Assembly (NCBI GenBank): GCA_019752335.1 | Contig: JAIEMJ010000036.1 | Location: 124,001-188,000, forward strand | From: Bryobacteraceae bacterium | GTDB taxonomy: Bacteria > Acidobacteriota > Terriglobia > Bryobacterales > Bryobacteraceae | Direction: 5' to 3' | DNA: 64,000 nt | In this document: positions 1 to 64,000 of the stretch, in pieces | How positions within the stretch are numbered: the stretch's first letter is position 1 | Layout of the letters: each line of letters starts with the position of its first letter | Translations under genes and position numbers: made by a program | Notes under the pieces: model-generated | The model's input: only the letters and a program-made list of their open reading frames with translations | Databases searched by the model: none | What the model was told of the DNA's origin: nothing

Positions 1-342
1 GCCTTCGGTACGCCGAAGCCGACGCTCGCCGCTTCCTACACGCCGGAGCTACTCAACCTGCGCACGTTCCCTACGCTGATGGGGTATTCGAGCCGGATTC
101 TGGCGGAGAGTTGGGAGTCCAGCAATCTCTTCTACGCCGCGCTGGCCGACGAAATGCAGTTGCCCCCGTCACAACTGAATGTGGTGATTCCGCAGTGGAC
201 GCAGAAGACCGTGGAGCGCATTTTCGCGACGCACCTCGAAGATTGGCCGGCGCTGCTGCGGTCTCTCCGCCTGGTGGGCGATGACATCCGCGCGGATTGG
301 CGAAAACAGGTGGCCGTCCAACAGAAGGCTGCCTTGCAGTAA
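1..342 (+). CDS. Unidentified protein, C-terminal part (5' end outside window)
   Basis: The frame is open from base 1 and stops at TAA 340-342, so only the last 113 codons are visible. An internal ATG at 79 is not needed as a start because the open frame runs through it. The segment is soluble-looking, with several Trp residues and an amphipathic C-terminal half (for example the stretch around VERIFATHLEDW). It has no membrane segment, cysteine motif or catalytic signature that I recognise. The next gene follows within 50 bases on the same strand, separated by a short palindrome. The function is unknown; codon use looks normal for the window. Confidence 0.55.
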   Translation, partial: AFGTPKPTLAASYTPELLNLRTFPTLMGYSSRILAESWESSNLFYAALADEMQLPPSQLNVVIPQWTQKTVERIFATHLEDWPALLRSLRLVGDDIRADWRKQVAVQQKAALQ

Positions 343-355
343 GATCTTAAGATCT
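342..355. promoter_or_regulatory. 14-bp perfect palindrome upstream of the VWFA gene
   Basis: AGATCTTAAGATCT is fully self-complementary. It sits between the stop of the first gene (342) and the possible starts of the next one (ATG 356, GTG 389). It could be an operator, or part of a leader if translation begins at GTG 389. No assigned regulator matches it. Confidence 0.3.
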
Positions 356-388
356 ATGGATACGACGAAAAACGAGAGGTCCTCACTA

Positions 389-1375
389 GTGAACCGCAGA
401 CGCTTTCTCAATACCGCCGTAGTGACTTTGCCCGGCGCCGGGGGCTACCTGGCGTTTGGCCAACAGACCCCCACGTTTCGTGTCAAAGTTGACATGGTGG
501 TGCTCAGCTTCACCGTGACTGACTCGAAGGGCAAGTACATCAACGGCCTGAAGTACACCGATTTCCGCGTCCTGGAAGACGGCATTCAGCAATCGATTTC
601 GACGTTCGCCGAAGGCAACAAGACGCCCTTGCAGATCCTGGAAAACGGCCAAACCCGCCCGCTGGTGACGCAGGTGGATCCCGAAGCCAAGGCCGGCCCC
701 GTGGATGCCTTCGTCGGCACCAACGTCTTCGTGCTCTTCGACACCAGCAACTACATGTACCGTGGTTTCGTCTACGCCTCGGACGCCATTGCCGACTTCG
801 TCCGCGGCCTGGACCGGGCGGACTCAGTCGCCGTCTACACCTTCTCCCGCAACCTTACCCGGGCCGCCACCCTGACGCGCGACCGCAATGACGCCGTCGC
901 TGGCTTGCGTAAAGCCGTCGCGGGCGACGACTCCGCGCTCTACAATGCCCTCTTGCTCGCTCTGCGCGACGCCGCCAAGGTGCCTGGCCGCAAAGTCGTC
1001 ATCGTCTTCTCGAACGGGCCGGACAACGGCTCCATGGTGGCGCCGGACGATGTCCGCGCCGTCGCCGAGGACGAAGGCATTCCCATTTACGTCATCTCGA
1101 CGAGCGACGTCAGCAAGGATGCCATCTCGAGCGCCGTCTTCCGCCGCCTCGCTACACGCACCGGGGGCAAGGCTTACTTCGCGAAAACGTGGCAGAGGCA
1201 GGTGGAAGCTTTCGAGAACATCCGCGAGGACCTCGGTAACTCCTACACCATGACCTACTACCCGAAGCCCAATCCCAACGAGGGCTTCCGCAAGATCGGC
1301 GTCGAGATCATGAACGACACCGCCAAGAAGATGCGCGTTCGCGCGCGCCCCGGTTACCGTCCGCGGACGTCGTAA
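389..1375 (+). CDS. VWFA-related acidobacterial domain protein
   Basis: Secreted protein of about 328 residues with a von Willebrand factor A fold of the type described as the VWFA-related Acidobacterial domain (TIGR03436-like). The opening block FRVKVDMVVLSFTVTD, then the 'DFRVLEDG' and 'ISTFAEG' motifs, are typical. The metal site is partly degenerate: the first loop reads DTSNY where DxSxS is expected, and the later loop reads FSNGPDNGS. The GTG start at 389 is chosen because GAGAGG lies 9 nt upstream and it gives a Tat-like RRRFL signal; ATG 356 in the same frame is the alternative. The stop abuts the GTG start of the sulfatase, so the two are probably co-translated. Such proteins are thought to mediate adhesion or complex assembly in the envelope; the partner is not known. 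Confidence 0.85.
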   Translation: MNRRRFLNTAVVTLPGAGGYLAFGQQTPTFRVKVDMVVLSFTVTDSKGKYINGLKYTDFRVLEDGIQQSISTFAEGNKTPLQILENGQTRPLVTQVDPEAKAGPVDAFVGTNVFVLFDTSNYMYRGFVYASDAIADFVRGLDRADSVAVYTFSRNLTRAATLTRDRNDAVAGLRKAVAGDDSALYNALLLALRDAAKVPGRKVVIVFSNGPDNGSMVAPDDVRAVAEDEGIPIYVISTSDVSKDAISSAVFRRLATRTGGKAYFAKTWQRQVEAFENIREDLGNSYTMTYYPKPNPNEGFRKIGVEIMNDTAKKMRVRARPGYRPRTS

Positions 1376-2905
1376 GTGTTGCGCCGGCGCGAGCTATTCA
1401 CCGGATCGCTGCTGGCAGCCGTTACATCATGCGCGCGTCCGGCCCGGCCGAACATTCTGCTCGTCATCGCGGATGACCAATCCTGGCGCGATGCTGGCGC
1501 CTATGGCGCCAAACATGTCGCCACGCCGGCTTTCGACCGCCTGGCCCGGGAAGGCGCGCTCTTCCTGAATTCCTTTTCGGCTTGTCCGTCCTGCACGCCC
1601 TCGCGCAGCGCGGTGCTAATGGGCCGCCACGTTTGGCAGCAGCAGGAGGCGGGAGTCCTCTATGGCACGATGCCCCCCGCGATTCCGCTCTATCCGCACT
1701 TACTCGCCGGCGCTGGTTACCATACCGGCTTTACGGGCAAGGGTTGGGCGCCCGGCGACTGGAAGGCGATGGGCGCGACACGCAATCCTTGCGGGAAAGA
1801 GTACAATTCCCGCAAGCATGCGCAGGCGGTGCGGCCGGGAATTGAGCCGGCTGACTATGCCGTGAATTTCGCCCAGTTCCTGGACGAAAAGCCCTCCGGG
1901 CAACCCTTCTGTTTCTGGCTCGGCTCGAAGGAACCGCATCGCATCTACGATGAAGGCAGCGGTATGCGATTGGGAAAGAAGCTGGTGGATGCGCAGGTTC
2001 CCGAGTGGCTGCCCGATGTCGAGGCGGTGCGTTCTGACTTACTCGACTATTATTTGGAGATCGAATGGTATGACCAGCAACTGGCCCGTACCCTAAAGTT
2101 ACTCGAGGATCGTGGCCTGCTCGAAGACACACTCATCGTCGCCACCAGCGACAACGGGATGCCCTTTCCTCGCGCGAAAGTAAGCCTCTACGATGGCGGC
2201 GTACACATGCCGCTGGCGATGCGCTGGGGTCGCAACATCCGGCCGGGCACCGTGATCGATAGCTTGGTCAGCCACGTCGACTTCGCGCCGACTTTCCTCG
2301 AAGCCGCCGGCGTGCCCGCGCCCACCGGCATCGCGGGCCGCAGTCTGTTGCCGCTACTTCGTGGCGAGCCGGGACTCGACCATGTCTTCGCTGCGATGGA
2401 GCGCCACACCATGTGCCGCCCCAACGGCGGCACTTACCCGATGCGCTCCTTGCGGACCAAGGAGTTTCTCTATATCCGCAATTTCGCGCCGGACCGTTGG
2501 CCTACCGGAGGCGACTTTCTCTCGTCCAACAATACCCGGCACGGCGACATCGACGGCGCGCCTTCTAAAGACGCACTCTTCGATCCGGCCACCGTTCGCC
2601 GTTTCCCCCAACAGGTCAACCTGTGCCTGGGCAAACGCCCGCCCGAAGAGCTCTATGAGTTGGCGTCGGACCCGGGGCAAGTTCGCAATATCGCCGGCGA
2701 ATCCCGCTATGCGCCCACCCTGGCGGAATTGCGTGGGCGCCTGGAAAGCTATCTGCGCCAAACCGGCGATCCGCGCATGGACGGCCAGGACCCTTGGCAG
2801 AATTACGTCTACCACCAGACCAGCGGCTACGGCGCCAGCTTCAATGCCACCTTGCCCGCCGCCGAACGCGAAGCCGCCCGGACGAAGGTCCACCGGCCCG
2901 AGTAA
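1376..2905 (+). CDS. Type I sulfatase (formylglycine-dependent)
   Basis: Alkaline-phosphatase-fold sulfatase of 509 residues, predicted to release sulfate from an organic sulfate ester, often a sulfated glycan. The first metal-site block is NILLVIADDQSW (residues 26-37). The maturation motif C73-T-P-S-R77 carries the Cys that a formylglycine-generating enzyme converts to the catalytic aldehyde. A further block, 'VATSDNGMPF', holds the usual Asp/Asn metal ligands. The N-terminus RRRELF followed by VTSC looks like a Tat signal with a lipobox, so the enzyme may be a lipoprotein. GTG 1376 directly follows the stop of the VWFA gene and has no separate ribosome site, implying coupling. It converges on a second sulfatase 5 bp away. 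The substrate cannot be told from sequence. Confidence 0.92.
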   Translation: MLRRRELFTGSLLAAVTSCARPARPNILLVIADDQSWRDAGAYGAKHVATPAFDRLAREGALFLNSFSACPSCTPSRSAVLMGRHVWQQQEAGVLYGTMPPAIPLYPHLLAGAGYHTGFTGKGWAPGDWKAMGATRNPCGKEYNSRKHAQAVRPGIEPADYAVNFAQFLDEKPSGQPFCFWLGSKEPHRIYDEGSGMRLGKKLVDAQVPEWLPDVEAVRSDLLDYYLEIEWYDQQLARTLKLLEDRGLLEDTLIVATSDNGMPFPRAKVSLYDGGVHMPLAMRWGRNIRPGTVIDSLVSHVDFAPTFLEAAGVPAPTGIAGRSLLPLLRGEPGLDHVFAAMERHTMCRPNGGTYPMRSLRTKEFLYIRNFAPDRWPTGGDFLSSNNTRHGDIDGAPSKDALFDPATVRRFPQQVNLCLGKRPPEELYELASDPGQVRNIAGESRYAPTLAELRGRLESYLRQTGDPRMDGQDPWQNYVYHQTSGYGASFNATLPAAEREAARTKVHRPE

Positions 2906-2910
2906 GTCGC

Positions 2911-4326
2911 TTAACGGCTGTGGTCCGTTTGGCGCCAGGCATCTAACTGGCTAGTGAGCCGTTTCACTACGTCAGGCATCTGCGCATAGAGATTGCGGTC
3001 CTCATGGGGATCTTCTTTCAAGTGATACAACTCGCCAGCCGGTTCGCCCGGCCCAGGAGTTACCTTGGCCGGCGCCGTAAAGCCGCCGGAGCCGCGGCCG
3101 AGTACTAGCTTCCACTCGCCCGAACGGATGGAGAACATGCCGTTGCCTGCGTGATGCACCACCATCGTGCGCCGGCTCTTGGCTGCGCCGAGTAACACCG
3201 GCGCGAAGGAGTAACTATCCTCCGCCATGCCCGCGCCGAGCCGAATCCCGGTAAGTTCCGCCACGGTAGCCAGAATATCGACATGCGCGAGTAACTGGCT
3301 GGAGACTTGGCCGGCCTTCACCTTGGCCGGCCAGCGCACGATAAACGGTACGCGGTGGCCGCCCTCCTGGATATCGCTCTTCTGCCCGCGCCAATTTCCG
3401 TCGGCCCAATGGCCAGCCGCGGCTTCGGCATCGCGTTTCTCCCAGGGCGCGCCGTTGTCGCTGGTGACGATCACCAGCGTATTCGCGGCGACGCCGGACG
3501 TTTGTAACTGGTCAACGATTTTTCCGATGGAGGCGTCGATCTCTTCCACGAAATCGCCGTAGAGGCCCGCCTTCGACTTATTCTGATAGGGCCGCGAAGG
3601 TACCCACGGCGTATGCGGACCCGTAAAGGGAACATAAGCGAAAAATGGCCGTTTCGCTTTCGCACTGGCATCAATAAACTGGCAGGCGCGGCTGGCGATC
3701 TTCGGGACCACGTCTTCCATGCGAAAGCCGGGTGCGATGGGTCCGCCGCGCCAGTACGGTCCGCGCTTCACTTCGCCGTTGTCGGCGATGGTGCTGGTCG
3801 GCTGCTCCTGCACTTGGTTGCCTTCCACGAACACATAGGGCGGCATGTCAAGCGACGCGGGAATGCCGAAGTACTCGTCGAAGCCATAGTCGAGTGGGCT
3901 CGGCGTCAAGGGCCGGCTATAGTCTGCTTTCTCCGCGGTGCCCAGGCCGAGGTGCCACTTGCCGAAGCCTCCCGTGCGATAGCCCTTCTTCTTCAGCAGC
4001 GAGGCGATGGTTTCGCGGCCAGGCTCAATCAGCGCTGGCGAATAGCCGTTCAGCACGCCTTGCTTCAACCTGGTGCGCCAACAGTAGCGCCCGGTAAGTA
4101 AGCCGTAGCGGGTGGGCGTGCAGAGCGACGAAGGCGAATGGGCGTCGGTGAAGCGCATGCCGTCGCGGGCCAGCGCGTCCATACGGGGCGTCCGCATTTT
4201 GGCTTCGGGATAGAAGGCCTGCACATCTCCATAGCCTAAGTCGTCGCAAAGAATCACGACGATGTTCGGCGGCGTTTCCGCGAAGGCGCTGGCGGCAAGT
4301 GTCTGTTGAAATAGGCGGCGAGTCAC
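2911..4326 (-). CDS. Arylsulfatase-type sulfatase (formylglycine-dependent)
   Basis: Sulfatase of 471 residues in the arylsulfatase A-like branch. It shows NIVVILCDDLGYGD (residues 21-34) for metal binding, the formylglycine motif C69-T-P-T-R73, and 'TGPHTPW' and 'TSDNGAPW' blocks further on. The N-terminus MTRRLFQQTLAASAFAE fits a short Tat-like signal. The start is GTG at 4324-4326, with no Shine-Dalgarno but a TAAAAT hexamer exactly 6 nt upstream, which overlaps the stop codon of the upstream permease gene. It is only about 25-30% like the neighbouring sulfatase by eye, so the pair is not a recent duplication. The substrate is probably a sulfated polysaccharide or aryl sulfate; this is inference. 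Confidence 0.93.
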   Translation of the reverse strand: MTRRLFQQTLAASAFAETPPNIVVILCDDLGYGDVQAFYPEAKMRTPRMDALARDGMRFTDAHSPSSLCTPTRYGLLTGRYCWRTRLKQGVLNGYSPALIEPGRETIASLLKKKGYRTGGFGKWHLGLGTAEKADYSRPLTPSPLDYGFDEYFGIPASLDMPPYVFVEGNQVQEQPTSTIADNGEVKRGPYWRGGPIAPGFRMEDVVPKIASRACQFIDASAKAKRPFFAYVPFTGPHTPWVPSRPYQNKSKAGLYGDFVEEIDASIGKIVDQLQTSGVAANTLVIVTSDNGAPWEKRDAEAAAGHWADGNWRGQKSDIQEGGHRVPFIVRWPAKVKAGQVSSQLLAHVDILATVAELTGIRLGAGMAEDSYSFAPVLLGAAKSRRTMVVHHAGNGMFSIRSGEWKLVLGRGSGGFTAPAKVTPGPGEPAGELYHLKEDPHEDRNLYAQMPDVVKRLTSQLDAWRQTDHSR

Positions 4327-4332
4327 CCCCGT

Positions 4333-4338
4333 ATTTTA
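4333..4338 (-). promoter_or_regulatory. -10 hexamer of a leaderless promoter for the sulfatase
   Basis: On the minus strand TAAAAT is followed by six bases and the GTG start at 4326. Its first three bases are the stop codon of the upstream ADOP gene. There is no Shine-Dalgarno sequence. The spacing matches a dozen other starts in this window. Confidence 0.4.
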
Positions 4339-6831
4339 CTCGTACCGGAGCGCCAGGATCGGGTCAATGCGGCTTGCACGACGCGCGGGAATCAGGCCGG
4401 CCAAGCACGCGACGCCGATCAGCAGCAGCATGGAGATGCCGGCCACCCAGGGGTCGTTAGGCGAGATGCCATACAGTTGGCTGGCGACGTAGCGGCCGAG
4501 CAACACCGCGACCGGCACGCCCACCAGCAGTCCCAGGCCAAGCAAGGAGAGCACCTCCTTCATCACCATCCAGATCACCTCTCGCGGCTGCGCGCCCAGC
4601 GCCATGCGCAGGCCGAGTTCCTTGGTGCGCCGCGCCACCACGAAGGCCATCACGCCATAGAGGCCGATCGCCGCGAGTAAGGTGGCCAGCATGCCGAAGC
4701 CCGCTGACAGGAGCGCAATCAGCCGTTCGGTGAGGAGCGTCTCGTCGAGTTGCGCCGCCAGCGTCTTCATCTGGTATATCGGCAAACCCGCATCCAGGCG
4801 CTTCACCGCGCTCCGCAACTGGCCATAAGCCGCCGACGAGCCTAAGGTCGTACGCGCGTAAATCGCCACGCCCTGCTTGCCCCAATTGGGTACGAAGACC
4901 TGGCGCCGCACGCCTTCGCGCGGCCCTTCGTACAGTGTGTCTTCCACCACCCCGACAATCTCAATGGTGAGCTTCGTGCCCGGCTTGGTTCCGAAGCCAA
5001 GGTGCCGTCCGACTGCACTCTGCTGGCCAAAGAAATGCTGCGCGAAGCGTTGGTTTACAATCGCGACGGTGGCTTTTTCCTTGATGTCCCGCCGGTCAAA
5101 GTCGCGGCCCTCCAAGAGCGAAACGCCCATCGTTTCAAAGTAACCGGGCGTGAGCGAATTCATGAAGGCCTGCATGTCTTCGCCATCCTTTGCCGTGTGC
5201 CCTTCTACCGACATGGAGCTGTCCCATTCGTTGCCTGCTAACAGTGGCACGGAAGCCAGGCTCGCGGACTTAATGCCCGGTACGGCGCGGATCTGATCGA
5301 GTAAGTCCGAGTAGAACTGCACCGTGCGTGCGTCGTCATAGCCATTCAGGGCCGGCGATATCTGGAAACTCACGAGGTTCTCCATTTGCTCGAACCCGCT
5401 GTTCGTCGCCTGTAAGTTTTGTAAACTGCGCACGAAAAGCCCGGCGCCGAAGAGAAGTAGAAAACTGAGGGCTACTTGCGCCATCACGAGGCCTTTACGT
5501 AAGTAGAGTGATCCGCCGGTCACCGAGCCAACGGCGTCCTTCAGCGTCGTCCATAAGTCCGGGCGGCTGGCTCGCAAGGCGGGAATTAGTCCAAAAATGA
5601 GCCCCGTAAGTACAGTCAGGCCGAGAGTGAAGAGTAAGATTCTAGTGTCGGGTTCTGGGCGGATGAGCAGCGGATTGCCGTCGGAAGGCACGAGAGCTAG
5701 CAGTCCCCTGGTCATGGCCAGGGCCATCACGACGCCCGTCGCACCGCCGGCGAAGGCCAGAAGTAGGCTCTCCACGAGCAACTGCCTTACTAGCTGTCCG
5801 CGCGTCGCACCCAGAGAGAGCCGCACCGCGATCTCTTTCTGCCGCGCAAACGCGCGCGCGATGAGTAAGTTGGCGACATTAGCGCAAGCAATGAGCAACA
5901 CCAGCCCCACCATGCACATCAGCACGATCAGCGCGATGGAAAAGCTGTTGCGCAACGGCGAATACCCGCCCCGGGCGCTATCCACGTTCATCGTGCCGGC
6001 CATAAATCGCGTGCGCATGTAGTTACTCCACGTCCCCGCCGCGGGTAAAGTCATTTCGTACTGGCGTACCTGGCGAAACAGGCCTTGCAAAGCGGGCCCG
6101 GCGCTGGCGACGGTTTGGCCCTTCTTGAGGCGGCCGAAGACCTGTACCCAGCGCGAGCGCCGGTCGTCCATCTTCAGAAAGTTCCATTGCGGCATCATCG
6201 CCGCGGACATCTGCACCGGCACGCGAATTTGCACCGCACGCGACGGGTCCAGCCCGGCGAAGCCTTCGGCGGACACGCCGACAATCGTCAAAGGATAATT
6301 GTTCACCAGAATCTTTTGGCCCAGCACCCGCGGACTTTTGGCGAAACGGTTCGTCCAGTAGTCGTAGCTCAGCACGGCCACCGGGTGTCCCATGTAGGTA
6401 CGGTCATCTTCGCGAGAATTGAAGACCCGCCCGAGCACAGGCTTCACGCCCAGCGCCGTGAAGTAGTTCCCGGACACCACCTCCGCTGCCACTCGCTCCG
6501 TCTGATTGTTCACGCTGATCGACGTTTCGATATTGCGCCGGCAGAACACTTCGGAGAGCACGCTCGCCTTCTGCTGGAAATCCTGATAGATCGGGTAAGA
6601 GTGCATCCGGTCGCCCATGTTGTTGCCGTTGTGCGCGCCGCGCTGAAAGAGCATCACCAATTGCTCCGGGTTCTTCACGGGCAACGGGCGCAGCATCAGT
6701 TGGTCAATCAACGTAAAGATGGCCGTGTTCGCCCCGATCCCCAGGGCCAATGACAGAATCGCCACCGTGGCGAAGAGCGGGCTGCGGCGAATCGCGCGCA
6801 AAGCGTACCGGAGGTCAGGCAAAAGGCTCAT
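4336..6831 (-). CDS. ADOP-family ABC transporter permease (MacB/FtsX-like)
   Basis: Permease of 831 residues with the duplicated MacB_PCD plus FtsX layout typical of Acidobacterial Duplicated Orphan Permeases. It opens with LRYALRAIRRSP, then the first membrane helix 'ATVAILSLALGIGANTAIF'. A periplasmic domain is followed by FtsX helices in the middle ('IALIVLMCMVGLVLLIACANV'), a second periplasmic domain, and the C-terminal FtsX block ending 'ARRASRIDPILALRYE'. Unlike the other two ADOPs here it lacks the roughly 70-residue cytosolic N-terminal helix domain and has no PadR partner gene. No ATPase gene is nearby, as usual for the family. The likely role is mechanotransmission-type export or envelope stress handling; the substrate is unknown. 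Confidence 0.93.
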   Translation of the reverse strand: MSLLPDLRYALRAIRRSPLFATVAILSLALGIGANTAIFTLIDQLMLRPLPVKNPEQLVMLFQRGAHNGNNMGDRMHSYPIYQDFQQKASVLSEVFCRRNIETSISVNNQTERVAAEVVSGNYFTALGVKPVLGRVFNSREDDRTYMGHPVAVLSYDYWTNRFAKSPRVLGQKILVNNYPLTIVGVSAEGFAGLDPSRAVQIRVPVQMSAAMMPQWNFLKMDDRRSRWVQVFGRLKKGQTVASAGPALQGLFRQVRQYEMTLPAAGTWSNYMRTRFMAGTMNVDSARGGYSPLRNSFSIALIVLMCMVGLVLLIACANVANLLIARAFARQKEIAVRLSLGATRGQLVRQLLVESLLLAFAGGATGVVMALAMTRGLLALVPSDGNPLLIRPEPDTRILLFTLGLTVLTGLIFGLIPALRASRPDLWTTLKDAVGSVTGGSLYLRKGLVMAQVALSFLLLFGAGLFVRSLQNLQATNSGFEQMENLVSFQISPALNGYDDARTVQFYSDLLDQIRAVPGIKSASLASVPLLAGNEWDSSMSVEGHTAKDGEDMQAFMNSLTPGYFETMGVSLLEGRDFDRRDIKEKATVAIVNQRFAQHFFGQQSAVGRHLGFGTKPGTKLTIEIVGVVEDTLYEGPREGVRRQVFVPNWGKQGVAIYARTTLGSSAAYGQLRSAVKRLDAGLPIYQMKTLAAQLDETLLTERLIALLSAGFGMLATLLAAIGLYGVMAFVVARRTKELGLRMALGAQPREVIWMVMKEVLSLLGLGLLVGVPVAVLLGRYVASQLYGISPNDPWVAGISMLLLIGVACLAGLIPARRASRIDPILALRYE

Positions 6832-6918
6832 GGCGCTTAGACGCCTCCCCGGCGGAATGGTTTGCTCATGCCAGACAAATACGCATCAGCCGACCCGTCG
6901 GTGGCATCCAAAGTGAAT

Positions 6919-7203
6919 ATGGCAAAAGCAATTTGGGAAGATACGGTGATCGCGGAGAGTGACCAATGTGTGGTGGTGGAAGGCAATCAGTACTTCCCGC
7001 CAGACGCCTTGCATATGGAGTACTTCGCGCCGAGCCCCACCACGACGGTGTGTTCCTGGAAGGGCACGGCAAAATATTACGACGTCGTGGTGAACGGCAA
7101 ACGCAACGCCGGCGCGGCTTGGTACTACCCTGAGCCCAGCGACCCCGCCAGACAGATCCGTGGCCGTGTCGCCTTTTGGAAGGGCGTCCGCGTCGTCGCT
7201 TAG
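6919..7203 (+). CDS. DUF427 domain protein
   Basis: Small protein of 94 residues made up entirely of a DUF427 domain. Family hallmarks are AIWEDTVIAESD at the N-terminus, 'VVVEGNQYFPP', 'TTTVCSWKGTAKYYDV' and 'AAWYYPEPSD', ending 'GRVAFWKGV'. The conserved Cys-x-Trp-Lys-Gly stretch is present. The reaction is not established for the family. The start at ATG 6919 is chosen because homologous sequence begins there; in-frame ATG 6868 or TTG 6862 would add an unconserved tail, and no start has a good ribosome site. The 3' end overlaps the end of the convergent metallo-beta-lactamase gene by 4 bp. Confidence 0.85.
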   Translation: MAKAIWEDTVIAESDQCVVVEGNQYFPPDALHMEYFAPSPTTTVCSWKGTAKYYDVVVNGKRNAGAAWYYPEPSDPARQIRGRVAFWKGVRVVA

Positions 7204-8024
7204 CGCTGTCTGGCTAACTCCGCGCGGAAGGCTTTTTCACGGTCTGCGACGTAAGCCCGGTACCCCTCCGGATCCAGAAACTGGTTCGGGCCCGGCCTCT
7301 TCACCTTCGCGGCCATGCCGTAATAGTCGCCGTGCGCGCCAAGGAAGATGTCGCACTTCAGTGACTTCAACACCCGAAACGTGCGCTCGTAGTCGGCAGC
7401 CATGTTGGGGTACTTCGCGTTCTTCAACAATTGATAGCCTGGGTTCACGTTCGGGCTGCCCACCACCACCACGTCATAGGCCTTGCCACCCTCGCGCGCC
7501 TTCCAGGTCCACGTGGTGCAGCCCTTCGTGTGGCCGGGCGTAAGGTGCGCGGTCAATACATTGCCGCCCAGCTTCACTTGGTCACCATCGTGTAGCACCC
7601 GGTCCACCTTCATCGGTGCGTAGAGCAAATCCTCATTCGTGGCGTAATGGAAATTGCTCTTCCCGCCGTCTTCAATCTCGGGCACATCGGCGTCCATCAC
7701 CATGTACTGGGCGTCCGTCTCCGCTTTGATCCGCTGGCTGCCGGCGCAATGATCTCCGTGGGCGTGGCTGATCAACAGGATTTTGATATCCGCAAAGCGG
7801 AAGCCCAAGTCCTCCACGCTCTTGCCAATCAGCGTAGGCGATGTGGCCAAACTGCTGTTAATCAGAATGTGCCCTTGCGGCGACGTAATCAGGTAAGAGG
7901 CCAGTCCCGCGCTGCCCACGTAGTAGACGTTGTCAATCACGCGGTGCGCAGGAAAAGGCTGCGTCCAGTCGTTCTGGGCGAGCAAGGCGCTAGCGAAAAG
8001 GAGGGGTGTGAAAAGTCGATGCAC
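7200..8024 (-). CDS. Subclass-B3-like metallo-beta-lactamase
   Basis: Secreted MBL-fold hydrolase of 274 residues with a short signal peptide (MHRLFTPLLFASALLAQ). The zinc motif is H87-A-H89-G-D91-H92, followed by 'HLTPGHTKGC' (the His196 equivalent) and 'FLGAHGDYYG' (the His263 equivalent). The motifs 'GLASYLITS', 'VVVVGSPNVNPGYQLL' and 'RTFRVLKSLKCDIFL' are the pattern seen in subclass B3 beta-lactamases rather than glyoxalases or RNase Z. GTG 8024 is preferred because it starts the signal peptide and clears the upstream gene by 22 bp; the longer frame to 8066 would overlap that gene. Carbapenem hydrolysis is plausible, but other amide or lactone substrates cannot be excluded. Confidence 0.85.
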   Translation of the reverse strand: MHRLFTPLLFASALLAQNDWTQPFPAHRVIDNVYYVGSAGLASYLITSPQGHILINSSLATSPTLIGKSVEDLGFRFADIKILLISHAHGDHCAGSQRIKAETDAQYMVMDADVPEIEDGGKSNFHYATNEDLLYAPMKVDRVLHDGDQVKLGGNVLTAHLTPGHTKGCTTWTWKAREGGKAYDVVVVGSPNVNPGYQLLKNAKYPNMAADYERTFRVLKSLKCDIFLGAHGDYYGMAAKVKRPGPNQFLDPEGYRAYVADREKAFRAELARQR

Positions 8025-8046
8025 AGCCCCAGTGTGACACGAACGT

Positions 8047-8316
8047 TTAGAGCAACCCGGAGCCACGCAACGCGTTCACGACGAATACGGTGGCCAGCCC
8101 CGCGCCCAGAACGACGTCAGCTACGGTGAGCCGGCGCTTCCACAGGTCGAGCTTGTTCAATCGGGCTACCATGTGCTGTTGCTCGGCGATGAGCGGAGCT
8201 TCGGAGTCCGCCAAGTGGACGGTATCGTCTTCCTGGCGGGAGACGAAGTACCGGTAAGCAATCATTCCCAGCACCACCAGGGTGAGGGCAATCCAGATCA
8301 CGAATCCATAGAGCAT
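8047..8316 (-). CDS. Small two-helix membrane protein
   Basis: Protein of 89 residues with membrane segments near residues 3-22 (FVIWIALTLVVLGMIAYRYF) and 66-82 ('VADVVLGAGLATVFVVNAL'). These are joined by a charged loop with the helical stretch 'LIAEQQHMVARLNKLDLWKRRL'. I do not recognise the family. It lies 22 bp upstream of the metallo-beta-lactamase gene on the same strand and may be co-transcribed with it. The start is ATG 8314-8316, preceded by an AGGAGA sequence at rather long spacing. Confidence 0.62.
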   Translation of the reverse strand: MLYGFVIWIALTLVVLGMIAYRYFVSRQEDDTVHLADSEAPLIAEQQHMVARLNKLDLWKRRLTVADVVLGAGLATVFVVNALRGSGLL

Positions 8317-8398
8317 ATACCTTACAATCTCCTGCCCTTTATATATTCCTCCTGTGCGAGAAATGCAAGGGGGGAGTTCGATAAACTAGCAGGCGCCT

Positions 8399-8540
8399 AT
8401 GCGACCCCTACTCTCGCTCCTTGTCGGCGCCGTAGCCCAAGCTCAGCCGCTTGCGCCCGTTCGTTCTCCGGAAGTGAGCGCGGACCGTGGCGCTGGTCGA
8501 CAGGCTCAAGGAGAAGAAAGTCGCTTACTCCTGGAACTGA
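8399..8540 (+). pseudogene. Internally deleted remnant of a secreted esterase
   Basis: ATG 8399 opens a signal-peptide-like start (MRPLLSLLVGAVAQAQP) followed by 'PVRSPEVSADR'. This resembles the beginning of acidobacterial CE1-type esterases. After a shift to the next frame the sequence reads 'ALVDRLKEKKVAYSWN' and stops at TGA 8538-8540, which resembles the segment just before the catalytic His of the same enzymes. The middle of the gene, including the Ser nucleophile, is missing. The literal frame would encode a meaningless 52-residue peptide ending at 8557 inside the convergent glycosyltransferase gene. The family identity is inferred from short motifs only. Confidence 0.35.
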
Positions 8541-8541
8541 G

Positions 8542-10113
8542 TTATTCAATCAAGTAAATGAAGAAGGACCCCGCCACGGCGTAAGGCTTCCGTCGCTTAA
8601 AGCGCGAAAAGTATTCGCGATAGCCTTCCGGGAAAAACTGCCCCGTCAAACAATTCGCACTGACGGCGTACAGCCCAGGCTCGGGCTTCAAGACGGGGGC
8701 GCGGACATAGTTGGCCTGCCACGGCATAGCCATCAATTCGTGCTTCCCTGGTGGTAACCACCGATTCGGAAAGTCATTGCCAAAATACGCCACGTGGATG
8801 AAGCCGACTTGCTCCTCTTGGATGTAGCGCGCCAAGCTGGGCAAATCCTGTCCCCAGTCGAAGTTGCTATCGGCCAGCTTCTCGACAAAGTTCCGCTCAT
8901 TGCGGGTAAAGGCGTTAAAGTAAGAGGCCCCGCGAGGATAGATAGAGTAAGACGCCAGCAGGACTCCTACCAGGACCACCGCCTGGAACGCCGGCCGCAG
9001 CGCGGCGGGAATCGCCGTGAGCAACAAGCCACCGAGCATCAGAAGGTACGGCCAAATCGGCAGCACCAGCCGAATCCCGAATTGCAGGGAAGTTAGCGAT
9101 GCGGCGCCCAAATAAAGGCAGCCTGCGGTGAGGGCCATGGCGATGGCGGGACGGCCCTCGAAGTACGCCCACCGGCGCCGCCCGATTCGATACGCGACAA
9201 AGCCCGTCGCGCACAGCGTAAAGAAGAGCAGCGTCACTGGTAGCTTCAAACTGAGCGCCTGCAAAAAGTAAGTCGGGTCGCCACCGGGGTGGATGTGGCC
9301 ATTCAGCCATACGCCATTCTTAGCTCCCCCGGACCGGAGAATGGCCGCAACGCCGTCCGTCAGTAGTTGCAGGCGCGGATCAAACTGGCAGGCTACGAAA
9401 GCGCTCAAGTAAGTGACGACGGCAAACAATCCCAGGTGACGGAGTAACTCCGCGGGGCGCCGCCAAAGAATCACCAGCAGACCCAAGGGCAGCGCGATGA
9501 GCAGGGAAAGCTTCGCCAATAAAGCCACGGCGGCGCCCGCGCCCAGGGCGGCTGCGCGCGGCGGCGACGGCGAAAGCCAGTAGCGCCACGCCAGCACCCA
9601 GAAGAGCAGGTAGCCGAAGGTGGCCGCGTGATCATTCTTGAAGAACGCGCCATGCCCCAGCGACGTCGGCTCGAAGGCGAAGATGGCCGCCAGCGTTAAC
9701 GCGGTAGACGGCGAAAAAAGCTGCCGCGCCCACCACCACAGCAGGGTCGTGGTCAACATCGGGAAAACGATCAGCGGCAGGCGCGACGCCCGCATCAGCG
9801 CTTGCAGGTCCGGGCCGCGCATACGCCTCATCCAGTTGGTAGAGATTGGCCATTCGTGCTGTTGTTGCCAGGAGGCGTCCTGCCGGGGGTCCGGCAGGGC
9901 GAACCGGCCCGGGACCCAACCGCCGACGATCTTGATCAACGGAGGCATGTCGCGCGGCTGCAGGCGGTCCGCGCCTTGCCAGTACAGGTGCGCGGAAAGC
10001 AGGTGGCTCGGCTCGTCGACGCTGATGCCGAGCGCGCCGGCTTGTTGCGCCAGCGCGGCTGCGAGTACAGCCAGGATCACGAAGAGGAGCGAATATTCGA
10101 AGGCGGGTTTCAA
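8542..10113 (-). CDS. GT39/PMT-like membrane glycosyltransferase
   Basis: Polytopic membrane protein of 523 residues with roughly 10-12 predicted helices. The first large periplasmic loop carries the acidic motif 'SVDEPSHLL', matching the catalytic DE motif of GT-C enzymes such as dolichyl-phosphate-mannose-protein mannosyltransferases. It is followed by 'PPLIKIVGGW'. The C-terminal periplasmic part has 'SNFDWGQDLPSLARYI', common in acidobacterial GT39-like proteins. It would transfer a sugar from a polyprenyl carrier to a protein or glycan outside the inner membrane. The start is TTG 10111-10113, 6 nt from a TATAAT hexamer shared with the divergent gene. Donor and acceptor are unknown. Confidence 0.75.
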   Translation of the reverse strand: MKPAFEYSLLFVILAVLAAALAQQAGALGISVDEPSHLLSAHLYWQGADRLQPRDMPPLIKIVGGWVPGRFALPDPRQDASWQQQHEWPISTNWMRRMRGPDLQALMRASRLPLIVFPMLTTTLLWWWARQLFSPSTALTLAAIFAFEPTSLGHGAFFKNDHAATFGYLLFWVLAWRYWLSPSPPRAAALGAGAAVALLAKLSLLIALPLGLLVILWRRPAELLRHLGLFAVVTYLSAFVACQFDPRLQLLTDGVAAILRSGGAKNGVWLNGHIHPGGDPTYFLQALSLKLPVTLLFFTLCATGFVAYRIGRRRWAYFEGRPAIAMALTAGCLYLGAASLTSLQFGIRLVLPIWPYLLMLGGLLLTAIPAALRPAFQAVVLVGVLLASYSIYPRGASYFNAFTRNERNFVEKLADSNFDWGQDLPSLARYIQEEQVGFIHVAYFGNDFPNRWLPPGKHELMAMPWQANYVRAPVLKPEPGLYAVSANCLTGQFFPEGYREYFSRFKRRKPYAVAGSFFIYLIE

Positions 10114-10118
10114 CCCTG

Positions 10119-10125
10119 TATTATA
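10119..10125. promoter_or_regulatory. Shared -10 of a bidirectional leaderless promoter
   Basis: The 17-bp gap between two divergent TTG-initiated genes holds TATTATA. On the plus strand TATTAT (10119-10124) is followed by six bases and TTG 10131. On the minus strand TATAAT (10125-10120) is followed by six bases and TTG 10113. The two halves are symmetrical, and there is no room for a Shine-Dalgarno sequence on either side. Confidence 0.5.
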
Positions 10126-10130
10126 GAGCG

Positions 10131-12260
10131 TTGCCGGAGATTCTCCAGATCTTATTCGCCGCGGCCTTCACCGTGTGTTCCTGCCTGGCCTTGGGCTATG
10201 CAGCCCTGGCTTGGTTGCGAGTGGCGTGCTCCCGGGGCGAAGCGTGGGCGATGAGCTTGCTGGTGGGTGCCGCACTTTTCTCCACGCTCGTCCTGGCGGT
10301 GGGGCTTGCCGGTGGCGGCCGCCCGTTTGTGCTGCTCGTGCTTGGCCTTCTTGCGTTGGCTAGCCCCTGGTTCGCCCCCGCGCTGGTCGTTACCCGCTTG
10401 CGCGCGCCGGTGGGCTGGGTCTTCATCGCCGCTTTCGGCGCCGTCTACTGGGTCCATGCCGCCGCGCCCGAACTCAGCCCGGATGGTATGGCTTACCACG
10501 TCGCCTTGCCGGCGCAGTATCTGCGGGACGGGCGCGTCGGCTTCATCCTTACCAACATCTACGCGCAGCTCTCGCAAGCGATGGAGATGCTTTATCTGCA
10601 TGCCTTCGCCTTTGGCCAGCACTCCTCCACGGCTCTGGTGCATCTGACGTTTCTCTGCGCGCTGCTCGCCTTGATGCGCGCCTACGCGGTGCGCGCCGGG
10701 ATCCCCAGCACCGCCGGACTCCTGGTGCTGGCGAGCCCCGTCGTGGGCATCGACGCCGCCAGCGCCTACAACGACATCGCCCTCACGGCCGCCCTCTTCG
10801 CGGTCTTTTGGATGCTGGAGCGCTGGGATGAAGAGGAGACGGACCGTCTGCTCGTTCTGGCGGGTCTGATGGCCGGCTTCGCTTTCGCGCTGAAGTACAC
10901 GGCCCTGCTGGCCCTGCCTTACGCCCTCTGGCGGCTAGGCCGGCGGTTTACGGCCAAGCGCCTGGCTTTGGTCTGCGGGCCAGCCTTGGTGCTGATGCTG
11001 CCGTGGCTGGTGAAGAACATCGTTTTCACCGGCAATCCGGTGGCCCCGTTTCAGAACGCGTGGTTCCCGAACGACGTCTTCGATCCCGCGCTCGAAAGCT
11101 CCTACCGGCGCTACCTCGGCTTCAATGAGGACCAGCCGCCGCTGTCGCGTATCCCGTTCGAAGTCCTGGCGGGCGGCTATCGCCTGGGCGGCTTGATCGG
11201 GCCCGTCTTCGTGCTGACTCCGCTGGTGCTCTTCTCGCGCTGGCGGTACGTCTGGCCGGCGCTGCTCTTCTCCGGGCCCTTCGCCCTGAACCTCGGCGCA
11301 CGCTTTCTCATTCCGGGTTTGCCCTTCGTCTCCCTGGGCATGGCGCAAGTGCTGGGGCGCTGGCGCTTCGCTTGGCCAGTGGCGCTGGCGTTGCACCTGG
11401 TGCTCGGCTGGTACCCGGTGACGCATGCTTTTGCGCATATCTACGCCTGGCACATCAAGGAATTCCCCTGGCGCGCCGCCTTGCGGATCGAGAGCGAGGG
11501 CGACTTCCTCGCGCGCAAAGTCGCTGAGTATCCGATCTTTGCTACGCTGCGTCGCTTGCCCGCCGGCGCCGTGCTCACCTACGCGCAGTTTGGCGATAGC
11601 TACACGGGCCACGAGATGATCACGGGCACGCTGTCGCGACGGGGCGTCGAGATGCGCGAGATGATCTGGGCCGCCCGCGACCCCAGCCGCGCTCCCCTTG
11701 AGGGCTGGCAATTCTGGTTCCCGCAAGCTCGTCTGCGCGGGCTCCGCGTCAGCGAACGCGAACCGAGCTCGGGATTCCTAGCATACGAGATTCGCGCCTA
11801 CCATCTGATGGAAGAGTTCCCCCTCGCGCGCTCCGGCGTGCGAACGATGCCCCCGTCGATCGAGGCGAAGTTCCTCATCGACGGCAATCCGGTGACGCGC
11901 TGGCGCGGCGCGCAGGATCCCGGCCGGCGAGGCGCGATTGAAGCCACCTGGGCCGAGCCCGTGTTGCTCAGCCGCTTCGTCGTGCAAGGCTCGCCCGGCG
12001 TGGCCTTAAAGCTGGAAGGACTCGGGGAAGACGGCCAGTGGCGCGAACTCGGCGCCAAGGCGGAAACTACGCGCTTCCCGCGCGGCGACCTGCGCCGTCA
12101 CGCGACGCGCGCTCTGCGGCAACAGGGAGTCCGCTGGGTGATGCTCAATCGCAATGACTTCGGCCGCGCCGAAATGGAAGACGATCCCGCCGCGTGGGGC
12201 ACGCGTCTGATCGCCCAAGCCGGTGGACAATGGCTGTTCGAGGTGGAAGGCTACAAGTAG
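10131..12260 (+). CDS. Large polytopic membrane protein, GT-C glycosyltransferase-like
   Basis: Protein of 709 residues with many membrane helices in the first 430 residues and a soluble C-terminal domain of about 250 residues. The loop 'AAPELSPDGMAYHVALP' near residue 115 has the Asp-containing pattern typical of the first loop of GT-C enzymes. 'NDIALTAALFAVFWML' and 'ALKYTALLALPYALW' follow the GT39/GT83 helix layout. The C-terminal region ('SGVRTMPPSIEAKFLIDGN', then 'FVVQGSPGVALKLEGL') looks like a beta-sandwich carbohydrate-binding module. TTG 10131 is the only start before the first helix and sits 6 nt from the shared -10. It overlaps the convergent acyltransferase gene by 10 bp. With its divergent partner it suggests surface glycan or protein glycosylation. 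Confidence 0.7.
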   Translation: MPEILQILFAAAFTVCSCLALGYAALAWLRVACSRGEAWAMSLLVGAALFSTLVLAVGLAGGGRPFVLLVLGLLALASPWFAPALVVTRLRAPVGWVFIAAFGAVYWVHAAAPELSPDGMAYHVALPAQYLRDGRVGFILTNIYAQLSQAMEMLYLHAFAFGQHSSTALVHLTFLCALLALMRAYAVRAGIPSTAGLLVLASPVVGIDAASAYNDIALTAALFAVFWMLERWDEEETDRLLVLAGLMAGFAFALKYTALLALPYALWRLGRRFTAKRLALVCGPALVLMLPWLVKNIVFTGNPVAPFQNAWFPNDVFDPALESSYRRYLGFNEDQPPLSRIPFEVLAGGYRLGGLIGPVFVLTPLVLFSRWRYVWPALLFSGPFALNLGARFLIPGLPFVSLGMAQVLGRWRFAWPVALALHLVLGWYPVTHAFAHIYAWHIKEFPWRAALRIESEGDFLARKVAEYPIFATLRRLPAGAVLTYAQFGDSYTGHEMITGTLSRRGVEMREMIWAARDPSRAPLEGWQFWFPQARLRGLRVSEREPSSGFLAYEIRAYHLMEEFPLARSGVRTMPPSIEAKFLIDGNPVTRWRGAQDPGRRGAIEATWAEPVLLSRFVVQGSPGVALKLEGLGEDGQWRELGAKAETTRFPRGDLRRHATRALRQQGVRWVMLNRNDFGRAEMEDDPAAWGTRLIAQAGGQWLFEVEGYK

Positions 12261-13354
12261 CGCCAGCGTCGCGGTTCATACCACTTGCATAACGGATACA
12301 GCGCCGCCGCCGCCAGCAAAGCCAAAGGAGCCGTGGCCCACGGCGGGAAGCCGATGCCGTCCGGAATGCCGCCGAAACGATGCTGCATATCCACCGGTAG
12401 GCCAGCCAGGAATGCCACGCCCAAGGCCACCGAATGAATCAGCACGAGGTGCGCGATGTAGTAGAACATCGCGGTGCGTCCGAATTGTTCCAAAAGCGTT
12501 TGTCCTCTCTGCCGCGTCGCCGCCAGAAACAGTAGCGCCGGGCCCGACGTCATGCAGACAATCTGTAAGGAGAGCGGATACTTGGTAACGTTCACCAGGG
12601 ACCGCAACGGGTAGGGCTCCGCCTGATAAAGCGCGGTGTCGCCGTAGACGTTGGTTACGCGTAGCACCAGGAAAAGCGCCGTCAACAGAAGCCCGGTTTG
12701 CAGCAGCGGCGCCCGAGGGCGCGTCCACCAAACGCCGATTGCGTAGCCGCAGAAGGCGACGCCCACAATCGGAATCACCGGGTAGGTCGTTCGGATCTCA
12801 AAGCCCGCGAAGAGCGGCAAGACGTTTTTCTGGTGCAGGAAGGACCAGACGTAGTGCTGCCAGGTGTCCGGAGCGAAGCGTACGCCGTCGAACAGGTTGT
12901 GGCCTGCCACCAGGATGAGCCCGATAGCGGCGTTGGCGGCGCGCGGCAAGTACGGCGCGGCCGCCAGGCAGAGCATGGCGGTACCCAGCGCGCCAATGAT
13001 CTGGAAGAAATAGCGTGGCCACGCGGGATTGAAAGTCCAGCACCAGTTGATCACCGTCAGTTCCAGCCCCAGCAGCACCAGCCCCCGAATCGCCAAGTGG
13101 TGCGACGCGGCCGGCGCGGCGTAACGGCGGGAGCGCAGGTAAGCCGAAATCCCCATCAACAAGGTAAAGACGGGCGCGCAGAAGTGCGACAGGATGCGAA
13201 AGACAAAGATCGATCCGTTGGTCACGTCGAGACTCATCGGGTCGGTAATCACGCCCCGGCCGGGCCCGGCTTGGTACTCCTGCGTATGGTCGATGGTCAT
13301 CAGGATCATCACCACGCCGCGGAGTAGATCGAGCGAACGTTCGCGGCCGGTCAT
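12251..13354 (-). CDS. DUF1624 / heparan-alpha-glucosaminide N-acetyltransferase-like protein
   Basis: Membrane protein of 367 residues with about ten helices. The N-terminus 'RSLDLLRGVVMILMTIDHT' is the hallmark of DUF1624, with the conserved His in 'IDHTQEY'. The blocks 'SHFCAPVFTLLMGISAYL' and, near the C-terminus, 'FYYIAHLVLIHSVALG' also fit. Relatives of human HGSNAT move an acetyl group across the membrane to a glucosamine residue. The ATG overlaps the TGA of the TonB receptor gene (ATGA, 13351-13354), so the two are translationally coupled. The acyl acceptor is unknown; modification of cell-surface sugar or a siderophore-like ligand is possible. Confidence 0.85.
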   Translation of the reverse strand: MTGRERSLDLLRGVVMILMTIDHTQEYQAGPGRGVITDPMSLDVTNGSIFVFRILSHFCAPVFTLLMGISAYLRSRRYAAPAASHHLAIRGLVLLGLELTVINWCWTFNPAWPRYFFQIIGALGTAMLCLAAAPYLPRAANAAIGLILVAGHNLFDGVRFAPDTWQHYVWSFLHQKNVLPLFAGFEIRTTYPVIPIVGVAFCGYAIGVWWTRPRAPLLQTGLLLTALFLVLRVTNVYGDTALYQAEPYPLRSLVNVTKYPLSLQIVCMTSGPALLFLAATRQRGQTLLEQFGRTAMFYYIAHLVLIHSVALGVAFLAGLPVDMQHRFGGIPDGIGFPPWATAPLALLAAAALYPLCKWYEPRRWRYL

Positions 13355-15705
13355 GGTGTCCGGGGGCTGCGGAAGTGCAATCCCATGGTGAATGTCCGCG
13401 GAGCGCCGGGCAGGTTGCCGGCGCGGGCGGCGAAGAGTGACGAGGCCGCATAAAGCTTGTCAAAGGCATTGTCGAGTTGCACCCGCAGTTCCAACTTCTT
13501 GCCGAGGCGCTGGAAAAATGCGAAGTCCCACAGGCCATAGCCGGCGGCGGGAAAGGCGGCGTAGGGTTCATACCGGCGTCCGCGCATTTCGGAGCCGGCA
13601 TGGAAGGAACTGCCGGTGCGCCGCCAATCATAGCGGAGGAAGAGTCCGCCGGCGTGGCGCGCCGCGTTGGGCAGAGCCTTGCCTACGGCGGAGGGCGTAA
13701 ACCGGTCGGCGAGAATGTCAGAGTCCAGAAAGGCGTAGTTCACGATGATGCTGAGGTCGCGCGTGATCCGTCCCGTGGCGTCCAGTTCCAGGCCCTGATT
13801 TCGCACTTGGCCGATTGGGAAGACGGCGGAGAAATTGTCGCCGCGCGGGCCGAACGCCGGGTCCAGCCGGAGCACATTGCGCTTGTCAATGCGAAACCAC
13901 GAAGCCGTCATCAAGATACGGCCCTGCTGCAGTTCGCTCTTCACGCCCGCTTCCACTTGGCGTCCGCGTTCCGGGTCGTGTGGACCGTTGGCCAGCGGCG
14001 TCTGCGCCAACGAAGGTGCGCGATTGAAGCTATTGCTGATGCTGGCGAACGCGCTCAGTTTCGGCAACAACCGGTAGACCGCGCCCGCGCGGCCCGTCAG
14101 CGCCGCCACTTGCGCCCGCAGCGGAATCCCGGCCGCGGAGCCGGTGTCCGTGAAGCGTTCCACCCGGCCGCCCAGCATCACCTGAAAGCGCGGCGTAATC
14201 TCGATCTGATCCTGCAGAAAATAGCCCTGCCGATTGGCCACGACGTTTTGCTGCACATAGGACGCCGGGCTGATGAAGTAGTTGGCGGGCAAGCCATACA
14301 CCGGCGTCAGGAGGTCGAGCGGCGGCACGGGGCCGCCGCGGGAGGTTTCCCTGGCGGTGCCATAGCGGCCTACCCAATCCTGCCGGACGGCTTCGAAGCC
14401 GAACGTCAGATTGTTGCGTGCCACGCGTTGATAGCCATTCGCGGTGAGTGAGTAGTCCTGGTTGCCGCGAAACTGATCCCGGAATTCGCGCCGCATCGTG
14501 CGCCCGTCGGGATTGATGCCCCGCGGTTCGTGGTAGCGTTCGGGGCGATCGTAGTTGAGGAAGCGGAAAGTGACGTCGGAGCGCAGCGTGGACGTAAAGG
14601 CATGGTCCAACCGGGACTGGAACACGCGGGCCTGCAGTTGCGACGAATCGCCCTGTTCCGACGCCGTCCATTCGCGCGCCGCCAGCCAGCCCCCGGTGGA
14701 GTTTACGGGAATTCCGCGTAAGCGATGCGCCAGCAGATTCTGGTCGATGTACTCGTATTCGAAGCCCAGCGAAGTTGCTTCCGCTAAGCGCCAGGATAGG
14801 CCGGAGGCGAGATGAAGATTTTCGTTGCCGGCGTTGTAGCGGAACACGCGCCGCTCCTCAGCGAAGATCGCCGCGCGATAGAAGAGATTCTTGGCCTTCC
14901 ACAGCGGCCCGGTGATTTCACCGTGTCCGGCCCGCTGCGCGAAACTGCCGGTCCGGAAAGAAGCTTCGGCGGCAGGCGTTTGGCGGGGCTTACGGGTGAC
15001 GAAATTGATGATACCCCCGGCTTCGCCCCCACCGAAAAGCACGCCGGCGGGCCCTTTCAACACTTCCACGAATTCGATGTTCGATAAGCGGCCCTGGCTG
15101 GTGCTGAAGCCGGCATCGTTGATGTCGTTATCCAGGCTGCCGTACGGGTTGCCTCGCACGCCGTTGAAGAGCACTTCGCGCTGCGTGAAGCCGCGAAAGG
15201 TCATCGCCGAATACGGCGAGTCCGTCACGCCGCTGATGTTGCGGTAGAGGTCCTTGATGTCCTGAATGTTCCGGCTTTCGAGCAGCGCCTGCGGGATCAT
15301 CTGGATCGCGTACGGTGTATCGATCAGACTCGCCGGCGACTTGGTGATGCTCACCGAGGCCGTCGCGAGGAAACTATCCGACGGCTCGCTTACTTCAATC
15401 GCCGTTTGGACGGTGCTCAGCCGAATGGCCAGATTTGCGCAACCCGCGGGCACCTCCAACGATTCTTGGAACGGCACGTACCCCCGGCCAGTCGCCGTCA
15501 GTTGGTAAGTGCCGGGCGCCAGGCCCGTCAGCCGGAATTCGCCATTGGCTCCCGAGCGGACCGTCTCCTTCCCCGGCTTGATCTCAATCACGATGCCGCT
15601 GATTCCGGCCGAGGTGGCGTTGGTCACCTTCCCCTCGCAATCGGCTGACTGGGCGAAGCGTGGACAAATCAAGAGCAGGAGCAGGGCGGAAATCAGTTTT
15701 GGCAT
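13351..15705 (-). CDS. TonB-dependent siderophore receptor
   Basis: Outer-membrane receptor of 784 residues. Order: signal peptide (MPKLISALLLLLICPRFAQS), a carboxypeptidase-regulatory-like beta domain (about 20-100, 'GEFRLTGLAPGTYQLTATG'), a plug domain with 'DTPYAIQMIPQALLES' and 'VEVLKGPAGVLFGGGEAGG', then a 22-strand barrel ending in an aromatic 'TMGLHFRSPRTP'. The plug motifs and the 'FRGF...FNGVRG' pattern place it with ferric-siderophore receptors. Uptake needs TonB-ExbBD, which are not in this window. A 7+7 bp Fur-like palindrome overlaps the putative -10 (CATTAT) 6 nt before the ATG, consistent with iron repression. Translation runs on into the DUF1624 acyltransferase. Confidence 0.92.
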   Translation of the reverse strand: MPKLISALLLLLICPRFAQSADCEGKVTNATSAGISGIVIEIKPGKETVRSGANGEFRLTGLAPGTYQLTATGRGYVPFQESLEVPAGCANLAIRLSTVQTAIEVSEPSDSFLATASVSITKSPASLIDTPYAIQMIPQALLESRNIQDIKDLYRNISGVTDSPYSAMTFRGFTQREVLFNGVRGNPYGSLDNDINDAGFSTSQGRLSNIEFVEVLKGPAGVLFGGGEAGGIINFVTRKPRQTPAAEASFRTGSFAQRAGHGEITGPLWKAKNLFYRAAIFAEERRVFRYNAGNENLHLASGLSWRLAEATSLGFEYEYIDQNLLAHRLRGIPVNSTGGWLAAREWTASEQGDSSQLQARVFQSRLDHAFTSTLRSDVTFRFLNYDRPERYHEPRGINPDGRTMRREFRDQFRGNQDYSLTANGYQRVARNNLTFGFEAVRQDWVGRYGTARETSRGGPVPPLDLLTPVYGLPANYFISPASYVQQNVVANRQGYFLQDQIEITPRFQVMLGGRVERFTDTGSAAGIPLRAQVAALTGRAGAVYRLLPKLSAFASISNSFNRAPSLAQTPLANGPHDPERGRQVEAGVKSELQQGRILMTASWFRIDKRNVLRLDPAFGPRGDNFSAVFPIGQVRNQGLELDATGRITRDLSIIVNYAFLDSDILADRFTPSAVGKALPNAARHAGGLFLRYDWRRTGSSFHAGSEMRGRRYEPYAAFPAAGYGLWDFAFFQRLGKKLELRVQLDNAFDKLYAASSLFAARAGNLPGAPRTFTMGLHFRSPRTP

Positions 15706-15710
15706 GGTTC

Positions 15711-15730
15711 AATAATGAACCCTCATTATC
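15711..15730. promoter_or_regulatory. Fur-like operator overlapping the TonB receptor -10
   Basis: ATAATGA (15712-15718), four bases, then TCATTAT (15723-15729): a perfect 7-bp inverted repeat resembling half sites of the Fur consensus GATAATGATAATCATTATC, with one extra base in the spacer. The gene-proximal arm read on the minus strand is CATTAT, placed 6 nt before the ATG as a leaderless -10. A bound repressor would block polymerase directly. Confidence 0.5.
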
Positions 15731-15754
15731 GATCAGCCGGCCGCCCGGATGCAA

Positions 15755-16093
15755 CTAACGTTTGGTGGCGCGTGCCGCGACGATGCGCTGCGACACTTGG
15801 TCGAAGATCTTGTCGCGCGTGGCGATGCTGTCGAAGGCGAAGTCGTACCGGCTACCCTTGAACGGCCGCACCCGGATGCCCTTGATGATGCGCTTCTCAA
15901 ACGTGCGAATCTCGGCGTACTTCCACGTGCGCGACTGCTTCGCGTCGGTGAGCGACTCAAACGCGAGTTCGCCCTCGCGAATGGCGAGCTTGCCCTTCTG
16001 GTCGCCGTTGCGCACGTCGATGATGGTCTCCTGCGCGAAGGCGAACGAAGAGAAAACAGTAAGCGCGAGGCAGAGAAAGATGGAACGAGTCAT
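15755..16093 (-). CDS. Small secreted protein with PH/GRAM-like pattern
   Basis: Protein of 112 residues with a clear signal peptide (MTRSIFLCLALTVFSSFAFAQ). The mature part has alternating strands ('GKLAIREGELAFES', 'RTWKYAEIRTFEKR', 'GIRVRPFKGSRYDF') and a final helix ('RDKIFDQVSQRIV'). That order recalls bacterial pleckstrin-homology-like domains, but the match is by pattern only and no function follows. The start is ATG 16091-16093, with TATCTT exactly 6 nt upstream; GGAAAG in between could also act as a weak ribosome site. It lies between the TonB receptor and an ADOP permease on the same strand. Confidence 0.6.
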   Translation of the reverse strand: MTRSIFLCLALTVFSSFAFAQETIIDVRNGDQKGKLAIREGELAFESLTDAKQSRTWKYAEIRTFEKRIIKGIRVRPFKGSRYDFAFDSIATRDKIFDQVSQRIVAARATKR

Positions 16094-16099
16094 CTTTCC

Positions 16100-16105
16100 A
16101 AGATA
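16100..16105 (-). promoter_or_regulatory. -10 hexamer 6 nt upstream of the 16093 start
   Basis: On the minus strand TATCTT is followed by six bases and ATG 16093. It would start a very short or leaderless transcript just after the stop of the ADOP gene (16108). Confidence 0.4.
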
Positions 16106-16107
16106 GG

Positions 16108-18648
16108 CTATTCGTAGCGCAGCGCGCGCAAGGGATCAATGCGCAACGCCCGGCGAGCGGGCCACAGGGCGGCGAGGATGGCTACCCCCAGGAAGAGGGC
16201 GATCGCGATGACGTATACCGCGGGATCAAGGCCGCTGATGCCATAGAGTTCGCCGCGCAGCAGTTGCGAGAGCCCGGCCGCTCCGCCCACGCCAGCGAGT
16301 AGACCGGCCATGACGGGCCAGGAGAATTGCCGCAGCACCGACGCCATCACGTGGAGCGGCCGCGCGCCCAACGCCAGCCGAATGCCAATTTCCTTCGTCC
16401 GCTGCGATACCGCATAGCTCACCAGGCCCACCAGGCCGAGGCTCGCCAGCAACAGCGCCGTCAGCCCTAGCAGACTCACCGCCGCCGCGCTGCGCTCCGT
16501 GCTCTCCAGCTTCCGGCGGAAGCTCGCCTTCAACGTCTGCACCTGCGGAAACACCTGCGCGTCAAGCCCCTTGGCGAGGGCGGCGATGCGCGGCAGCGCC
16601 GTCTCGACGGGGCCCGCGGACTTGGCGATCAACTGCATCTCCGGCCAGTCGCCCTCGTCAATCGGCAGGTAGACTTCGCCCGCATCCGGATCACTCAACG
16701 CACCAGCCCGGGCGCTGCGCGCAATGCCGACGATCGGCCGCTTCTCATCGAACGGCTTGCCGAGCGGGTCCTGCCCCGGCCACTGAAAGCGCGCCAGACT
16801 CTCGCTGATCACGACGGCCTTCTCGCCCATCGCCATCGCCCGTCCCCGCAGCACCTGAATCTTCATCGTCTCGAAAAAGTCTGGATCCACGCGGTTCACG
16901 TGGACATCCATCTTGCGGTCATCAATGCGGACGCGCATCACCTCGCGCCGGTTACTCAGCGGCGCCGTGGACACCAACGACACCGAAGTGACGCCCGGCT
17001 CGGCGCGCAGTTGCGCCATCAGGCTTTCCAGATACGTCCGCGACTGCGTCGCGTTGAAGCCATGATCGGCGAGCGATGGCGAGATCGAAATCACCTGCTG
17101 GTACTCGAAGCCCGGGTCCATGGAAGTGGCATGTTGCAGACCACGCACCAACAGGCCCGCCACGATCAGCAATACGCAACTGGCGGCCACCTGGGCGCCG
17201 ATCAGCACTTGGCGCACCCGCGTCGAGCGGTGCCGCTGACGGGCCACTTGCAACGCCGGCGTCAGGCCGAAGAGCAGCGCGGCCAGCGCGCCGGCCGTCA
17301 CCGCGAAGAGCGTAACCCGCCAGTCCGGCGTGGCGTCGAGCCAGGCGGGCGAGTCGGTCCACAGCAATAGCGCTCGGAGGACCACCGCGCCGAGTCCGAG
17401 TCCGGCCAGCGAGCCCGCCATCGCCAGCAGCAGGCTCTCGGTGAAGAGCTGGCGCACCAGGCGGCCCTGCCCCGCGCCCACCGCGGCGCGGATTGAGATC
17501 TCGCGCTCCCGTGCGACGCCACGCGCCAGCAGCAGGCTGCCTAAATTGCCGCAGGCCACGGCAAGAATCAGCAGCGCCAGGCTGCCGATCAGGACGAAGA
17601 CGGGCCGCAGCCGCTGGCTTGCGCTTTCCGGCGTGCCGCTGCCGCGCTGGCCGCCGCCGCTCATCTTGAGGTAGCCGCCGGGCTCGCTGGCCAGCCGCTC
17701 CTTCTCCCACACGTCGTTCGGATGCAGCTTTCGCAGATCGCTCGCAAGTTGCGCCAACTCGTCTTCCACGATCTTCGGCGTCATGCCGGGCCGCATGCGG
17801 CCCCACATCTGCACACCCGTGGCGGCATCAGAGAAGCTGGTGAGCAACGCACTGCCGGGGATGAAGTCCGGCTGGCGTGCGATGGGCAGCCACACGTCCG
17901 CGGCGCTCATGGTGAGGCCGCCGAAGTCCGGGCTCGCCACGCCGATGATTGTCGCGCTCTGCCGGTTCAGCCGGATTACCTGGCCGATCACGCTCCGGTT
18001 CGCGCCGAAGTGCCGCGTCCAGAAGCCATGGCTCAACACCACGACGGCCGCGGCATCGGCGTCGTCGTGGCGCGGCTCAAGGGGACGTCCCAGGTTCATC
18101 GGCGCGTCCAGTTCCAGAAAGGTATTCGCCGTCACGAAACTCGCCCGGATCGGCTTCTCCTCGTTCTCGGCAATCAGACCCGCGGAGTGCATCGCCAGCA
18201 CGGCGGAGAGCGTGCGGCTGTGCTCGCGGTAGAAGGCCATCGCCGGGTACGGCAGATCCGAGGCATAGCCACGCGGCGCGCGACGCTGAAAGCTCAACAG
18301 GCTATCCGGATCGCGCACCGGCAGTTGGCTAAAGACCATCAAATTGAAGAAGCCAAACGCTGCCACATTCACGCCGATACCGAGGGCTAACATCAGGACG
18401 GCGGTCAGCGTGAAGCCGGGCGACTTGGCCAGCAGCCGCGCCGCGTAGCGAACGTCTTGCCCCAAACGGTCCAGCCACGTCCAGCCCCAAGCCTCCCGGC
18501 TCTCCTCGCGCAGCCGCAGCCGGTTGCCCAGGTTGTCCCGTCCCTCACGGGCGGCCATCTCGCGATGGAAGTCGAGTTCGTTAGCCAGTTCGCGGTCATG
18601 CTGGCGCAGGCGCAGCAGATAGCCGATTCGACGAATGAATTCGCGCAT
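16108..18648 (-). CDS. ADOP-family ABC transporter permease (PadR-linked)
   Basis: Permease of 846 residues. It begins with the cytosolic N-terminal helix domain of ADOPs (residues 1-80, 'LANELDFHREMAAREG'), followed by 'DVRYAARLLAKSPGF' and the first membrane helix 'VLMLALGIGVNVAAFGF'. Two MacB-type periplasmic domains and two FtsX units follow, ending 'ARRALRIDPLRALRYE'. The start codon is 1 bp from the stop of a PadR gene, the standard PadR-ADOP arrangement, so the regulator and permease are one operon. By eye it is roughly 25-30% identical to the other two ADOPs here. Cargo unknown. Confidence 0.93.
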   Translation of the reverse strand: MREFIRRIGYLLRLRQHDRELANELDFHREMAAREGRDNLGNRLRLREESREAWGWTWLDRLGQDVRYAARLLAKSPGFTLTAVLMLALGIGVNVAAFGFFNLMVFSQLPVRDPDSLLSFQRRAPRGYASDLPYPAMAFYREHSRTLSAVLAMHSAGLIAENEEKPIRASFVTANTFLELDAPMNLGRPLEPRHDDADAAAVVVLSHGFWTRHFGANRSVIGQVIRLNRQSATIIGVASPDFGGLTMSAADVWLPIARQPDFIPGSALLTSFSDAATGVQMWGRMRPGMTPKIVEDELAQLASDLRKLHPNDVWEKERLASEPGGYLKMSGGGQRGSGTPESASQRLRPVFVLIGSLALLILAVACGNLGSLLLARGVAREREISIRAAVGAGQGRLVRQLFTESLLLAMAGSLAGLGLGAVVLRALLLWTDSPAWLDATPDWRVTLFAVTAGALAALLFGLTPALQVARQRHRSTRVRQVLIGAQVAASCVLLIVAGLLVRGLQHATSMDPGFEYQQVISISPSLADHGFNATQSRTYLESLMAQLRAEPGVTSVSLVSTAPLSNRREVMRVRIDDRKMDVHVNRVDPDFFETMKIQVLRGRAMAMGEKAVVISESLARFQWPGQDPLGKPFDEKRPIVGIARSARAGALSDPDAGEVYLPIDEGDWPEMQLIAKSAGPVETALPRIAALAKGLDAQVFPQVQTLKASFRRKLESTERSAAAVSLLGLTALLLASLGLVGLVSYAVSQRTKEIGIRLALGARPLHVMASVLRQFSWPVMAGLLAGVGGAAGLSQLLRGELYGISGLDPAVYVIAIALFLGVAILAALWPARRALRIDPLRALRYE

Positions 18649-18649
18649 C

Positions 18650-18976
18650 TCAGGCTCCCTTCAACACGGCTTGAATCGCCTCGCTGGTGCGGCTGTACTC
18701 CGCGAGTTCCGCCTCCAACTGCTTCTTGCCGGCCGGCGTCAGGCGATAGAAGCGCACCTGCCGGTTCGTCTCGGAGACGCCCCACTCGGCCACCACCCAG
18801 CCCTTCAGCAGGATCTTCTGTAGGGCAGGGTAGAGTGAGCCCTCTTCCACCCGCAGCACCTCGGACGAGAGCAAATGAATCCGCTGCGCGATGGCGTACC
18901 CGTGCAGGGGGCCGGGGCGCAGCACGCGCAAGATCAACAGAACCAGAGCGCCCGAAGGCATATCAGTTTTAGGCAT
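18650..18976 (-). CDS. PadR-family transcriptional regulator
   Basis: Winged-helix regulator of 108 residues. It contains 'ALVLLILRVLRPGPLHGYAI' (helices 1-2), the PadR signature 'EEGSLYPALQKILLKGWV' (recognition helix) and the wing 'RQVRFYRLTPAGKKQLEAE', with a C-terminal dimerisation helix. It is a short, subfamily-2-type PadR. It directly precedes its ADOP permease and most likely represses both genes through the repeat-rich region just upstream. The ligand is unknown. Start ATG 18976; no strong Shine-Dalgarno is seen. Confidence 0.92.
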   Translation of the reverse strand: MPKTDMPSGALVLLILRVLRPGPLHGYAIAQRIHLLSSEVLRVEEGSLYPALQKILLKGWVVAEWGVSETNRQVRFYRLTPAGKKQLEAELAEYSRTSEAIQAVLKGA

Positions 18977-18983
18977 AGATAAA

Positions 18984-19007
18984 CTAGGTGTAGTGTAGCT
19001 AGGCCTA
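18984..19007. promoter_or_regulatory. Repeat-rich candidate PadR operator
   Basis: Just upstream of padR: CTAGG at 18984 and again at 18999, with TGTAG twice in tandem (18989-18998) between them. The 8-bp palindrome TAGGCCTA follows at 19000-19007. This is the likely place for autoregulation, but the half sites do not match those of the second PadR gene in this window. Confidence 0.28.
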
Positions 19008-19029
19008 AAACCGCTGTCAAGGGTAATTT

Positions 19030-19980
19030 TTAGCGCCGGAAAATCAGCACGCCCGTGCCGATATTGATTGCCGTCTCCAGCGTTTTCAAGCCGGCGTTCT
19101 TGGCGGTGCTGGTGGGGATGAACAGGATGTCGTCCGTCTGCAGGGCTAGGTCGGCTTGCTTGCCTTCGAGGATCTTCTTGAGGTCGATGGCCATTTCCTG
19201 GCGTTTCTCGGGGTCATTCGTCTTCCGCAGGACGCGCGCCCGGGACGGCGCCGACGTCCGTTCCAAGCCCTCCGCCATCGCCAAGGCTTGCAACACCGAA
19301 ACCTTCTCCTGCGCACTCAGCACAAAGCCGCCGCTCTTCTTCACCGCGCCAATCACGTACACCACCGGAGCCTTCTCCACGGCGATCACGTCCGTCGGCT
19401 GTATCAGGATGTTGTTGGCGGGCGTGCGCGCTTCCATCAGTTCGCGCAGGTTGATCGCGCAACTCATGTACTCGCCCGACGCATCGGTCTTCGCTTGCGG
19501 CAAGGGAATTGGACCGAAAGCCTTCGCGCGCGTCACCGTGGCGATGGTGCCGGCGTCCTGCCGCAAGCCACCGGCCAGCGAGATGATTTCGAGCAAGGTT
19601 TTCCGGCCGCGCAATTGCTGAATACCCGGCGTGGTGACGGCGCCCACCACCGTCACCGGTTGGCTGCGGAACTCCACCAGCCGCACCAGCACCTGCGGAT
19701 TCCGCACGTACATCTTCAAGGACTCGGCCAGCCGGTCCTCCAGTTGCGCGGGCGTCAAGCCGCCGGCCATCATGCGCCCCACTAGGGGCAGTTTGACGTG
19801 CCCGCTAGTTTCGATGCGCAACGGATTCTGGTCGGTAAACGGGACATCCACCACGTGGATCGTGATCGTGTCCTCCGGCCCCAGCACGTAGTCGCGATAG
19901 GGCGCCTGGGCGCTCACCGCCGCGCCGAGAAGGATGAACGCAGCTAGACAGAGACGCACCACTACGAGGTTGATTCTCAC
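19030..19980 (-). CDS. Polysaccharide export protein (Wza-like, SLBB domains)
   Basis: Secreted or outer-membrane protein of about 316 residues. After a signal peptide ending near 'GAAVSAQA' comes a Poly_export domain ('YVLGPEDTITIHVVD', 'GHVKLPLVGRMMAGGLTPAQ', 'QVLVRLVEF'). Two SLBB beta-grasp units follow ('VTVVGAVTTPGIQQL' and 'VYVIGAVKKSGGFVL'). Such proteins form or gate the outer-membrane channel for exopolysaccharide. No lipobox Cys is seen at the cleavage site and no tyrosine kinase or polymerase gene is adjacent, so it is an orphan. GTG 19980 gives a normal signal peptide; TTG 20001 would lengthen it, and TTGACA at 20001-19996 with a 17-bp spacer might instead be a -35. Confidence 0.85.
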   Translation of the reverse strand: MRINLVVVRLCLAAFILLGAAVSAQAPYRDYVLGPEDTITIHVVDVPFTDQNPLRIETSGHVKLPLVGRMMAGGLTPAQLEDRLAESLKMYVRNPQVLVRLVEFRSQPVTVVGAVTTPGIQQLRGRKTLLEIISLAGGLRQDAGTIATVTRAKAFGPIPLPQAKTDASGEYMSCAINLRELMEARTPANNILIQPTDVIAVEKAPVVYVIGAVKKSGGFVLSAQEKVSVLQALAMAEGLERTSAPSRARVLRKTNDPEKRQEMAIDLKKILEGKQADLALQTDDILFIPTSTAKNAGLKTLETAINIGTGVLIFRR

Positions 19981-20011
19981 AGCGTGGCTGGGCAATGTCA
20001 ACCGCGCAGGG

Positions 20012-20017
20012 TACTAT
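20012..20017 (+). promoter_or_regulatory. -10 hexamer 5 nt upstream of the rnr start
   Basis: TACTAT, then GAGAT, then TTG 20023. The same GAGAT spacer and TTG start recur in front of the alkyltransferase-like gene at 54055. Confidence 0.42.
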
Positions 20018-20022
20018 GAGAT

Positions 20023-22365
20023 TTGGCCAAAGGCAAACCCAAACCCTCCTCGCGTAAGGCTTCTCTACATGGCCGGGCCTTCGACGACTCGCTCCTCGTT
20101 TCCTACATCTCCACCCTGCCCCATCACCGCGGCACCTACAAACAACTGGTGAAAGAGCTCGGCAGCCGCGGCGTGGAACGACAGGATTTTGAACGCGCGC
20201 TCGAGCAGGCCCTCACGCGCGGCCAACTGGTTGAGTACCAACGGGACCATTTCCTGGTCGCGCAGGCCAGTACGGAATTCATCTCCGGACAACTCCGCGT
20301 CCACCGCGACGGCTACGGCTTCGTCGTTCCGGAGGCGCCCGTTCCCGGCCTGGCCGGTGATCTCTTCATCCCCCCCGACAGCGCCACCAAGGCCATGCAC
20401 GGCGACCGCGTGCTGGCCCGCGTCGGCCGCATTTCGAAGGACGGCCGCGCCGACGGCGAGATCATCAAGGTCCTCAAGCGCGCCCATGGCACCGTTGTCG
20501 GCGAGTTCCAGGTGAAGCGCACCTCAAACTGGGTGAAGCCGCACGACGACCGCCTGCGCGAATGGATTCTCATTCCTGCGGGCCTGGAGTTTCCGGCCGC
20601 CTCGCCCGAAGTGGACCGCATCGGCGCCACTGCCGCCCTGCCCACCCGCGTCGAGGATCTGCAGGGCTACATCGTCAATGTGGAAATCATCGATTTTCCC
20701 GCCGATGGCGAAGGCGGCACTGGGCGCGTCATTGAGATCCTCGGGCGCCCGGACGACTTCGGCGTCGACGTCGAAATCGTCATTCGCAAACACCACCTGC
20801 CGCATCGGTTTCCGCCCGAAGTGATCGCCGAAGCCAAAGCCTTCAGCGCCGTTCCCGAGGACTTGCCGGACCGCCGCGACTTCCGCGACTACGACATCGT
20901 CACCATCGACGGGGAAACCGCTCGCGACTTCGACGACGCCGTGTGGGTGGATACCTTGCCCAACGGCAATTTTGCGCTGCACGTCCATATCGCCGACGTC
21001 AGCCACTACATCCAGCCCGGTTCGGCGATTGATCGCGAAGCGTACCTGCGCGGCACCAGCGTCTACTTTCCGGATCGCGCCGTGCCCATGCTGCCGCTGG
21101 AGCTATCCACCGATATCTGCAGCCTGCGGCCCCAGGTCGACCGCCTCGTGATGTCCGCGCTCCTCGAAATCAACCACCAGGGCGAGACGGTTTCCCGCGA
21201 ATTCTGTTCCGGCGTCATTCGCAGCCGCGAGCGGATGACCTACGCCGACGTCCACTTACTCCTCGAAGGCGACCCCGCCGAAACGGCCGCCTTACGCGAG
21301 CGCTATGCGCCTTTGCTAAGCCGTTTTCAGCTCATGAAGGAGTTGGCCTTAATTCTCAACCGTCAGCGTGTCCGCCGCGGATCGATCGATTTTGACTTAC
21401 CCGAAGCGCAAATCGAATTCGACGCCCTGGGCGCCATGACCGGCGTCACCCGCGGCGCCCGCAACATCGCCCACCGCCTGATTGAGGAGTTCATGCTGGC
21501 TGCCAATGAGGCCGTCGCCAGTCATCTCGAAAAAAGTGGCGGACCCTCGCTCTACCGCATTCACGAGACACCGAATCCGCAAAAAGTGAGTGAGTTCGAG
21601 CAGATTGCCGTCCACTATGGCGTCTCGCTGGGCACGGCGCCGATGAAGCGCCAGCAGATCACCATGCGCGGACGCGATGGCCGCAAAGTACGGCGCGATC
21701 ACTTGACGCCGTCCGGTAACTTTCAGATTTCCTCGAAGAGTTTTCAGCGGCTGATCAAGCAACTCGAAGGCAAGCCTGAAGAAAGGATCTTGAGTTACTT
21801 AATGCTGCGGAGCCTGAAGCAAGCGCGATACTCCTCAGAGAATTCCGGCCACTTCGCTTTGGCTACCGGTAGCTACACCCATTTCACCTCGCCCATCCGG
21901 CGTTACCCGGACCTGGTAATTCACCGCCTGCTGCGCGCCCTGCTCACCCAACCCGGCCATCCGCCTTACTCCGAAAGCCAGCTTCGCCAAATCGGCGACG
22001 ATACCTCGCTCACCGAACGCCGCGCCGCCGAAGCCGAACGTGACTTACTCGAATGGAAAAAGGCCAAGTTCATGGCCGAGCGCGTCGGCGACGAGTTCAC
22101 CGGCTTAATCACTTCCACCGCCAAGTTCGGTTTCTTTGTCGAACTCGATACGCTCTTCATTGAGGGCCTGGTCGCCATCGAAAGCCTCTTCTGGGATCGC
22201 TTTCTCTACGACGAGCGCACCCGCAAGCTCACCGGCGAACGCACCCGCAAGTCCTACGCGCTGGGCGACCGCGTCAAGGTCCGCGTGGACCGCGTGGAGG
22301 CCCAAGGCGGCCGCATCCAGTTTTCCTTGGCCGAAGGTGTGCCCGAGCGTAAGAAACGCAAGTGA
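20023..22365 (+). CDS. rnr: Ribonuclease R
   Basis: Processive 3'-5' exoribonuclease of 780 residues. Order: a basic N-terminus, winged-helix/HTH_12 region ('GTYKQLVKELGSRG'), cold-shock domains, and the RNB catalytic domain with the metal-binding motif 'TIDGETARDFDDAVWVD' (the three catalytic Asp). Then 'HIADVSHYIQPGSAID', 'TSVYFPDRAVPMLP' and 'YTHFTSPIRRYPDLVIHRLL', a C-terminal S1 domain ('GLITSTAKFGFFVELD') and a short Lys/Arg tail. Length and domain order are those of RNase R rather than RNase II. It starts at TTG 20023, with TACTAT 5 nt upstream and only a weak AGGG further away. Confidence 0.95.
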   Translation: MAKGKPKPSSRKASLHGRAFDDSLLVSYISTLPHHRGTYKQLVKELGSRGVERQDFERALEQALTRGQLVEYQRDHFLVAQASTEFISGQLRVHRDGYGFVVPEAPVPGLAGDLFIPPDSATKAMHGDRVLARVGRISKDGRADGEIIKVLKRAHGTVVGEFQVKRTSNWVKPHDDRLREWILIPAGLEFPAASPEVDRIGATAALPTRVEDLQGYIVNVEIIDFPADGEGGTGRVIEILGRPDDFGVDVEIVIRKHHLPHRFPPEVIAEAKAFSAVPEDLPDRRDFRDYDIVTIDGETARDFDDAVWVDTLPNGNFALHVHIADVSHYIQPGSAIDREAYLRGTSVYFPDRAVPMLPLELSTDICSLRPQVDRLVMSALLEINHQGETVSREFCSGVIRSRERMTYADVHLLLEGDPAETAALRERYAPLLSRFQLMKELALILNRQRVRRGSIDFDLPEAQIEFDALGAMTGVTRGARNIAHRLIEEFMLAANEAVASHLEKSGGPSLYRIHETPNPQKVSEFEQIAVHYGVSLGTAPMKRQQITMRGRDGRKVRRDHLTPSGNFQISSKSFQRLIKQLEGKPEERILSYLMLRSLKQARYSSENSGHFALATGSYTHFTSPIRRYPDLVIHRLLRALLTQPGHPPYSESQLRQIGDDTSLTERRAAEAERDLLEWKKAKFMAERVGDEFTGLITSTAKFGFFVELDTLFIEGLVAIESLFWDRFLYDERTRKLTGERTRKSYALGDRVKVRVDRVEAQGGRIQFSLAEGVPERKKRK

Positions 22366-22371
22366 TACGCT
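22366..22371 (+). promoter_or_regulatory. -10 hexamer 6 nt upstream of GTG 22378
   Basis: TACGCT directly follows the rnr stop codon and lies 6 nt before GTG 22378. It supports that start over GTG 22372. Confidence 0.35.
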
Positions 22372-22377
22372 GTGGGC

Positions 22378-23469
22378 GTGTCACGCTTACTGTTTCTTCT
22401 CCCCGCTCTCCTCGTCGCGCAAACGGCCGTCCAACACGAAGGCCTATCGGGCCTGGAACTCGATAACGGCCGCGTCCGCCTGGTGGTGCTCAACCCCGGC
22501 GGCGCCTTCGCCAGTTTCTCCTTGAAGTCGGGGAACCGCATGAATCCCTTCTGGGACCCTTCACGCATGTCCCGCGAAGCCGGCGGCCGCCCACGGACGA
22601 ACATCAGCACCGGGCATTTCCTCTGCGTCGATGGCTTCGGGCCGGTGTCGGCCGACGAGCAGAAGGCCAGCTTTCCCGGCCACGGCGAGGCCACCCGTCT
22701 GCCCTGGGAAGTGCTCTCCTCCACGCCGCGTAGCGTCAGTTTTCGCGTCACGCTTCCCAAGGTTATGGAAGTACTGAAGCGCGACATCACCCTAGCTCCC
22801 GGCGAACAAGTAGTACTGGTGGAGAGCGAAATCGAAAGCCAACTCGATTTTGACCGGCCCTTGCTCTGGGCCGAACACGCCACCGCCGGGGCTCCGTTTC
22901 TCGCCCTCGGCAAGACCGTCGTTGACGCCTCCTCCACGCAATGCCAGACGAAACCCTACGCGCAGAAGGGCATGCGTACTTTCGCATCCGGCGAGAACTT
23001 TACCTGGCCCAAGTTAGGAAGCTTGGACCTGCGGCAAACGCCCGCGAAAGCGGGAGAGCTAAACCATATCGGCTGCCTCATGGATCCAACCCGCGAGTAC
23101 CAGTACGTTACCGTACTAAGTACGGACCAACGCTTGCTGTACGGATATCTTTTCCGCCGCGCCGACTATCCCTGGATCCAACACTGGATGAATTATCCCG
23201 CCAACGGACAATATAGCTGGGGAATCGAATTCGGCATGCAACCCTACGACATGACGAAACGTGAATTAGTCGCGATGTCACCCTTATTCGGCCAGCCTAC
23301 CTTTCGCTGGCTCGGCGCGCGCGCCAAGCTGGCCACCCGGTATTTGATGTTTATCACCGAAGTCCCCGCGAGCTTCCACCGCGTGGATGATGTCCAACTG
23401 CAGGACGGAAAACTCACCATCCAAGGCGGGGGACAGAGGGTGGAGCTTCGTACCGCGGCAAAGCTCTAG
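22378..23469 (+). CDS. Secreted mutarotase-like beta-sandwich protein
   Basis: Protein of about 363 residues with a signal peptide (MSRLLFLLPALLVAQTAVQ). The body is rich in beta strands and has the look of a galactose-mutarotase-like fold: 'LSGLELDNGRVRLVVLNPGG' at the start, 'LLWAEHATAGAPFL' in the middle with an aromatic-Glu-His cluster, and 'YSWGIEFGMQPYDMTKREL' later. These resemble proteins annotated as DUF4380 or aldose epimerase-like. I cannot verify active-site residues, so sugar binding rather than catalysis is equally possible. The start is chosen at GTG 22378 because of the upstream hexamer. A strong AT hairpin overlaps the stop codon. Confidence 0.6.
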   Translation: MSRLLFLLPALLVAQTAVQHEGLSGLELDNGRVRLVVLNPGGAFASFSLKSGNRMNPFWDPSRMSREAGGRPRTNISTGHFLCVDGFGPVSADEQKASFPGHGEATRLPWEVLSSTPRSVSFRVTLPKVMEVLKRDITLAPGEQVVLVESEIESQLDFDRPLLWAEHATAGAPFLALGKTVVDASSTQCQTKPYAQKGMRTFASGENFTWPKLGSLDLRQTPAKAGELNHIGCLMDPTREYQYVTVLSTDQRLLYGYLFRRADYPWIQHWMNYPANGQYSWGIEFGMQPYDMTKRELVAMSPLFGQPTFRWLGARAKLATRYLMFITEVPASFHRVDDVQLQDGKLTIQGGGQRVELRTAAKL

Positions 23470-23489
23470 TACTTTTTCAAAAAAGTACT
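23468..23489. terminator. AT-rich hairpin at the end of the mutarotase-like gene
   Basis: AGTACTTTTT (23468-23477) pairs with AAAAAGTACT (23480-23489). It begins within the TAG stop codon. The U-rich arm could serve as a terminator on either strand, although the stem has few GC pairs and the loop is very small. Confidence 0.4.
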
Positions 23490-23605
23490 GAAATTGTTAC
23501 TCCCGGTACCAGGACTTTCGCACTATTGACCTGTTACTCTGCGATGGCGAGCTACTCGGCAGCTATGGATTTGTGCTGAGTGGCTTCGCGAAGGAGGAGT
23601 AAGTC

Positions 23606-24910
23606 ATGATTCGCCAAACCATCTTGCTCGCTTGCGTCACCGTGAGCGCCGCATTCTCTCAAGGACTCACCGCGACTTCGCCGTTAGTTCCCTTGCCGGC
23701 CGCCACCTTTGGCGGCAGTGGCATTCCCAATACCGCCGTGGCCGTCCAGACCATCTCCAATGGCGGCAATACCATCGTCCTCGGTCTGAACGCCACCCAG
23801 CGCTTCGCCGCGCAAACCGTCACCAACAACGGGGCCGGTACTTTTTATGGCGCCACGGGCGTTAGTCCAAATGCGCCGTCGACACCCGCTAACCCGCTCG
23901 CCAATTGGAATTTTAATTTTTACATTCAGGCCTTGGGCCCGGCCCCTACGAATGCGAATGTCCTCGGCCAGTACACCTTTGAATTGCTCTACGACATGGA
24001 CCCGGCCAACGCCACGCCGGCGGCATCGCTGGGCCGTGTGGTCATTCCTACGGGCGTCTCCAATCCCCTTGGCACTGTGCAGGACTCCACCAACCTCGGC
24101 TTCGACGCCTTCCGCGTCGCGATTCCCGGCGTTTTAACGCCGCCGCTGGGCTACGCCAACCCGGGCGGACAAGACTTCAATCCGAATATTCTTGGCCAGT
24201 ACACTTTCGCCCTGCGTGCCTTCGCGGGTGGCGTCCAGATCGGTGAGGTGGTGATTCACGTCAACGCGGTTCCCAACACCTCCACCCTTCCGAATCCCGA
24301 AATGAGTTACCAGGTGCGCTACCTCTCGAATCTCAACGTTGGTGAATCGTCCGTGAACATCACTAACACCGGCGCCCGGGGCGCCCAGTTGGCCGCGGGC
24401 ACGAACACCAGCACCACCGGCTCCATCTGCGTGAATGCCTATGTCTTCTCGCCCGACGAACAGATGGTCTCTTGCTGTTCCTGCCCGGTTACGCCCAACG
24501 GTTTGGTCTCGCTCTCAGCCACCAGTCTGGTGGGTAACAGCCTCACGCCTGCCGTTCCCACCTCGGTCATCGTCAAACTCGTCTCGACGATTCCGCTGCC
24601 GGGCGCCACGGGCTGCACCGGTTCCGCTTCCGCGATCCGTCCGCTCACCCCCATCCCGCAGCCGGGTCAACTGGCTACCGGCATGCTGGCCTGGGCAACT
24701 ACTTACCACAACGCCGGCCCTGGCCAACCTTTCGCTGCCACTTCCACCCCTTTCGCCCCCGCGACGCTCAGCGTGCTGCCCACGGGCGGCGATGACGTTA
24801 GTGAACTTGGCCGTCTCGCCACCCTTTGCACCTACATCAACGCCAATGGCAGTGGCTTCGGAATCTGCCGAGCCTGCCGCCTCGGCGGACTTGGCGCCGG
24901 CCGGCTGTAG
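23606..24910 (+). CDS. Secreted acidobacterial protein with CCSC and C-terminal Cys motif (paralog 1)
   Basis: Protein of 434 residues with a signal peptide (MIRQTILLACVTVSAAFSQG). The first half is Asn/Gly/Thr/Pro-rich beta sequence ('GLTATSPLVPLPAATFGG', 'GQYTFELLYDMDP'). The second half has 'SYQVRYLSNLNVGESSVNIT', the Cys block 'VSCCSCPVTPNGLVSLS' and the tail 'GSGFGICRACRLGGLG'. I associate this C-terminal arrangement with secreted proteins of Solibacter-like acidobacteria; no biochemical role is known to me. The paired Cys may form disulfides or an attachment signal. A near-perfect Shine-Dalgarno (AAGGAGGAG) precedes ATG 23606, implying high expression. A paralog follows downstream, and each copy ends in its own GC-rich terminator. 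Confidence 0.82.
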   Translation: MIRQTILLACVTVSAAFSQGLTATSPLVPLPAATFGGSGIPNTAVAVQTISNGGNTIVLGLNATQRFAAQTVTNNGAGTFYGATGVSPNAPSTPANPLANWNFNFYIQALGPAPTNANVLGQYTFELLYDMDPANATPAASLGRVVIPTGVSNPLGTVQDSTNLGFDAFRVAIPGVLTPPLGYANPGGQDFNPNILGQYTFALRAFAGGVQIGEVVIHVNAVPNTSTLPNPEMSYQVRYLSNLNVGESSVNITNTGARGAQLAAGTNTSTTGSICVNAYVFSPDEQMVSCCSCPVTPNGLVSLSATSLVGNSLTPAVPTSVIVKLVSTIPLPGATGCTGSASAIRPLTPIPQPGQLATGMLAWATTYHNAGPGQPFAATSTPFAPATLSVLPTGGDDVSELGRLATLCTYINANGSGFGICRACRLGGLGAGRL

Positions 24911-24929
24911 TTTTTCCCCACCACGTCCC

Positions 24930-24968
24930 AACGGCGGAACGGCAACGAATTGCCTCTCCGCCGTTTTC
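24930..24968 (+). terminator. Rho-independent terminator of paralog 1
   Basis: AACGGCGGA (24930-24938) pairs with TCCGCCGTT (24957-24965). A second inner stem, GGCAA/TTGCC, closes around CGAA, and the outer stem is followed by TT. The outer stem core ACGGCGGA is repeated in the terminator of paralog 2. Confidence 0.8.
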
Positions 24969-25208
24969 GATGTACCAGTACTTACTCCTGCCGACGTCAT
25001 GGCCCAAGGAGGCCAAATTGTAAGACAGTACTAGCGATACTTTCTCGTCTGCTCCGCGAAACCGCCTTCTCCATGGATTCAATAGCCAAAAGTAGGGCCA
25101 CGGAGAGGATTTCCTCATATTCATGAATCGTCGATTCCCAGTACTTTAAGATGCGTAAATGTACGTTGTCTAACTTAAGTAAAACTGTTACCCTCCTTGT
25201 GCCGACCC

Positions 25209-25237
25209 ACTTAGCGGCCTAAAGGTATTGGCTAAGT
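25209..25237. promoter_or_regulatory. 7-bp inverted repeat upstream of paralog 2
   Basis: ACTTAGC (25209-25215) and GCTAAGT (25231-25237) flank 15 bases, about 50 bp upstream of the ATG at 25289. It may be an operator or a 5'-UTR hairpin; nothing equivalent precedes paralog 1. Confidence 0.25.
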
Positions 25238-25288
25238 AGGTTAGTATTCGACCGGGTGCAAAGCAGCCGGACCATGAAGGAGTTGATC

Positions 25289-26576
25289 ATGATTCGTCAG
25301 ACCATCCTGCTGGCCTGTTTGAGTGCAGGTGTTGCATTCTCGCAAGGACTAACCGCCACCTCCCCGTTGGTGGGATTGCCCGCCGCAACTTTCGGTGGCG
25401 CTGGCATTCCGAATACCGCCGTGGCAGTGCAAACGGTAAACAACAATGGCAACACTATCACCCTCGGCCTGAACGCGTCAGAGCGCTTTGCCAATCCGGT
25501 AGTAACTAACAACAACGCCGGTACGTTCTTCGCCTCCGTCGGGCCCAGACGCGCCGCCGAACCTGGCGCGCTGGAACTTCAATTTCTTCATCAGCGCGAC
25601 GACGGGCGGTGGCGCTGACGCCACTGGCCAATACACCTTCGACATCCTCTACGACATGGATCCCGCCAGCTTTACCCCCGGTGCCTCGTTAGGCCGGATG
25701 GTACTTCCCAACGCCGGATTCCCCTCGGTGGGCGGAGTTGTGCAGAATTCTCAGAACCTCGGCTTCGCCTACTTGCGGACGGCCGTTCCGGGTATCATCA
25801 CCCCGCCCGCCGGTTTCGCCAACCCTGGCGGTGTGCCGTTTGACCCCACCACCCCCGGCCACTACACCTTCGCGCTGCGCGCTTTCGACCTGCTCGGCAA
25901 CCAAGTTGCCCAAGTGGTGATTCACGTCAGCACCCTCGCCGACCCCAATGCCGTCACGCCGCCCGCGGGCAGCTATCAGGTCCGCTACTTCTCCAACCTG
26001 AACGCCGGCGACTCGTTCATCAACATCACCAACACCGGCGAGCGGGGGGCTGGTCTGGCGGCGGGCACCACGGCCAACACCACCGGCGCCATCTGCGTCA
26101 ACGCCTACGTCTTCTCCCCCGACGAACAGATGGTCTCCTGCTGTTCCTGTCCGGTTACCCCGAATGGCTTGGTTTCGATGTCGGCTTCCAGCTTGGTGTC
26201 GAACACGCTCACCCCGGCGGTGCCCACTTCCATCGTCGTGAAATTGGTTTCCACCATCCCCACCGTCGCCAATGGCTGCACCAATTCCGCCGCGGCTATC
26301 CAACCGTTGGCTCCGATTCCCCAACCCAACGGCCTCACCGTCGGCATGCTCGCCTGGGCCACCACGCTCCACGCGCCTGCTGTCGCTGGCCTGCCCTTCG
26401 CCACCACGGAGACGCCCTTCGCTCCCGCCACCCTCAGCACCGTTGCGGGCGCGGGTGACAACATCGGCGAATTGAATCGCTTGGCCCGTCTCTGCAATTT
26501 CATCAACGCCAACGGCAGCGGCTTCGGTATCTGCCGCGCCTGCCGCCTCGGCGGACTCGGCGCCGGCCGTCTCTAA
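25289..26576 (+). pseudogene. Secreted acidobacterial protein paralog 2, single-base frameshift
   Basis: This copy is closely similar to paralog 1 throughout: MIRQTILLACLSAGVAFSQG signal, 'TATSPLVGLPAATFGGAG', then after the break 'RWNFNFFI', 'GQYTFDILYDMDP', 'VSCCSCPVTPNGLVSMS' and 'GSGFGICRACRLGGLG'. The frame from ATG 25289 runs into a TGA at 25616-25618. Removing one base from the GGGCCC run at 25541-25546 restores a continuous protein of about 428 residues that matches paralog 1. So either the gene has a one-base insertion or the sequence has an error there. Both halves keep coding-quality sequence, so any inactivation is recent. The Shine-Dalgarno AAGGAG is intact. Confidence 0.8.
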
Positions 26577-26602
26577 ATTCCTCCCGGAAGAGTGCATCTC
26601 CC

Positions 26603-26643
26603 ACGGCGGAGCGGGTGTCAAACCCCGCTCCGCCGTTCCTTTT
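26603..26643 (+). terminator. Rho-independent terminator of paralog 2
   Basis: A perfect 13-bp stem, ACGGCGGAGCGGG (26603-26615) with CCCGCTCCGCCGT (26624-26636), an 8-base loop, then TCCTTTT. It shares the ACGGCGGA core with the terminator of paralog 1. Confidence 0.85.
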
Positions 26644-26660
26644 GCGCTAGGCTGATTCCC

Positions 26661-28079
26661 ATGTGGAACCTCCTCGCGATAGCGCTGCTCGCGCAAACCA
26701 ACTACGACCTCGTCATCCGCAACGCCCGTGTCATGGATCCCGCCAGCGGACTGGATGCCGTCCGCACCGTGGGCATCGCCGCCGGCAAGATCGCCATCAT
26801 TAGCGAAGCACCCGTGTCCGGCCGCCAGCAGATCGACGGCTCCGGCCTGGTGCTCTCGCCCGGCTTCATCGATCTGCACTGGCACGGCACGAACCCCGCC
26901 AGTGGCCGATACCAACTGATGGACGGCGTCACCACGACGCTCGAACTCGAGATCGGCGTCGCCGACCTCGACAAATACTACGCTGAGCGCCAGGGTAAGT
27001 CCTACGTGAACTTCGGCGCCTCCATCGGCCATCCGCCCGTGCGCATGGCCGTGTTGGGGGATAAAGGCGAGTTTGTCCCCAGCGGCCCCGCCGGCTTCGC
27101 GCGCGCCACGCCCGCACAACTCGAGCAGATCAAGCAACGCATCGAAGCCGGTTTGCGCCAAGGTGCGGTCGCGGTGGGCTTCGGCATCGCTTACACCCAC
27201 GGCGCCAGCTATGGCGAAATCATCGAGATGTTTCGCCTCGCGGCCAAATACAACGCGACGTGCCACGTACACCTGCGCGGTACCTCCAGCGCCGCCAGCG
27301 TCACGGCTGATCGTGAGTTAGGCCTCAGCGAAGTCATCGCCGCCGCCGCCATTGCCGGAGCCAAACTCCACGTCGTCCACATCAATTCGAGCGGCCAGGA
27401 AGGTACCGCGCAGCTGCTGCGCAGCATCGCCGACGCCCGCGCCCACGGCGTCGACGTCACCACCGAAGCTTACCCCTACACCGCGGGCCTCACCCGCATC
27501 GAGTCCGCCCTCTTTGACTCGTGGACCGACCGTCTCCCCTCCGACTACCAGAACCTCCAATGGAGTGCCACCGGCGAACGCCTCACCCGCGAGACCTTTC
27601 TGAAGTACCGCCGTCAAGGCGGCCTGGTGCTCACGCATGCGAACACCGAAGAACGCGTCCGCACCGCCATTCTCAGCCCGCTCACCATGATCGCCTCGGA
27701 CGGCTTCGACGTCATCGAAGGCCAAGGCCATCCCCGCTCCGCCGGCACGTTTTCCCGCGTGCTGGCCAAATACGTGCGCGAGGAGAAATCGCTCAGCCTG
27801 ATGGACGCCCTGCGCAAGATGACCATCATGCCCGCCCAGCGCCTGGAAGGCCGCGTCCCCGCCATGCGTCAAAAAGGCCGCATCGCCCTCGGCGCCGACG
27901 CCGACCTCACCCTCTTCGACCCCACCCAAATCCGCGACCAAGCCACCTACGAAAAGCCCGCTCAGTTCTCCGTCGGCGTCCGCTACGTCCTGCTCAAAGG
28001 CCAGGTCGCCGTCCGCGAAGGCAAGCCCGTCGACTCCACCCACGCCGGCCAACCCATCCGCGCCCCCGTGTCTTTCTGA
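26661..28079 (+). CDS. N-acyl-D-amino-acid deacylase / D-aminoacylase-like amidohydrolase
   Basis: Amidohydrolase-superfamily enzyme of 472 residues. It has the small beta domain first ('YDLVIRNARVMDPASGLD'), the metal motif in 'GFIDLHWHGTNP', later His ligands in 'CHVHLRGT' and 'LHVVHINSSG', and the Asp in 'MIASDGFDVIEGQGHP'. The C-terminal 'GRIALGADADLTLFDP' is typical of this family. Members deacylate N-acyl-D-amino acids or D-peptides. A short signal-like N-terminus (MWNLLAIALLAQTN) suggests export. The Cys that bridges metals in classical D-aminoacylase is replaced by Glu in 'LELEIG', so the substrate class is open. The long 5' frame extension to 26592 lies over the terminator and is not used; TAGGCT lies 7 nt before ATG 26661. 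Confidence 0.85.
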   Translation: MWNLLAIALLAQTNYDLVIRNARVMDPASGLDAVRTVGIAAGKIAIISEAPVSGRQQIDGSGLVLSPGFIDLHWHGTNPASGRYQLMDGVTTTLELEIGVADLDKYYAERQGKSYVNFGASIGHPPVRMAVLGDKGEFVPSGPAGFARATPAQLEQIKQRIEAGLRQGAVAVGFGIAYTHGASYGEIIEMFRLAAKYNATCHVHLRGTSSAASVTADRELGLSEVIAAAAIAGAKLHVVHINSSGQEGTAQLLRSIADARAHGVDVTTEAYPYTAGLTRIESALFDSWTDRLPSDYQNLQWSATGERLTRETFLKYRRQGGLVLTHANTEERVRTAILSPLTMIASDGFDVIEGQGHPRSAGTFSRVLAKYVREEKSLSLMDALRKMTIMPAQRLEGRVPAMRQKGRIALGADADLTLFDPTQIRDQATYEKPAQFSVGVRYVLLKGQVAVREGKPVDSTHAGQPIRAPVSF

Positions 28080-28276
28080 TTTTCGCGCCCTCGACGCTAC
28101 AGCGGTCCCACCGTTCATCCAACGCGAAAACCCACGCTATCGCGCGTCTGCTTCGGGAAAATTTAGGTCGTCTTGAGCTGCTCCTTGCCTCGGCCTTATC
28201 ACTCGAGACCAACGTCCCGTTGAACTGCGACCGGCCTTTTGTCCATAGGGCGAGAAAGCTTCGTACCTTGGGATAT

Positions 28277-28648
28277 ATGGAGTACATGGTAGTACCGAGC
28301 ATGGGCGCACTTCTGGGGATGTGTCTATTTCTCATTTTCGTCGTGGTGCCCAGAATTCGAGCCTACGCCTTTGCCGCCCTGGTAGCTCCGTTCGCCACCA
28401 GTATCGTTTTTCTAATTGGTGCTTTGATCTTCGCGGATATGAATCCTGCCAACGAATACGGGCCGTCGTATGTTCCGAACGGAACCGAACGTGATCCAAC
28501 CAACATCGAAGTCGGGCTTTGGCTGCTTGCGGTTATTCTCACTCTTGCTTTTTCTGTCGTGGTTGGCGTGCGATTGCAACGTATGGCTACCGAAATGTTT
28601 CAAAACTTCTGGAAGAAACCCTCACTAACTCGCCTCGACTTGAAATAG
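28277..28648 (+). CDS. Three-helix membrane protein of unknown function
   Basis: Protein of 123 residues with three hydrophobic segments: 'MGALLGMCLFLIFVVV' near the N-terminus, 'LVAPFATSIVFLIGALIF', and 'VGLWLLAVILTLAFSVVVGV', then a short cytosolic tail. Between helices 2 and 3 lies a polar loop ('NEYGPSYVPNGTERDP'). I do not recognise the family. The frame is open far upstream only because it runs antisense-like through the deacylase gene; ATG 28277 with GGGA 5 nt before it is the sensible start. The 197 bp between it and the deacylase hold no other gene, and this region is lower in GC than its surroundings. Confidence 0.6.
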   Translation: MEYMVVPSMGALLGMCLFLIFVVVPRIRAYAFAALVAPFATSIVFLIGALIFADMNPANEYGPSYVPNGTERDPTNIEVGLWLLAVILTLAFSVVVGVRLQRMATEMFQNFWKKPSLTRLDLK

Positions 28649-28779
28649 GGATTAATCCCGAGCAATCCGTTTTCGATGATGCGCCGCCCACATCCACCAT
28701 GTGAGCTAGGAGAAACAAGCAAGGCTACTTGCCGCCTTCCGCCCAACCAGCCGGGACGATAGTGACCGGGTCAAGTGGT

Positions 28780-28797
28780 GACGGGCTTCAGCCCGTC
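28780..28797. repeat. Intergenic GC hairpin (GGGCTTCAGCCC type)
   Basis: GACGGGCT TC AGCCCGTC, 8-bp perfect arms with a two-base loop, located between genes. It belongs to the same class of short tight hairpins as those at 34718 and 52499. Confidence 0.5.
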
Positions 28798-28800
28798 CAT

Positions 28801-29052
28801 CGATTCGTTGGGTTGCTATTGGCGAGTATGATCATATCCGGCCGTGCCGGTGCTCAGGATCCGGGAAAGTTCGCCGGTACTTGGGAGGCCGAGAGTGCTG
28901 GCAACATGGGGGTACTGCCGTTCAAGGCCAAGCAGGATGACAGGGCTGTAGTCGGCAACGAGATAAGGCTGGAAGGCGACCTCGCTGCATTCCTGACCCC
29001 GCTCGATCCTCCCAATCTCAAGCCCTTTCGCCTACGCTTTGCCTCTGCGCGC
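28801..29052 (+). pseudogene. Degraded secreted-protein fragment
   Basis: The plus frame here reads 'RFVGLLLASMIISGRAGAQ', a signal-peptide-like stretch, then 'DPGKFAGTWEAESAGN' and 'GNEIRLEGDLAAFLTP'. 'GTWEAE' beginnings occur in small secreted acidobacterial beta-barrel proteins. There is no good start or ribosome site, and no stop before the frame runs antisense into the ADOP gene at 29106, so the fragment has lost its end. It fills most of the 458-bp gap between 28648 and 29107. The call rests on weak similarity. Confidence 0.3.
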
Positions 29053-29106
29053 TCAGAAAGGATCGCTTACAATCGACGACGCAGCGAAAAGGAACCGCAT
29101 CTGGTC

Positions 29107-31674
29107 CTATTCCCGCAGCGCCCGGGCCGGGTCAATGTGCCAAGCCCGCCACAGCGGACCCGCCGAGGCCAGCACCGCTACGCCAAGCAGCACGAAGCCG
29201 GGAGCCAAGAAACTCGCGAAATCGTGGGTCTCGACGCCGTAGAGCAGGGAAGCGATCCCCCGTGCAAGCAGCCAGGCGGCGCCCAGGCCGCTGGCGATGC
29301 CCAGCAGCGTCGCACCCAGGCCATCCCGCAAGACCAGCGACGCCATCTGCCCGCGGCTTGCCCCCAGCGCCAGCCGGATGCCGAGTTCCCTCGTCCGCCG
29401 CGTGATCGCTTGGCTCACCACGCCGTAGATGCCGATCGCGGCCATCGCCAAGGCCAGCAACGCAAAGCCCGTCACGAGCCACGCGAGCGACCTCGGCGCG
29501 CGCGTCGCGCTGGTCACCACGGCTTCTAACGGCAGCACGCGCGTCACCGCGCAGGAGGCGCAGACCTCGCGCGCCAGTCCGGGTAAACGCCGCGAGAAGG
29601 CTGACGCGTCGCCCGCTAAGCGCGCCGCCACGAACAACGACGGCGGCGGCGTGATCGCCTGCGTCATCGGCAAGTACACTTCGCCCTCCACCCACTCGGG
29701 CGGACCCGTCATTGCGTAGTTCTTCACATCTCCCACCACGCCCACAATCGTGCGCCATTCGCTTTGCCAGACCGCGCGCAAACGGCGACCCACCGGGCTC
29801 CGATCCGGCCAGAACCGCCGCGCCATCGCCTGGCTGATCAGCACCACCGGAGCCGACGGCGCCGTGTCCCCCATGGTGAACGCGCGCCCCTGCAACAGCG
29901 GCACACCGAGCGTGGCCAGGTGTTCGGGCGTCGTCGCGGTCACCCAGAGCGGAATCTGCGGCGCCTGCGGCGGCCGCGGATGATCCTCGATGGCTGCCGT
30001 AAAAGCGCTGATCTCCGGCGACAGCGGCAGCACGTTCATCACTGCCGCATGGCGCACGCCCGGGTGCGCGAGCAAGCTCTCGCGGAGTTCACCGGCCAAT
30101 GCGGCGGCCTTCGCCGTCGAGGCGATCAGCGCCGGGCTGGGGCTCACCTCCGCGATCACCACGCCGGATGGCGCGAAGCCAGGGTCCACCTGTCGCAACA
30201 GCCATAGACTACGCAACAGCAGGCCGGCGCTCACCAACAGGATCGTCGCGAACGCGGCCTCGCTCAGAATCAGCATGTGCCCGGTGGCCGGCCGCTGACG
30301 CTTCTTCTGCCGCGCGGCCGCGAACCCAAACAGCAGCCCGGCCATGATCGCCACCGCCAGGCTAAAGCAAACGGCGCGCAGGTCGAGCCCTACCTCGGCC
30401 AGTCGCGGCGTATCAGCGGGCAGTAGTCTTTTTAGTGCCGCGATCTGCGCAGCGGCGGCGCCGGCGCCCAACGCGCCGCCCAGCGTGGCTAGCAGCAGCC
30501 CTTCGGTCATCAACTGTCTCGTCAATCGACCCCGCGTCGCCCCCAGCGCTGCCCGCATCGTGAGTTCTGCTTGGCGCGCCGCCGTCTGTCCCAAGAGGAG
30601 GTTCGCCACATTTACCACCGCGATCAGCAGCACCAGCGCCACCACGCCGAACAACAGCCACGCCTGCACGCGCGCGCCGCTCACCAGTGCTTCGCGTAAC
30701 TCGACCCCGTCCGCGTCCGTGCCCCAGGCATCTGGCATGCGCCAGGGAAACAGGCTACGGATGCGCGGAATCCAACCGCGCATCTCCGCCACGGCCGCGG
30801 GCAAGCTCACCCCATCGCGCAAGCGGCCCACCACCGACACTCCGCCGGAGCCCCAATAGAGGCCCACATTGCGCGGATCCAGCGTCATTGGCACCCAGAC
30901 CTTCACGCTGGCCGCCGGATAGGCGAAGCCCGCCGGCATCACGCCCACAATCTCGAAGCTCTGCTCATCCAACTGGAGCTTTTGTCCAATCGCGTCGCTC
31001 CGTCCGCCAAAGCGCTCTCTCCAAAAGTGATCGCTCAACACGGCGACCCGCGTCCGGCCCGGCTCGTCTTCGCCATCCACCAACGCGCGGCCCAGTCGCG
31101 GCGCTACGCCGAGCACGCGGAAGAAGTTCGCCGACACCTCGGCGCCCTCCTGCCGCTCCAGCCCCTCGCGTCCCGGCGTGTTGAAGGCCCGCACGCCCAG
31201 ATGCGCCGCATAGTCCACCATGCGGCTCTGCGCGCGCAGCGTCGCATAGGGGCCGCGCATGCCAAGGGCCTCCGCCGCAAAGAGTTTCTCCGGCGCCGCA
31301 AACGGCAGCGGCCGCAGCAATACGCCGTCGATCAGGCTGAAGCCCGCAGTCGCCGAGCCGATCCCGAGGGCCATCGTCGCCAGCGCCATCGCCGTAAACG
31401 TGCGCTGGCGTCCCAGCCGCCGCACGCCGAAGCTAAGGTCCTGCTGGAAGTGCTCCCAGGCCGTGGTCCCCCGCGCCTCGCGGCACCCTTCCTTGATCTC
31501 GTCCAGCCGGCCCATGGTTGCTATGGCCTCGCGTCGGGCCTCCGCGGGCGTCCGGCCTTGCCGCACCAGTTGCTCGATTTCTCGCTCCAGATGCTCCGCC
31601 AACTCGGCTTCCAGTTCGCTTTCGACGCGCGTCCGCCACAGAATCGCGCGCAAGCGCAAAAGTGCTCCCCTCAT
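29107..31674 (-). CDS. ADOP-family ABC transporter permease (PadR-linked)
   Basis: Permease of 855 residues. The cytosolic N-terminal domain is present ('ELEAELAEHLEREIEQLVRQ', 'EARREAIATMGRLDEIKEGC'), then 'LSFGVRRLGRQRTF' and the first helix 'MALATMALGIGSATAGF'. Two MacB-like periplasmic domains and two FtsX units follow, ending 'ASAGPLWRAWHIDPARALRE'. ATG 31674 overlaps the TGA of padR by 4 bp, so translation is coupled. The longer frame to 31719 lies inside padR and is rejected. Compared with the ADOP at 4336 this gene is higher in GC and nearly free of TTA codons. Cargo unknown. Confidence 0.92.
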   Translation of the reverse strand: MRGALLRLRAILWRTRVESELEAELAEHLEREIEQLVRQGRTPAEARREAIATMGRLDEIKEGCREARGTTAWEHFQQDLSFGVRRLGRQRTFTAMALATMALGIGSATAGFSLIDGVLLRPLPFAAPEKLFAAEALGMRGPYATLRAQSRMVDYAAHLGVRAFNTPGREGLERQEGAEVSANFFRVLGVAPRLGRALVDGEDEPGRTRVAVLSDHFWRERFGGRSDAIGQKLQLDEQSFEIVGVMPAGFAYPAASVKVWVPMTLDPRNVGLYWGSGGVSVVGRLRDGVSLPAAVAEMRGWIPRIRSLFPWRMPDAWGTDADGVELREALVSGARVQAWLLFGVVALVLLIAVVNVANLLLGQTAARQAELTMRAALGATRGRLTRQLMTEGLLLATLGGALGAGAAAAQIAALKRLLPADTPRLAEVGLDLRAVCFSLAVAIMAGLLFGFAAARQKKRQRPATGHMLILSEAAFATILLVSAGLLLRSLWLLRQVDPGFAPSGVVIAEVSPSPALIASTAKAAALAGELRESLLAHPGVRHAAVMNVLPLSPEISAFTAAIEDHPRPPQAPQIPLWVTATTPEHLATLGVPLLQGRAFTMGDTAPSAPVVLISQAMARRFWPDRSPVGRRLRAVWQSEWRTIVGVVGDVKNYAMTGPPEWVEGEVYLPMTQAITPPPSLFVAARLAGDASAFSRRLPGLAREVCASCAVTRVLPLEAVVTSATRAPRSLAWLVTGFALLALAMAAIGIYGVVSQAITRRTRELGIRLALGASRGQMASLVLRDGLGATLLGIASGLGAAWLLARGIASLLYGVETHDFASFLAPGFVLLGVAVLASAGPLWRAWHIDPARALRE

Positions 31675-31997
31675 GCTGACTCCAGGATCGCGCTCACCGC
31701 GTTCGACAAACGGCTCCATTGCTCGGTCTCCCGCTTCAACTGTTGGCGGCCGGCTTTAGTGAGCGCATAAACCTTGGCTTGCCGGCCCGTCTCCGTCGCC
31801 TGCCACTCCCCGGCGATCCAGCCCTCATGCTCCAGCTTGTGCAGAGCCGGATAAAGCGACCCATGGCTCACCTGCAGCGCCTCATTCGACATCTGCCTCA
31901 GACGCGCCGAGATGGCCCAACCCGTACGCGGTTCCTGGTGCAGAAGTTTGAGAATCAGAACGTCGAGCGTCCCTTGTAGTAAAGCGGCTGGTTTCAT
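31671..31997 (-). CDS. PadR-family transcriptional regulator
   Basis: PadR regulator of 108 residues: MKPAALLQGTLDVLILKLLH opening, 'GWAISARLRQMSNEALQVSH', the signature 'GSLYPALHKLEHEGWI', wing 'RQAKVYALTKAGRQQLKRE' and C-terminal helix. ATG 31997 is preferred because GGGAG lies 10 nt upstream; longer versions would start within the operator. A 38-bp near-perfect palindrome lies 15 bp upstream and is the obvious operator. The gene overlaps its ADOP partner by 4 bp, and the divergent gene at 32084 begins 34 bp beyond the palindrome, so one site could control both directions. Confidence 0.93.
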   Translation of the reverse strand: MKPAALLQGTLDVLILKLLHQEPRTGWAISARLRQMSNEALQVSHGSLYPALHKLEHEGWIAGEWQATETGRQAKVYALTKAGRQQLKRETEQWSRLSNAVSAILESA

Positions 31998-32012
31998 CGC
32001 ATCGGCTCCCAA

Positions 32013-32050
32013 TGATTCAGATACCCGATACGTGTCGGATATCTGAATCA
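32013..32050. promoter_or_regulatory. 38-bp palindromic PadR operator
   Basis: Outer arms TGATTCAGATA (32013-32023) and TATCTGAATCA (32040-32050) are perfect 11-bp inverted repeats. Inside lies a second, almost perfect one, CCGA-TACGTG-TCGG (32025-32038). The spacing covers nearly four helical turns and could hold two PadR dimers. It sits between padR (start 31997) and the divergent gene (start 32084). Confidence 0.72.
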
Positions 32051-32083
32051 AAGCATGCCCTGATTCGGGCGATAATGTCAAGC

Positions 32084-33256
32084 ATGGGTACAAAAACCAT
32101 CGCCATCGGCGCCGACTGGGCGCCGGACCGCGCCACCACCGCCGCCGTCCCCTGGACCCTCTGGTGCTGCGTCGCCGCTGTCACCTCCGTCATCCTCGGT
32201 GCCCATTGGGACATCGCCTGGCATCGCTCCATCGGCCGCGACGACTTCTGGACCCCGCCTCACGTCGCCATCTACTTCTGCGGCGTCCTCGCTGGACTCG
32301 CCTGCGCCTGGCTCATCCTCTCGACGACGTTTGACCGTTCCCGCCAAGCCAACACCGTTCGCATCTGGGGCCTGCACGCCCCGCTCGGCGCCTTCATCAT
32401 CTCCTGGGGTGGCGCGGCGATGCTGACCTCCGCCCCCTTTGACGACTGGTGGCACAACGCCTATGGGCTCGACACGAAGATCCTCAGCCCGCCGCACGTA
32501 TTGCTCATCCTCGGCGTGTTCGGCGTGATGATGGGCACCATGATGCTCATCCTCGGCCAGATGAACCGCGCCGAACGGCCCACGCAACGCAAGCTCTCGC
32601 TGCTCTTCCTCTACATCGGCGGCATGATTCTGGTGCTGCTTTCGATTCTCGTCATGGAGCTCACCTTCCGCGTGCAGATGCACAACGCCGGCTTCTATCG
32701 CGTGGTCGCCGTCACCATGATCCCCGTGCTGGTGGGCGTCGGCCAAGCCTCGCGCCAACGTTGGGGGGCCACCGGCGCCGCCGCCGTCTACATGCTGGTC
32801 ATCTGCGCCTTCCAGTGGATTCTGCCCCTCTTTCCCGCCTCGCCGAAGCTGGGCCCTGTCTACTATCCGGTGACGCACTTCGTCCCGCCGGGCTTCCCGC
32901 TCTTGCTCATCGTGCCCGCCCTGGCGATTGATCTGTTGCGCGCGCGCTTCTCTGCCTGGCCCCACTGGCGGCTAAGCCTGTTGCTGGGCACCGCCGCGCT
33001 GGCCGTCTTTATCGCGGTGCAATGGCCCTTCAGCAATTTCCTGATGACCGACTACGCGAAGAATTGGTTCTTCGGAACCCACTACTACGACTACGGCCAA
33101 GGCCCCCGCTCTTCCATGCGCCGCAACGTCTTTTTCCTCACCGACAAATCCACCGCCGACTTCTATACCCGCATGGCCATGGCCTTCGGCTTCGCCACCC
33201 TTACCGCCTGGTTCGGGCTCGGTTGGGGCGCCTGGATGCGCCGGATCGTTCGATGA
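32084..33256 (+). CDS. Polytopic membrane protein with duplicated WH...PPHV motif
   Basis: Integral membrane protein of 390 residues with about nine helices; I do not recognise the family. It carries an internal repeat: residues 43-61 and 120-139 both follow D-x2-W-H-x3-G-x-D-x(3-4)-[TS]-P-P-H-V, each at a membrane boundary. Four conserved His and the Asp residues could bind a metal or heme. The C-terminal part has another polar cluster, 'GTHYYDYGQG'. ATG 32084 is 5 nt from TAATGT; ATG 32075 is an alternative. The TGA overlaps the ATG of the next gene, whose product has His-x-His-Pro motifs, so the two act together. The PadR palindrome lies directly upstream. Confidence 0.72.
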   Translation: MGTKTIAIGADWAPDRATTAAVPWTLWCCVAAVTSVILGAHWDIAWHRSIGRDDFWTPPHVAIYFCGVLAGLACAWLILSTTFDRSRQANTVRIWGLHAPLGAFIISWGGAAMLTSAPFDDWWHNAYGLDTKILSPPHVLLILGVFGVMMGTMMLILGQMNRAERPTQRKLSLLFLYIGGMILVLLSILVMELTFRVQMHNAGFYRVVAVTMIPVLVGVGQASRQRWGATGAAAVYMLVICAFQWILPLFPASPKLGPVYYPVTHFVPPGFPLLLIVPALAIDLLRARFSAWPHWRLSLLLGTAALAVFIAVQWPFSNFLMTDYAKNWFFGTHYYDYGQGPRSSMRRNVFFLTDKSTADFYTRMAMAFGFATLTAWFGLGWGAWMRRIVR

Positions 33257-34674
33257 AACGCCTTCTCTGCATGCTCGCCGCGTTTCCCCTGCTCGCTCAC
33301 GTGGGCAGCCCGGACGTCTACCTCGAAGGCTCCGCCGGACCCTACCCCGTGCTCGTCACCGTGCGTCCGCCGGTGGTGATCCCCGGCGTCGCGGAAGTCG
33401 AAATCCGCGCCCTCGGCGACGGCGTCCAAAGCATCTCCATCACCCCCACCCCCATGACCGGGCCCGGAGCCCAATTCGCTCCTACCGCGGACTCCACCAA
33501 GCGCGACCCCGTGGATCCGCGCACCTACACCGGCTCCTTGTGGATGATGTCGAGCGGCTCATGGCAGGTCCGCGTGCGGGTAGAAGGCAAAGCCGGTCGC
33601 GGAGAGCTGCGCGTTCCCGTGCCTACGGTATCCGTGCGCACGCTGCCGCTGGGCGGCGCGCTCGGCGCAACGCTCTTCACCCTGATGGTGCTCCTCGTGC
33701 TCGGCCTGATCGCCATCGCCGGCGCTGCTGTCCGCGAAGCGCAGTTGCCCCCGGCCAGCGACGTGCCGCCTGTCGCCGTTCGCAAAGGCCGTTTGGCGAT
33801 GCTCGTCACTGCTGTGCTGCTCGGACTCTCGCTTTGGGGCGGCAACCAATGGTGGACCGCCGAAGCCAACGACTACGCGCGTTACCGCTACAAAGCCCTC
33901 AAACTCAATCCTAGCTTCCGCGACGGCCGTCTGCAGCTCAACCTCGAGCACACCGGCTGGTTTCAAAGCGCTACCTTTGATGACCTGGTGCCGGACCATG
34001 GCAAGATCATGCACCTCTTCGTCGTGCGCCTGCCCGATCTCGATCACGTTTGGCACCTGCATCCCGAAGCTACGGGTGACGGCGAGTTTACCCACGCGCT
34101 TCCCGCCATGCCCGCCGGACGCTATCAACTCTACGCCGACGTGGTCCACAAAAGCGGCTTCCCGGAGACCTTGGTCGCCGAGGTCACGCTGCCCGAAGTG
34201 AAGGGCTCGCCCGCCGCCGAGGACGACTCAAGTGGCGCCGTCGGACGGCCTCTGCGCGATGGCTACCGCATTCTTTTTGAGACGGCGAATCAGCCTATCA
34301 TCGCCAAAAAGGCCGCCAATCTGCGCTTCCGCTTCGTCGACGCCCAAGGCAATCCGCCCAAAGAGCAAGAGCTCTACCTCGGCATGCCCGGCCACGCCAT
34401 GGTGCTGCGCCGCGATCGCGGCGTCTTTGCCCACCTGCATCCCAGCGGCACGGTACCGATGGCCGCGCTCGAGTTGGCCGCCCAAGGGCAACTCGGCCAG
34501 GATCCCCATGCCGTCCATCGCCTGGCCCATTCGGCCACCGGCGCCATGCCCAATGTCGTCGCTTTTCCCTACGGCTTCCCCTCGGCGGGGAGCTACCGCC
34601 TCTTCGTCCAGATAAAACGCGCCGGCCACGTGGAAACCGCGGCTTTTGACTTGCAGGTGAACGAATCGTACTAG
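33253..34674 (+). CDS. Membrane-anchored protein with duplicated HxHP metal-binding-like domain
   Basis: Protein of 473 residues. Signal peptide (MKRLLCMLAAFPLLAHVG), then an Ig-like periplasmic domain to about 125, two membrane helices ('GATLFTLMVLLVLGLIAIAG' and 'LAMLVTAVLLGLSLWGG'), and a periplasmic C-terminal half containing two related beta units. Unit 1 has 'GKIMHLFVVRLPDLDHVW' and 'HLHPEATG'; unit 2 has 'MPGHAMVLRRDRGVFAHLHP'; each then ends in a 'G.Y.L' strand. The same double unit occurs in the heavy-metal-binding protein at 42453. Copper or another soft metal is the likely ligand (inference). It is translationally coupled to the WH/PPHV protein (ATGA overlap at 33253). Confidence 0.75.
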   Translation: MKRLLCMLAAFPLLAHVGSPDVYLEGSAGPYPVLVTVRPPVVIPGVAEVEIRALGDGVQSISITPTPMTGPGAQFAPTADSTKRDPVDPRTYTGSLWMMSSGSWQVRVRVEGKAGRGELRVPVPTVSVRTLPLGGALGATLFTLMVLLVLGLIAIAGAAVREAQLPPASDVPPVAVRKGRLAMLVTAVLLGLSLWGGNQWWTAEANDYARYRYKALKLNPSFRDGRLQLNLEHTGWFQSATFDDLVPDHGKIMHLFVVRLPDLDHVWHLHPEATGDGEFTHALPAMPAGRYQLYADVVHKSGFPETLVAEVTLPEVKGSPAAEDDSSGAVGRPLRDGYRILFETANQPIIAKKAANLRFRFVDAQGNPPKEQELYLGMPGHAMVLRRDRGVFAHLHPSGTVPMAALELAAQGQLGQDPHAVHRLAHSATGAMPNVVAFPYGFPSAGSYRLFVQIKRAGHVETAAFDLQVNESY

Positions 34675-34678
34675 GACC
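34663..34678. repeat. 16-bp exact repeat, copy 1
   Basis: GAATCGTACTAGGACC covers the last codons and stop of the HxHP gene and recurs exactly at 51373-51388. A shorter version, TCGTACTAGGA, lies at 51298-51308. Confidence 0.5.
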
Positions 34679-34717
34679 CTTATACTAGTAGGACGATGAA
34701 AACCGGAAGTGCCCGTA

Positions 34718-34739
34718 GGACCGGCCTCCTGGCCGGTCC
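34718..34739. repeat. Intergenic GC hairpin (GGACCGGCC type)
   Basis: GGACCGGCC (34718-34726), TCCT, GGCCGGTCC (34731-34739): 9-bp perfect arms between the HxHP gene and the ABC ATPase gene. There is no T-run, so it looks like a dispersed intergenic repeat rather than a classic terminator. Confidence 0.55.
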
Positions 34740-34780
34740 AGCGTTTTTCAGCAGACCGCCCAGTGCGAAGAGAGGATTCC

Positions 34781-35512
34781 ATGCTGCAAGCAATTAACCT
34801 AACCAAGGGATTCAACAATAAGATCGTCCTAAGTGGCTTGAACTTCGAAGTGCTGCCCGGCGAACTATTCTGCTTGCTGGGTGAAACCGGCGCCGGCAAG
34901 TCCGTCACCATGGCCTTGTTCCTGAATCTCCTGAAGTCCACCAGTGGCAATTGCCTGGTCGGCGGCTTCAATGTCTCCCTGCAACCCGCCAAGCCCAAAT
35001 CTTTGCTGGCCTACGTTCCTCCCGTCATGCCCCTCTATGAACAGCTAACCGGTATGGAGAACTTACAATATTTTTCGTCCATGGCCGGCTTTCTGGACTG
35101 GAAGCCAGGTGACGCACAGCGCCTGTTCAAGGATCTCGGCTTGGCGCAAGAACTCCTCGATCAGCCCGCCTCCACTTACTCCGTCGTTGTCCGGCAACGG
35201 ATTGGCTTGGCCATCGCCGTTTCGCGCGACGCCAAGGCGCTCTTGCTCGACGAGCCTACCCAGCATATGGATAGCGCCGCCGCTGAAGAGTATGTCACTT
35301 TGGTGAAGGCCTACGCGGAGGGTGACATTCTCGGCCAACCCGCCGCAGTGTTACTAGCCACCTCCTCCGCGGAAATCGCCGCCGAATTCAGCCACAAAGT
35401 GGGATTTCTCAAAAACGGAAAGTTAGTTGACATCCTCGAAGCTGATGATATCGGGCGCCGGGAGTATGTGGAACGCTGCCATGAGTTTTGTCCGGCCCCG
35501 GCGGTGGCGTAG
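34781..35512 (+). CDS. ABC transporter ATPase with degenerate catalytic motifs
   Basis: ABC ATPase-fold protein of 243 residues. Walker A (G34-E-T-G-A-G-K-S41) and Walker B with its Glu (LLLDEP, E158) are intact. Three other motifs are altered: the Q-loop reads YVPP with Pro81 where Gln is expected; the signature reads Y133-S-V-V-V-R-Q instead of YSGGMRQ, losing both glycines; and the switch reads A193-T-S-S with Ser195 in place of His. It probably binds ATP but should hydrolyse it poorly, if at all. ATG 34781 has AGAGGA 5 nt upstream. It heads a tight cluster with a MoaB-like gene and two ABC-2 permeases, which are its likely partners. Confidence 0.87.
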
Positions 35513-35516
35513 AGCT

Positions 35517-36029
35517 ATGTCAGTCAGCAACCAGGAACACAAGAATATCGCCGGCGCTCAGGGCCCGGTGCCCGTCGCCATTGTCACCGTCAGCGATACG
35601 CGGACGCCGGATACCGACGTCAACGCGCGATTCTTACGCGGCCGCATCGAAGCGGCCGGCCACGTCGTCGCCGCTTACCGGCTCATTCGTGATGAGCCCG
35701 CTCAAGTCGCGGCCGTGTTAGATGAATTGGCCGCCGGCGAAGCGCGCGTCATGCTCTGGAATGGTGGCACCGGTATCGCGCCGCGCGACACCACTTACGA
35801 CGTCTTGGCTCGGAAGTTAGAAAAGACTCTGCCTGGCTTCGGTGAGTTATTCCGCATGTTTAGCTATGAGCAGGTGGGTGCCTCCGCGATGTTGTCGCGC
35901 GCCGTGGGCGGCGTCTATCGCGGTAAAGTAGTACTCTCGACGCCTGGTTCTCCCGCCGCCGTGGAGTTAGCCTGGGAAAAGTTAATCGGGCCGGAGCTGG
36001 CGCATCTGGCCTGGGAAGTGGTGCGGTAA
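35517..36029 (+). CDS. moaB: MoaB/MogA-type molybdopterin adenylyltransferase-like protein
   Basis: Protein of 170 residues with the MoCF-biosynthesis fold: '[17 protein letters not shown]' at the N-terminal strand, the signature '[17 protein letters not shown]', and '[20 protein letters not shown]' with '[19 protein letters not shown]'. This is the pattern of enzymes that adenylylate molybdopterin before molybdenum insertion; some MoaB proteins lack that activity. No other cofactor gene is nearby. It lies 4 bp after the ABC ATPase gene and 4 bp before the first permease, an unusual place for it. ATG 35517 is chosen since earlier in-frame ATGs lie within the ATPase gene. Confidence 0.85.
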
Positions 36030-36033
36030 CCGA

Positions 36034-37461
36034 ATGATTCTCAGCATTGTCCTCAAGGAATGGAAAGAGTTCTGGCGCGATCGTGGCTTGCGCCTCATCG
36101 TGCTCGGTTACTTAGCCGTCTACGCCGTCTCGCTGCTCGTTTCCGCCGTCCAGTTTCTGCGCTACGAGCATGACCGTGTGGTGGCCGAGAAAAGCGCGCG
36201 CGAGTCCTGGATCAACCAGGGCGAGAAGAATCCCCACGCGGCTACTTACTTTGGTCTCGTTACTTTCCCCAAGCGCTCGGCCCTTTCGATTTTGGAGCCG
36301 GGCGCGCTGCCTTATTTGGGTGTCGCGGCGTATCTGCGCACCGGGGAGCGCACCGATTTTGTTGACTTACCGGCGCGGGACCGCAGCCCACTCTTGTCCT
36401 TAGTCTCGCTGTCTCCCGCCGTTTGTTGGCAGTTAGTCTTTCCCTTCCTGATTGTTCTGCTCACTTACTCCACCTTGGCGCGGGACCGGGAGACTGGCAT
36501 GGAGCGCTATCTATTGGCCGTCGGCTCGAACCGGGCGACGCTGTTTTTCGGGAAGACGCTCGGCGCCGGCCTGGTCCTGCTCGTGATCTATCTCGTTACC
36601 TACGGCCTGGGTGGCGTGGTCGCCTCGGTTGCCGGTGGCTTCGCCGAAGAAGATATGAGTGCTTGGTTGTTGATCGGCATGTTCTACCTGCTCTTCAGCG
36701 CCGCTGTCTTTTTCCTCTCGCTTGCCATCTCGGGCCTGGCTTCCACTTCTCGCCAGGCACTGGTGGGCGGCATGGTGATGTGGCTCCTGGTAGCCGTGGT
36801 CCTGCCGCGCTTCGCCGCGGACTACGGGCGTAATTCCGTGGCGTCGCCCTCTGCGTTGGAACTCAGCCGCATCACCGAACTCGATATGGAGAAAGGCTTC
36901 GGTGACCGGCCGCCCCGCGAAGCCCGCGCCGAAGAGACCCTCAATATGCTCTTCCGCGAACTCAAGGTCGGCCGCCGCGAGGATATCACGATGAATCTGC
37001 CGGGCTTCGAATTCATCTCCGAGGCCGAAGTGGAAGCGGCTTCGCGCCGTGGACGCCTTGCCCAAACCCGCCAGATCCTTGCCGCGCAGACTGCTTCCAT
37101 GGAACGGGGGGCAGCCTTCTCGCCTACCACCGCCGTTCAACTGCTGGGCTCTACCTTAGCGGGCACGGCTGCCGAGCAGCGCTATCCCGTTACCGACTCC
37201 GCTGAACTCTACGCTCATCGCGTACGCCGCATTCTGAATCGCGAACTGGCCGCCAAGGGCAAGGAACTGGGCGGCGCCTTCACCAGCAATCGCTCTTTCT
37301 GGAACCAGATCGATACTTTCGATCCGGACTTACCCGAGCAGATCGAAGCCGCCACGGCCCGCACCCGCTCGATTGTCACTTTGCTAGTCTGGTTTATCCT
37401 CGCGCTGCTCGCCGCCGCCACCTCTGGCCTCGTCGTGCCACAGATGGGAGAGCGCTCATGA
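36034..37461 (+). CDS. ABC-2 type permease with large extracytoplasmic insert (DUF3526-like)
   Basis: Membrane protein of 475 residues. The N-terminus 'VLKEWKEFWRDRGLRLIVLG' is typical of ABC-2 permeases. One helix is followed by a periplasmic loop, then four or five helices between about 125 and 270 ('CWQLVFPFLIVLLTYSTLARDRETGMERYLL' region with the conserved RDRETG). A second large loop rich in Arg/Glu runs to about 445, and a last helix ends at 'SGLVVPQMG'. This resembles the DUF3526 permease pairs found beside NosY/GldF-type systems. It ends in an ATGA overlap with the next permease. The substrate is unknown; the partner ATPase is the degenerate one upstream. Confidence 0.8.
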   Translation: MILSIVLKEWKEFWRDRGLRLIVLGYLAVYAVSLLVSAVQFLRYEHDRVVAEKSARESWINQGEKNPHAATYFGLVTFPKRSALSILEPGALPYLGVAAYLRTGERTDFVDLPARDRSPLLSLVSLSPAVCWQLVFPFLIVLLTYSTLARDRETGMERYLLAVGSNRATLFFGKTLGAGLVLLVIYLVTYGLGGVVASVAGGFAEEDMSAWLLIGMFYLLFSAAVFFLSLAISGLASTSRQALVGGMVMWLLVAVVLPRFAADYGRNSVASPSALELSRITELDMEKGFGDRPPREARAEETLNMLFRELKVGRREDITMNLPGFEFISEAEVEAASRRGRLAQTRQILAAQTASMERGAAFSPTTAVQLLGSTLAGTAAEQRYPVTDSAELYAHRVRRILNRELAAKGKELGGAFTSNRSFWNQIDTFDPDLPEQIEAATARTRSIVTLLVWFILALLAAATSGLVVPQMGERS

Positions 37462-38687
37462 ACCGCTCTTTGCTCGCCGTCGCCGCCGGCTTCCTCGCCT
37501 TGGGCTTAGCCGCCGGTTGGAGCGGACGCCACACGCGCGAGACCCTCCAACAGATTGAAGTCCACGTCGCCCAGGCGAATCAGCAGCGCCTGGAAATTGG
37601 CAAATTGAACGCCGGCTTTACCTCCACCGAAGGCCGTCCCCGCGCTGAGGACTCCGTGGTCGCCTCCGCTGACGGCGTCGCGCCCTGGATGGTCTCCGGC
37701 ACCCCATCGCTGGCCGGCGCCGCCATCGGCCAAGCCGCTTTCCGCCGTGTCGTTTGGCGTCCCACCTCCTGGGGCGCCGAAGCCGGACTCGAGATCTTCG
37801 ACAACGCCCAAACCATGGCTGCCGGTCACTTCGATCTCGCCCTCGTGATGGTCTTCGGCCTCCCGCTGGTCATCCTCCTCGCGCCCCGGCACGATGCCGT
37901 GCTCCTGGTGCTCGGCCCGGCCGTCAGCCTGGCTGGCATCTTGCTTACCGGTGCTCCGCTCGACCGTCCGGATACCTGGCTTCGCACTGCCGCCTGGCTC
38001 GCGCTCACCGGCCTTTACGGCGCCTGCTGGTGGATGGTGCGCCGTCGCGAGCCCGCCTTCTGGCAGGCCGCCGTCGTCTACGTGACGCTGGTCGTGCTGT
38101 TGCCCGGCCTCGCCTCCTTGCTGGCTGAGTTAGTTCTCCCGCCCCCGTCTCGCCTGGAGATCGCCGCACAGAAGCAAGTGGCCTTGCGGCCCGTGATGGC
38201 GAAAACCAGCCGTGAACTGGCGCCCTTCTACGAGACCCACCCCGAATTCGCCGAAGGCGGCCGTACCCCCGCCGACTATGACCGCATTCGCCTGGCCGCG
38301 GAAGCCGAGCGTCAAGCCGCCCTCGCCTCCGTCACCCAGCCCGCCGCCGGGCGCGTCGCCTTCCATCGCATCGCCGCCCAGCTTCTGGGCATGTCTTCCC
38401 CGGCTGCCATCTTCCACCTCGCGCTCCTGGAGACGGCCGGCACCGGCGTCAGCCGGCAGGACTCCTTCGAGCAAAGCGCCCTCGACTTTGGCCGCAAATG
38501 GTCCGCCGAACTGAAAGCCCGCATCGGCCGCGGCCACCCCATGCGACCTGCTGACCTGGATTCACTGCCCGTCTTTCAGTACCAGGAGCAGCCCGTTATG
38601 GACTGGCTAATCTCCTTCGGCGTTGGCGCCGTCAGCCTGATTGCCTGGCTGGGCGTCGTCCAGCTCTTCCGCAAGAAAGCCGCTTAA
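37458..38687 (+). CDS. Second ABC-2-like permease of the operon (DUF3526-like)
   Basis: Protein of 409 residues with an N-terminal helix (LLAVAAGFLALGLAAGWSG), a coiled stretch ('RETLQQIEVHVAQANQQRLE'), a periplasmic domain, then four or five helices (about 140-235). A helical loop of about 130 residues ('RELAPFYETHPEFAEG') precedes a C-terminal helix ('FGVGAVSLIAWLGVVQLF'). The layout parallels the preceding permease, and the two probably form a heterodimer. It lacks the RDRETG motif of its partner. It ends exactly one base before the GTG start of the AtpZ-like gene, so the transporter and ATP synthase genes appear to be one transcription unit. Confidence 0.75.
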   Translation: MNRSLLAVAAGFLALGLAAGWSGRHTRETLQQIEVHVAQANQQRLEIGKLNAGFTSTEGRPRAEDSVVASADGVAPWMVSGTPSLAGAAIGQAAFRRVVWRPTSWGAEAGLEIFDNAQTMAAGHFDLALVMVFGLPLVILLAPRHDAVLLVLGPAVSLAGILLTGAPLDRPDTWLRTAAWLALTGLYGACWWMVRRREPAFWQAAVVYVTLVVLLPGLASLLAELVLPPPSRLEIAAQKQVALRPVMAKTSRELAPFYETHPEFAEGGRTPADYDRIRLAAEAERQAALASVTQPAAGRVAFHRIAAQLLGMSSPAAIFHLALLETAGTGVSRQDSFEQSALDFGRKWSAELKARIGRGHPMRPADLDSLPVFQYQEQPVMDWLISFGVGAVSLIAWLGVVQLFRKKAA

Positions 38688-38894
38688 GTGCCCAAACGCG
38701 TCGACAATGCCTGGACCAAAGCCGGGGCCTATATGGGCCTGATCTTCGTCATACCCGTGGCCGGTTTCTTGGGTTATTGGCTCGGCGGCTACTTCGGCGG
38801 ACGCAACGGGCAGGCCTTCGGAGCGATCTTGGGCGTCGCGCTCGGCTTTTTTGAAACCTACCGCCAAGTCATGCGCATTGAGGGCCAAAAGTGA
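38688..38894 (+). CDS. AtpZ/AtpQ-like ATP synthase accessory membrane protein
   Basis: Protein of 68 residues with two membrane helices ('YMGLIFVIPVAGFLGYWLGG' and 'AFGAILGVALGFFETYRQV') joined by a Gly-rich turn. This matches the small ATPase_gene1 family encoded just before F0 genes, proposed to act in Mg2+/Ca2+ handling or c-ring assembly. The start is GTG 38688, contiguous with the preceding stop. The TGA overlaps the ATG-region of the next gene by 4 bp. Confidence 0.72.
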   Translation: MPKRVDNAWTKAGAYMGLIFVIPVAGFLGYWLGGYFGGRNGQAFGAILGVALGFFETYRQVMRIEGQK

Positions 38895-39277
38895 AGCCGG
38901 AAGAGTTCGACTTCGAGGCGATGGCTCGTAGCGTCTTCCGGATCGCCTTCATTCTATTCGGGTTGGGCTCAATTGGCTTTGTTTTGTCGGGCGGCCTGCC
39001 AGGTGCCCTTAGCTTCGTCATCGGCGCTACGGCGTCCCTGGCTTTGCTATTTCTGCTCCACCGGACCGTCCGCCTGCTCGATATCACCGGTTCCGAGAGC
39101 CCCAGCCGGGGGGCGATGTTCCTCCTCGGCTTCGGCCAACTGGCTGTCTTTGCTGTGGTATATGGTATTCTACAGGTTTATGAAGTGAGCTACCCGGCCA
39201 TGGGCACGGGGCTTTTTGTCGGCATTGCCGCCATTACGCTCGAAACCGTCTGGGGTCTTCTTCGTAAATCGAACTAA
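38891..39277 (+). CDS. atpI: ATP synthase protein I-like membrane protein
   Basis: Protein of 128 residues (GTG start 38891) with four helices: 'IAFILFGLGSIGFVLSG', 'ALSFVIGATASLALLFLL', 'GAMFLLGFGQLAVFAVVYG' and 'MGTGLFVGIAAITLETVWGL'. Position between the AtpZ-like gene and atpB, size and topology fit the AtpI family, which assists c-ring assembly. Similarity is by layout more than motif. It overlaps the previous gene by 4 bp and ends 3 bp before atpB. Confidence 0.68.
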   Translation: MKPEEFDFEAMARSVFRIAFILFGLGSIGFVLSGGLPGALSFVIGATASLALLFLLHRTVRLLDITGSESPSRGAMFLLGFGQLAVFAVVYGILQVYEVSYPAMGTGLFVGIAAITLETVWGLLRKSN

Positions 39278-39280
39278 TCC

Positions 39281-40015
39281 ATGCACGAACACGAACTCTG
39301 GTTTACCGCGCTGCTGAACCAAACACTGGCTGGTCCGGCGAACGCGATCCTCAATGCCGCGGGCATTCCCGCTCATGATCCGGCGAAGCCCTGGGTCAAT
39401 TACATGGCGATGCAGATCCTGGTCGCCCTCCTGGTCATCCTGGTTTTCGCTCTGTTGAAGACGCGCCTCTCGGCTGACAAGCCGGGCAAGTTCCAGCAGA
39501 CCTTCGAGATGATGTACGAGTTCGTCTCCGGCATGTCGCACGACATTGTCGGCCACGGCGCGAACAAGCACGTAGCTCTTTTCGGTACCCTGTTCGTCTT
39601 TACGCTCTTCTCCAATCTGCTCGGTGTGATTCCGACCTTCGAGTCGCCGACGATGTCTTATTACGTCCCAGCCGGCTGCGCCGTGCTCGTCTTCCTCTAT
39701 TACAATTTCCATGGCTTCAAGGAAAATGGCGCCGGCTACCTGAAGCACTTCGCGGGCCCGGTGCCGCTGATGGCGCCGTTCATGTTCTGCATCGAAATCA
39801 TTAGCCACTGCATTCGTCCCGTGTCGCTCACCATTCGTCTGTACGCCAACATGCTGGCCGGCGAACTGGTCACGGTCGCCTTCCTGGCCATGGTGCCGCT
39901 GGGTGTGCCCGTAATCTTCATGGGCCTGCATACCTTCGTCTCGTTCGTGCAAGCCTTCATCTTCACCGTCCTCACGATGGTGTATGTGGCGGGCGCCGTC
40001 GAGCACGAACACTAA
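39281..40015 (+). CDS. atpB: F0F1 ATP synthase subunit a
   Basis: Membrane subunit of 244 residues that forms the ion half-channels against the c-ring. The essential Arg is in 'SLTIRLYANMLAGELV', followed by the conserved C-terminal helix with Gln in 'SFVQAFIFTVLTMVYV'. The N-terminal MHEHELWF and 'LFSNLLGVIPTFESPT' block are also typical. It is the third of four atp-linked genes here, with atpE 98 bp downstream. The b, delta and F1 subunits are not encoded in the window, as in other genomes that split the atp operon. Confidence 0.96.
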   Translation: MHEHELWFTALLNQTLAGPANAILNAAGIPAHDPAKPWVNYMAMQILVALLVILVFALLKTRLSADKPGKFQQTFEMMYEFVSGMSHDIVGHGANKHVALFGTLFVFTLFSNLLGVIPTFESPTMSYYVPAGCAVLVFLYYNFHGFKENGAGYLKHFAGPVPLMAPFMFCIEIISHCIRPVSLTIRLYANMLAGELVTVAFLAMVPLGVPVIFMGLHTFVSFVQAFIFTVLTMVYVAGAVEHEH

Positions 40016-40113
40016 ACGAGTTTTGTCCGTCGCGATTCAGTGTGAGGCCCCGGCGTCCCAACGCACGAAGGCAACCACCTCCTGGGCCGCTAATTTCATT
40101 GAGGAGTTAGTCT

Positions 40114-40392
40114 ATGCGTAGCAAAATGTTCACGCTCTTGTTCCTGTTGGCCGTCGCCACCCCGATGTTCGCTCAGGGTAGCGGCAGTTCGTCTTCTTCC
40201 ACCCTGCCGATCAATTTGGCGCTCGGCATCGCCGCCGCCGGTTGCGGTCTGGGTCAGGGCCGCGCGGTGGCTTCGGCCGCCGAAGGCATCGCCCGTAACC
40301 CCGGCGCCGCTGGCGCCATCCGAACGCTGGCCTTCATCGGCTTGGCGTTTATGGAATCGCTCGTGCTGTTCACGTTCTTGACGGCGCGCTAG
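40114..40392 (+). CDS. atpE: F0F1 ATP synthase subunit c
   Basis: Protein of 92 residues. The first 21 look like a cleavable signal peptide or extra N-terminal helix (MRSKMFTLLFLLAVATPMFAQ), followed by a Ser-rich linker and then the two-helix hairpin. Helix 1 includes 'GCGLGQGRAVASAAEGIARN' with Gln48; helix 2 carries the ion-binding Glu81 followed by Ser82 ('LAFMESLVLF'). Only 11 residues follow Glu81, where about 18-24 are usual, so the second helix is short. Gln, Glu and Ser together resemble part of a Na+ site, but the following Thr is Leu. Good ribosome site GAGGAG before ATG 40114; a strong terminator follows. Confidence 0.94.
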   Translation: MRSKMFTLLFLLAVATPMFAQGSGSSSSSTLPINLALGIAAAGCGLGQGRAVASAAEGIARNPGAAGAIRTLAFIGLAFMESLVLFTFLTAR

Positions 40393-40410
40393 TCAGTTCG
40401 TTGGTTTTGG

Positions 40411-40439
40411 AAAAGGGCTCCCCGCGTGGGAGCCCTTTT
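40411..40439. terminator. Bidirectional terminator between atpE and Uma2 gene
   Basis: AAAAGGGCTCCC (40411-40422), loop CGCGT, GGGAGCCCTTTT (40428-40439): a perfect 12-bp stem with A and U runs on both sides. It ends atpE on the plus strand and the Uma2 gene, whose stop is at 40441, on the minus strand. Confidence 0.92.
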
Positions 40440-40440
40440 G

Positions 40441-41031
40441 CTATTTTAGGAACTCGCCCACCCGCACCGGACTCCCGGGCGCCGCCAACGGCGCGACGCT
40501 CTCGTTCTCGCAATAGGCATTGACCGAGCTGTAGTTGCCATCACGCGGGTCGCGATGGACGAGCAGGCGCCGTCCTTCGAGGTCCAGCACCCAGTATTCG
40601 GCGATGCCGGAGCGGGAGTACAGCCGTGCTTTGGTAATGCTGTCGTAGTAGAGCGTGCTACTCGAAACCTCGGCCACCAAACGTAGCTCTTCTGGTCTCG
40701 GTAAAGCCGAAAGCTCCAAAAATCTCCGGCTCAGCACCACCGCGTCCGGCTCCGGTTCGCTGGTCGGATTGTCCTCCGGTAGTAAGTCAATAGAGCCTTC
40801 CTGCAGACAGTAGTCACCGCCGAAGACTTCCTCCAGCCACAGCATCAACAGGCGAAGGGCACGAATGTGCTGATGGTTTTTGCCCATCTTTCGAATCAGT
40901 TCTCCTTCGATCAACTCGTAGCGCTCCAAGTTGACTACGCCTGCCTGTCCAAGAGCTAAGCACTCCTGCCGCGTCCACTGCTTGTGGGGGAGGGTCACCG
41001 TTTCTGGAAGGATTTGAACTGCCACCGGCAT
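40441..41031 (-). CDS. Uma2-family (DUF820) endonuclease-like protein 1
   Basis: Protein of 196 residues in the Uma2/DUF820 family, which has a PD-(D/E)XK nuclease fold. Visible family motifs: 'YELIEGELIRKMGKN' (first catalytic acid), 'SEPEPDAVVL' (Asp), 'LRLVAEVSSSTLYYD' (the E-x-S motif) and 'KARLYSRSGIAEYWVLDLEG'. The biological role is unsettled; the family is expanded in cyanobacteria and also common in acidobacteria. It is about 60% identical to the next gene, a tandem duplicate. ATG 41031 is preceded by CATAAT at 6 nt and no Shine-Dalgarno. Confidence 0.9.
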   Translation of the reverse strand: MPVAVQILPETVTLPHKQWTRQECLALGQAGVVNLERYELIEGELIRKMGKNHQHIRALRLLMLWLEEVFGGDYCLQEGSIDLLPEDNPTSEPEPDAVVLSRRFLELSALPRPEELRLVAEVSSSTLYYDSITKARLYSRSGIAEYWVLDLEGRRLLVHRDPRDGNYSSVNAYCENESVAPLAAPGSPVRVGEFLK

Positions 41032-41037
41032 ACCTCA

Positions 41038-41043
41038 ATTATG
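41038..41043 (-). promoter_or_regulatory. -10 hexamer of Uma2 gene 1
   Basis: On the minus strand CATAAT, then TGAGGT, then ATG 41031. The same arrangement, CATAAT-TGAGCT-ATG, precedes Uma2 gene 2, so the promoter was duplicated with the gene. Confidence 0.45.
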
Positions 41044-41051
41044 TCCCATCT

Positions 41052-41648
41052 CTACCTCAGGAACTCGCCCACTCGCACCGGACTCCCGAGCGCGGCCAAC
41101 GGAGCGACGCTTTCGTCTTCGCGATACGCATAGACCGAACCGTACTTTCCCTCGGCAGGCTCCCGATGCACCACCAAGCGGCGGCTCTCCAGATCCAGCA
41201 CCCAATACTCGGGAATGCCGGAGCGCGCATAAAGCTGAGCCTTGGTCACCAGATCAAAAGCCAAGCTCGAACTCGACACTTCGGCGACGAGCCTCAGCTC
41301 CGCCGCGCGGGCGCGCGTTCCCGGTGGCAGGTCTAAAAACGAGAGCGTCAGCACTACCACGTCTGGTTCCGGTTCGCTTGTCGGGCTGTCTTCCGGGTGT
41401 AGATCAATCGAGGATTCGGCCATCACGAAGCTGCGCCCGAACAGGTCTTCCAGCCACGCCACCAACAGTTTCAAAGCACGGCTATGCGGGGGATTCTTGG
41501 GCGTCTTCTGAATCAGTCCGCCTTCAATGAGTTCGAACCGGTCCAGGTCCACCAAGCCGGTACGCTCAAGAACGGCGCACTCTTCACGGGTCCAAAGCTT
41601 ATGCGGCAGCGCAACCGGCTCTTGCGGAGGTTCAATGGTCACCGGCAT
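41052..41648 (-). CDS. Uma2-family (DUF820) endonuclease-like protein 2
   Basis: Protein of 198 residues, a tandem paralog of the preceding entry: 'FELIEGGLIQKTPKN', 'SEPEPDVVVL', 'LRLVAEVSSSSLAFD', 'AQLYARSGIPEYWVLDLE' and the same C-terminus 'SPVRVGEFLR'. The catalytic acids and the E-x-S motif are kept in both copies, so both could be active. The main difference is a few extra residues ('PPGTRARAAE') before the E-x-S strand. ATG 41648, with CATAAT 6 nt upstream. Confidence 0.9.
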   Translation of the reverse strand: MPVTIEPPQEPVALPHKLWTREECAVLERTGLVDLDRFELIEGGLIQKTPKNPPHSRALKLLVAWLEDLFGRSFVMAESSIDLHPEDSPTSEPEPDVVVLTLSFLDLPPGTRARAAELRLVAEVSSSSLAFDLVTKAQLYARSGIPEYWVLDLESRRLVVHREPAEGKYGSVYAYREDESVAPLAALGSPVRVGEFLR

Positions 41649-41654
41649 AGCTCA

Positions 41655-41660
41655 ATTATG
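41655..41660 (-). promoter_or_regulatory. -10 hexamer of Uma2 gene 2
   Basis: CATAAT on the minus strand, six bases before ATG 41648. It is followed 14 bp away by the -10 of the divergent SDR gene. Confidence 0.45.
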
Positions 41661-41673
41661 CCCCACTCCGCGT

Positions 41674-41679
41674 TACCCT
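41674..41679 (+). promoter_or_regulatory. -10 hexamer of the SDR gene
   Basis: TACCCT, six bases, then ATG 41686, with no Shine-Dalgarno sequence. Confidence 0.35.
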
Positions 41680-41685
41680 ACAAAC

Positions 41686-42444
41686 ATGACTCTGTCAGGA
41701 AAGACATGCTTAGTCGCGGGCGCCAGCCGCGGCATCGGACTCGCCATCGCCCAAGCCATGGCCCGCGCCGGAGCGGCCACCACGCTCGCCGCGCGGAGCC
41801 TGCCGGCCCTCGAAAAGGCCGCCGCCGATCTCACCGCCGAAGGCCACCAGGCCTATGCCATGGCGCTCGACTTCACTGACGCCGCCTCCATCCAGGCCGC
41901 CGCCGCGCAGGACTACGACATCCTCGTCAACGTCGCTGGCACCAACACCCGCCAGCGTTTTGAGACCTATACTCCCGAGCAGGCCACCCACATTTGGCAG
42001 ACCAATCTGCACGGCATCGTCACGCTCACCCAAGCCATCGGCTCCCGCATGGCCGCGCGTGGCAGTGGCAAGATCGTCAACATCGGCAGCATCACTTCGG
42101 CGCTGGGTCTGCCGTATCTCTCCATCTACGCCATGACCAAGTCCGCCATCGCCGGCCTCACGCGGACCCTGGCCGCCGAATGGGGACGACACAACGTCCA
42201 GGTGAACTGCATCGCCCCCGGCTTCATCGTCACCGACTTGAATCGCGAGATGTGGCAGTCGCCCGTGATGCAAGCCTGGCTGCGGGGCGCGCAGGCTAAC
42301 CCGCGGCTCGGGACGCCGGAGGACATCGCTCCTGTCGCCGTCTTCCTGGCCGGCCCCGGCTCGGACTACGTCACCGGCCAAACCATTCACGTCGACGGGG
42401 GCTACGCCACCACCGCCGTTTGGCCCTTCGAACCCGCCTCATAA
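41686..42444 (+). CDS. SDR-family oxidoreductase
   Basis: Classical short-chain dehydrogenase of 252 residues. The NAD(P) site 'VAGASRGIGLAIAQAMA' is near the N-terminus, the central 'VNVAGTN' replaces the usual NNAG, and the catalytic Ser and Tyr-x3-Lys are in 'IGSITSALGLPYLSIYAMTK'. 'VNCIAPGFIVTDLN' and 'YVTGQTIHVDGGYATT' complete the pattern. It resembles gluconate 5-dehydrogenase or 3-oxoacyl-ACP reductase-like enzymes; the substrate is not determinable. ATG 41686 is chosen because residues before it do not belong to the fold. Divergent from the Uma2 pair. Confidence 0.9.
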   Translation: MTLSGKTCLVAGASRGIGLAIAQAMARAGAATTLAARSLPALEKAAADLTAEGHQAYAMALDFTDAASIQAAAAQDYDILVNVAGTNTRQRFETYTPEQATHIWQTNLHGIVTLTQAIGSRMAARGSGKIVNIGSITSALGLPYLSIYAMTKSAIAGLTRTLAAEWGRHNVQVNCIAPGFIVTDLNREMWQSPVMQAWLRGAQANPRLGTPEDIAPVAVFLAGPGSDYVTGQTIHVDGGYATTAVWPFEPAS

Positions 42445-42452
42445 TAGAAGGA

Positions 42453-43262
42453 GTGCAGCGCCGCGCCATCCTCGCTTTGCCCGCCCTGCTCGCGCAGGAG
42501 CCCGACGTCGATTTCATCTGTCCGATGGATCGCGACGTCCACGCGAAGAACCCTGGGCAGTGTCCGCGCTGCGGGATGCGCCTGGTGGCGGGCTTGCCCG
42601 ATCCCGTGGAGTATCGCGTCGAGCTAAGCACCGCCCCGCGAAGGCTGGGGGCCGGCGCGCCGCTCACGCTGCAATTGCGCATCGCTGGCCAGCCCAAGCT
42701 ACAGTTGATTCACGAGCGCCTCTTCCATCTCTTTATCATCGGACCCGGACTCGAATTCTTCGCGCATGAGCATCCGGTGGAACAGAAAGACGGTAGCTTC
42801 ACGCTCGGCACCCGCTTGCCCACGCCCGGCGCCTACCGCCTGCTGTGCGACTTCTTCCCGGAAGCTGGGACGCCCCAGATGGTCGCGAAGACCTTAATCG
42901 TCCCCGGACCCGTGCCCCCCGTGAGCCCCTTGCTGCCCAGCCTGACGCCGCGCGATACGCTTTCCCTGGTCTGCGAACCGGCTATGCCGATTGCCGCCCA
43001 GCGCACCCGGCTCGTCTTCACCTTGGATCCGCTGGCGGGCTTTGAGCCCTTCCTCGGCGCGTGGGGGCATCTGCTGATCGCGAGCCAGGACCGGCAGGAC
43101 CTCATCCACACGCATCCGTTTCTCGCCTATCCCGAACGCGGCCACCTGCAGTTCAACGTGATCTTCCCGCGCCCGGGCGTCCATCGTGTTTGGCTGCAGG
43201 TGCAGCAGGCGGGCGTGGTGCGGACAGTCCACTTTGACGTGCCGGTGGCCCGCCTGAGCTGA
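42453..43262 (+). CDS. Secreted heavy-metal-binding-domain protein with HxHP repeats
   Basis: Protein of about 269 residues. After a short signal (RRAILALPALLAQEP) comes a heavy-metal-binding domain of the YHS-like type, 'FICPMDRDVHAKNPGQCPRC' with GM after it, as found at the start of Cu/Ag efflux proteins. Two beta units related to those in the protein at 33253 follow: one with 'LFHLFIIGPGLEFFAHEHP', the other with 'DLIHTHPFLAYPERGHLQF'. Copper or silver binding in the periplasm is the likely role. GTG 42453 is the probable start, although AAGGAG touches the codon. Its last 110 bp overlap the convergent cytochrome gene. Confidence 0.78.
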   Translation: MQRRAILALPALLAQEPDVDFICPMDRDVHAKNPGQCPRCGMRLVAGLPDPVEYRVELSTAPRRLGAGAPLTLQLRIAGQPKLQLIHERLFHLFIIGPGLEFFAHEHPVEQKDGSFTLGTRLPTPGAYRLLCDFFPEAGTPQMVAKTLIVPGPVPPVSPLLPSLTPRDTLSLVCEPAMPIAAQRTRLVFTLDPLAGFEPFLGAWGHLLIASQDRQDLIHTHPFLAYPERGHLQFNVIFPRPGVHRVWLQVQQAGVVRTVHFDVPVARLS

Positions 43263-43899
43263 TCAGCGCCAGCGCCGCGGTTCCCGAAATGTGCAAACGC
43301 GTCCCGGCCGGCAGCCGTAGCGGACGGAGGAATTCCAGCGGTTGATTGGCCACCTGCCGGAAGGCCGCAATCTCCAATAGCGGCTCCGCCGCGCCGTCGG
43401 GGAGTTCGGCCCAGGCGCTCACGCTGGCCCCTTCACGCAGCCGCACCACGGCGATGCCGCGGGCGGTCACGGTTTGGGCGAGAAGTTGCTGGTCGGTGAT
43501 GGCCAGGCGAGGCCTGGACAGCAAAGCGGGCGGGGCAGGGAACACCGGCGCCGGCGGCAGGTAGCGGTCCTTGCCGCGAGGCGCGCCGCCCTCCACCCAG
43601 TCGGCGAGGAGGCTGATCTCTTCCTGGTTTAGGCCGGCTTCGTGCTTGAACTCCCCGAAGCCCTTCACCGGATTCCACGGCGGCATCCGCCGCTCCAATA
43701 CCTCTTCCGCCATCGACCGGGCCCACGGCCGCGCCTGCTCATAAGTGAGCAGCGCAAACGGAGCGCCGCCCCCAGGCCGATGGCAACTCGCGCAACGCTG
43801 GTTCACCAGCCGCGAGATCTCCCGCGCCCAAGTGATCTTCGTCGTGACGATGTCGTGCCCCCACAGAGGACCCAACATCCCGAGCCAATACCAGCGCAC
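43153..43899 (-). CDS. Cytochrome c-domain protein (short paralog)
   Basis: Protein of 248 residues with one heme c site, CASCH, in 'LVNQRCASCHRPGGGAPF', and the surrounding 'ARPWARSMAEEVLERRMPPW' and 'LNQEEISLLADWVEGGAP'. The first 110 residues match the N-terminal domain of the next gene, but the copper monooxygenase domain is absent. Instead there is a short beta region ('GASVSAWAELPD', 'LRLPAGTRLHISG') and then a Pro/Arg-rich tail. The tail is encoded antisense to the end of the metal-binding gene and looks like read-through sequence. The start is GTG 43899, one base after the upstream stop. Signal peptide weak. Confidence 0.72.
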   Translation of the reverse strand: MRWYWLGMLGPLWGHDIVTTKITWAREISRLVNQRCASCHRPGGGAPFALLTYEQARPWARSMAEEVLERRMPPWNPVKGFGEFKHEAGLNQEEISLLADWVEGGAPRGKDRYLPPAPVFPAPPALLSRPRLAITDQQLLAQTVTARGIAVVRLREGASVSAWAELPDGAAEPLLEIAAFRQVANQPLEFLRPLRLPAGTRLHISGTAALALISSGGPPARQSGLSAPRPPAAPAAKHDGRPGAGRSR

Positions 43900-43900
43900 T

Positions 43901-45220
43901 TCACTCCGCCACAGGCTTCACGGCCGGCTTCGGCGGCGGCCGGAAGAAGTCGTTCCGGGAGAGTTTGGCATCAAAGACGATGTCGAAGAAACCGATCATC
44001 ATCTCCTCGTAGCTCTGCTCGCCAAAGCGGACCGTATCCTTCGGATCGGGGTTAAACGGATTGTTCGGGGAGTTGTCAAACCAGGCGCTCGCTTCCAATT
44101 GAGCGCCCGCCGGCAGCACCAGCGGCTTCTCCAAGCGATACGTTAACTGCCAGTTGAAGTCATACTTCGGAACTCGTAGTAAAGTCTCGACTTCCTGGCC
44201 GGGCATCTTCAAGCGATACTCGAAGGCTTTGCCCCGCAAATGCATGTGCGGGAAGAAGCTCATCAGGGTGGCTTGGTTGGGCATCCGCGCCGGGCGGGCG
44301 TCCACTTGGTAGTTCGGGTCGCCGGGCGGAATCGCGAAACGGTCGTTCTGGACGGTGAGTGTCATCACCCGCTCGGTGGGCGGCTGCTTGGCGAAGATCA
44401 TGCCGACGCGGCTGTGGTCCTCGGTCGCGTTCTTGCCGTTGGGTGTGTAGTGAACCTGCAGCACGAGGTCAGAGCCGGCGCGGATGAATTTGGCTTGCCC
44501 AGGCTTCCAACGGTCGGGAAGATTGCCCGGGGTGTAGATCGTCAGGATCTCGTTGCCGCCGCCGCCAATGTCGCTGCGCGGCTTGCCGTCCGGACGCAGG
44601 CGGGGCGGCACGAAGGCGACGCCCGGCTCGGCTTCGCCGCGCAGCCAGTTGGAACTGGGGTCGCGGACGAAGATGACGATGTGGTGGACGACGCTGCGGT
44701 CCGTCGGCCGGGCCTCCACGGTCTCCACCCACTTGTCCTCGGTGAGGCCGGTCGGGATGACGATGTACTGATAATCCACTTTGCCTTCCTTGGGAATCGG
44801 GAAGGGCTTGGGCGCCTGCACCACCAGATCCGGCTGCGGGATATTCCAGCCCTCCACAAAGACCGGTTGCGGGCGCTTGTCCTTGGCGAGTCCTTCCGGG
44901 GCCCCGGCGTCAGCCCACTTGGCGAGCAGGTCGATTTCGGCCTGGGGCATGGAGCGGTCGTTCGAGAACTTGCCGTAGTGGGGATCGGCGAACCAGGGCG
45001 GCATGCGCCGGCTGAGCACGTTCTGCTTGATCGACTTCGCCCAGGGCCGTACCTTGGCGTACGACGAAAACTCCATCGGCCCGATTTCGCCCGTCCGGTG
45101 GCAGGAGACGCAGCGGGTGGCCAGAATCGGCTGAATGTCTTTGTTGTAGGTGGGAGCCGGAACAGCGGCCGGCAGCAGAGTGGTCAGCGCGAGGGGAAGG
45201 GGAAGTAGGCGGAGTTTCAT
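43901..45220 (-). CDS. Cytochrome c fused to copper type II monooxygenase-like domain
   Basis: Secreted protein of 439 residues. Signal peptide (MKLRLLPLPLALTTLLPAAV), heme c motif C37-V-S-C-H41, then a double beta-sandwich like peptidylglycine hydroxylating monooxygenase. 'SVVHHIVIFV' (His179-180) and 'VLQVHYTPNG' supply one copper site; 'FFPHMHLRGKAFEY' (about 325-335) and a Met in 'YEEMMIGFF' supply the other. The heme domain may feed electrons to the copper centre. The true reaction is unknown. ATG 45220 has GAGGG 10 nt upstream; the frame to 45265 is not needed. It is tightly coupled to the short paralog and faces the heavy-metal-binding gene. Confidence 0.88.
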   Translation of the reverse strand: MKLRLLPLPLALTTLLPAAVPAPTYNKDIQPILATRCVSCHRTGEIGPMEFSSYAKVRPWAKSIKQNVLSRRMPPWFADPHYGKFSNDRSMPQAEIDLLAKWADAGAPEGLAKDKRPQPVFVEGWNIPQPDLVVQAPKPFPIPKEGKVDYQYIVIPTGLTEDKWVETVEARPTDRSVVHHIVIFVRDPSSNWLRGEAEPGVAFVPPRLRPDGKPRSDIGGGGNEILTIYTPGNLPDRWKPGQAKFIRAGSDLVLQVHYTPNGKNATEDHSRVGMIFAKQPPTERVMTLTVQNDRFAIPPGDPNYQVDARPARMPNQATLMSFFPHMHLRGKAFEYRLKMPGQEVETLLRVPKYDFNWQLTYRLEKPLVLPAGAQLEASAWFDNSPNNPFNPDPKDTVRFGEQSYEEMMIGFFDIVFDAKLSRNDFFRPPPKPAVKPVAE

Positions 45221-45305
45221 AGACGTTACCCTCATTTTACGTGGAAAGCGGCTCGGGGGATCCAAAGGATTTCTCTCACATTCAAAAATAATCTGCCGAC
45301 AAGAC

Positions 45306-45332
45306 TAAAAGTACCTCCCACCCGACCGATAC
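45306..45332 (+). promoter_or_regulatory. Sigma-28 (FliA-type) promoter of flgM
   Basis: TAAAAGTA (45306-45313), an 11-base spacer, and ACCGATAC (45325-45332). This is close to the flagellar sigma-28 consensus TAAAGTTT-N11-GCCGATAA. The predicted transcript would begin within a few bases of the flgM ATG at 45343. Confidence 0.65.
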
Positions 45333-45342
45333 GATCTCTAGT

Positions 45343-45636
45343 ATGAAGATTCAAGACGCTACCCTGTCCGGCATCAATCTAACGACGACGGGCAGCCAGC
45401 AGGCGGGCAAAGTCCAGTCGGCGGAGCGGGTGAACGGCAAAGCGGGAGTGGCGGCGACCGGCGCCGGCGACGCGGTGCAGCTCTCGAACCTGAGCCGCGA
45501 AGTGGAGGCTCTGCAGGCCGATCCGGCGCGGGCCGAGCGCCTGGAGCGCTTGCAGGCCGCCGTTAACGACGGCACCTATCAGCCGGACTCCGCGCAGCTA
45601 TCGAAAGCCCTCGTCGACCAGGCCTTTGAGGAGTGA
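45343..45636 (+). CDS. flgM: Anti-sigma-28 factor FlgM
   Basis: Protein of 97 residues: disordered, Gly/Ala/Gln-rich N-terminal half, then the helical sigma-binding part ('VQLSNLSREVEALQADP', 'ERLERLQAAVNDGTYQPDS', 'LSKALVDQAFEE'). FlgM holds FliA inactive until the hook is complete and is then exported. It is first in a flgM-flgN-flgK-flgL run preceded by a sigma-28 promoter, the standard late-flagellar order. No Shine-Dalgarno is seen before ATG 45343. Confidence 0.9.
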   Translation: MKIQDATLSGINLTTTGSQQAGKVQSAERVNGKAGVAATGAGDAVQLSNLSREVEALQADPARAERLERLQAAVNDGTYQPDSAQLSKALVDQAFEE

Positions 45637-45641
45637 GCCAG

Positions 45642-45944
45642 ATGAAACCAGGCAAGACCGACGAACTCTTCCGCGACCTGACGCAGGTGCGCGGGGTGCT
45701 CGCTGAGCGCCCTCTCGCGGTGGAGGAGTGCCTCGGTCCCCTCAGACGCGCGGTTGAGTACCTGGAAACGCAGTCCTTACCCCCGGAGGCTCGCGAGCGC
45801 CTCCGCCGCGAGGTATCCGGCGTCGGCCAGTTGCTAGATGGCTTTGCCCAATGGCTCGCGGTTTTGGACGTGGCATCGCCCACCTACAACCGCCGCGCCG
45901 CCATGGTGCCCATCCCGGGCGCTTGCTTGGTCGCCGAAGGCTAA
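45642..45944 (+). CDS. FlgN-like chaperone
   Basis: Helical protein of 100 residues located between flgM and flgK, where flgN is normally found. 'DELFRDLTQVRGVLAERPLA' and 'RLRREVSGVGQLLDGFAQWL' give the long amphipathic helices of export chaperones for FlgK and FlgL. It is shorter than typical FlgN (about 140) and direct similarity is weak, so the call is mainly positional. ATG 45642 has GAGGAG 8 nt upstream; GTG 45633 overlapping the flgM stop is the alternative. Confidence 0.65.
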   Translation: MKPGKTDELFRDLTQVRGVLAERPLAVEECLGPLRRAVEYLETQSLPPEARERLRREVSGVGQLLDGFAQWLAVLDVASPTYNRRAAMVPIPGACLVAEG

Positions 45945-45949
45945 ACCGC

Positions 45950-47293
45950 ATGGGACTCTTCAATTCACTCCTCAGTACGGCCAATACGATGCGCGTGTAC
46001 GAGCGCTCGCTCAATACGGTGCAGAACAACGTCGCCAATGCCAACACTCCCGGCTACGCCAAGCAGCGCCAGGAACTGGTAGCGCAGCGTTTCGACTTAG
46101 ACGTCGGCATTGTGGGTGGCGTCCAAGTGGGGCGCGTGGTGGACTCGCGCAGCGCCGCCGCCGAACGCAGCGTGCAGCAAGCGAACGAGCAATTTGGCCG
46201 CAGCGATCAGCTCGCGAAGGACCTGGGCACGATTGAGCCGCTCTTCCCGGTGACAGAAGGCGCCGGGCTCCCGGCCGCGCTTAATCGCTTCTTCGCCGCC
46301 ACCAGCCAGGCCAGCGTGAGCCCGAATGACCAGGCGTCGCGGGAAGTGATTCTGGACCGGGCGCAAGAACTCGCCACCAACTTCAATCAACTGGGCGGCG
46401 CGCTCGCCGACGCCCGCAGCAACATCAACGGGCAGATCCGCCAGACCGTGACCCGCGTCAACGAGATCGCCGGGCAACTGGCGCAGGTGAACCAGCAGCG
46501 CGGGGCCGCCGGCGACGATCCGGCGCTCTCGACCAAGGCCAGCAACCTGTTGGAGGAGCTTTCGGTGCTGGTGAACTATCAGTCGGTGGAGCAAACCGAC
46601 GGCCGGGTGTCGCTCTACGCCGCCGGTAGCCTGCTGTTGATCGGCGATACCGCGTACCCGGTCTCGCTCGACGCCTCCGGTGGGCAAAGCATCGTGCGCG
46701 ATAGCCAGGGCGTGGACGTCACTGCCAAAGTGACGGGCGGCCGCTTGTCCGGCCTGCTCGAGTCCCACAACCAGGCCATTCCGGCGGTACAGAGCGGCCT
46801 CGACGGCTTCGCGCGGGACTTCGCGGATCGAGTGAATCTGGTGCTCGACGGGGGCGTCGATCAGTTCGGCACGCGCCCCACCTCGCCCTTGTTCACCTAC
46901 GAAGACGCCTCGCCATCCACCACCTTCACGGTGAACCCGCTCACGCCGCAGCAATTGGCGTTGGCCTCGGCTACGGCGCCTGGCGGCAACGGCAACGCGC
47001 TCGACCTCACCAGTCTCTCGACGGCGAAGAACACCGACGGCAAGACGTTTTCTGAAACCTACGGCGACTTGAGCGCCCAGGTCGGCCGGCAGGTACTCTC
47101 CTATCGCGACACCGCCGAAGTCCACGGCCAGATCTACGCGCAGGCGAAGTCCGTACGGCAGGAGACGCAGGGTGTTTCCTTGAACGAGGAGGCTGCGCAA
47201 CTGATTCAGGCGCAGCGCGCCTACCAGGCCGCCGCGCAGTTGTTCCGTACCCTAAACGACTTGACTGAGGCGGCGATTAACATCGGCCGTTAA
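45950..47293 (+). CDS. flgK: Flagellar hook-associated protein 1
   Basis: Protein of 447 residues that joins the hook to the filament junction. The N-terminal rod-type motif 'MGLFNSLLSTANTM', 'YERSLNTVQNNVANANTPGY' and 'QELVAQRFDL' are typical, as is the C-terminal coil 'GVSLNEEAAQLIQAQRAYQA' with 'LNDLTEAAINI'. The middle region is shorter than in enterobacterial FlgK. ATG 45950 lies 5 bp after the FlgN-like gene; the upstream frame extension lies within that gene. Confidence 0.95.
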   Translation: MGLFNSLLSTANTMRVYERSLNTVQNNVANANTPGYAKQRQELVAQRFDLDVGIVGGVQVGRVVDSRSAAAERSVQQANEQFGRSDQLAKDLGTIEPLFPVTEGAGLPAALNRFFAATSQASVSPNDQASREVILDRAQELATNFNQLGGALADARSNINGQIRQTVTRVNEIAGQLAQVNQQRGAAGDDPALSTKASNLLEELSVLVNYQSVEQTDGRVSLYAAGSLLLIGDTAYPVSLDASGGQSIVRDSQGVDVTAKVTGGRLSGLLESHNQAIPAVQSGLDGFARDFADRVNLVLDGGVDQFGTRPTSPLFTYEDASPSTTFTVNPLTPQQLALASATAPGGNGNALDLTSLSTAKNTDGKTFSETYGDLSAQVGRQVLSYRDTAEVHGQIYAQAKSVRQETQGVSLNEEAAQLIQAQRAYQAAAQLFRTLNDLTEAAINIGR

Positions 47294-47298
47294 GCGAC

Positions 47299-48204
47299 AT
47301 GATCAACTCCCTAAGCCCGAGCGACGAACAATTCCTGGCCAGCGCCCGTGCCATCGGCCAACGGCTGGAGCGCGCGCAGCGCCAGATCTCCACCGGCCGC
47401 CGCGTCAACTCCGCCGCTGATGCTCCCGATCAGATCGGCACCCTGCTCAGCACCCGTGCCGAACTTTCTCGCAACCAACAGACGCAAAGCAACCTGGGCC
47501 GGGTGAAGACGGAGGTCGACGCGGGCGAAGGCGCGCTCGCCGCCGCCACCAAACTCCTGGACCGGGCCAGCGCCCTCGCCGCCCAAGGCGTCAGCAGCAC
47601 CGCGACGCCCGAGACGCGTCGGCAGTTGGCCGGCGAAGTGGAGGCCGTCCTGCAGCAGGTGGTCTCGCTCACCGGCACCACCGTGGAGGACCGCTACATC
47701 TTCGCCGGCACCAACGACACCACCATTCCCTACACCATCGATCCGGTGCCGCCCAACGCCATCAGTAGCTACGGCGGCTCCGCCGTCACCAAGCGCGCCT
47801 TCGATCATCTCGGCGGTACCTTCGAAACCGGCCGCACCGCCGAAGAGATCTTCGACAACCCGGACCCCGAAAAGAACGTCTTCACCAGCCTGCGCGCCCT
47901 GCGCGACGGCCTCTTCGCCGACGACTCCGCCGCCATCACCACGGCCTTCGCCTCCACAAAGTCGTCTTCCCTACACGTCATCACTATGCAAGCCGTTTAC
48001 GGTACGGCGCAGAACCGGGTTAACAACGCGCTCGACGAAAGCAAGACCGCCGCCACGCGCCTGAAGAGCCAGATCGCTTCCATCGAAGACGCCGACCTCA
48101 CCAGCGCGATTCTGGACCTCAACCAAGGCACCCGCGATCAGCAGGCCGCCTTCCAGAGCCGCGCCCAATTGCCGCGCGGTTCCCTGTTTGACTATCTCGG
48201 CTAG
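47299..48204 (+). CDS. flgL: Flagellar hook-associated protein 3
   Basis: Flagellin-fold protein of 301 residues: N-terminal coil 'LERAQRQISTGRRVNSAADA' (the conserved flagellin-type SGxRVNxAxD pattern), 'VSLTGTTVEDRYIFAGTND' and the C-terminal coil 'ALDESKTAATRLKSQIASIE' with 'DADLTSAILDLNQ'. It forms the second junction ring under the filament. It is last in the flagellar cluster and is followed by an unrelated secreted protein gene. Confidence 0.94.
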   Translation: MINSLSPSDEQFLASARAIGQRLERAQRQISTGRRVNSAADAPDQIGTLLSTRAELSRNQQTQSNLGRVKTEVDAGEGALAAATKLLDRASALAAQGVSSTATPETRRQLAGEVEAVLQQVVSLTGTTVEDRYIFAGTNDTTIPYTIDPVPPNAISSYGGSAVTKRAFDHLGGTFETGRTAEEIFDNPDPEKNVFTSLRALRDGLFADDSAAITTAFASTKSSSLHVITMQAVYGTAQNRVNNALDESKTAATRLKSQIASIEDADLTSAILDLNQGTRDQQAAFQSRAQLPRGSLFDYLG

Positions 48205-48227
48205 TTTTGCGCCACACTGGTAGGCGT

Positions 48228-50093
48228 ATGCGCGCATTGCCGATTCTCTGGGTGACCCTTGCTTGGCAGAGCCAAGCTTGTGAGAACCCCAAGACTTATA
48301 TCCCCTGCAACATCGCTTACGAACTCACCCCGGCCGAGGCCGCGGCTCATCCCAATCCCTTTCAGTCGCTCAAGTTCTATGCCGAGGTGAAGTCGCCACG
48401 CTTTAAGACGTACCTCGTTCCCGCCTTCTGGGACGGTGGCCGCAAGCTGATTCTCCGCTTCACGCCCAACGAAGCCGGACGCTGGGAGTGGCGCCTTACC
48501 AGCGACCTCGCCCGCCTCCAAAACCAGACCGGTTCCGTCGAAGCGACCGACTCCGACGCCCAGCCCTTCATCGAGCCCGCCAACGTCCACCACTGGGGCT
48601 ACACCGAACGCCTCAAGGCCCATCTGTGGATGGGCGACACCCTGCTGCGCTTTGGCTACCTTGATCGCGCCCTCTTCGAGCGCATCATCGACGCCCGCGC
48701 CGCTCAGAAGTTTAACCATGTCCGCGCGCTGCTCTCGCCCTGGGAAGAGCCCGTCGCGCACGCGTTCAAAAGCGCTGACGAGCCGAACCCCGAGTACCTG
48801 CGGGAGTTCGAGAGCCGAATCGCCTACGCCAATCAGAAAGGCATCATCGTCGATCTGATCCTCGGCGCGGGCCGCAATGACCTCGCCAAGTTCTTCCCCA
48901 ATTGGCAACAGCGCGAACGCTTCGTCTCCTACCTCACGGCGCGTCTGGCCGGCTACAACATCACCTGGCAGGTGGTGCAGAACTTCGAGGAGTACACTGG
49001 CGGCCGCGCCTTCGTTAAGGAAGTCGGCCTGCTGCTCAAGAAGCACGACCCGTACAACCACCCGCGCACCTCGCATGCCCAGCGCACCTCCGCCCCCCTG
49101 CAAGGCGACGGCTGGCAGACGTATCTCACCTACCAATCCTCCGACGACGGCCTTGGCGCCATTGAGCATCAGCTTTACGCGGTGCCGCAAGTGAATGCCG
49201 AGTTCGCCTACGAGGACTCCGGCGGCGGCCGCGCCGCGCCCCACCACGTCGACTTCGAAACCTTCCGCAAACGCCTCTGGAACAACACCATGAACGGCGC
49301 CTATCCGGTGTTCGGGAACACGGGCAGCGCCGGCGCCGGCAAGCTTCCGGTCTCCGACAAGTTCCTCGATTCGCCCGGCGCCAAGGCCATGGCCGCCTGG
49401 CATGACTTCTTCGCCAACACGCGTTACTGGGAACTCGAGCCCTTCTTCAACGTCGATGGCGGCCGCGCTCTGGCGCTCGAGCGCGTCTTCGGCGAAGGCG
49501 AGGACGAAGAGGGCGAAGGCATTGAGTACATCGTCTACGTCGAGAATCCGCGCCTGATTGAAGTGGGCGTGCGCAAGCACACGTATCAGGTCTATTGGTT
49601 CAACCCCGCCACGGGCGAGAAGATCAAAGGCAAGGACTGGAAGGGTGAGCGCTTCGTTGCCGAGCCGCCCACCAAAACGCACGACTGGGTGCTGCACCTC
49701 TCGCGCGACGGCAAGAAAGAGGGCATGCTCCGCAGCTATAAGTTCGATTCGCGGCCCAACCTGCTGCAAGAGGTGGAAGGCAATACGCCGCGCGTACCCT
49801 TCGCCATCGCCGAGCCCGCCGGCGACACCATTTCGCTCGCCCAAGCCACGAAGTTCGAGGCCAAGCTCACCCGGCAGGCGCGCGCCACGCGCACCATGCT
49901 CTACGTCTGGACCGGTGAAGTCGCCGCCGATGGCCAGGGCTTTCGCGTCCTCGGCGCCGGGCCCGCGGGGACGCTCGCCCTCTCGCCTGAATTGGCCACG
50001 CGCTACCCGGCCGTCCTGAACTTGCGTCTTACCGGCATGAATGCGAACGGCAAGGTCTACACCGTCGACAAAGTCTTCCGGCTGGTGCCCTAA
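48228..50093 (+). CDS. Secreted DUF5060/glycoside-hydrolase-like protein
   Basis: Protein of 621 residues with a signal peptide (MRALPILWVTLAWQSQA). Residues about 25-120 form a DUF5060-type beta domain ('FYAEVKSPRF', 'GGRKLILRFTPNEAGRWEW'). A TIM-barrel-like part follows ('MGDTLLRFGYLDRALFERI', 'DARAAQKFNHVRALLSPWEE', 'ITWQVVQNFEEYTGG', 'HPRTSHAQRTSA', 'NAEFAYEDSGGG'), resembling DUF4038/apiosidase-type GH enzymes with candidate acids in NFEEY and YEDSG. The C-terminal 150 residues are beta-rich. It probably cleaves a plant or microbial glycan. ATG 48228 is chosen for the signal peptide. It ends 2 bp before tsaB. Confidence 0.78.
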   Translation: MRALPILWVTLAWQSQACENPKTYIPCNIAYELTPAEAAAHPNPFQSLKFYAEVKSPRFKTYLVPAFWDGGRKLILRFTPNEAGRWEWRLTSDLARLQNQTGSVEATDSDAQPFIEPANVHHWGYTERLKAHLWMGDTLLRFGYLDRALFERIIDARAAQKFNHVRALLSPWEEPVAHAFKSADEPNPEYLREFESRIAYANQKGIIVDLILGAGRNDLAKFFPNWQQRERFVSYLTARLAGYNITWQVVQNFEEYTGGRAFVKEVGLLLKKHDPYNHPRTSHAQRTSAPLQGDGWQTYLTYQSSDDGLGAIEHQLYAVPQVNAEFAYEDSGGGRAAPHHVDFETFRKRLWNNTMNGAYPVFGNTGSAGAGKLPVSDKFLDSPGAKAMAAWHDFFANTRYWELEPFFNVDGGRALALERVFGEGEDEEGEGIEYIVYVENPRLIEVGVRKHTYQVYWFNPATGEKIKGKDWKGERFVAEPPTKTHDWVLHLSRDGKKEGMLRSYKFDSRPNLLQEVEGNTPRVPFAIAEPAGDTISLAQATKFEAKLTRQARATRTMLYVWTGEVAADGQGFRVLGAGPAGTLALSPELATRYPAVLNLRLTGMNANGKVYTVDKVFRLVP

Positions 50094-50095
50094 GC

Positions 50096-50725
50096 GTGCG
50101 TGTGCTGGCGCTCGATACCACCACGGAGCGGGGCTCGCTGGCTTTGCTCGCGGACGGCGAGTTACTCGAAGAGAGCGAACTGCTCGGGCCCGACGGCTTT
50201 GCGCAGATCCTCTTTCCCGCGATTGTCGAACTGCTGCGGCGGCACGGCTGCACGCTTCCGGATATCGGCCTCTTCGCGGCGGCGGCGGGGCCGGGTTCGT
50301 TCACGGGAGTCCGGGTGGGCGTGACGGCGGTGAAGGGCTTGGCGGAAGCCACGGGACGCCCGGCGCAGGCTATCTCGAACCTGCGCGCCTTAGCGGATCA
50401 GGGCACAGCTAACGTGCGCCTGCCGCTGATTCACGCGCGGCGGGGCGAAGTCTACCTGGGCCATTACGACGCGTCGCTGCGGGCGCTGGAGCCCGAGCGC
50501 AATGGGCAGCTATCCGCGTTGATTCCTGTGCCGGCAGCGGGCATCGTTTGCCAGGCAGCTTGGCCGGAACTCGCGGCGTCGGGTTTGGCCTATGAATTGG
50601 CCGCGCGGCCCTTGGCCGGCAGCGTGGCCAGGCTGGCCCTCGCCGAGGGTGGCGGCGACCCCGCCGCGCTCGACGCCAACTATGTTCGCCGGTCCGACGC
50701 CGACGGCCGCTGGCACGACACTTGA
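50096..50725 (+). CDS. tsaB: tRNA threonylcarbamoyladenosine biosynthesis protein TsaB
   Basis: ASKHA-fold protein of 209 residues: 'MRVLALDTTTERGSLALLAD' phosphate-1 region, 'AAAAGPGSFTGVRVGVTAVK' signature, and 'PLIHARRGEVYLGHYD'. It acts with TsaD and TsaE in making t6A at position 37 of ANN-decoding tRNAs; those partners are not in the window. The start is GTG 50096, 2 bp after the upstream stop. The 3' end overlaps the convergent PEP-CTERM gene by 46 bp. Confidence 0.93.
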   Translation: MRVLALDTTTERGSLALLADGELLEESELLGPDGFAQILFPAIVELLRRHGCTLPDIGLFAAAAGPGSFTGVRVGVTAVKGLAEATGRPAQAISNLRALADQGTANVRLPLIHARRGEVYLGHYDASLRALEPERNGQLSALIPVPAAGIVCQAAWPELAASGLAYELAARPLAGSVARLALAEGGGDPAALDANYVRRSDADGRWHDT

Positions 50726-51297
50726 GTGCGGCGGCGGTAGCCGCCAATCAGCAGTAGAGCGCCGCCCACCAAGGCCATCGTTGACGCCTCGGGCGTCATC
50801 ACGGTCACACCGACGTTATCCAGATAGAAGTAGCCGGGGTCGTGTCGGTAGACGAAGCTCAGCGTGGTGCTGGGTCCGCTCGCTACCAGGTTCAACGCTG
50901 AAAAACTCGTCCAGCCAAAGGCGTTGGCGTTGTTGATGTTCAGCGAAGCGATCGCGCCCCCATTCCAAAATACATCCAGTTGGTTCGGTGTATTGCCGGT
51001 GGCGCGCAGTTGGTAGTTAAGCGCGTAACGCGTGCCCGCAATCGTCGTCAGCGTCTGCGTCAAAGAACCTGTGCTCCCCACCGGACCGATATAGGCCTGA
51101 TAGGTGCCGGACGCCGCGCCGCCCGCCAGAATGCCCGTGAAACCAGTGTTGCCCGCCAGCGTCCAGCCGCTCAACGTGCCCGTTTCGAAGTCGCCGTTGG
51201 TCACCAGGTTCACGCTGGCCGCCGTCTGGATCACCAGATTGGGCAGCGGAAACTCCGCCGCCGAAGCTGCTCGAACCAACAGCCCCAGCCACGCCAT
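50680..51297 (-). CDS. PEP-CTERM sorting-domain protein
   Basis: Secreted protein of 205 residues. Signal peptide from MAWLGLLVRAASAAEF, a jelly-roll carbohydrate-binding-like domain ('SVNLVTNGDFETGTLSGWTL', 'YALNYQLRATGNT', 'SFVYRHDPGYFYLDNVGVTV') and the C-terminal sorting signal 'TPEASTMALVGGALLLIGGY' followed by RRR. Exosortase/PEP-CTERM proteins are linked to exopolysaccharide; no exosortase gene lies here. After the Arg cluster there is an unusual 15-residue tail read over the end of tsaB. ATG 51297 is supported by TATCCT 7 nt upstream. Confidence 0.8.
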   Translation of the reverse strand: MAWLGLLVRAASAAEFPLPNLVIQTAASVNLVTNGDFETGTLSGWTLAGNTGFTGILAGGAASGTYQAYIGPVGSTGSLTQTLTTIAGTRYALNYQLRATGNTPNQLDVFWNGGAIASLNINNANAFGWTSFSALNLVASGPSTTLSFVYRHDPGYFYLDNVGVTVMTPEASTMALVGGALLLIGGYRRRTQVSCQRPSASDRRT

Positions 51298-51304
51298 TCG
51301 TACT

Positions 51305-51310
51305 AGGATA
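51305..51310 (-). promoter_or_regulatory. -10 hexamer of the PEP-CTERM gene
   Basis: TATCCT on the minus strand, seven bases, then ATG 51297. The spacer is part of the repeated TCGTACTAGGA word. Confidence 0.35.
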
Positions 51311-51372
51311 CGGTCTGCACCTTTAACCACTAACCGGAGTATGCCGTTCCACAACTAAGGGAGTAAATGAGG

Positions 51373-51388
51373 GAATCGTACTAGGACC
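51373..51388. repeat. 16-bp exact repeat, copy 2
   Basis: GAATCGTACTAGGACC, identical to 34663-34678, lying in the 233-bp gap between the PEP-CTERM and kinase genes. I see nothing else in that gap. Confidence 0.5.
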
Positions 51389-51530
51389 GATGCGCTACAG
51401 GCTTTCTCAGGTCCTGGCGACATCCCGCTTAGTCCCCAGGTTCATTGAGGTTAGCCTCGTCTGCCAGGGGATCGGATCTCAGGTTTCCGGTATCGTCGGG
51501 CTCAGGGTTCTAGGGCGAAATTGTCGGCAG

Positions 51531-52481
51531 CTACTCTTTTTCGTTAGGTACTTCCGACAGACTTACTTGCGCGCCCGCCAGGCGGTAAGCCTCGATCAGG
51601 GCGCCTGCCGCTGGGCCATAACGAGGCGAAATCACCTTTTGGCCTTCGGTTAGTTCCATCAGTTGCGTAAAGCGTTCGCGCAACAATTCGCTGCGCCAAA
51701 CGCCGCCGATCGGGGCCACCGCTACTGGCTCGGGCTCGACGAAGAGTTGGCCATACACGGCCGCGGCGTACCCGGCTAGCTGCTGCGCCGCCGACGTCAA
51801 CAGCGACAGCGCCACTTCGTCGCCTTCGCGCGCCACTTCATCCACCAGCTTCGAGAAGCGCGCGATGCGCGGCCGCGGATAGTCGCTGGAGTAGAAGCGA
51901 TGCAGCAAGTCATTCGCGTCTGTTGCGCCCGTCTCCGCCAGCAACCGGTCATGCAGCGCCGTTCGCGGACCCCAGCCTTCGTGCTGGCGCAAGGCCGCGC
52001 GGAGCGCCTGGCGCGTCAGATCAAAGCCGCCACCTTCGTCGCCGAAGACGTAGCCCCAACCGCCCGCGCGGCCCGTCTTCCCGGCCGCGTTGCGGCCAAA
52101 CGAAAGCTGTCCCGTGCCGGCAATGGCGATGATGCCAGGCGCGCCCGCCGTCGCGCCGGCCAGGGCAATCAGGCCGTCGTGGGTGACGAAGCTTCGCTCG
52201 CTGCGCACCAGTTCGCCCAGCAAGGTCTCTTTGTCCGCCGGGCCGCCGCTGAAGCCGGCGCAGACGGCGGCAAATTTCGTCTCGGCCAACGGCACACCGG
52301 CTTGTTCGCAAGCGAGTCCGACGCAGCCCAGAATCGCGCCGGTGAACTTGGCGCGGCCATCGCCGGTCTTCACATGGTTACAAGGGCCGCCGCGCCCGTA
52401 GCCGACGACTCGACCGGTCTCATCGCCGATCACCGCCGTGGTGGATGATTGCCCGCCATCGATGCCGAGAAAGAATTTCAC
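51531..52481 (-). CDS. BadF/BcrA-type ATPase, N-acetylglucosamine kinase-like
   Basis: ASKHA-superfamily protein of 316 residues: 'FFLGIDGGQSSTTAVIGDE' (phosphate-1), 'AVCAGFSGG', 'IIAIAGTGQLSFGRN' (phosphate-2 region), 'GWGYVFGDEGGGFDLTRQAL' and 'VAVAPIGGVW'. The GDEGGG and IAGTG motifs are typical of eukaryote-like and bacterial N-acetylglucosamine kinases in the BadF family, suggesting phosphorylation of an amino sugar from cell-wall recycling. GTG 52481 is the right start; the longer frame to 52526 runs through an intergenic hairpin. Confidence 0.85.
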   Translation of the reverse strand: MKFFLGIDGGQSSTTAVIGDETGRVVGYGRGGPCNHVKTGDGRAKFTGAILGCVGLACEQAGVPLAETKFAAVCAGFSGGPADKETLLGELVRSERSFVTHDGLIALAGATAGAPGIIAIAGTGQLSFGRNAAGKTGRAGGWGYVFGDEGGGFDLTRQALRAALRQHEGWGPRTALHDRLLAETGATDANDLLHRFYSSDYPRPRIARFSKLVDEVAREGDEVALSLLTSAAQQLAGYAAAVYGQLFVEPEPVAVAPIGGVWRSELLRERFTQLMELTEGQKVISPRYGPAAGALIEAYRLAGAQVSLSEVPNEKE

Positions 52482-52498
52482 GTCACTTTGTCCCAGGT

Positions 52499-52514
52499 GC
52501 GGGCTCAAGCCCGC
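52499..52514. repeat. Intergenic GC hairpin (GCGGGCTCAAGCCCGC)
   Basis: 7-bp perfect arms around CA, in the 44-bp gap between yhhQ and the kinase gene. Same style as the hairpins at 28780 and 34718. It has no T-run. Confidence 0.5.
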
Positions 52515-52525
52515 AACCACTAACA

Positions 52526-53239
52526 CTAAGCCGGCTCACTGGACTTCGAGAACGGGTTAAAGTCCGTGTGGCGGTCGAAGACATCCACCTTTTCCGCCCG
52601 CTTGAGCGCGTTCACCACCAGATACGTCACCGGAGTGAGAGCCGCTTCGTAGATTACCTTAGTGCCGTAGCCGCCGATGATCAGCTTCATGATCGTATCG
52701 AAGCTCTCCTTGCCCGCGAAGATGATCGTGATCACCACCACGGTGTCGATCAACTGGCCGACCACCGTGGAGCCGATCGTGCGCATCCACAGGTGCTTTC
52801 CGTTGGTCATTACCTTCAGCTTAGCCAGGACGAACGAATTGGCGAACTCACCGCACCAGTAAGCCACTAGGCTCGCAATCACAATCCGCGGCACCGCCCC
52901 AAAAAACATTTCGAAGGCCGGTTGTTTGTCCGCCCATACCGGCGCCGGCGGCAGCCAGACGGCTAGCGCGCTAAACAAAGCCATCAGCACCGACGCGAAG
53001 AAGCCCGTCCAGATCGCGCGCTTCGACGCCGAGTAGCCGTACACCTCCGTAAAGACGTCGCCGAAAATGTACGTCAGCGGAAAGAGTGCTTGCGCCCCGC
53101 TCACGTACACAGGTTCCGTCAACGGCCAGAACGGACCAATGACACAGATCTTTTGCGCAATCAAATTCGACACTAGCAACACCGTGACGAATGCGTTCAC
53201 GAACAGATCGAAATATTTGAATCGGACGAATTTCTCCAC
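52526..53239 (-). CDS. yhhQ: Queuosine precursor transporter (YhhQ family)
   Basis: Membrane protein of 237 residues with about six helices: 'LFVNAFVTVLLVSNLIAQKI', 'LFPLTYIFGDVFTEVYGYSA' (family signature), 'VIASLVAYWCGEFANSFVLA' and 'GQLIDTVVVITIIFAG' (the conserved Q-x2-D-T-x5-I). Family members take up 7-cyano-7-deazaguanine or 7-aminomethyl-7-deazaguanine for queuosine. The start is GTG 53239, with AAGAGG about 10 nt upstream. No queuosine biosynthesis gene is adjacent. Confidence 0.93.
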   Translation of the reverse strand: MEKFVRFKYFDLFVNAFVTVLLVSNLIAQKICVIGPFWPLTEPVYVSGAQALFPLTYIFGDVFTEVYGYSASKRAIWTGFFASVLMALFSALAVWLPPAPVWADKQPAFEMFFGAVPRIVIASLVAYWCGEFANSFVLAKLKVMTNGKHLWMRTIGSTVVGQLIDTVVVITIIFAGKESFDTIMKLIIGGYGTKVIYEAALTPVTYLVVNALKRAEKVDVFDRHTDFNPFSKSSEPA

Positions 53240-53288
53240 TAGGCCTCTTAGGATGCCATAACGGATCCGCGCGCGCCAGAATTCCCGT

Positions 53289-54029
53289 TTACTTTGCGCA
53301 AGGGTTGCGCGTCTCCTTGGCGCAATGCGGCGCCGTGCAGATCTCCACCACCGCGCAACCGTTGGCCACCGGTACTTCTTCTTCCACCTGATTCGGACGG
53401 CGGATCGTCAGCCAACCCAGCCGGACGTTGGCGTCCTTGCCCAGCGACAAAACGTACTCCTTGCGGGCGCCGCTGGCCTTCACGAAATCGGCATTCGTCA
53501 GCAGCTTCTCATCGGCCTTGGGCGTCTTCTCGGCGGCGACTACCCAGCCCTTCTTGCCGGTCTTCGTGTAGTCCACCACCAGCGAGTCTCCGGAATCGGT
53601 GATCCAGGGCGTCATATCGCGGCGATAGAGCGCCAACTGCGGCGAAGGAAACTTGGTGGTGTCGTAGTCACCCCAGCCGTCGCCGGTCTTCTTTTCGAGG
53701 TGGACTTCGAGCACATCGGTCTCGGCCAACGTCACTTTCTTGCTCTGCTTCATGGTGTCCCCGTCGGGCAAGTAGACGCGGACCTCCTTGTCGCCACCCG
53801 CGGCGGGCGACGTCAGGCAGCAGCCATAGATGCCCGTCAGCCTTTCGATGGGAAAGACGTTGGCGCGAAAAAGCAGGCGCGCGGATCCGTCCGTCAGGAA
53901 GACGGGCTCATCCGCCACGGCCACGGCAGCCTTCGGCGTTGCGTCTGGGGTCTCGGTCTTGGTCCCTCCACAGGATCCTAATAAGAACGCCAAGCCGAGT
54001 ACTGGCGTCCATCTTCTCCACGGGTGCAT
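53289..54029 (-). CDS. Hypothetical lipoprotein, Cys-rich C-terminus
   Basis: Protein of 246 residues with a lipobox (LLGSC, lipidation at Cys20) after a short signal. The mature part is beta-rich and charged. 'RLTGIYGCCLTSPAAGG' contains a Cys pair, and the C-terminus 'NGCAVVEICTAPHCAKETRN' plus a last Cys gives four more, so disulfides or metal binding are possible. I do not recognise a family. ATG 54029; the TATAAT on this strand lies 12 nt upstream and is shared with the divergent gene at 54055. Confidence 0.7.
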   Translation of the reverse strand: MHPWRRWTPVLGLAFLLGSCGGTKTETPDATPKAAVAVADEPVFLTDGSARLLFRANVFPIERLTGIYGCCLTSPAAGGDKEVRVYLPDGDTMKQSKKVTLAETDVLEVHLEKKTGDGWGDYDTTKFPSPQLALYRRDMTPWITDSGDSLVVDYTKTGKKGWVVAAEKTPKADEKLLTNADFVKASGARKEYVLSLGKDANVRLGWLTIRRPNQVEEEVPVANGCAVVEICTAPHCAKETRNPCAK

Positions 54030-54041
54030 GAACTATGCGCC

Positions 54042-54049
54042 ATTATAGT
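54042..54049. promoter_or_regulatory. Overlapping divergent -10 elements
   Basis: ATTATAGT: on the plus strand TATAGT (54044-54049) is 5 nt before TTG 54055; on the minus strand TATAAT (54047-54042) is 12 nt before ATG 54029. One AT-rich core appears to serve both genes, as in the promoter at 10119. Confidence 0.45.
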
Positions 54050-54054
54050 GAGAT

Positions 54055-54438
54055 TTGGCGGCGGACGCTATGCGCAAAGACCAACTTCAGCAAGAACGGC
54101 TCATTAGGAAAAACTCACGGCAGCCCTCCGAGTGGCGCGATCGCGAGATCGAACGGATGATTCGCTCGATTCCGAAGGGCAAAGTCTCTTCGTATTCGGC
54201 CGTCGCCGCGGCGGCGGGTTATCCGCTCTACCATCGCCTGGTAGCCAAACTCCTACGCGGCTGCGGCGACCGTCTCCCTTGGCATCGCGTCCTCGGCGCC
54301 GACGGCGCCATTCGCCTCCACCACGACGCCGCCTACGAGCAGCGCCTGCGCCTGGAAATGGAGGGCGTCAAGTTCGTAGGCCGGCGCGTCGACCTCTCGA
54401 TGCACCTGCACCAATTTCGCCCGTGGGAGGAGGAGTAA
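54055..54438 (+). CDS. Alkyltransferase-like protein (ATL, MGMT homolog)
   Basis: Protein of 127 residues in the O6-alkylguanine-DNA alkyltransferase family. The DNA-binding domain is present ('IRSIPKGKVSSYSAVAAAAG', 'HRLVAKLLRGCGDRLPWHRV'). The active-site motif reads PWHRV, with Trp where true alkyltransferases have Cys (PCHRV). Proteins of this kind cannot remove the alkyl group; they flip damaged bases and recruit nucleotide excision repair. The start may be TTG 54055 (5 nt from TATAGT) or ATG 54070. The N-terminal 25 residues are unusually charged. Confidence 0.88.
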   Translation: MAADAMRKDQLQQERLIRKNSRQPSEWRDREIERMIRSIPKGKVSSYSAVAAAAGYPLYHRLVAKLLRGCGDRLPWHRVLGADGAIRLHHDAAYEQRLRLEMEGVKFVGRRVDLSMHLHQFRPWEEE

Positions 54439-54441
54439 ACT
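54436..54441 (+). promoter_or_regulatory. -10 hexamer of the DUF362 gene
   Basis: TAAACT begins with the stop codon of the ATL gene and is followed by six bases and ATG 54448. Confidence 0.38.
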
Positions 54442-54447
54442 AAAGCC

Positions 54448-55701
54448 ATGGATGTTACGCGCCGTCATCTTCTCACCCTTGCTCCCGCGGCATTAGCCGC
54501 ACCTGCCGCGGCGGCCCGTTTGCCCAAGAGCCAATTCGCGCTGCATCCTTTCCTCGTGGCCAATCCCAAGGCCGTCTTCATTCAGCGCACCAAGGTGCCG
54601 CACAAGATGGACGAGCCCGCCAAGCTCCAGGCCGGTTTGCAACTGGCGCGCGAAGTGCTCGTCCCGGTTGATCGTGGTGGCGTGCCCACTTCGCACCGCA
54701 TCGTGCTCAAACCCAATTTCACCTCCGTGCGCTCCAAGGATCGCCCCGACGTCGAGAACTGGGGCACCGGCACCGACGCCCAATTCTACGAAGGCATGGT
54801 GATGGGCCTGCGTGAACTCGGCCTGAAGAAATTCCATTGGGTGGAAGCCAACGGCTTCAACACCTGGAACTACCGCGGCTTCGTCGACATCAACGAGCGG
54901 CATGGCATCGAGATGAACGAGCCGGACCGCCGCGCGCGGAACTTCCGCGACGCCTACGAAATGAATTGGCACCAAGTGGCGGAGCCCGTCGTCTACAAGC
55001 GCATCCCCCACTTCGCGCCCGTCGGCGAGCCCGACACCTGGCTGCTCAACATCGCCAAGTGGAAGTCGCACGGGATGTGCATGACGCTCTCCGTGAAGAA
55101 TCTCCAGGGCCTGGTGGTGAAGCCCTTCGTCCGCTTCTGCCCCGGTTGGAGCGGCGTTACCGGCGTGCCGGCCTGGATGAAGCCGGACATTCATCAAAAC
55201 GTCGAAAAGGTCGTAAACACGTTCTTTGACGAGCACAAGCGCAAAGGCTTCGCCCGTTATGATTCGGTGGCGCCGCTGAGTCCGGTGCATCAGGAGATTT
55301 GGGCGCACAAGACCTGTGACCACATGCAGACGGTGAAATCCGGCCTCTCGATCATCGAGGGCATCTACGGCCGCGACGGCGACGGCTTCGGTGTGGGCAA
55401 CGATCATTTGACCAATCTGGTAATGTTCGGCCAGGACAAATTCCGGCTGGACATAGTGGGAATGTATCTCGGCGGCCACGAGCCCGGCAACGTCAATCTC
55501 TTTCGCATCGCTAAGGAGCGCGGGTTGATCGACACCATCAATCCGTGGGAGGTGGAAGTCTACGAATGGGTAAACGGCGCTCCCGTCCGCCGCAAACTGT
55601 CCGACTTCACCCGTACGCCCCTGAAGACCTACTATCTGCAAAAAGCCGGCGAACCGAAGTATCACCTGGTAAATGAGCGTTTCGACTACGATAAGGCGTA
55701 A
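54448..55701 (+). CDS. DUF362 domain protein with Tat signal
   Basis: Protein of 417 residues. A Tat-like signal (TRRHLLTLAPAALAAPAAAA) precedes a DUF362 domain: 'HRIVLKPNFTSVRSKDRP', 'FYEGMVMGLRELG', 'LNIAKWKSHGMCMTLSVKNL', 'GLSIIEGIYGRDGDGFG' and 'DIVGMYLGGHEPGN'. Some DUF362 proteins are fused to ferredoxin modules, but no Fe-S cysteines are seen here. The function is not established; export of a folded, perhaps cofactor-bearing protein is implied. The following esterase gene starts 5 bp after its stop. Confidence 0.85.
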   Translation: MDVTRRHLLTLAPAALAAPAAAARLPKSQFALHPFLVANPKAVFIQRTKVPHKMDEPAKLQAGLQLAREVLVPVDRGGVPTSHRIVLKPNFTSVRSKDRPDVENWGTGTDAQFYEGMVMGLRELGLKKFHWVEANGFNTWNYRGFVDINERHGIEMNEPDRRARNFRDAYEMNWHQVAEPVVYKRIPHFAPVGEPDTWLLNIAKWKSHGMCMTLSVKNLQGLVVKPFVRFCPGWSGVTGVPAWMKPDIHQNVEKVVNTFFDEHKRKGFARYDSVAPLSPVHQEIWAHKTCDHMQTVKSGLSIIEGIYGRDGDGFGVGNDHLTNLVMFGQDKFRLDIVGMYLGGHEPGNVNLFRIAKERGLIDTINPWEVEVYEWVNGAPVRRKLSDFTRTPLKTYYLQKAGEPKYHLVNERFDYDKA

Positions 55702-55706
55702 GCCAA

Positions 55707-56372
55707 GTGTCTCGTCTCTTTCTTTCGATCACGTTGCTCGTCCTGGTCTCATGCGCGCCACCCGCGCCCGCCCCAGTTCCTGAGGTAGCTCCCGCCCAGG
55801 TGGTAGTCACGCCAGTTGATACACGACCCGTCATCGTCGCTTTTGGCGATAGCCTCTCCGCCGGCTATGGCGAGGAGAACGGCAAGAGCTTCCCGGACTT
55901 CCTACAGCAATTGCTCGACCAGCGCGGCTATCGTTATCGCGTCGCCAACCAAGGCATCAGCGGCGATACCACCACCGGCGGACGGGCGCGCGTGGGGGTC
56001 GCCTTGGCGCTGAAGCCGGCTGTCGTGATTCTCGAACTCGGCGGCAACGATGGACTGCGCGGCTTAGCCTTGAAGCAGACCCGCGAGAACCTGGAGGCCA
56101 TGGCCACCGAGTTTTCGCAGGCGGGCGCCAAGTTACTCATCGCCGGCATCACCCTCCCGCCCAACTATGGCGCCGACTACATCCGCGACTTCGAGCGCAT
56201 CTACAGCACCACCGCCAAGCAGCACCGGGCACCCTTGATTCCGTTCCTGCTGTCGCCCGCCATCGCTGAGCCAGGGGCCATGCAGGCTGACGGCATCCAT
56301 CCCACGGCGAAGGGCAATCAACTCGTCGCCCAACTGGTGTTCCGTTACCTGGAGCCGCTGCTGAAACGCTAA
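55707..56372 (+). CDS. GDSL-family arylesterase/lysophospholipase (TesA-like lipoprotein)
   Basis: SGNH hydrolase of 221 residues with a lipobox (LVLVSC, lipidated Cys16) and a Pro/Val-rich linker. All four catalytic blocks are present: 'VAFGDSLSAGYG' (Ser), 'NQGISGDTT' (Gly), 'ILELGGNDGLRG' (Asn) and 'MQADGIHPTAKG' (Asp and His). That is the TesA pattern of periplasmic thioesterase/arylesterase. GTG 55707 follows the DUF362 stop by 5 bp, so they are likely co-transcribed. It is a useful active comparison for the inactivated SGNH protein at 58341. Confidence 0.92.
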   Translation: MSRLFLSITLLVLVSCAPPAPAPVPEVAPAQVVVTPVDTRPVIVAFGDSLSAGYGEENGKSFPDFLQQLLDQRGYRYRVANQGISGDTTTGGRARVGVALALKPAVVILELGGNDGLRGLALKQTRENLEAMATEFSQAGAKLLIAGITLPPNYGADYIRDFERIYSTTAKQHRAPLIPFLLSPAIAEPGAMQADGIHPTAKGNQLVAQLVFRYLEPLLKR

Positions 56373-56373
56373 G

Positions 56374-56673
56374 TTACGGACGCGTCTGGCCGTCGGACTT
56401 TTGGCGCGCGATCCGGCGGCTCTGGCGATTCTGCTCGTGGCGCAATTGCTTGCGTTCGCCCCGGCTGAGTCCATTACCGTCGGCGCGGTCGCGGCGAACC
56501 TGGCGCCGGATGCGGCTCTGATTGGCGTTGAGCCGCGCGGCTTCGGGAGCCGTTAAAGTTCCGTTCTTCACACCCTGGTTGATGCGAGCCTGCTGATTCA
56601 CCTCGCGCTGTCCAATGGTCTGCGCGGAAAGGCCGAGCGTGACGGCCAAAAAGATCGAAGTGGTTTTTAGCAT
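56374..56673 (-). CDS. Small secreted Gln/Arg-rich helical protein
   Basis: Protein of 99 residues with a signal peptide (MLKTTSIFLAVTLGLSAQ). The mature part is helical and basic: 'REVNQQARINQGVKNGTLTA', 'EAARLNANQSRIRRQVRRDR', 'GLSRGERKQLRHEQNRQSR'. Similar small proteins, with 'NQQxRIxxGV..G.LT' followed by an EF-hand-like 'DGNGLS', are common next to envelope genes, but their role is unknown to me. AGGAGG lies 6 nt before ATG 56673. Tail-to-tail with the esterase gene, 1 bp apart. Confidence 0.75.
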   Translation of the reverse strand: MLKTTSIFLAVTLGLSAQTIGQREVNQQARINQGVKNGTLTAPEAARLNANQSRIRRQVRRDRADGNGLSRGERKQLRHEQNRQSRRIARQKSDGQTRP

Positions 56674-56729
56674 GTATGCCTCCTACGCTTGATCAAAGGC
56701 AAGCCGGCCGGCAAAGTTGCGGTGGTAGC

Positions 56730-57569
56730 TCAATTGAAACTGGACTTCAGAAACTTGATGCCGTCGGCGGCTAAGGTGTCCATGTCCTTTTCGAGGTCCC
56801 GCCAGATGCGCGCGGCGGCCGAGATTTCCTTCAGCGCCGAGCCGAAGCTCTCGATGGTGAGCCAGCCGTCGTAGTTCACGTCGTGCAGCGCTTGAAAAAC
56901 GCCGGTCCAATCGACGTGGCCGGTGCCCGGCGTGCCGCGATCGTTCTCGCAGGCATGGACGTGGACGAGATGTTGGCCCACCGTGCGATAGCCGTCGGGA
57001 ATGCTCTTCTCCTCGATGTTCGAGTGAAAGGTATCGAAGAGGATGCCGACGCGCGGATGATGGATGGCTTCGCAGAAGGCGACCGAGTCAGCGGCGGTGT
57101 TGAGGAAGTAAGTCTCGAAGCGATTCAGCGGCTCCAGGGCGAGCGTAATGCGATGGGCGTCCAGGGTGGGCGCGAGTTCCTGGAAGAACTCGACCGAGCG
57201 CTTCCATTCGTCAGCCGTGCGGCGCACACCCGTGAAGTGGCCAAGCGGGGCGTACATGGGTCCCGCGAGGATCTCGCCGCCGGCTTCGGCCAGGGCTTTG
57301 ATGCAGGCGCGAAAGTAATCGAGCGTGTGGCGCCGGACGCCGGCATCGGCGCTGAGGGGGTTATTTTCCAAAGAGGCGATACCCACCGCTGTTAGGCCCA
57401 AGCCCTTCGACAGGCAAGCCTGATAGAGGGCGGCCGACGGGAAGGCTTGCGGATCCACCAGCAGGATTTCGACGCCGTCGTAACCCCAGGCCTTGGCCTT
57501 GTCGAGCAGGTGAAGGTCAGCGGCGGTGAAGTTCGCTGTCCACAGCATGGTGTTGATGCCAAAGCGCAT
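56730..57569 (-). CDS. Sugar isomerase/epimerase (D-psicose/tagatose 3-epimerase type)
   Basis: TIM-barrel enzyme of 279 residues. Metal ligands typical of the family are in 'ITLALEPLNRFETYFLNT' (Glu), 'VGILFDTFHSNIEEKSI' (Asp and His), 'VHACENDRGTPGTGHVDW' (His, and the substrate-binding region) and 'GWLTIESFGS' (Glu). These match ketose 3-epimerases with a Mn2+/Mg2+ site. It is the last gene of an operon with an SDR, an SGNH-fold protein and a quinoprotein, suggesting conversion of an oxidised sugar. Start ATG 57569, 21 bp after the SDR stop. Confidence 0.88.
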   Translation of the reverse strand: MRFGINTMLWTANFTAADLHLLDKAKAWGYDGVEILLVDPQAFPSAALYQACLSKGLGLTAVGIASLENNPLSADAGVRRHTLDYFRACIKALAEAGGEILAGPMYAPLGHFTGVRRTADEWKRSVEFFQELAPTLDAHRITLALEPLNRFETYFLNTAADSVAFCEAIHHPRVGILFDTFHSNIEEKSIPDGYRTVGQHLVHVHACENDRGTPGTGHVDWTGVFQALHDVNYDGWLTIESFGSALKEISAAARIWRDLEKDMDTLAADGIKFLKSSFN

Positions 57570-57590
57570 GCAGCAATTCTAACAACAACC

Positions 57591-58334
57591 CTATCCTCTG
57601 CCCACCAAGGGCATGGTGGTGGCCATTACGGTGATGAATTGAACGTTGGCCGCCAGTGGCAACCCGGCCATGAAGACCACCGCATCGGCGACGTGCTTCA
57701 CGTCCATGCGCGGCTCCACCATGGTCATGCCGTTAGCTTGGGGGACGCCCGAGGTCATGCGCTCGGTCATCTCGGTGGCGGCGTTGCCAATGTCGATCTG
57801 GCCGCAGGCGATATCGAAGTTACGCCCGTCAAGTGAAATCGACTTCGTCAGTCCGGTGATCGCATGTTTGGTTGCCGTATACGGCGCGGAGTTCGGCCGT
57901 GGCGCCGTCGCCGAGATGGAGCCGTTGTTGATGATCCGCCCGCCGCGCGGACTCTGCTTCTTCATCACCCGCATCGCGTGCTGCGCGCAAAGGAACGCGC
58001 CCGTCAAATTCACGTTCACCACGGCGCTCCATTGCGCGAAGGTCAACTCGTCCATCGGAATCGCCGGGGCGCCCATGCCGGCGTTGTTGAACAACACGTC
58101 CAGCCGGCCGTAGCGTTCGACGATGGCGGCAAACAGTGCCGCCACCGGTTCGGGTTGCGTCACGTCCGTCGGTACGCAGAAGAAGCGGTCGCCGTACGAC
58201 GCCGTCTTCTCCAATTCGTGCGCCCGCCGGCCCGCCAGCACCAGGGAGTAACCAGCGTCATGCAAAGCAAGGCTCACCGCGCGGCCGATACCGCTGCCAG
58301 CGCCAGTAACCAGGGCAATTTTCGTTGAAGACAT
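57591..58334 (-). CDS. SDR-family oxidoreductase
   Basis: Classical SDR of 247 residues: '[20 protein letters not shown]' (cofactor), '[13 protein letters not shown]' (NNAG), '[20 protein letters not shown]' with K following (Ser and Tyr-x3-Lys) and '[12 protein letters not shown]' where PG is usual. The cofactor loop with Arg-Arg ('[13 protein letters not shown]') suggests NADP. A sugar or polyol is a likely substrate given the neighbours. AAGGAAT precedes ATG 58334; 6 bp separate it from the SGNH gene upstream. Confidence 0.9.
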
Positions 58335-58340
58335 AATTCC

Positions 58341-59021
58341 TTAGGGTTTCGCCATCGCCTCGGCGATGGCTGCTTCGGCCAAGGGCGCCATGGCGGCGTA
58401 GCCCGCCGCATTCGGCACCAGGCCGTCGTTGGTGAATTCTTTGCGCAGCACGCGTCCGCTGGCGAGGGCCGAGTAGTAATCCAAGTAAGTCGCGCCCACT
58501 TTGGCGGCATAGCTCTTCAGCCAGCCATTTAGACCAATAATCTTGCCCGCCGGACGCCGCTTCTGCGTTTCCCATACTGGCGTGACCGAGGCCAGAATCA
58601 CGCGGATGCCATTGGCTTTGGCGAGTTCCACCATCGACATGAAATTCTCGGCGGACATCGCTTCCGTCGTCGGACCGGCCGTTCCAGCGATGTCGTTAGT
58701 TCCGGCCTGGATTATGACTAGCTTCGGCTTGAGGGAAATCACATCCTGCCGGAAGCGGAGTAACATCTGCGCCGAGGACTGGCGGGCTAAACCGCGGTTC
58801 AAATACGGCTTACCCTCGAAAAACGGTTCCCACTTCTCGGTAATCTCGTCGCCGAGAAATACCACCGCCGGTGGCGACTTGATTTCAGCGTTGTCGCTGC
58901 CATAGCGAGTAAGTCCGGCCCAGTCGTTCAGCAACCGTCGCTGCGCGGTTAACTCGCGTTCGAGCTCGGCAACCGTCTGGCCGTACAAGCCGAGGCACAC
59001 CAAAGCCAGGGCGTAACGCAT
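58341..59021 (-). CDS. SGNH-hydrolase-fold protein lacking catalytic residues
   Basis: Protein of 226 residues that aligns block by block with GDSL/SGNH lipases, with the key residues changed. Block I reads G57-D-E59-I-T (Glu for the Ser nucleophile); block II reads 'NRGLARQSS' where NRGISGQT is usual (oxyanion Gly lost); block III keeps Asn109 ('AGTNDIAG'); block V reads D199-G-L-V202-P-N, with Val for the catalytic His. Signal peptide short (MRYALALVCLGLYGQ). Three of four catalytic positions are gone while the rest is well conserved, so it is probably a binding protein. It directly abuts the quinoprotein gene stop. Confidence 0.85.
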   Translation of the reverse strand: MRYALALVCLGLYGQTVAELERELTAQRRLLNDWAGLTRYGSDNAEIKSPPAVVFLGDEITEKWEPFFEGKPYLNRGLARQSSAQMLLRFRQDVISLKPKLVIIQAGTNDIAGTAGPTTEAMSAENFMSMVELAKANGIRVILASVTPVWETQKRRPAGKIIGLNGWLKSYAAKVGATYLDYYSALASGRVLRKEFTNDGLVPNAAGYAAMAPLAEAAIAEAMAKP

Positions 59022-60557
59022 TTACTTCTTGAGTCCGAAGCAATACAGGTGGCCGTCGTAGGTATTGATATATACCTGGCCATTCGCCACCGCGATGCCG
59101 CTCCAGTGGTTCCAATTGGTAATCTGCTTACCGCTATTCCACAGCTCTTTCCCGGTTTGCGCATCCAGGGCATACAGCACCGCGTGCGTGGAAAGCGGAA
59201 TGCGGCGTTCCATGCGGAAATCGAGGCCGACGTCCGGAAAGGCCTGGGCCGTATTCTCGCCGCTGCCGTAAGCGAAGATCACGCCGTTGGCGATCAGCGG
59301 CGGTTCCGCTTGATTCATGTCGCGGGAGAGCCAGGCTGGGGTGAGCACGGGCTTGCCGTTCTTCGTCTCCATCTTGAAAGCCGCGATGGCGCCTTTCTTG
59401 ATTTCGCCGTATTCGAGCGGCGCCTTATAGGCCGAATGCTTCGGACCCCAGAAAGGCGTGAGAATCCAGCGCGTGCCCTTGGCATCTTCCCAGGTGGCGA
59501 GCGAGCCCCAAATACCGGCTTCCGCGAAATCCACCATTTCATTGCAGATCAGCGGCGTTCGATAGACGGGCGTGCGATGGTCATCGCCACCGATGGACTC
59601 GGTATCCATCAGATAGATGCGGCATTCTTTGCTTGCGTCGATCATATACTCTCTGCCCTTGTAATCGAAGATGGCGGGAGTAACTTGCATATCCAAATCA
59701 CGCTTCACTAACCATTCCGCGTTCGACGGACCGTAGTAATCCACTAACTCAAGCGCCTTCGTTTTCGGATTCTGCTTGACGCCGATAATGCCGTTGCCAT
59801 AGACGCCATTCTCCGGGTCCCAGCGGCCGTCGCCGGTGCCCGTGTACATGACTAAGTCCTTGCTGATGGCGGGGCCCGAACGTCCCCACATGCCGCCGCC
59901 TGCCGGCCCCCAGGAGCCGACGATCTTCGTCGCGAGGTCATAGGTGTAGGCCATATTCGGGTTACCGCCACAGCCTTGCGCGCTGTGCGTGTAAATCACG
60001 TTATTCAGCAGGCTCATGGCATAGGGTTTGCCGTTCGGCGGCATGAACTTCGCGGGCGAGGTGAGTTCCTCGCCGTCCGCGGCATTGATCTGGTGCAGGC
60101 GCCCGTCCCAACTCGCGGCGTAGATGGTGTACTGGCCATCGCCTTTGCCCGGTCCGATGGTGACGTTGGCGGTCATGCCGCCCGGGCAGAGCACGCTGGG
60201 TCCGCGGCCGCTCTCTTTGTAGTTGCTCTCGAAGTGCTTGGTCCAGAGCAGGGTGCCATCGGCAGCGTCGAGCGCGAAGATATTATCGGAGACACCCGCC
60301 TGGATCACCACCTGCTTCGGACCCTTCGGCGTGTTCACCTTTCCGATGACCAGCGGTTCCAGGAGGGAGTGCATCTGCCGCGGCTCATTGTTGAGCTTCT
60401 TCTTCCACAGCAAGGTGAGCCCCTTCACGTTGCCGGTATTGAGGATCTTCTCGTCTTTTTGCCAATTGTTGCGGCGTACGTCGCCGCCGTCGGTAAGCCA
60501 GTCGGCGCTGAAGGCCAGGGAAGTGACGGCCAGGGTGGCGGCTAGGAATCTGCGCAT
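59022..60557 (-). CDS. Secreted PQQ-dehydrogenase-like beta-propeller protein 1
   Basis: Protein of 511 residues with a signal peptide ([17 protein letters not shown]). Repeated blade motifs of the quinoprotein type: '[18 protein letters not shown]', '[13 protein letters not shown]', '[20 protein letters not shown]' and '[17 protein letters not shown]'. '[17 protein letters not shown]' at the start is like related alcohol-dehydrogenase propellers. No heme motif is present, and the Cys-Cys pair of methanol dehydrogenases is not evident, so PQQ binding is uncertain. ATG 60557 is used (GGAG upstream). First gene of the SGNH-SDR-epimerase operon and divergent from a paralog. Confidence 0.85.
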
Positions 60558-60588
60558 CGTGCTTGTCTCCAAACCTCACACTATATCT

Positions 60589-60609
60589 CAATCCGCTGGT
60601 GGCGGATTG
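60589..60609. promoter_or_regulatory. Inverted repeat between divergent quinoprotein genes
   Basis: CAATCCGC (60589-60596), TGGTG, GCGGATTG (60602-60609): perfect 8-bp arms. It is flanked symmetrically by TATA-like -10 candidates, ATATAG reading left and TATATGAT reading right. It is a good candidate operator for joint control of both operons. Confidence 0.5.
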
Positions 60610-60644
60610 GGTATATGATCTTAGATTCGAAGGAGTATTGATTG

Positions 60645-62198
60645 ATGCGAAGAATTAGCCTGGCCACGGTCTCCGTTGGCTGCGTGCTGTTGGCGGTTGG
60701 CGTGGCTTTTGCCCAACGCGGAGTGGACTGGGTGGTGGGATCGAACGACGCCCACCGCTCTGCCTGGGTGCGTATGGACGCCAAGATTAACGCCGAAAGC
60801 ATGCGCAAGCCGGGCTTCGAACTGCTGTGGAAGATGAAGATGAATGGCGCCGCGCGGCAGATGAGTTCGCTCACGCCGCCCTCGCTGCTGGACTTCTACA
60901 TCAGCTACCGCGGCTTCCGCTCACTCGCCTTCATCGGTAACGCCTCAGGCAGCGTGACCGGCGTCGACATCGATCTGGCGCGCGTCGAATGGGAGAAGAC
61001 GTTCCCCACCACGGGACCCAGCACCGTCGCCTGCCCAGGCGGCATCACGTCCGGCGTGGTGCGCGTGGTGAACTCTTTAGCGTATCCTTCGCCGCTGAGC
61101 GGCAGTGGCATCGGCCGGGGCACACCCGCCAAGAGCGGCGTCGGCTTGCCGGATGAAGGCGCCGTCACGTTGAAGACGCCGCCGATGCAGCGTCCAGGAC
61201 CACCACCGTCCGCCGCTCCGAAGCCGCGCCCCGGCGTGCGCGACTCGGGCCCCGTGAACATGTTCGCGCCGCGCGTCCAATACGCTTACTTCCTGACGGG
61301 CGACGGCAAGTTTCATTTCCTCTACGTCTCCAACGGCGACGAACCGAATCCACCGATCGATTTTCTCCCGCCAGGCGCGCACGCCCAGGGCTTGATGGTC
61401 TTTGAGCGCGTTGCTTACGTCACCACGGTGAACGGCTGCGGCGGCGTCGACAATGGCCTGTGGGCGCTCGATCTCGAAACCAAGCAGGTGAACCATTGGA
61501 AGACGTCGGACGTAGTGGGCACGAATGGCTACGCCCTCGCTCCCGATGGCACCATCTTTGTGAGCGGACGCGACGAGTTAGTCGCGCTGGAATTGAAGAC
61601 CCTAACGCAGAAGGCCAGCTTCAAGGCGCCCGGACTGCGCTTTACCTCATCGCCGGCGATTTTCGAGGCGCAAGGGAAGGACTTAGTCGCCGTCACGACG
61701 AACGACGGCGCACTGCACGTCTTCGATACTACCGACCTGAGTAAGCCGATGGCCAGCGCCACGGGCATCGCCAAGGACTACGCGGTGGGCAGCGTGGCTA
61801 CCTGGCAGGACATGTCCGGCGGGCGTTGGATTCTGGCTCCTACGGGGAACGCCGTAAGCGCCTGGAAGTTGGTGGACGGAAAACTGCAAGCTGCTTGGAC
61901 GTCGCGCGACTTAGTGTCGCCCGCGCCGCCCATCGTGGTGAACGGTGTCGTCTTCGCGCTGTCTTCGGGTGAGTTTCGCACTACCGACGCCAATATGACG
62001 GCCGCTCAGCGGGCCGCCAAGAGTTCGAAGGCGATCCTCTACGCCCTCGACGCGGCTACCGGTAAAGAGGTCTGGAATAGCGGCTCTACCCTGCCCACTT
62101 TTGTAACCACGGGCCGCTTGGCCGCGGGTGGCGGTCGCGTCTATGTCGGCACGCACGACGGCACGCAGTACGCCTTCGGCTTCCCGATTGAGCACTAG
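60645..62198 (+). CDS. Secreted PQQ-like beta-propeller protein 2
   Basis: Protein of 517 residues, paralog of the divergent gene. Signal peptide (MRRISLATVSVGCVLLAVGV), 'DWVVGSNDAHRSAWVRMDA' opening, blade motifs 'LWALDLETKQVNHWK' and 'ILYALDAATGKEVWNSGSTL', and 'GGRVYVGTHDGTQYAFGF' at the end. Unlike its partner it has a Pro-rich insert of about 40 residues ('MQRPGPPPSAAPKPRPGVRD'), probably a flexible loop. Several blades have drifted, so cofactor binding is doubtful. AAGGAG precedes ATG 60645. coaX follows after 4 bp. Confidence 0.83.
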   Translation: MRRISLATVSVGCVLLAVGVAFAQRGVDWVVGSNDAHRSAWVRMDAKINAESMRKPGFELLWKMKMNGAARQMSSLTPPSLLDFYISYRGFRSLAFIGNASGSVTGVDIDLARVEWEKTFPTTGPSTVACPGGITSGVVRVVNSLAYPSPLSGSGIGRGTPAKSGVGLPDEGAVTLKTPPMQRPGPPPSAAPKPRPGVRDSGPVNMFAPRVQYAYFLTGDGKFHFLYVSNGDEPNPPIDFLPPGAHAQGLMVFERVAYVTTVNGCGGVDNGLWALDLETKQVNHWKTSDVVGTNGYALAPDGTIFVSGRDELVALELKTLTQKASFKAPGLRFTSSPAIFEAQGKDLVAVTTNDGALHVFDTTDLSKPMASATGIAKDYAVGSVATWQDMSGGRWILAPTGNAVSAWKLVDGKLQAAWTSRDLVSPAPPIVVNGVVFALSSGEFRTTDANMTAAQRAAKSSKAILYALDAATGKEVWNSGSTLPTFVTTGRLAAGGGRVYVGTHDGTQYAFGFPIEH

Positions 62199-62202
62199 GC
62201 CG

Positions 62203-62976
62203 ATGCTGCTGGCCATTGACGCGGGAAACACAAATCTAACGATTGGCGTCTATCGCCAACGGAAACTGGAAACCAGTTGGCGCTTACGAACCGTGCGCGA
62301 GCGCACCGCGGACGAATGGGGCATCTTGCTGCGCGAACTATTCGAGGCGAACTCCATGCGCTTTGCGGAAGTATCGGGCATCGTCGTTTCGAGTGTCGTG
62401 CCGCCACTGGACGGACCGTTGAATACAATGGCGCGACGTTATTTTTCCACGTCGCCCATGTTCGTCACGGCAGAGAGTAACTTGGGCCTGAAGGTGTTGG
62501 TCGACCATCCCCGGGAAGTGGGAGCGGACCGGGTTGTGAACGCCGTGGCCGCTTTCGAAAAATACGGCGGCCCGGTCGTGGTGGTTGACTTAGGCACCGC
62601 CATTAACTTCGATTGCGTGTCCGAGCGTGGCGATTTTCTGGGGGGCATCATCTGTCCCGGCTTGGGTATCGCCATCAGCGGCCTCTTCGAGAAAGCCGCC
62701 CGCTTGCCTTTGGTGGATGTCGCCGAGCCGCGCCAACTAATCGGAACGAATACGGTGGACTGCATTCAAAGCGGACTCTACTACGGCACCATCGGCACCA
62801 TCGACGGCATTATGGCGCGCCTGGTGACGGAACTCGGTCCCGGCACGCGCTGTGTCGCCACCGGCGGGCAGGCGCATTTAATTGCGCGAGGTTCGCAGTT
62901 TATCAAAACCGTCGACGAAGACCTTACGCTCGACGGACTCGAAATGATCTGGGAGCGCAATCTTGCCGGCGGCTGA
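62203..62976 (+). CDS. coaX: Type III pantothenate kinase
   Basis: CoA biosynthesis kinase of 257 residues, phosphorylating pantothenate. ASKHA motifs: 'MLLAIDAGNTNLTIGVY' (phosphate-1), 'VVSSVVPPLDGPLN', 'VGADRVVNAVAAFEKYGGP' (substrate), 'VVVDLGTAINFDCVSERGDF' (phosphate-2), 'GGIICPGLGIAI' and 'CVATGGQAHLI'. Length and motifs match CoaX rather than CoaA. ATG 62203 is 4 bp after the quinoprotein gene; the earlier in-frame region lies within that gene. It overlaps the next gene by 14 bp. Confidence 0.95.
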   Translation: MLLAIDAGNTNLTIGVYRQRKLETSWRLRTVRERTADEWGILLRELFEANSMRFAEVSGIVVSSVVPPLDGPLNTMARRYFSTSPMFVTAESNLGLKVLVDHPREVGADRVVNAVAAFEKYGGPVVVVDLGTAINFDCVSERGDFLGGIICPGLGIAISGLFEKAARLPLVDVAEPRQLIGTNTVDCIQSGLYYGTIGTIDGIMARLVTELGPGTRCVATGGQAHLIARGSQFIKTVDEDLTLDGLEMIWERNLAGG

Positions 62977-63652
62977 GGAACCGGATTGGCCGACTAACTA
63001 CTTCAATTACTTCACCGAAATTGAAGAGCATTTTCAGCGCGCCCGCGGCACGAGTCTATTTCTCCTTTCGCCCCTGGATTGGGCATTAATTGAAACTTGG
63101 AAGAACGGCGGGATACCGCTGGAAGCGGTGCGCCGGGGAATTGAGCGCGCCTTCGAAAAATGGCGCGCGAGTAAGCGACGCCAGGCGGTGAATTCGCTGG
63201 CCTATTGCACGCAAGCTGTGATGGAAGAGGCCGAAATCATGGAGAAGGGCGGCATCAGTACGGCGTCGGCGCCCGTGGTGGACGCGCCATTTTCCGTGGA
63301 AGAACTGCGGACTTACTTATCATCGAATGCTGAGTTAGTCGCGGCGAAAGGCTGGACCGATTTGGCGCGCTCCCTCAGCCAGTTGGCCGCGGAAGCTGAG
63401 TTGCATCATGGCGCGCTGGAAGAACTGGAACTGCGTCTGACGGTAATCGAGGAGAAGTTACTCGCCGAGGCCCGGAGCGCGCAGAGCGAAGAGCAACTGC
63501 TGAAGGTGCGCCGCGAAATGGAGAATTCGTTGCGTCCTTATCGCGGCAAAATGACCGCCGATCAACTCTCGCGGTTGGAGCGGCAGTTTTTGGATCGCGC
63601 GGTGTTGGAACAGGCCGGTCTGCGCCGTCTGAGCCTCTTCTACCTGCACTAA
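62963..63652 (+). CDS. Conserved coaX-linked protein of unknown function
   Basis: Protein of 229 residues, helical throughout. The N-terminus 'DWPTNYFNYFTEIEEHFQRA', 'LSPLDWALIETWKNGGIPLE' and 'VRRGIERAFEKWRASKRR' resemble a protein often seen after coaX in acidobacteria. A central linker is followed by coiled-coil segments ('HHGALEELELRLTVIEEKLL' and 'SRLERQFLDRAVLEQAGL'). No enzymatic motif is seen. The TTG start at 62963 overlaps the end of coaX, indicating coupling; no better start lies downstream before the conserved part. Confidence 0.78.
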   Translation: MPAAEEPDWPTNYFNYFTEIEEHFQRARGTSLFLLSPLDWALIETWKNGGIPLEAVRRGIERAFEKWRASKRRQAVNSLAYCTQAVMEEAEIMEKGGISTASAPVVDAPFSVEELRTYLSSNAELVAAKGWTDLARSLSQLAAEAELHHGALEELELRLTVIEEKLLAEARSAQSEEQLLKVRREMENSLRPYRGKMTADQLSRLERQFLDRAVLEQAGLRRLSLFYLH

Positions 63653-63664
63653 AATCAAAGGGTG

Positions 63665-64000
63665 ATGCTTCGCCGAACTCTCCTCGCCGCGCCCGCTTTC
63701 GCCATCAAGAAAAAGCCCGGCCTCCGCATAGCTCCTTTCACCGCGGATGTGACGCCGCCCCTCGGTACGCCTCTCTGCGTGGGCTTAGTGGTGCCGGGGA
63801 CCAGCGTGAAGGATTCCTTGGAAGCACGCGGTGTCGTGCTCATGCCCGAAGATCAGCAACCGATCGTACTTTGCGCCGTGGACTGGTTGGGCATCGGCAA
63901 TAGCAGCCACGACCGCTGGCGCGCCGCTTTAGCCGTCGCCGCCGGCACGGTGCCCGCGCGGGTAGCCGTCCAGACCGTCCACCAACACGACGCCCCCGGT
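63665..64000 (+). CDS. Neutral/alkaline ceramidase-like protein, N-terminal part (3' end outside window)
   Basis: The frame from ATG 63665 is open to the last base; 112 codons are visible. 'IAPFTADVTPPLGTPL' at residues about 22-37 is the usual start of neutral ceramidase-like proteins. 'ARGVVLMPEDQQPIVLCAVD' and 'VAVQTVHQHDAPG' follow, the latter with the zinc-binding His pattern of that family. A short signal-like N-terminus (MLRRTLLAAPAFA) is present. AAAGGG just upstream can serve as ribosome site. In bacteria many members have uncharacterised amidase roles, so ceramide as substrate is only a guess. Confidence 0.75.
   Translation, partial: MLRRTLLAAPAFAIKKKPGLRIAPFTADVTPPLGTPLCVGLVVPGTSVKDSLEARGVVLMPEDQQPIVLCAVDWLGIGNSSHDRWRAALAVAAGTVPARVAVQTVHQHDAPG

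Follow-up and report, generated by a model that had tools for sequence, protein, structure and literature searches.

Copper membrane monooxygenases, which include the methane and ammonia monooxygenases (pMMO and AMO), are encoded by three genes that are usually arranged as xmoCAB (excerpts of PMC6215863). Two copper sites of pMMO lie in PmoC, namely CuC with an Asp-x3-His-x12-His triad and CuD with an Asn-x3-His-x13-His triad (ligands from excerpts of PMC12576850 and, for CuD, also of PMC11194816). The neutral ligands of CuD suggest Cu(I), and the presence of a carboxylate among the ligands has a strong effect on the oxidation state (excerpts of PMC11194816). The metal content and active-site position of pMMO/AMO are called 'highly controversial' in the abstract of PMC12576850, and excerpts of PMC3817396 treat pMMO only as a cuproenzyme. 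The origin of these enzymes and the role of each copper site are old questions.

Here, a two-gene locus is compared with these systems. It occupies positions 32084-34674 of a window of 64,000 nt, the whole stretch of DNA analyzed, from Bryobacteraceae bacterium contig JAIEMJ010000036.1 (GCA_019752335.1), and all protein features given below lie on the plus strand. The first gene (32084..33256) encodes P1, a membrane protein of 390 aa in which a PmoC-like part is followed by a PmoA-like part in a single chain, and the second (33253..34674) encodes P2, a membrane-anchored partner of 473 aa. The genes overlap as previously noted, since the ATGA at 33253-33256 contains both the P1 stop and the P2 start. 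P2 adjoins P1 in 72 of 80 relatives, and P1 occurs without P2 in the other eight, within the DNA examined around P1. In place of the three genes of xmoCAB there are thus two, which keep the order C part, A part and B-like part. The pair may encode a copper-containing membrane complex related to pMMO/AMO as a distant sister with rearranged parts, a reading that approaches an even chance without reaching it. No earlier description of the family was found in open-licence PMC literature, as covered by abstract openings. In PMC9038741, PMC12533140 and PMC6215863, the terms tried gave no mention of a fused subunit, Acidobacteria/Acidobacteriota or Bacteroidetes/Bacteroidota, and Gemmatimonadetes was absent from those papers in which the word was checked.

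The membrane protein P1

Single-protein scans of P1 and P2 against Pfam, NCBIfam and PHROGs gave no usable match; a FeoB_C match on P1 (E 0.045) was dismissed as hydrophobic chance similarity. Single P1 and P2 sequences likewise found nothing in the PDB with phmmer, and profiles were required. AlphaFold (AF2) produced models with a pLDDT of 93.4 and a pTM of 0.91 for P1, and of 93.0 and 0.89 for P2. With profiles and models, P1, which the preliminary description had been unable to place in a known family, is recognized as a remote PmoC/AmoC relative joined to a PmoA-like part.

Two motifs that had been proposed as paired metal or heme ligands, and that were confirmed at the positions described, mark the first part of P1. 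Motif 1 (residues 43-61, 32210..32266) reads D43-IA-W46-H47-RSI-G51-R-D53-DFW-TPPHV61 and contains D43-x3-H47-x12-H60, the ligand spacing of CuC. Motif 2 (residues 120-139, 32441..32500) reads D120-DW-W123-H124-NAY-G128-L-D130-TKIL-SPPHV139 and contains D120-x3-H124-x13-H138, the spacing of CuD with Asp for Asn. Across 78 aligned P1 orthologs, D43, W46, H47, G51, D53 and H60 of motif 1 are invariant, as are D120, W123, H124, G128, D130, S135, P136, P137 and H138 of motif 2. Variation is found at T57 (58/78), P58 (68/78) and P59 (29/78), and also at V61 and V139. The lack of conservation that had been named as an objection to metal binding is therefore not found, because the His and Asp residues of both motifs are the same in all 78 orthologs. 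Being invariant and spaced as in both PmoC copper sites, these residues would, by their position, be paired metal ligands.

The PmoC-like part (residues 12-167, 32117..32584) was delimited by VIA-align and hmmsearch. VIA-align places model residues 14-167 on residues 94-246 of 7s4m_C (Z 5.2) and 12-166 on 121-275 of 7yzy_C (Z 5.0), both low scores if taken alone. The 78-row P1 profile, searched against the PDB with hmmsearch, has the AmoC chain 9cl6_C as its top match (E 0.0016), followed by a match at E 3. Compared by hhalign with seven PmoC/AmoC sequences, it gives an E of 5.3e-5 (best of 60 shuffles 0.037) in an alignment that spans both sites, includes motif 2 and is collinear over 88 columns. 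In the reverse direction, a PmoC/AmoC HMM run on 5790 ORFs of 81 loci yielded 90 matches at E <=10, 78 of which are P1 (best 1.2e-5). The spacing D-x3-H-x12-H followed by [DN]-x3-H-x13-H is present in 78/78 P1, 7/7 PmoC/AmoC and 5/5 actinobacterial relatives, and in just one of 1920 other ORFs. The Pfam model PF04896 (AmoC) matches 11/78 P1 members at E <=1 (best 0.014), and its curated cut-off is reached in 0/16 carrier genomes. Judged from sequence, the first part of P1 is a remote PmoC/AmoC, and nearly all copper-binding positions of the pMMO/AMO membrane part appear to be kept.

The two sites differ in how they are assigned. The motif-1 block matches PmoC by itself (hhalign E 7.5e-8; best of 200 shuffles 0.0018), and the CuC triad is complete in 78/78 P1 and 7/7 PmoC/AmoC. 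The motif-2 block alone does not match the second PmoC block (hhalign E 0.37), so site 2 is assigned from its collinear position, the ligand spacing and the fold; both His residues and their spacing are kept, and the Asn of CuD is Asp in 78/78 P1. Beyond the ligand sets, which occur in the same order, P1 shares with PmoC/AmoC the core helix arrangement, the W and RD at the first site and the acid and P-x-H at the second. The invariant R52 lies at the position taken in PmoC by Arg165, a residue bonded to copper-site water (excerpt of PMC12576850). In contrast, PmoC Phe177, Phe240 and Phe248 (PMC11194816, in part) correspond mostly to Y64, I133 and L141 in P1.

The internal duplication noticed in P1 exceeds chance when actinobacterial relatives are included in the alignment, where hhalign of the motif-1 against the motif-2 block gives an E of 1.3e-10 and the best of 200 column-shuffled controls 1.5e-4. 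With close orthologs only, the repeat (E 5.8e-4) is not clear of the controls, one of 100 shuffles being lower. The repeat visible in the P1 family is not seen in PmoC, as its two blocks compared with each other show none (hhalign E 0.17). The repeat suggests an origin of CuC and CuD as two copies of one ancestral half-site.

For the PmoA-like part (residues 163-390, 32570..33253), the evidence is chiefly structural. VIA-align superposes the predicted model on 7s4h_B (subunit A) with a Z of 14.0 and an rmsd of 4.0 over 199 residues, although helical models can produce Z values as high as about 14. The 13 best VIA entries for P1 are all PmoA/AmoA chains (Z 9.3-14.1), and the next entry scores 8.0. 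Foldseek with the whole chain is weak, reaching PmoA only at E 0.18, and hhalign with PmoA is borderline (E 0.024; best shuffled 0.025), aligning a block around D283. The relation to PmoA/AmoA (PF02461) is thus suggested by the modeled fold, with borderline sequence similarity that is not reliable. H200 and D283 are invariant and E192 is present in 72/78 P1; unlike PmoA/AmoA, P1 has the invariant His200 and was not seen to contain the GDW.FW.DWKDR block. Given the PmoC-like ligands and profile match together with the PmoA fold match, P1 resembles PmoC and PmoA joined into a single protein.

The partner protein P2

PmoB/AmoB (PF04744) consists of a signal peptide followed by Ala-His, a periplasmic beta domain, two helices and a C-terminal beta part, and its gene follows those of the C and A parts. 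P2 has this layout. Its signal peptide (residues 1-15, 33253..33297) ends in Ala before His16, and cleavage would make His16 the N-terminal residue of the mature protein; His16 is invariant in 65/65 sequences, where it is preceded by A (57), G (5) or S (3). The N-terminal beta domain (33298..33642) also contains an invariant W97-x-M99. Two long helices of the model (residues 135-162 and 173-211, 33655..33885), taken as transmembrane, lead to two C-terminal beta domains. The two beta units with H-x-H-P reported previously were recovered here as HLHP at residues 268-271 and 394-397. In beta domain 1 (33901..34200), D248-H249, H254 and H268-x-H270-P are conserved in 65/65; in beta domain 2 (34240..34671), M378 and H381 are conserved in 65/65, and H394, H396 and P397 in 64/65, with one gap. 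These two domains repeat each other (hhalign E 5.6e-6; best of 150 shuffles 0.006).

The resemblance to PmoB is one of arrangement in the predicted structure, as hhalign and HMM comparisons of P2 with PmoB gave no sequence match. PmoB is also absent from the fold-search rows of the whole-P2 model, which is not meaningful because beta-sandwich proteins filled the list. P2 differs from PmoB/AmoB in having two C-terminal domains and in carrying HxHP in these rather than in the N-domain. The CuB set of an N-terminal His and His-x-His is present only in part, with the His in 65/65 and no HxH in the N-domain; CuB is also missing from some accepted pMMOs (excerpts of PMC6215863 and PMC12576850). The N-domain shares its fold with Helicobacter pylori CrdA (9ll4_A, Z 10.7) and CopC (5icu, Z 8.5), and hmmsearch adds a weak sequence link to CrdA (9ll2_A, E 0.022). 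CopC/CrdA proteins are small and soluble with a Met-rich Cu(I) and/or His Cu(II) site, whereas P2 is a membrane protein of 473 aa with two long helices and combines an N-terminal His with W-x-M, in contrast to the ligand sets in excerpts of PMC9182242. The CopC Pfam model matches 1/65 P2 members, at E 0.16.

Distribution and possible function

By record titles, the P1-P2 pair is present in four phyla. P1 matches were found in 31/81 genomes of the family of the window (Bryobacteraceae) and in 16/297 genomes of its phylum (Acidobacteriota), a few being fragments; one scan of viral contigs found no relative. Carriers include named strains of Dyadobacter, Runella and Mangrovivirga. These bacteria live heterotrophically, and the carriers are not known to oxidize methane or ammonia. 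No canonical AMO or Monooxygenase_B exceeds its cut-off in the four carrier genomes searched, and no methanol dehydrogenase or other oxidation-pathway family recurs among the neighbor families listed beside the pair.

Distant P1 relatives were also detected as actinobacterial 'hypothetical proteins' encoded by single genes (L101-L105), with six loci read, all plasmid-borne. They share with P1 both Asp-His-His sets and an invariant E192, and a fused beta domain starting with Ala-His resembles the N-domain of P2 (E 6.1e-4; best of 150 shuffles 0.0075). They differ in their single gene, in the position of the beta domain late in the chain and in the absence of HxHP; metal genes surround three of the five. 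Three of the six loci lie beside copper or heavy-metal genes, the group being multicopper oxidase, cupredoxins, heavy-metal P-type ATPases, a metal-sensitive regulator or a four-helix copper-binding protein. Two further loci lie beside BlaI/MecI/CopY-type regulators and the sixth beside none, and four 40-kb stretches elsewhere on four such plasmids list none of this copper/heavy-metal gene group. In the clade of the window, no copper family is found among the 25 commonest of 106 neighbor families (110 of 123 nearest neighbors).

P1-P2 is most likely a copper membrane enzyme that uses O2, with copper handling nearly as likely. P1 would provide a PmoC core and PmoA-like part in one chain, to which P2 would bind in the place of PmoB. 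Periplasmic copper may be captured by P2 through the mature N-terminal His, Trp97, Met99 and the two HxHP domains, and would then fill one or both Asp-His-His sites in the membrane part of P1, where reduced copper could activate O2 and oxidize a small hydrophobic or toxic substrate. Several observations weigh against this reading: the Asp in place of the CuD Asn, the residues at the Phe positions, the missing sequence link between P2 and PmoB, the absence of HxH from the P2 N-domain, a PmoA relation carried by fold, the eight relatives whose examined DNA contains P1 but not P2, the lack of a recurring oxidation-pathway family among the listed neighbors, and the metal-gene setting of some actinobacterial relatives. 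A nearly comparable weight is given to a complex for copper homeostasis that has the pMMO fold without oxygenase activity, a serious though doubtful proposal, in which P2 captures periplasmic copper, P1 stores, senses, oxidizes or moves it at the two Asp-His-His sites, and copper membrane monooxygenases may have derived from such proteins. The metal-gene settings and regulators of five actinobacterial loci, the lack of such metal genes in stretches elsewhere on four of the plasmids, the closeness of the P2 N-domain to CrdA and CopC, and the Asp of site 2, which makes both P1 sites CuC-like, all point in this direction. However, these plasmid-borne loci are of a kind biased towards metal genes, the 25 commonest neighbor families in the clade of the window include no copper family, and simple storage needs neither a PmoA-like part nor P2. 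The 'metal-handling module' of the preliminary description is possible in view of the three actinobacterial loci, but no copper family stands among the 25 commonest neighbor families in the clade of the window, and the fold is of the enzyme type.

Fold and ligand spacing would also suit a true copper membrane monooxygenase acting on the known substrates methane, ammonia or short alkanes. This is improbable given the Asp at the CuD Asn, the other residues at the Phe positions, the lack of AmoC over the curated cut-off in 16 carrier genomes, the absence of methanol dehydrogenase or similar genes recurring among the listed neighbors, and the named Dyadobacter, Runella and Mangrovivirga strains among the carriers. 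Still less credit is given to a heme or other-metal (Zn, Fe) membrane protein whose likeness to PmoC is convergent: short ligand motifs can converge and the whole-chain Foldseek value is weak, but the likeness extends beyond the ligands to W46, R52-D53, the acid at 130 and P136, in a collinear alignment joined to a PmoA-like part.

With a copper- and O2-dependent enzyme as the preferred reading, it is tentatively proposed that P1-P2 represents a widespread, unrecognized family of copper membrane enzymes standing beside all methane/ammonia monooxygenases, with its C and A parts fused and the duplication that founded CuC and CuD still showing; the actinobacterial members would suggest that the oxidases grew from copper-defense proteins. 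A remote family with both intramembrane sites and fused C and A parts, present in named Dyadobacter and Runella strains, offers another test system for the old questions about these enzymes, and if the pair oxidizes anything, an unsuspected oxidation would be widespread among bacteria of soil and water.

A palindrome with 19-nt arms (89% complementary) lies at 32013..32050, between P1 and a divergent PadR gene. The palindrome noted beside the pair is therefore real, but its connection with the pair through PadR looks incidental: phmmer (E <=1e-8, ORFs >=60 aa) found a PadR homolog in the DNA around 0/80 P1 relatives, and the idea that P1-P2 is generally under PadR control was rejected. The genes served by the palindrome are probably those for PadR and the ABC permease.

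The gene pair and its distribution

P1, the membrane protein with the WH/PPHV motifs, is encoded at 32084-33256 (390 aa), and the gene for its membrane-anchored HxHP partner P2 (33253-34674, 473 aa) starts by overlapping the P1 stop as ATGA. Translation bears out both P1 motifs of the preliminary description, D43-x2-W-H-x3-G-x-D-x3-T-P-P-H-V and D120-x2-W-H-x3-G-x-D-x4-S-P-P-H-V. Scans of the single proteins found neither of them covered by a Pfam, NCBIfam or PHROG family. Searching the genome collection with P1 gave 311 stretches that encode a relative, and the best 80 were analysed; their record titles name Acidobacteriota, Gemmatimonadota, Verrucomicrobiota and Bacteroidota, plus one Myxococcales and one Acidimicrobiia title that may belong to mis-titled bins. 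Of 81 genomes in the window's family, 31 have a P1 match, some of them in two copies; at the level of the phylum the count is 16 of 297 genomes. Across 78 aligned P1 sequences (77 of the 80 relatives and that of the window), D43, W46, H47, G51, R52, D53, H60, D120, D121, W123, H124, G128, D130, P136, H138, H200 and D283 are invariant, and the variable motif positions are T57, P58, P59, V61 and V139.

P2 adjoins P1 in 72 of the 80 relatives. At the other eight loci (L007, L036, L039-L044) neither an HMM nor tblastn (nothing better than E 0.2) found it in the locus DNA examined, and their P1 keeps all ligands. One P1 copy in two-copy genomes may be of this orphan type. P1 is split in two genome contigs, G374:C421 (the pieces lie 7 kb from each other and on opposite strands) and G346:C737 (two adjoining pieces in different frame), through either gene breakage or assembly.

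Probable kinship to copper membrane monooxygenases

The P1/P2 family is very probably a sister family to the copper membrane monooxygenases (CuMMO). With a profile of the 78 P1 sequences, the only PDB sequence at E <1 is 9cl6_C, ammonia monooxygenase subunit C (E 0.0016; next E 3), whose segment DASWHQVIIRDTSFTPSHV aligns with P1 segment DIAWHRSIGRDDFWTPPHV. In hhalign, the same profile was compared with seven canonical PmoC/AmoC sequences, one taken from an Acidobacteriota contig and the other six from plasmid records, and matches them at E 5.3e-5 with both motifs in register, against 0.037 for the best of 60 column-shuffled controls and 0.18 for the reversed profile. The reverse test agrees: searching the 5790 ORFs from 81 loci with an HMM built on these seven sequences picks out P1, with 90 matches at E up to 10 (78 P1, three P2 frames, nine others), the best 25 all being P1. 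The Pfam AmoC family matches 11 of the 78 P1 weakly (best E 0.014) and has no match over cut-off in 16 carrier genomes. PmoC chains cover residues 12-167 of the P1 model at low Z in VIA-align (7s4m_C 5.2, 7yzy_C 5.0). AmoC also matches weakly, below cut-off, in the control genome Haloferax volcanii, which may point to a P1 relative in archaea. Locus L082 (G046:C71), whose contig is binned with an Acidobacteriota genome, encodes a canonical AmoC that passes the Pfam cut-off and whose gene is open at the end of the sequence examined; since neither AMO nor Monooxygenase_B is found over cut-off in that genome, this may be a binning error.

The AlphaFold2 model of P1 is confident (pLDDT 93.4, pTM 0.91). 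Its first 13 VIA-align entries (Z 14.1 to 9.3) are all subunit A chains, the next unrelated entry having 8.0; by the tool's own account, helical models can reach Z ~14 through common arrangement. Two of the best matches fall within residues 163-390 (7s4h_B, Z 14.0, rmsd 4.0, 199 residues; 3rfr_B, Z 14.0), and some subunit A alignments span residue 10-16 to 390. Foldseek gives PmoA an E of only 0.18, the hhalign E of 0.024 is on a level with the lowest of 60 shuffles (0.025), and a PmoA HMM gives 13 matches, nine of them P1, with only one below E 0.4. What favours a PmoA-like second part is that sequence for one part of the chain and fold for the other lead to two subunits of a single complex, with the order C, then A, then B.

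The CuD Asn, the CuB triad, the three-gene form and a Pfam match over cut-off were all looked for and found absent, and for this reason the family is not filed as a CuMMO member. No description of it was found in the open-licence literature under the terms used.

Putative metal sites of P1 and the nature of P2

The pMMO ligands are reported to be Asp156, His160 and His173 at CuC and Asn227, His231 and His245 at CuD, where methane hydroxylation is held to occur (PMC12576850, PMC11194816). The P1 spacings D43-x3-H47-x12-H60 and D120-x3-H124-x13-H138 are identical to these. The double pattern is present in 78/78 P1, 7/7 PmoC/AmoC and 5/5 actinobacterial relatives, and, among 1920 other ORFs 150 aa or longer, in one. 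R52 stands at the place of PmoC Arg165, described as bonding to water between the copper sites (PMC12576850). The CuD Asn, however, is Asp in 78/78 P1, and phenylalanines 177, 240 and 248, assigned to the CuD site (PMC11194816), align by position with Y64 (64/78), I133 (72/78) and L141 (78/78). With these replacements, site 2 of P1 would be expected to carry a charge, as CuC does, and that charge argues against simple methane chemistry. P1 and P2 are tentatively read as a putative copper, O2-using membrane enzyme; a putative copper-handling complex with the same fold is nearly as likely.

The first-motif block of P1 matches the second at E 1.3e-10 (best of 200 shuffles 1.5e-4) when the alignment includes the actinobacterial relatives. 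With close orthologs alone the repeat is not clear of controls (E 5.8e-4, 1/100 shuffles lower), and no repeat is seen between the two blocks of PmoC itself (E 0.17). Should P1 and PmoC be related, CuC and CuD would appear to have come from a single duplicated half-site, a duplication that would become visible through the P1 family.

The P2 model, also confident (pLDDT 93.0, pTM 0.89), comprises a signal peptide, a beta domain, helices 135-162 and 173-211, and two further beta domains. His16 is invariant (65/65) and preceded by Ala (57), Gly (5) or Ser (3), the pattern to be expected if cleavage by signal peptidase exposes this residue; His33 of pMMO CuB also binds copper via its terminal amine (PMC12576850). 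The closest fold to the N-domain is the copper protein CrdA (Z 10.7), with CopC at 8.5, where unrelated beta sandwiches reach 9; CrdA is also the sole PDB sequence match of P2 (E 0.022). The N-domain lacks the HxH of pMMO CuB and has an invariant W97-x-M99. The C-terminal domains, each with H-x-H-P, are repeats of one another (E 5.6e-6, against 0.006 in the best of 150 shuffles), and the commonest weak Pfam match is YtkA (12/65 members at E up to 1). As hhalign and HMM searches found no sequence link to PmoB, the description of P2 as a PmoB counterpart draws on layout, gene position and the N-terminal His.

Plasmid relatives and gene neighbourhood

A tblastn search of plasmids with P1 gave eight records, all from actinobacterial genera. 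Six loci were read (L100-L105); the frame of L100 is broken, and the five intact relatives are single genes (475-496 aa) with both ligand sets invariant. Their fused domain begins Ala-His-Asp-Pro-Gly-Gln-Gly and aligns with the N-domain of P2 (E 6.1e-4, against 0.0075 in the best of 150 shuffles). In all five, a hydrophobic stretch ending Ala-x-Ala directly precedes the His of this domain, which raises the question of whether internal cleavage could free an N-terminal His. L101 is surrounded by a multicopper oxidase and a cupredoxin, L103 by heavy-metal P-type ATPases, a metal-sensitive regulator and a four-helix copper-binding protein, L105 by a cupredoxin and a heavy-metal ATPase, and L102 and L104, less specifically, by BlaI/MecI/CopY regulators; around L100 neither copper/heavy-metal genes nor such regulators occur. 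In four 40-kb stretches taken from other parts of four of the plasmids, no multicopper oxidase, cupredoxin or heavy-metal ATPase is listed; one stretch has arsenic genes, one a DUF1775 protein and one an Nramp metal transporter. The Mycolicibacterium chubuense plasmid NC_018022.1 (L094, L104) carries a canonical three-gene CuMMO together with a single-gene P1 relative.

In contrast to the plasmids, no copper or metal signal is seen in the neighbourhoods of the window's clade, as far as listed: beyond P1 and P2, the most frequent family reaches 10/80 loci, 20 neighbours scanned singly belong to mixed, mostly unrelated families, and among the 25 of 106 Pfam families listed none recurs more than three times in the 110 nearest neighbours (of 123 eligible). 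The palindrome at 32013-32050 is as strong as first described, but its proposed PadR link to P1 is not supported by the relatives, a PadR homolog being present in 0/80 relatives' DNA examined; more likely, it serves the divergent PadR and ABC-permease genes. Downstream of P2, 34784-38687 holds a row of an ABC ATPase, a molybdopterin-domain protein and two proteins of DUF3526, of which one also matches an ABC-2 permease. Elsewhere in the window, the neighbouring ORFs at 23606-24910 and 25656-26576 share a long similar stretch and the same Cys-rich segment, a local duplication.
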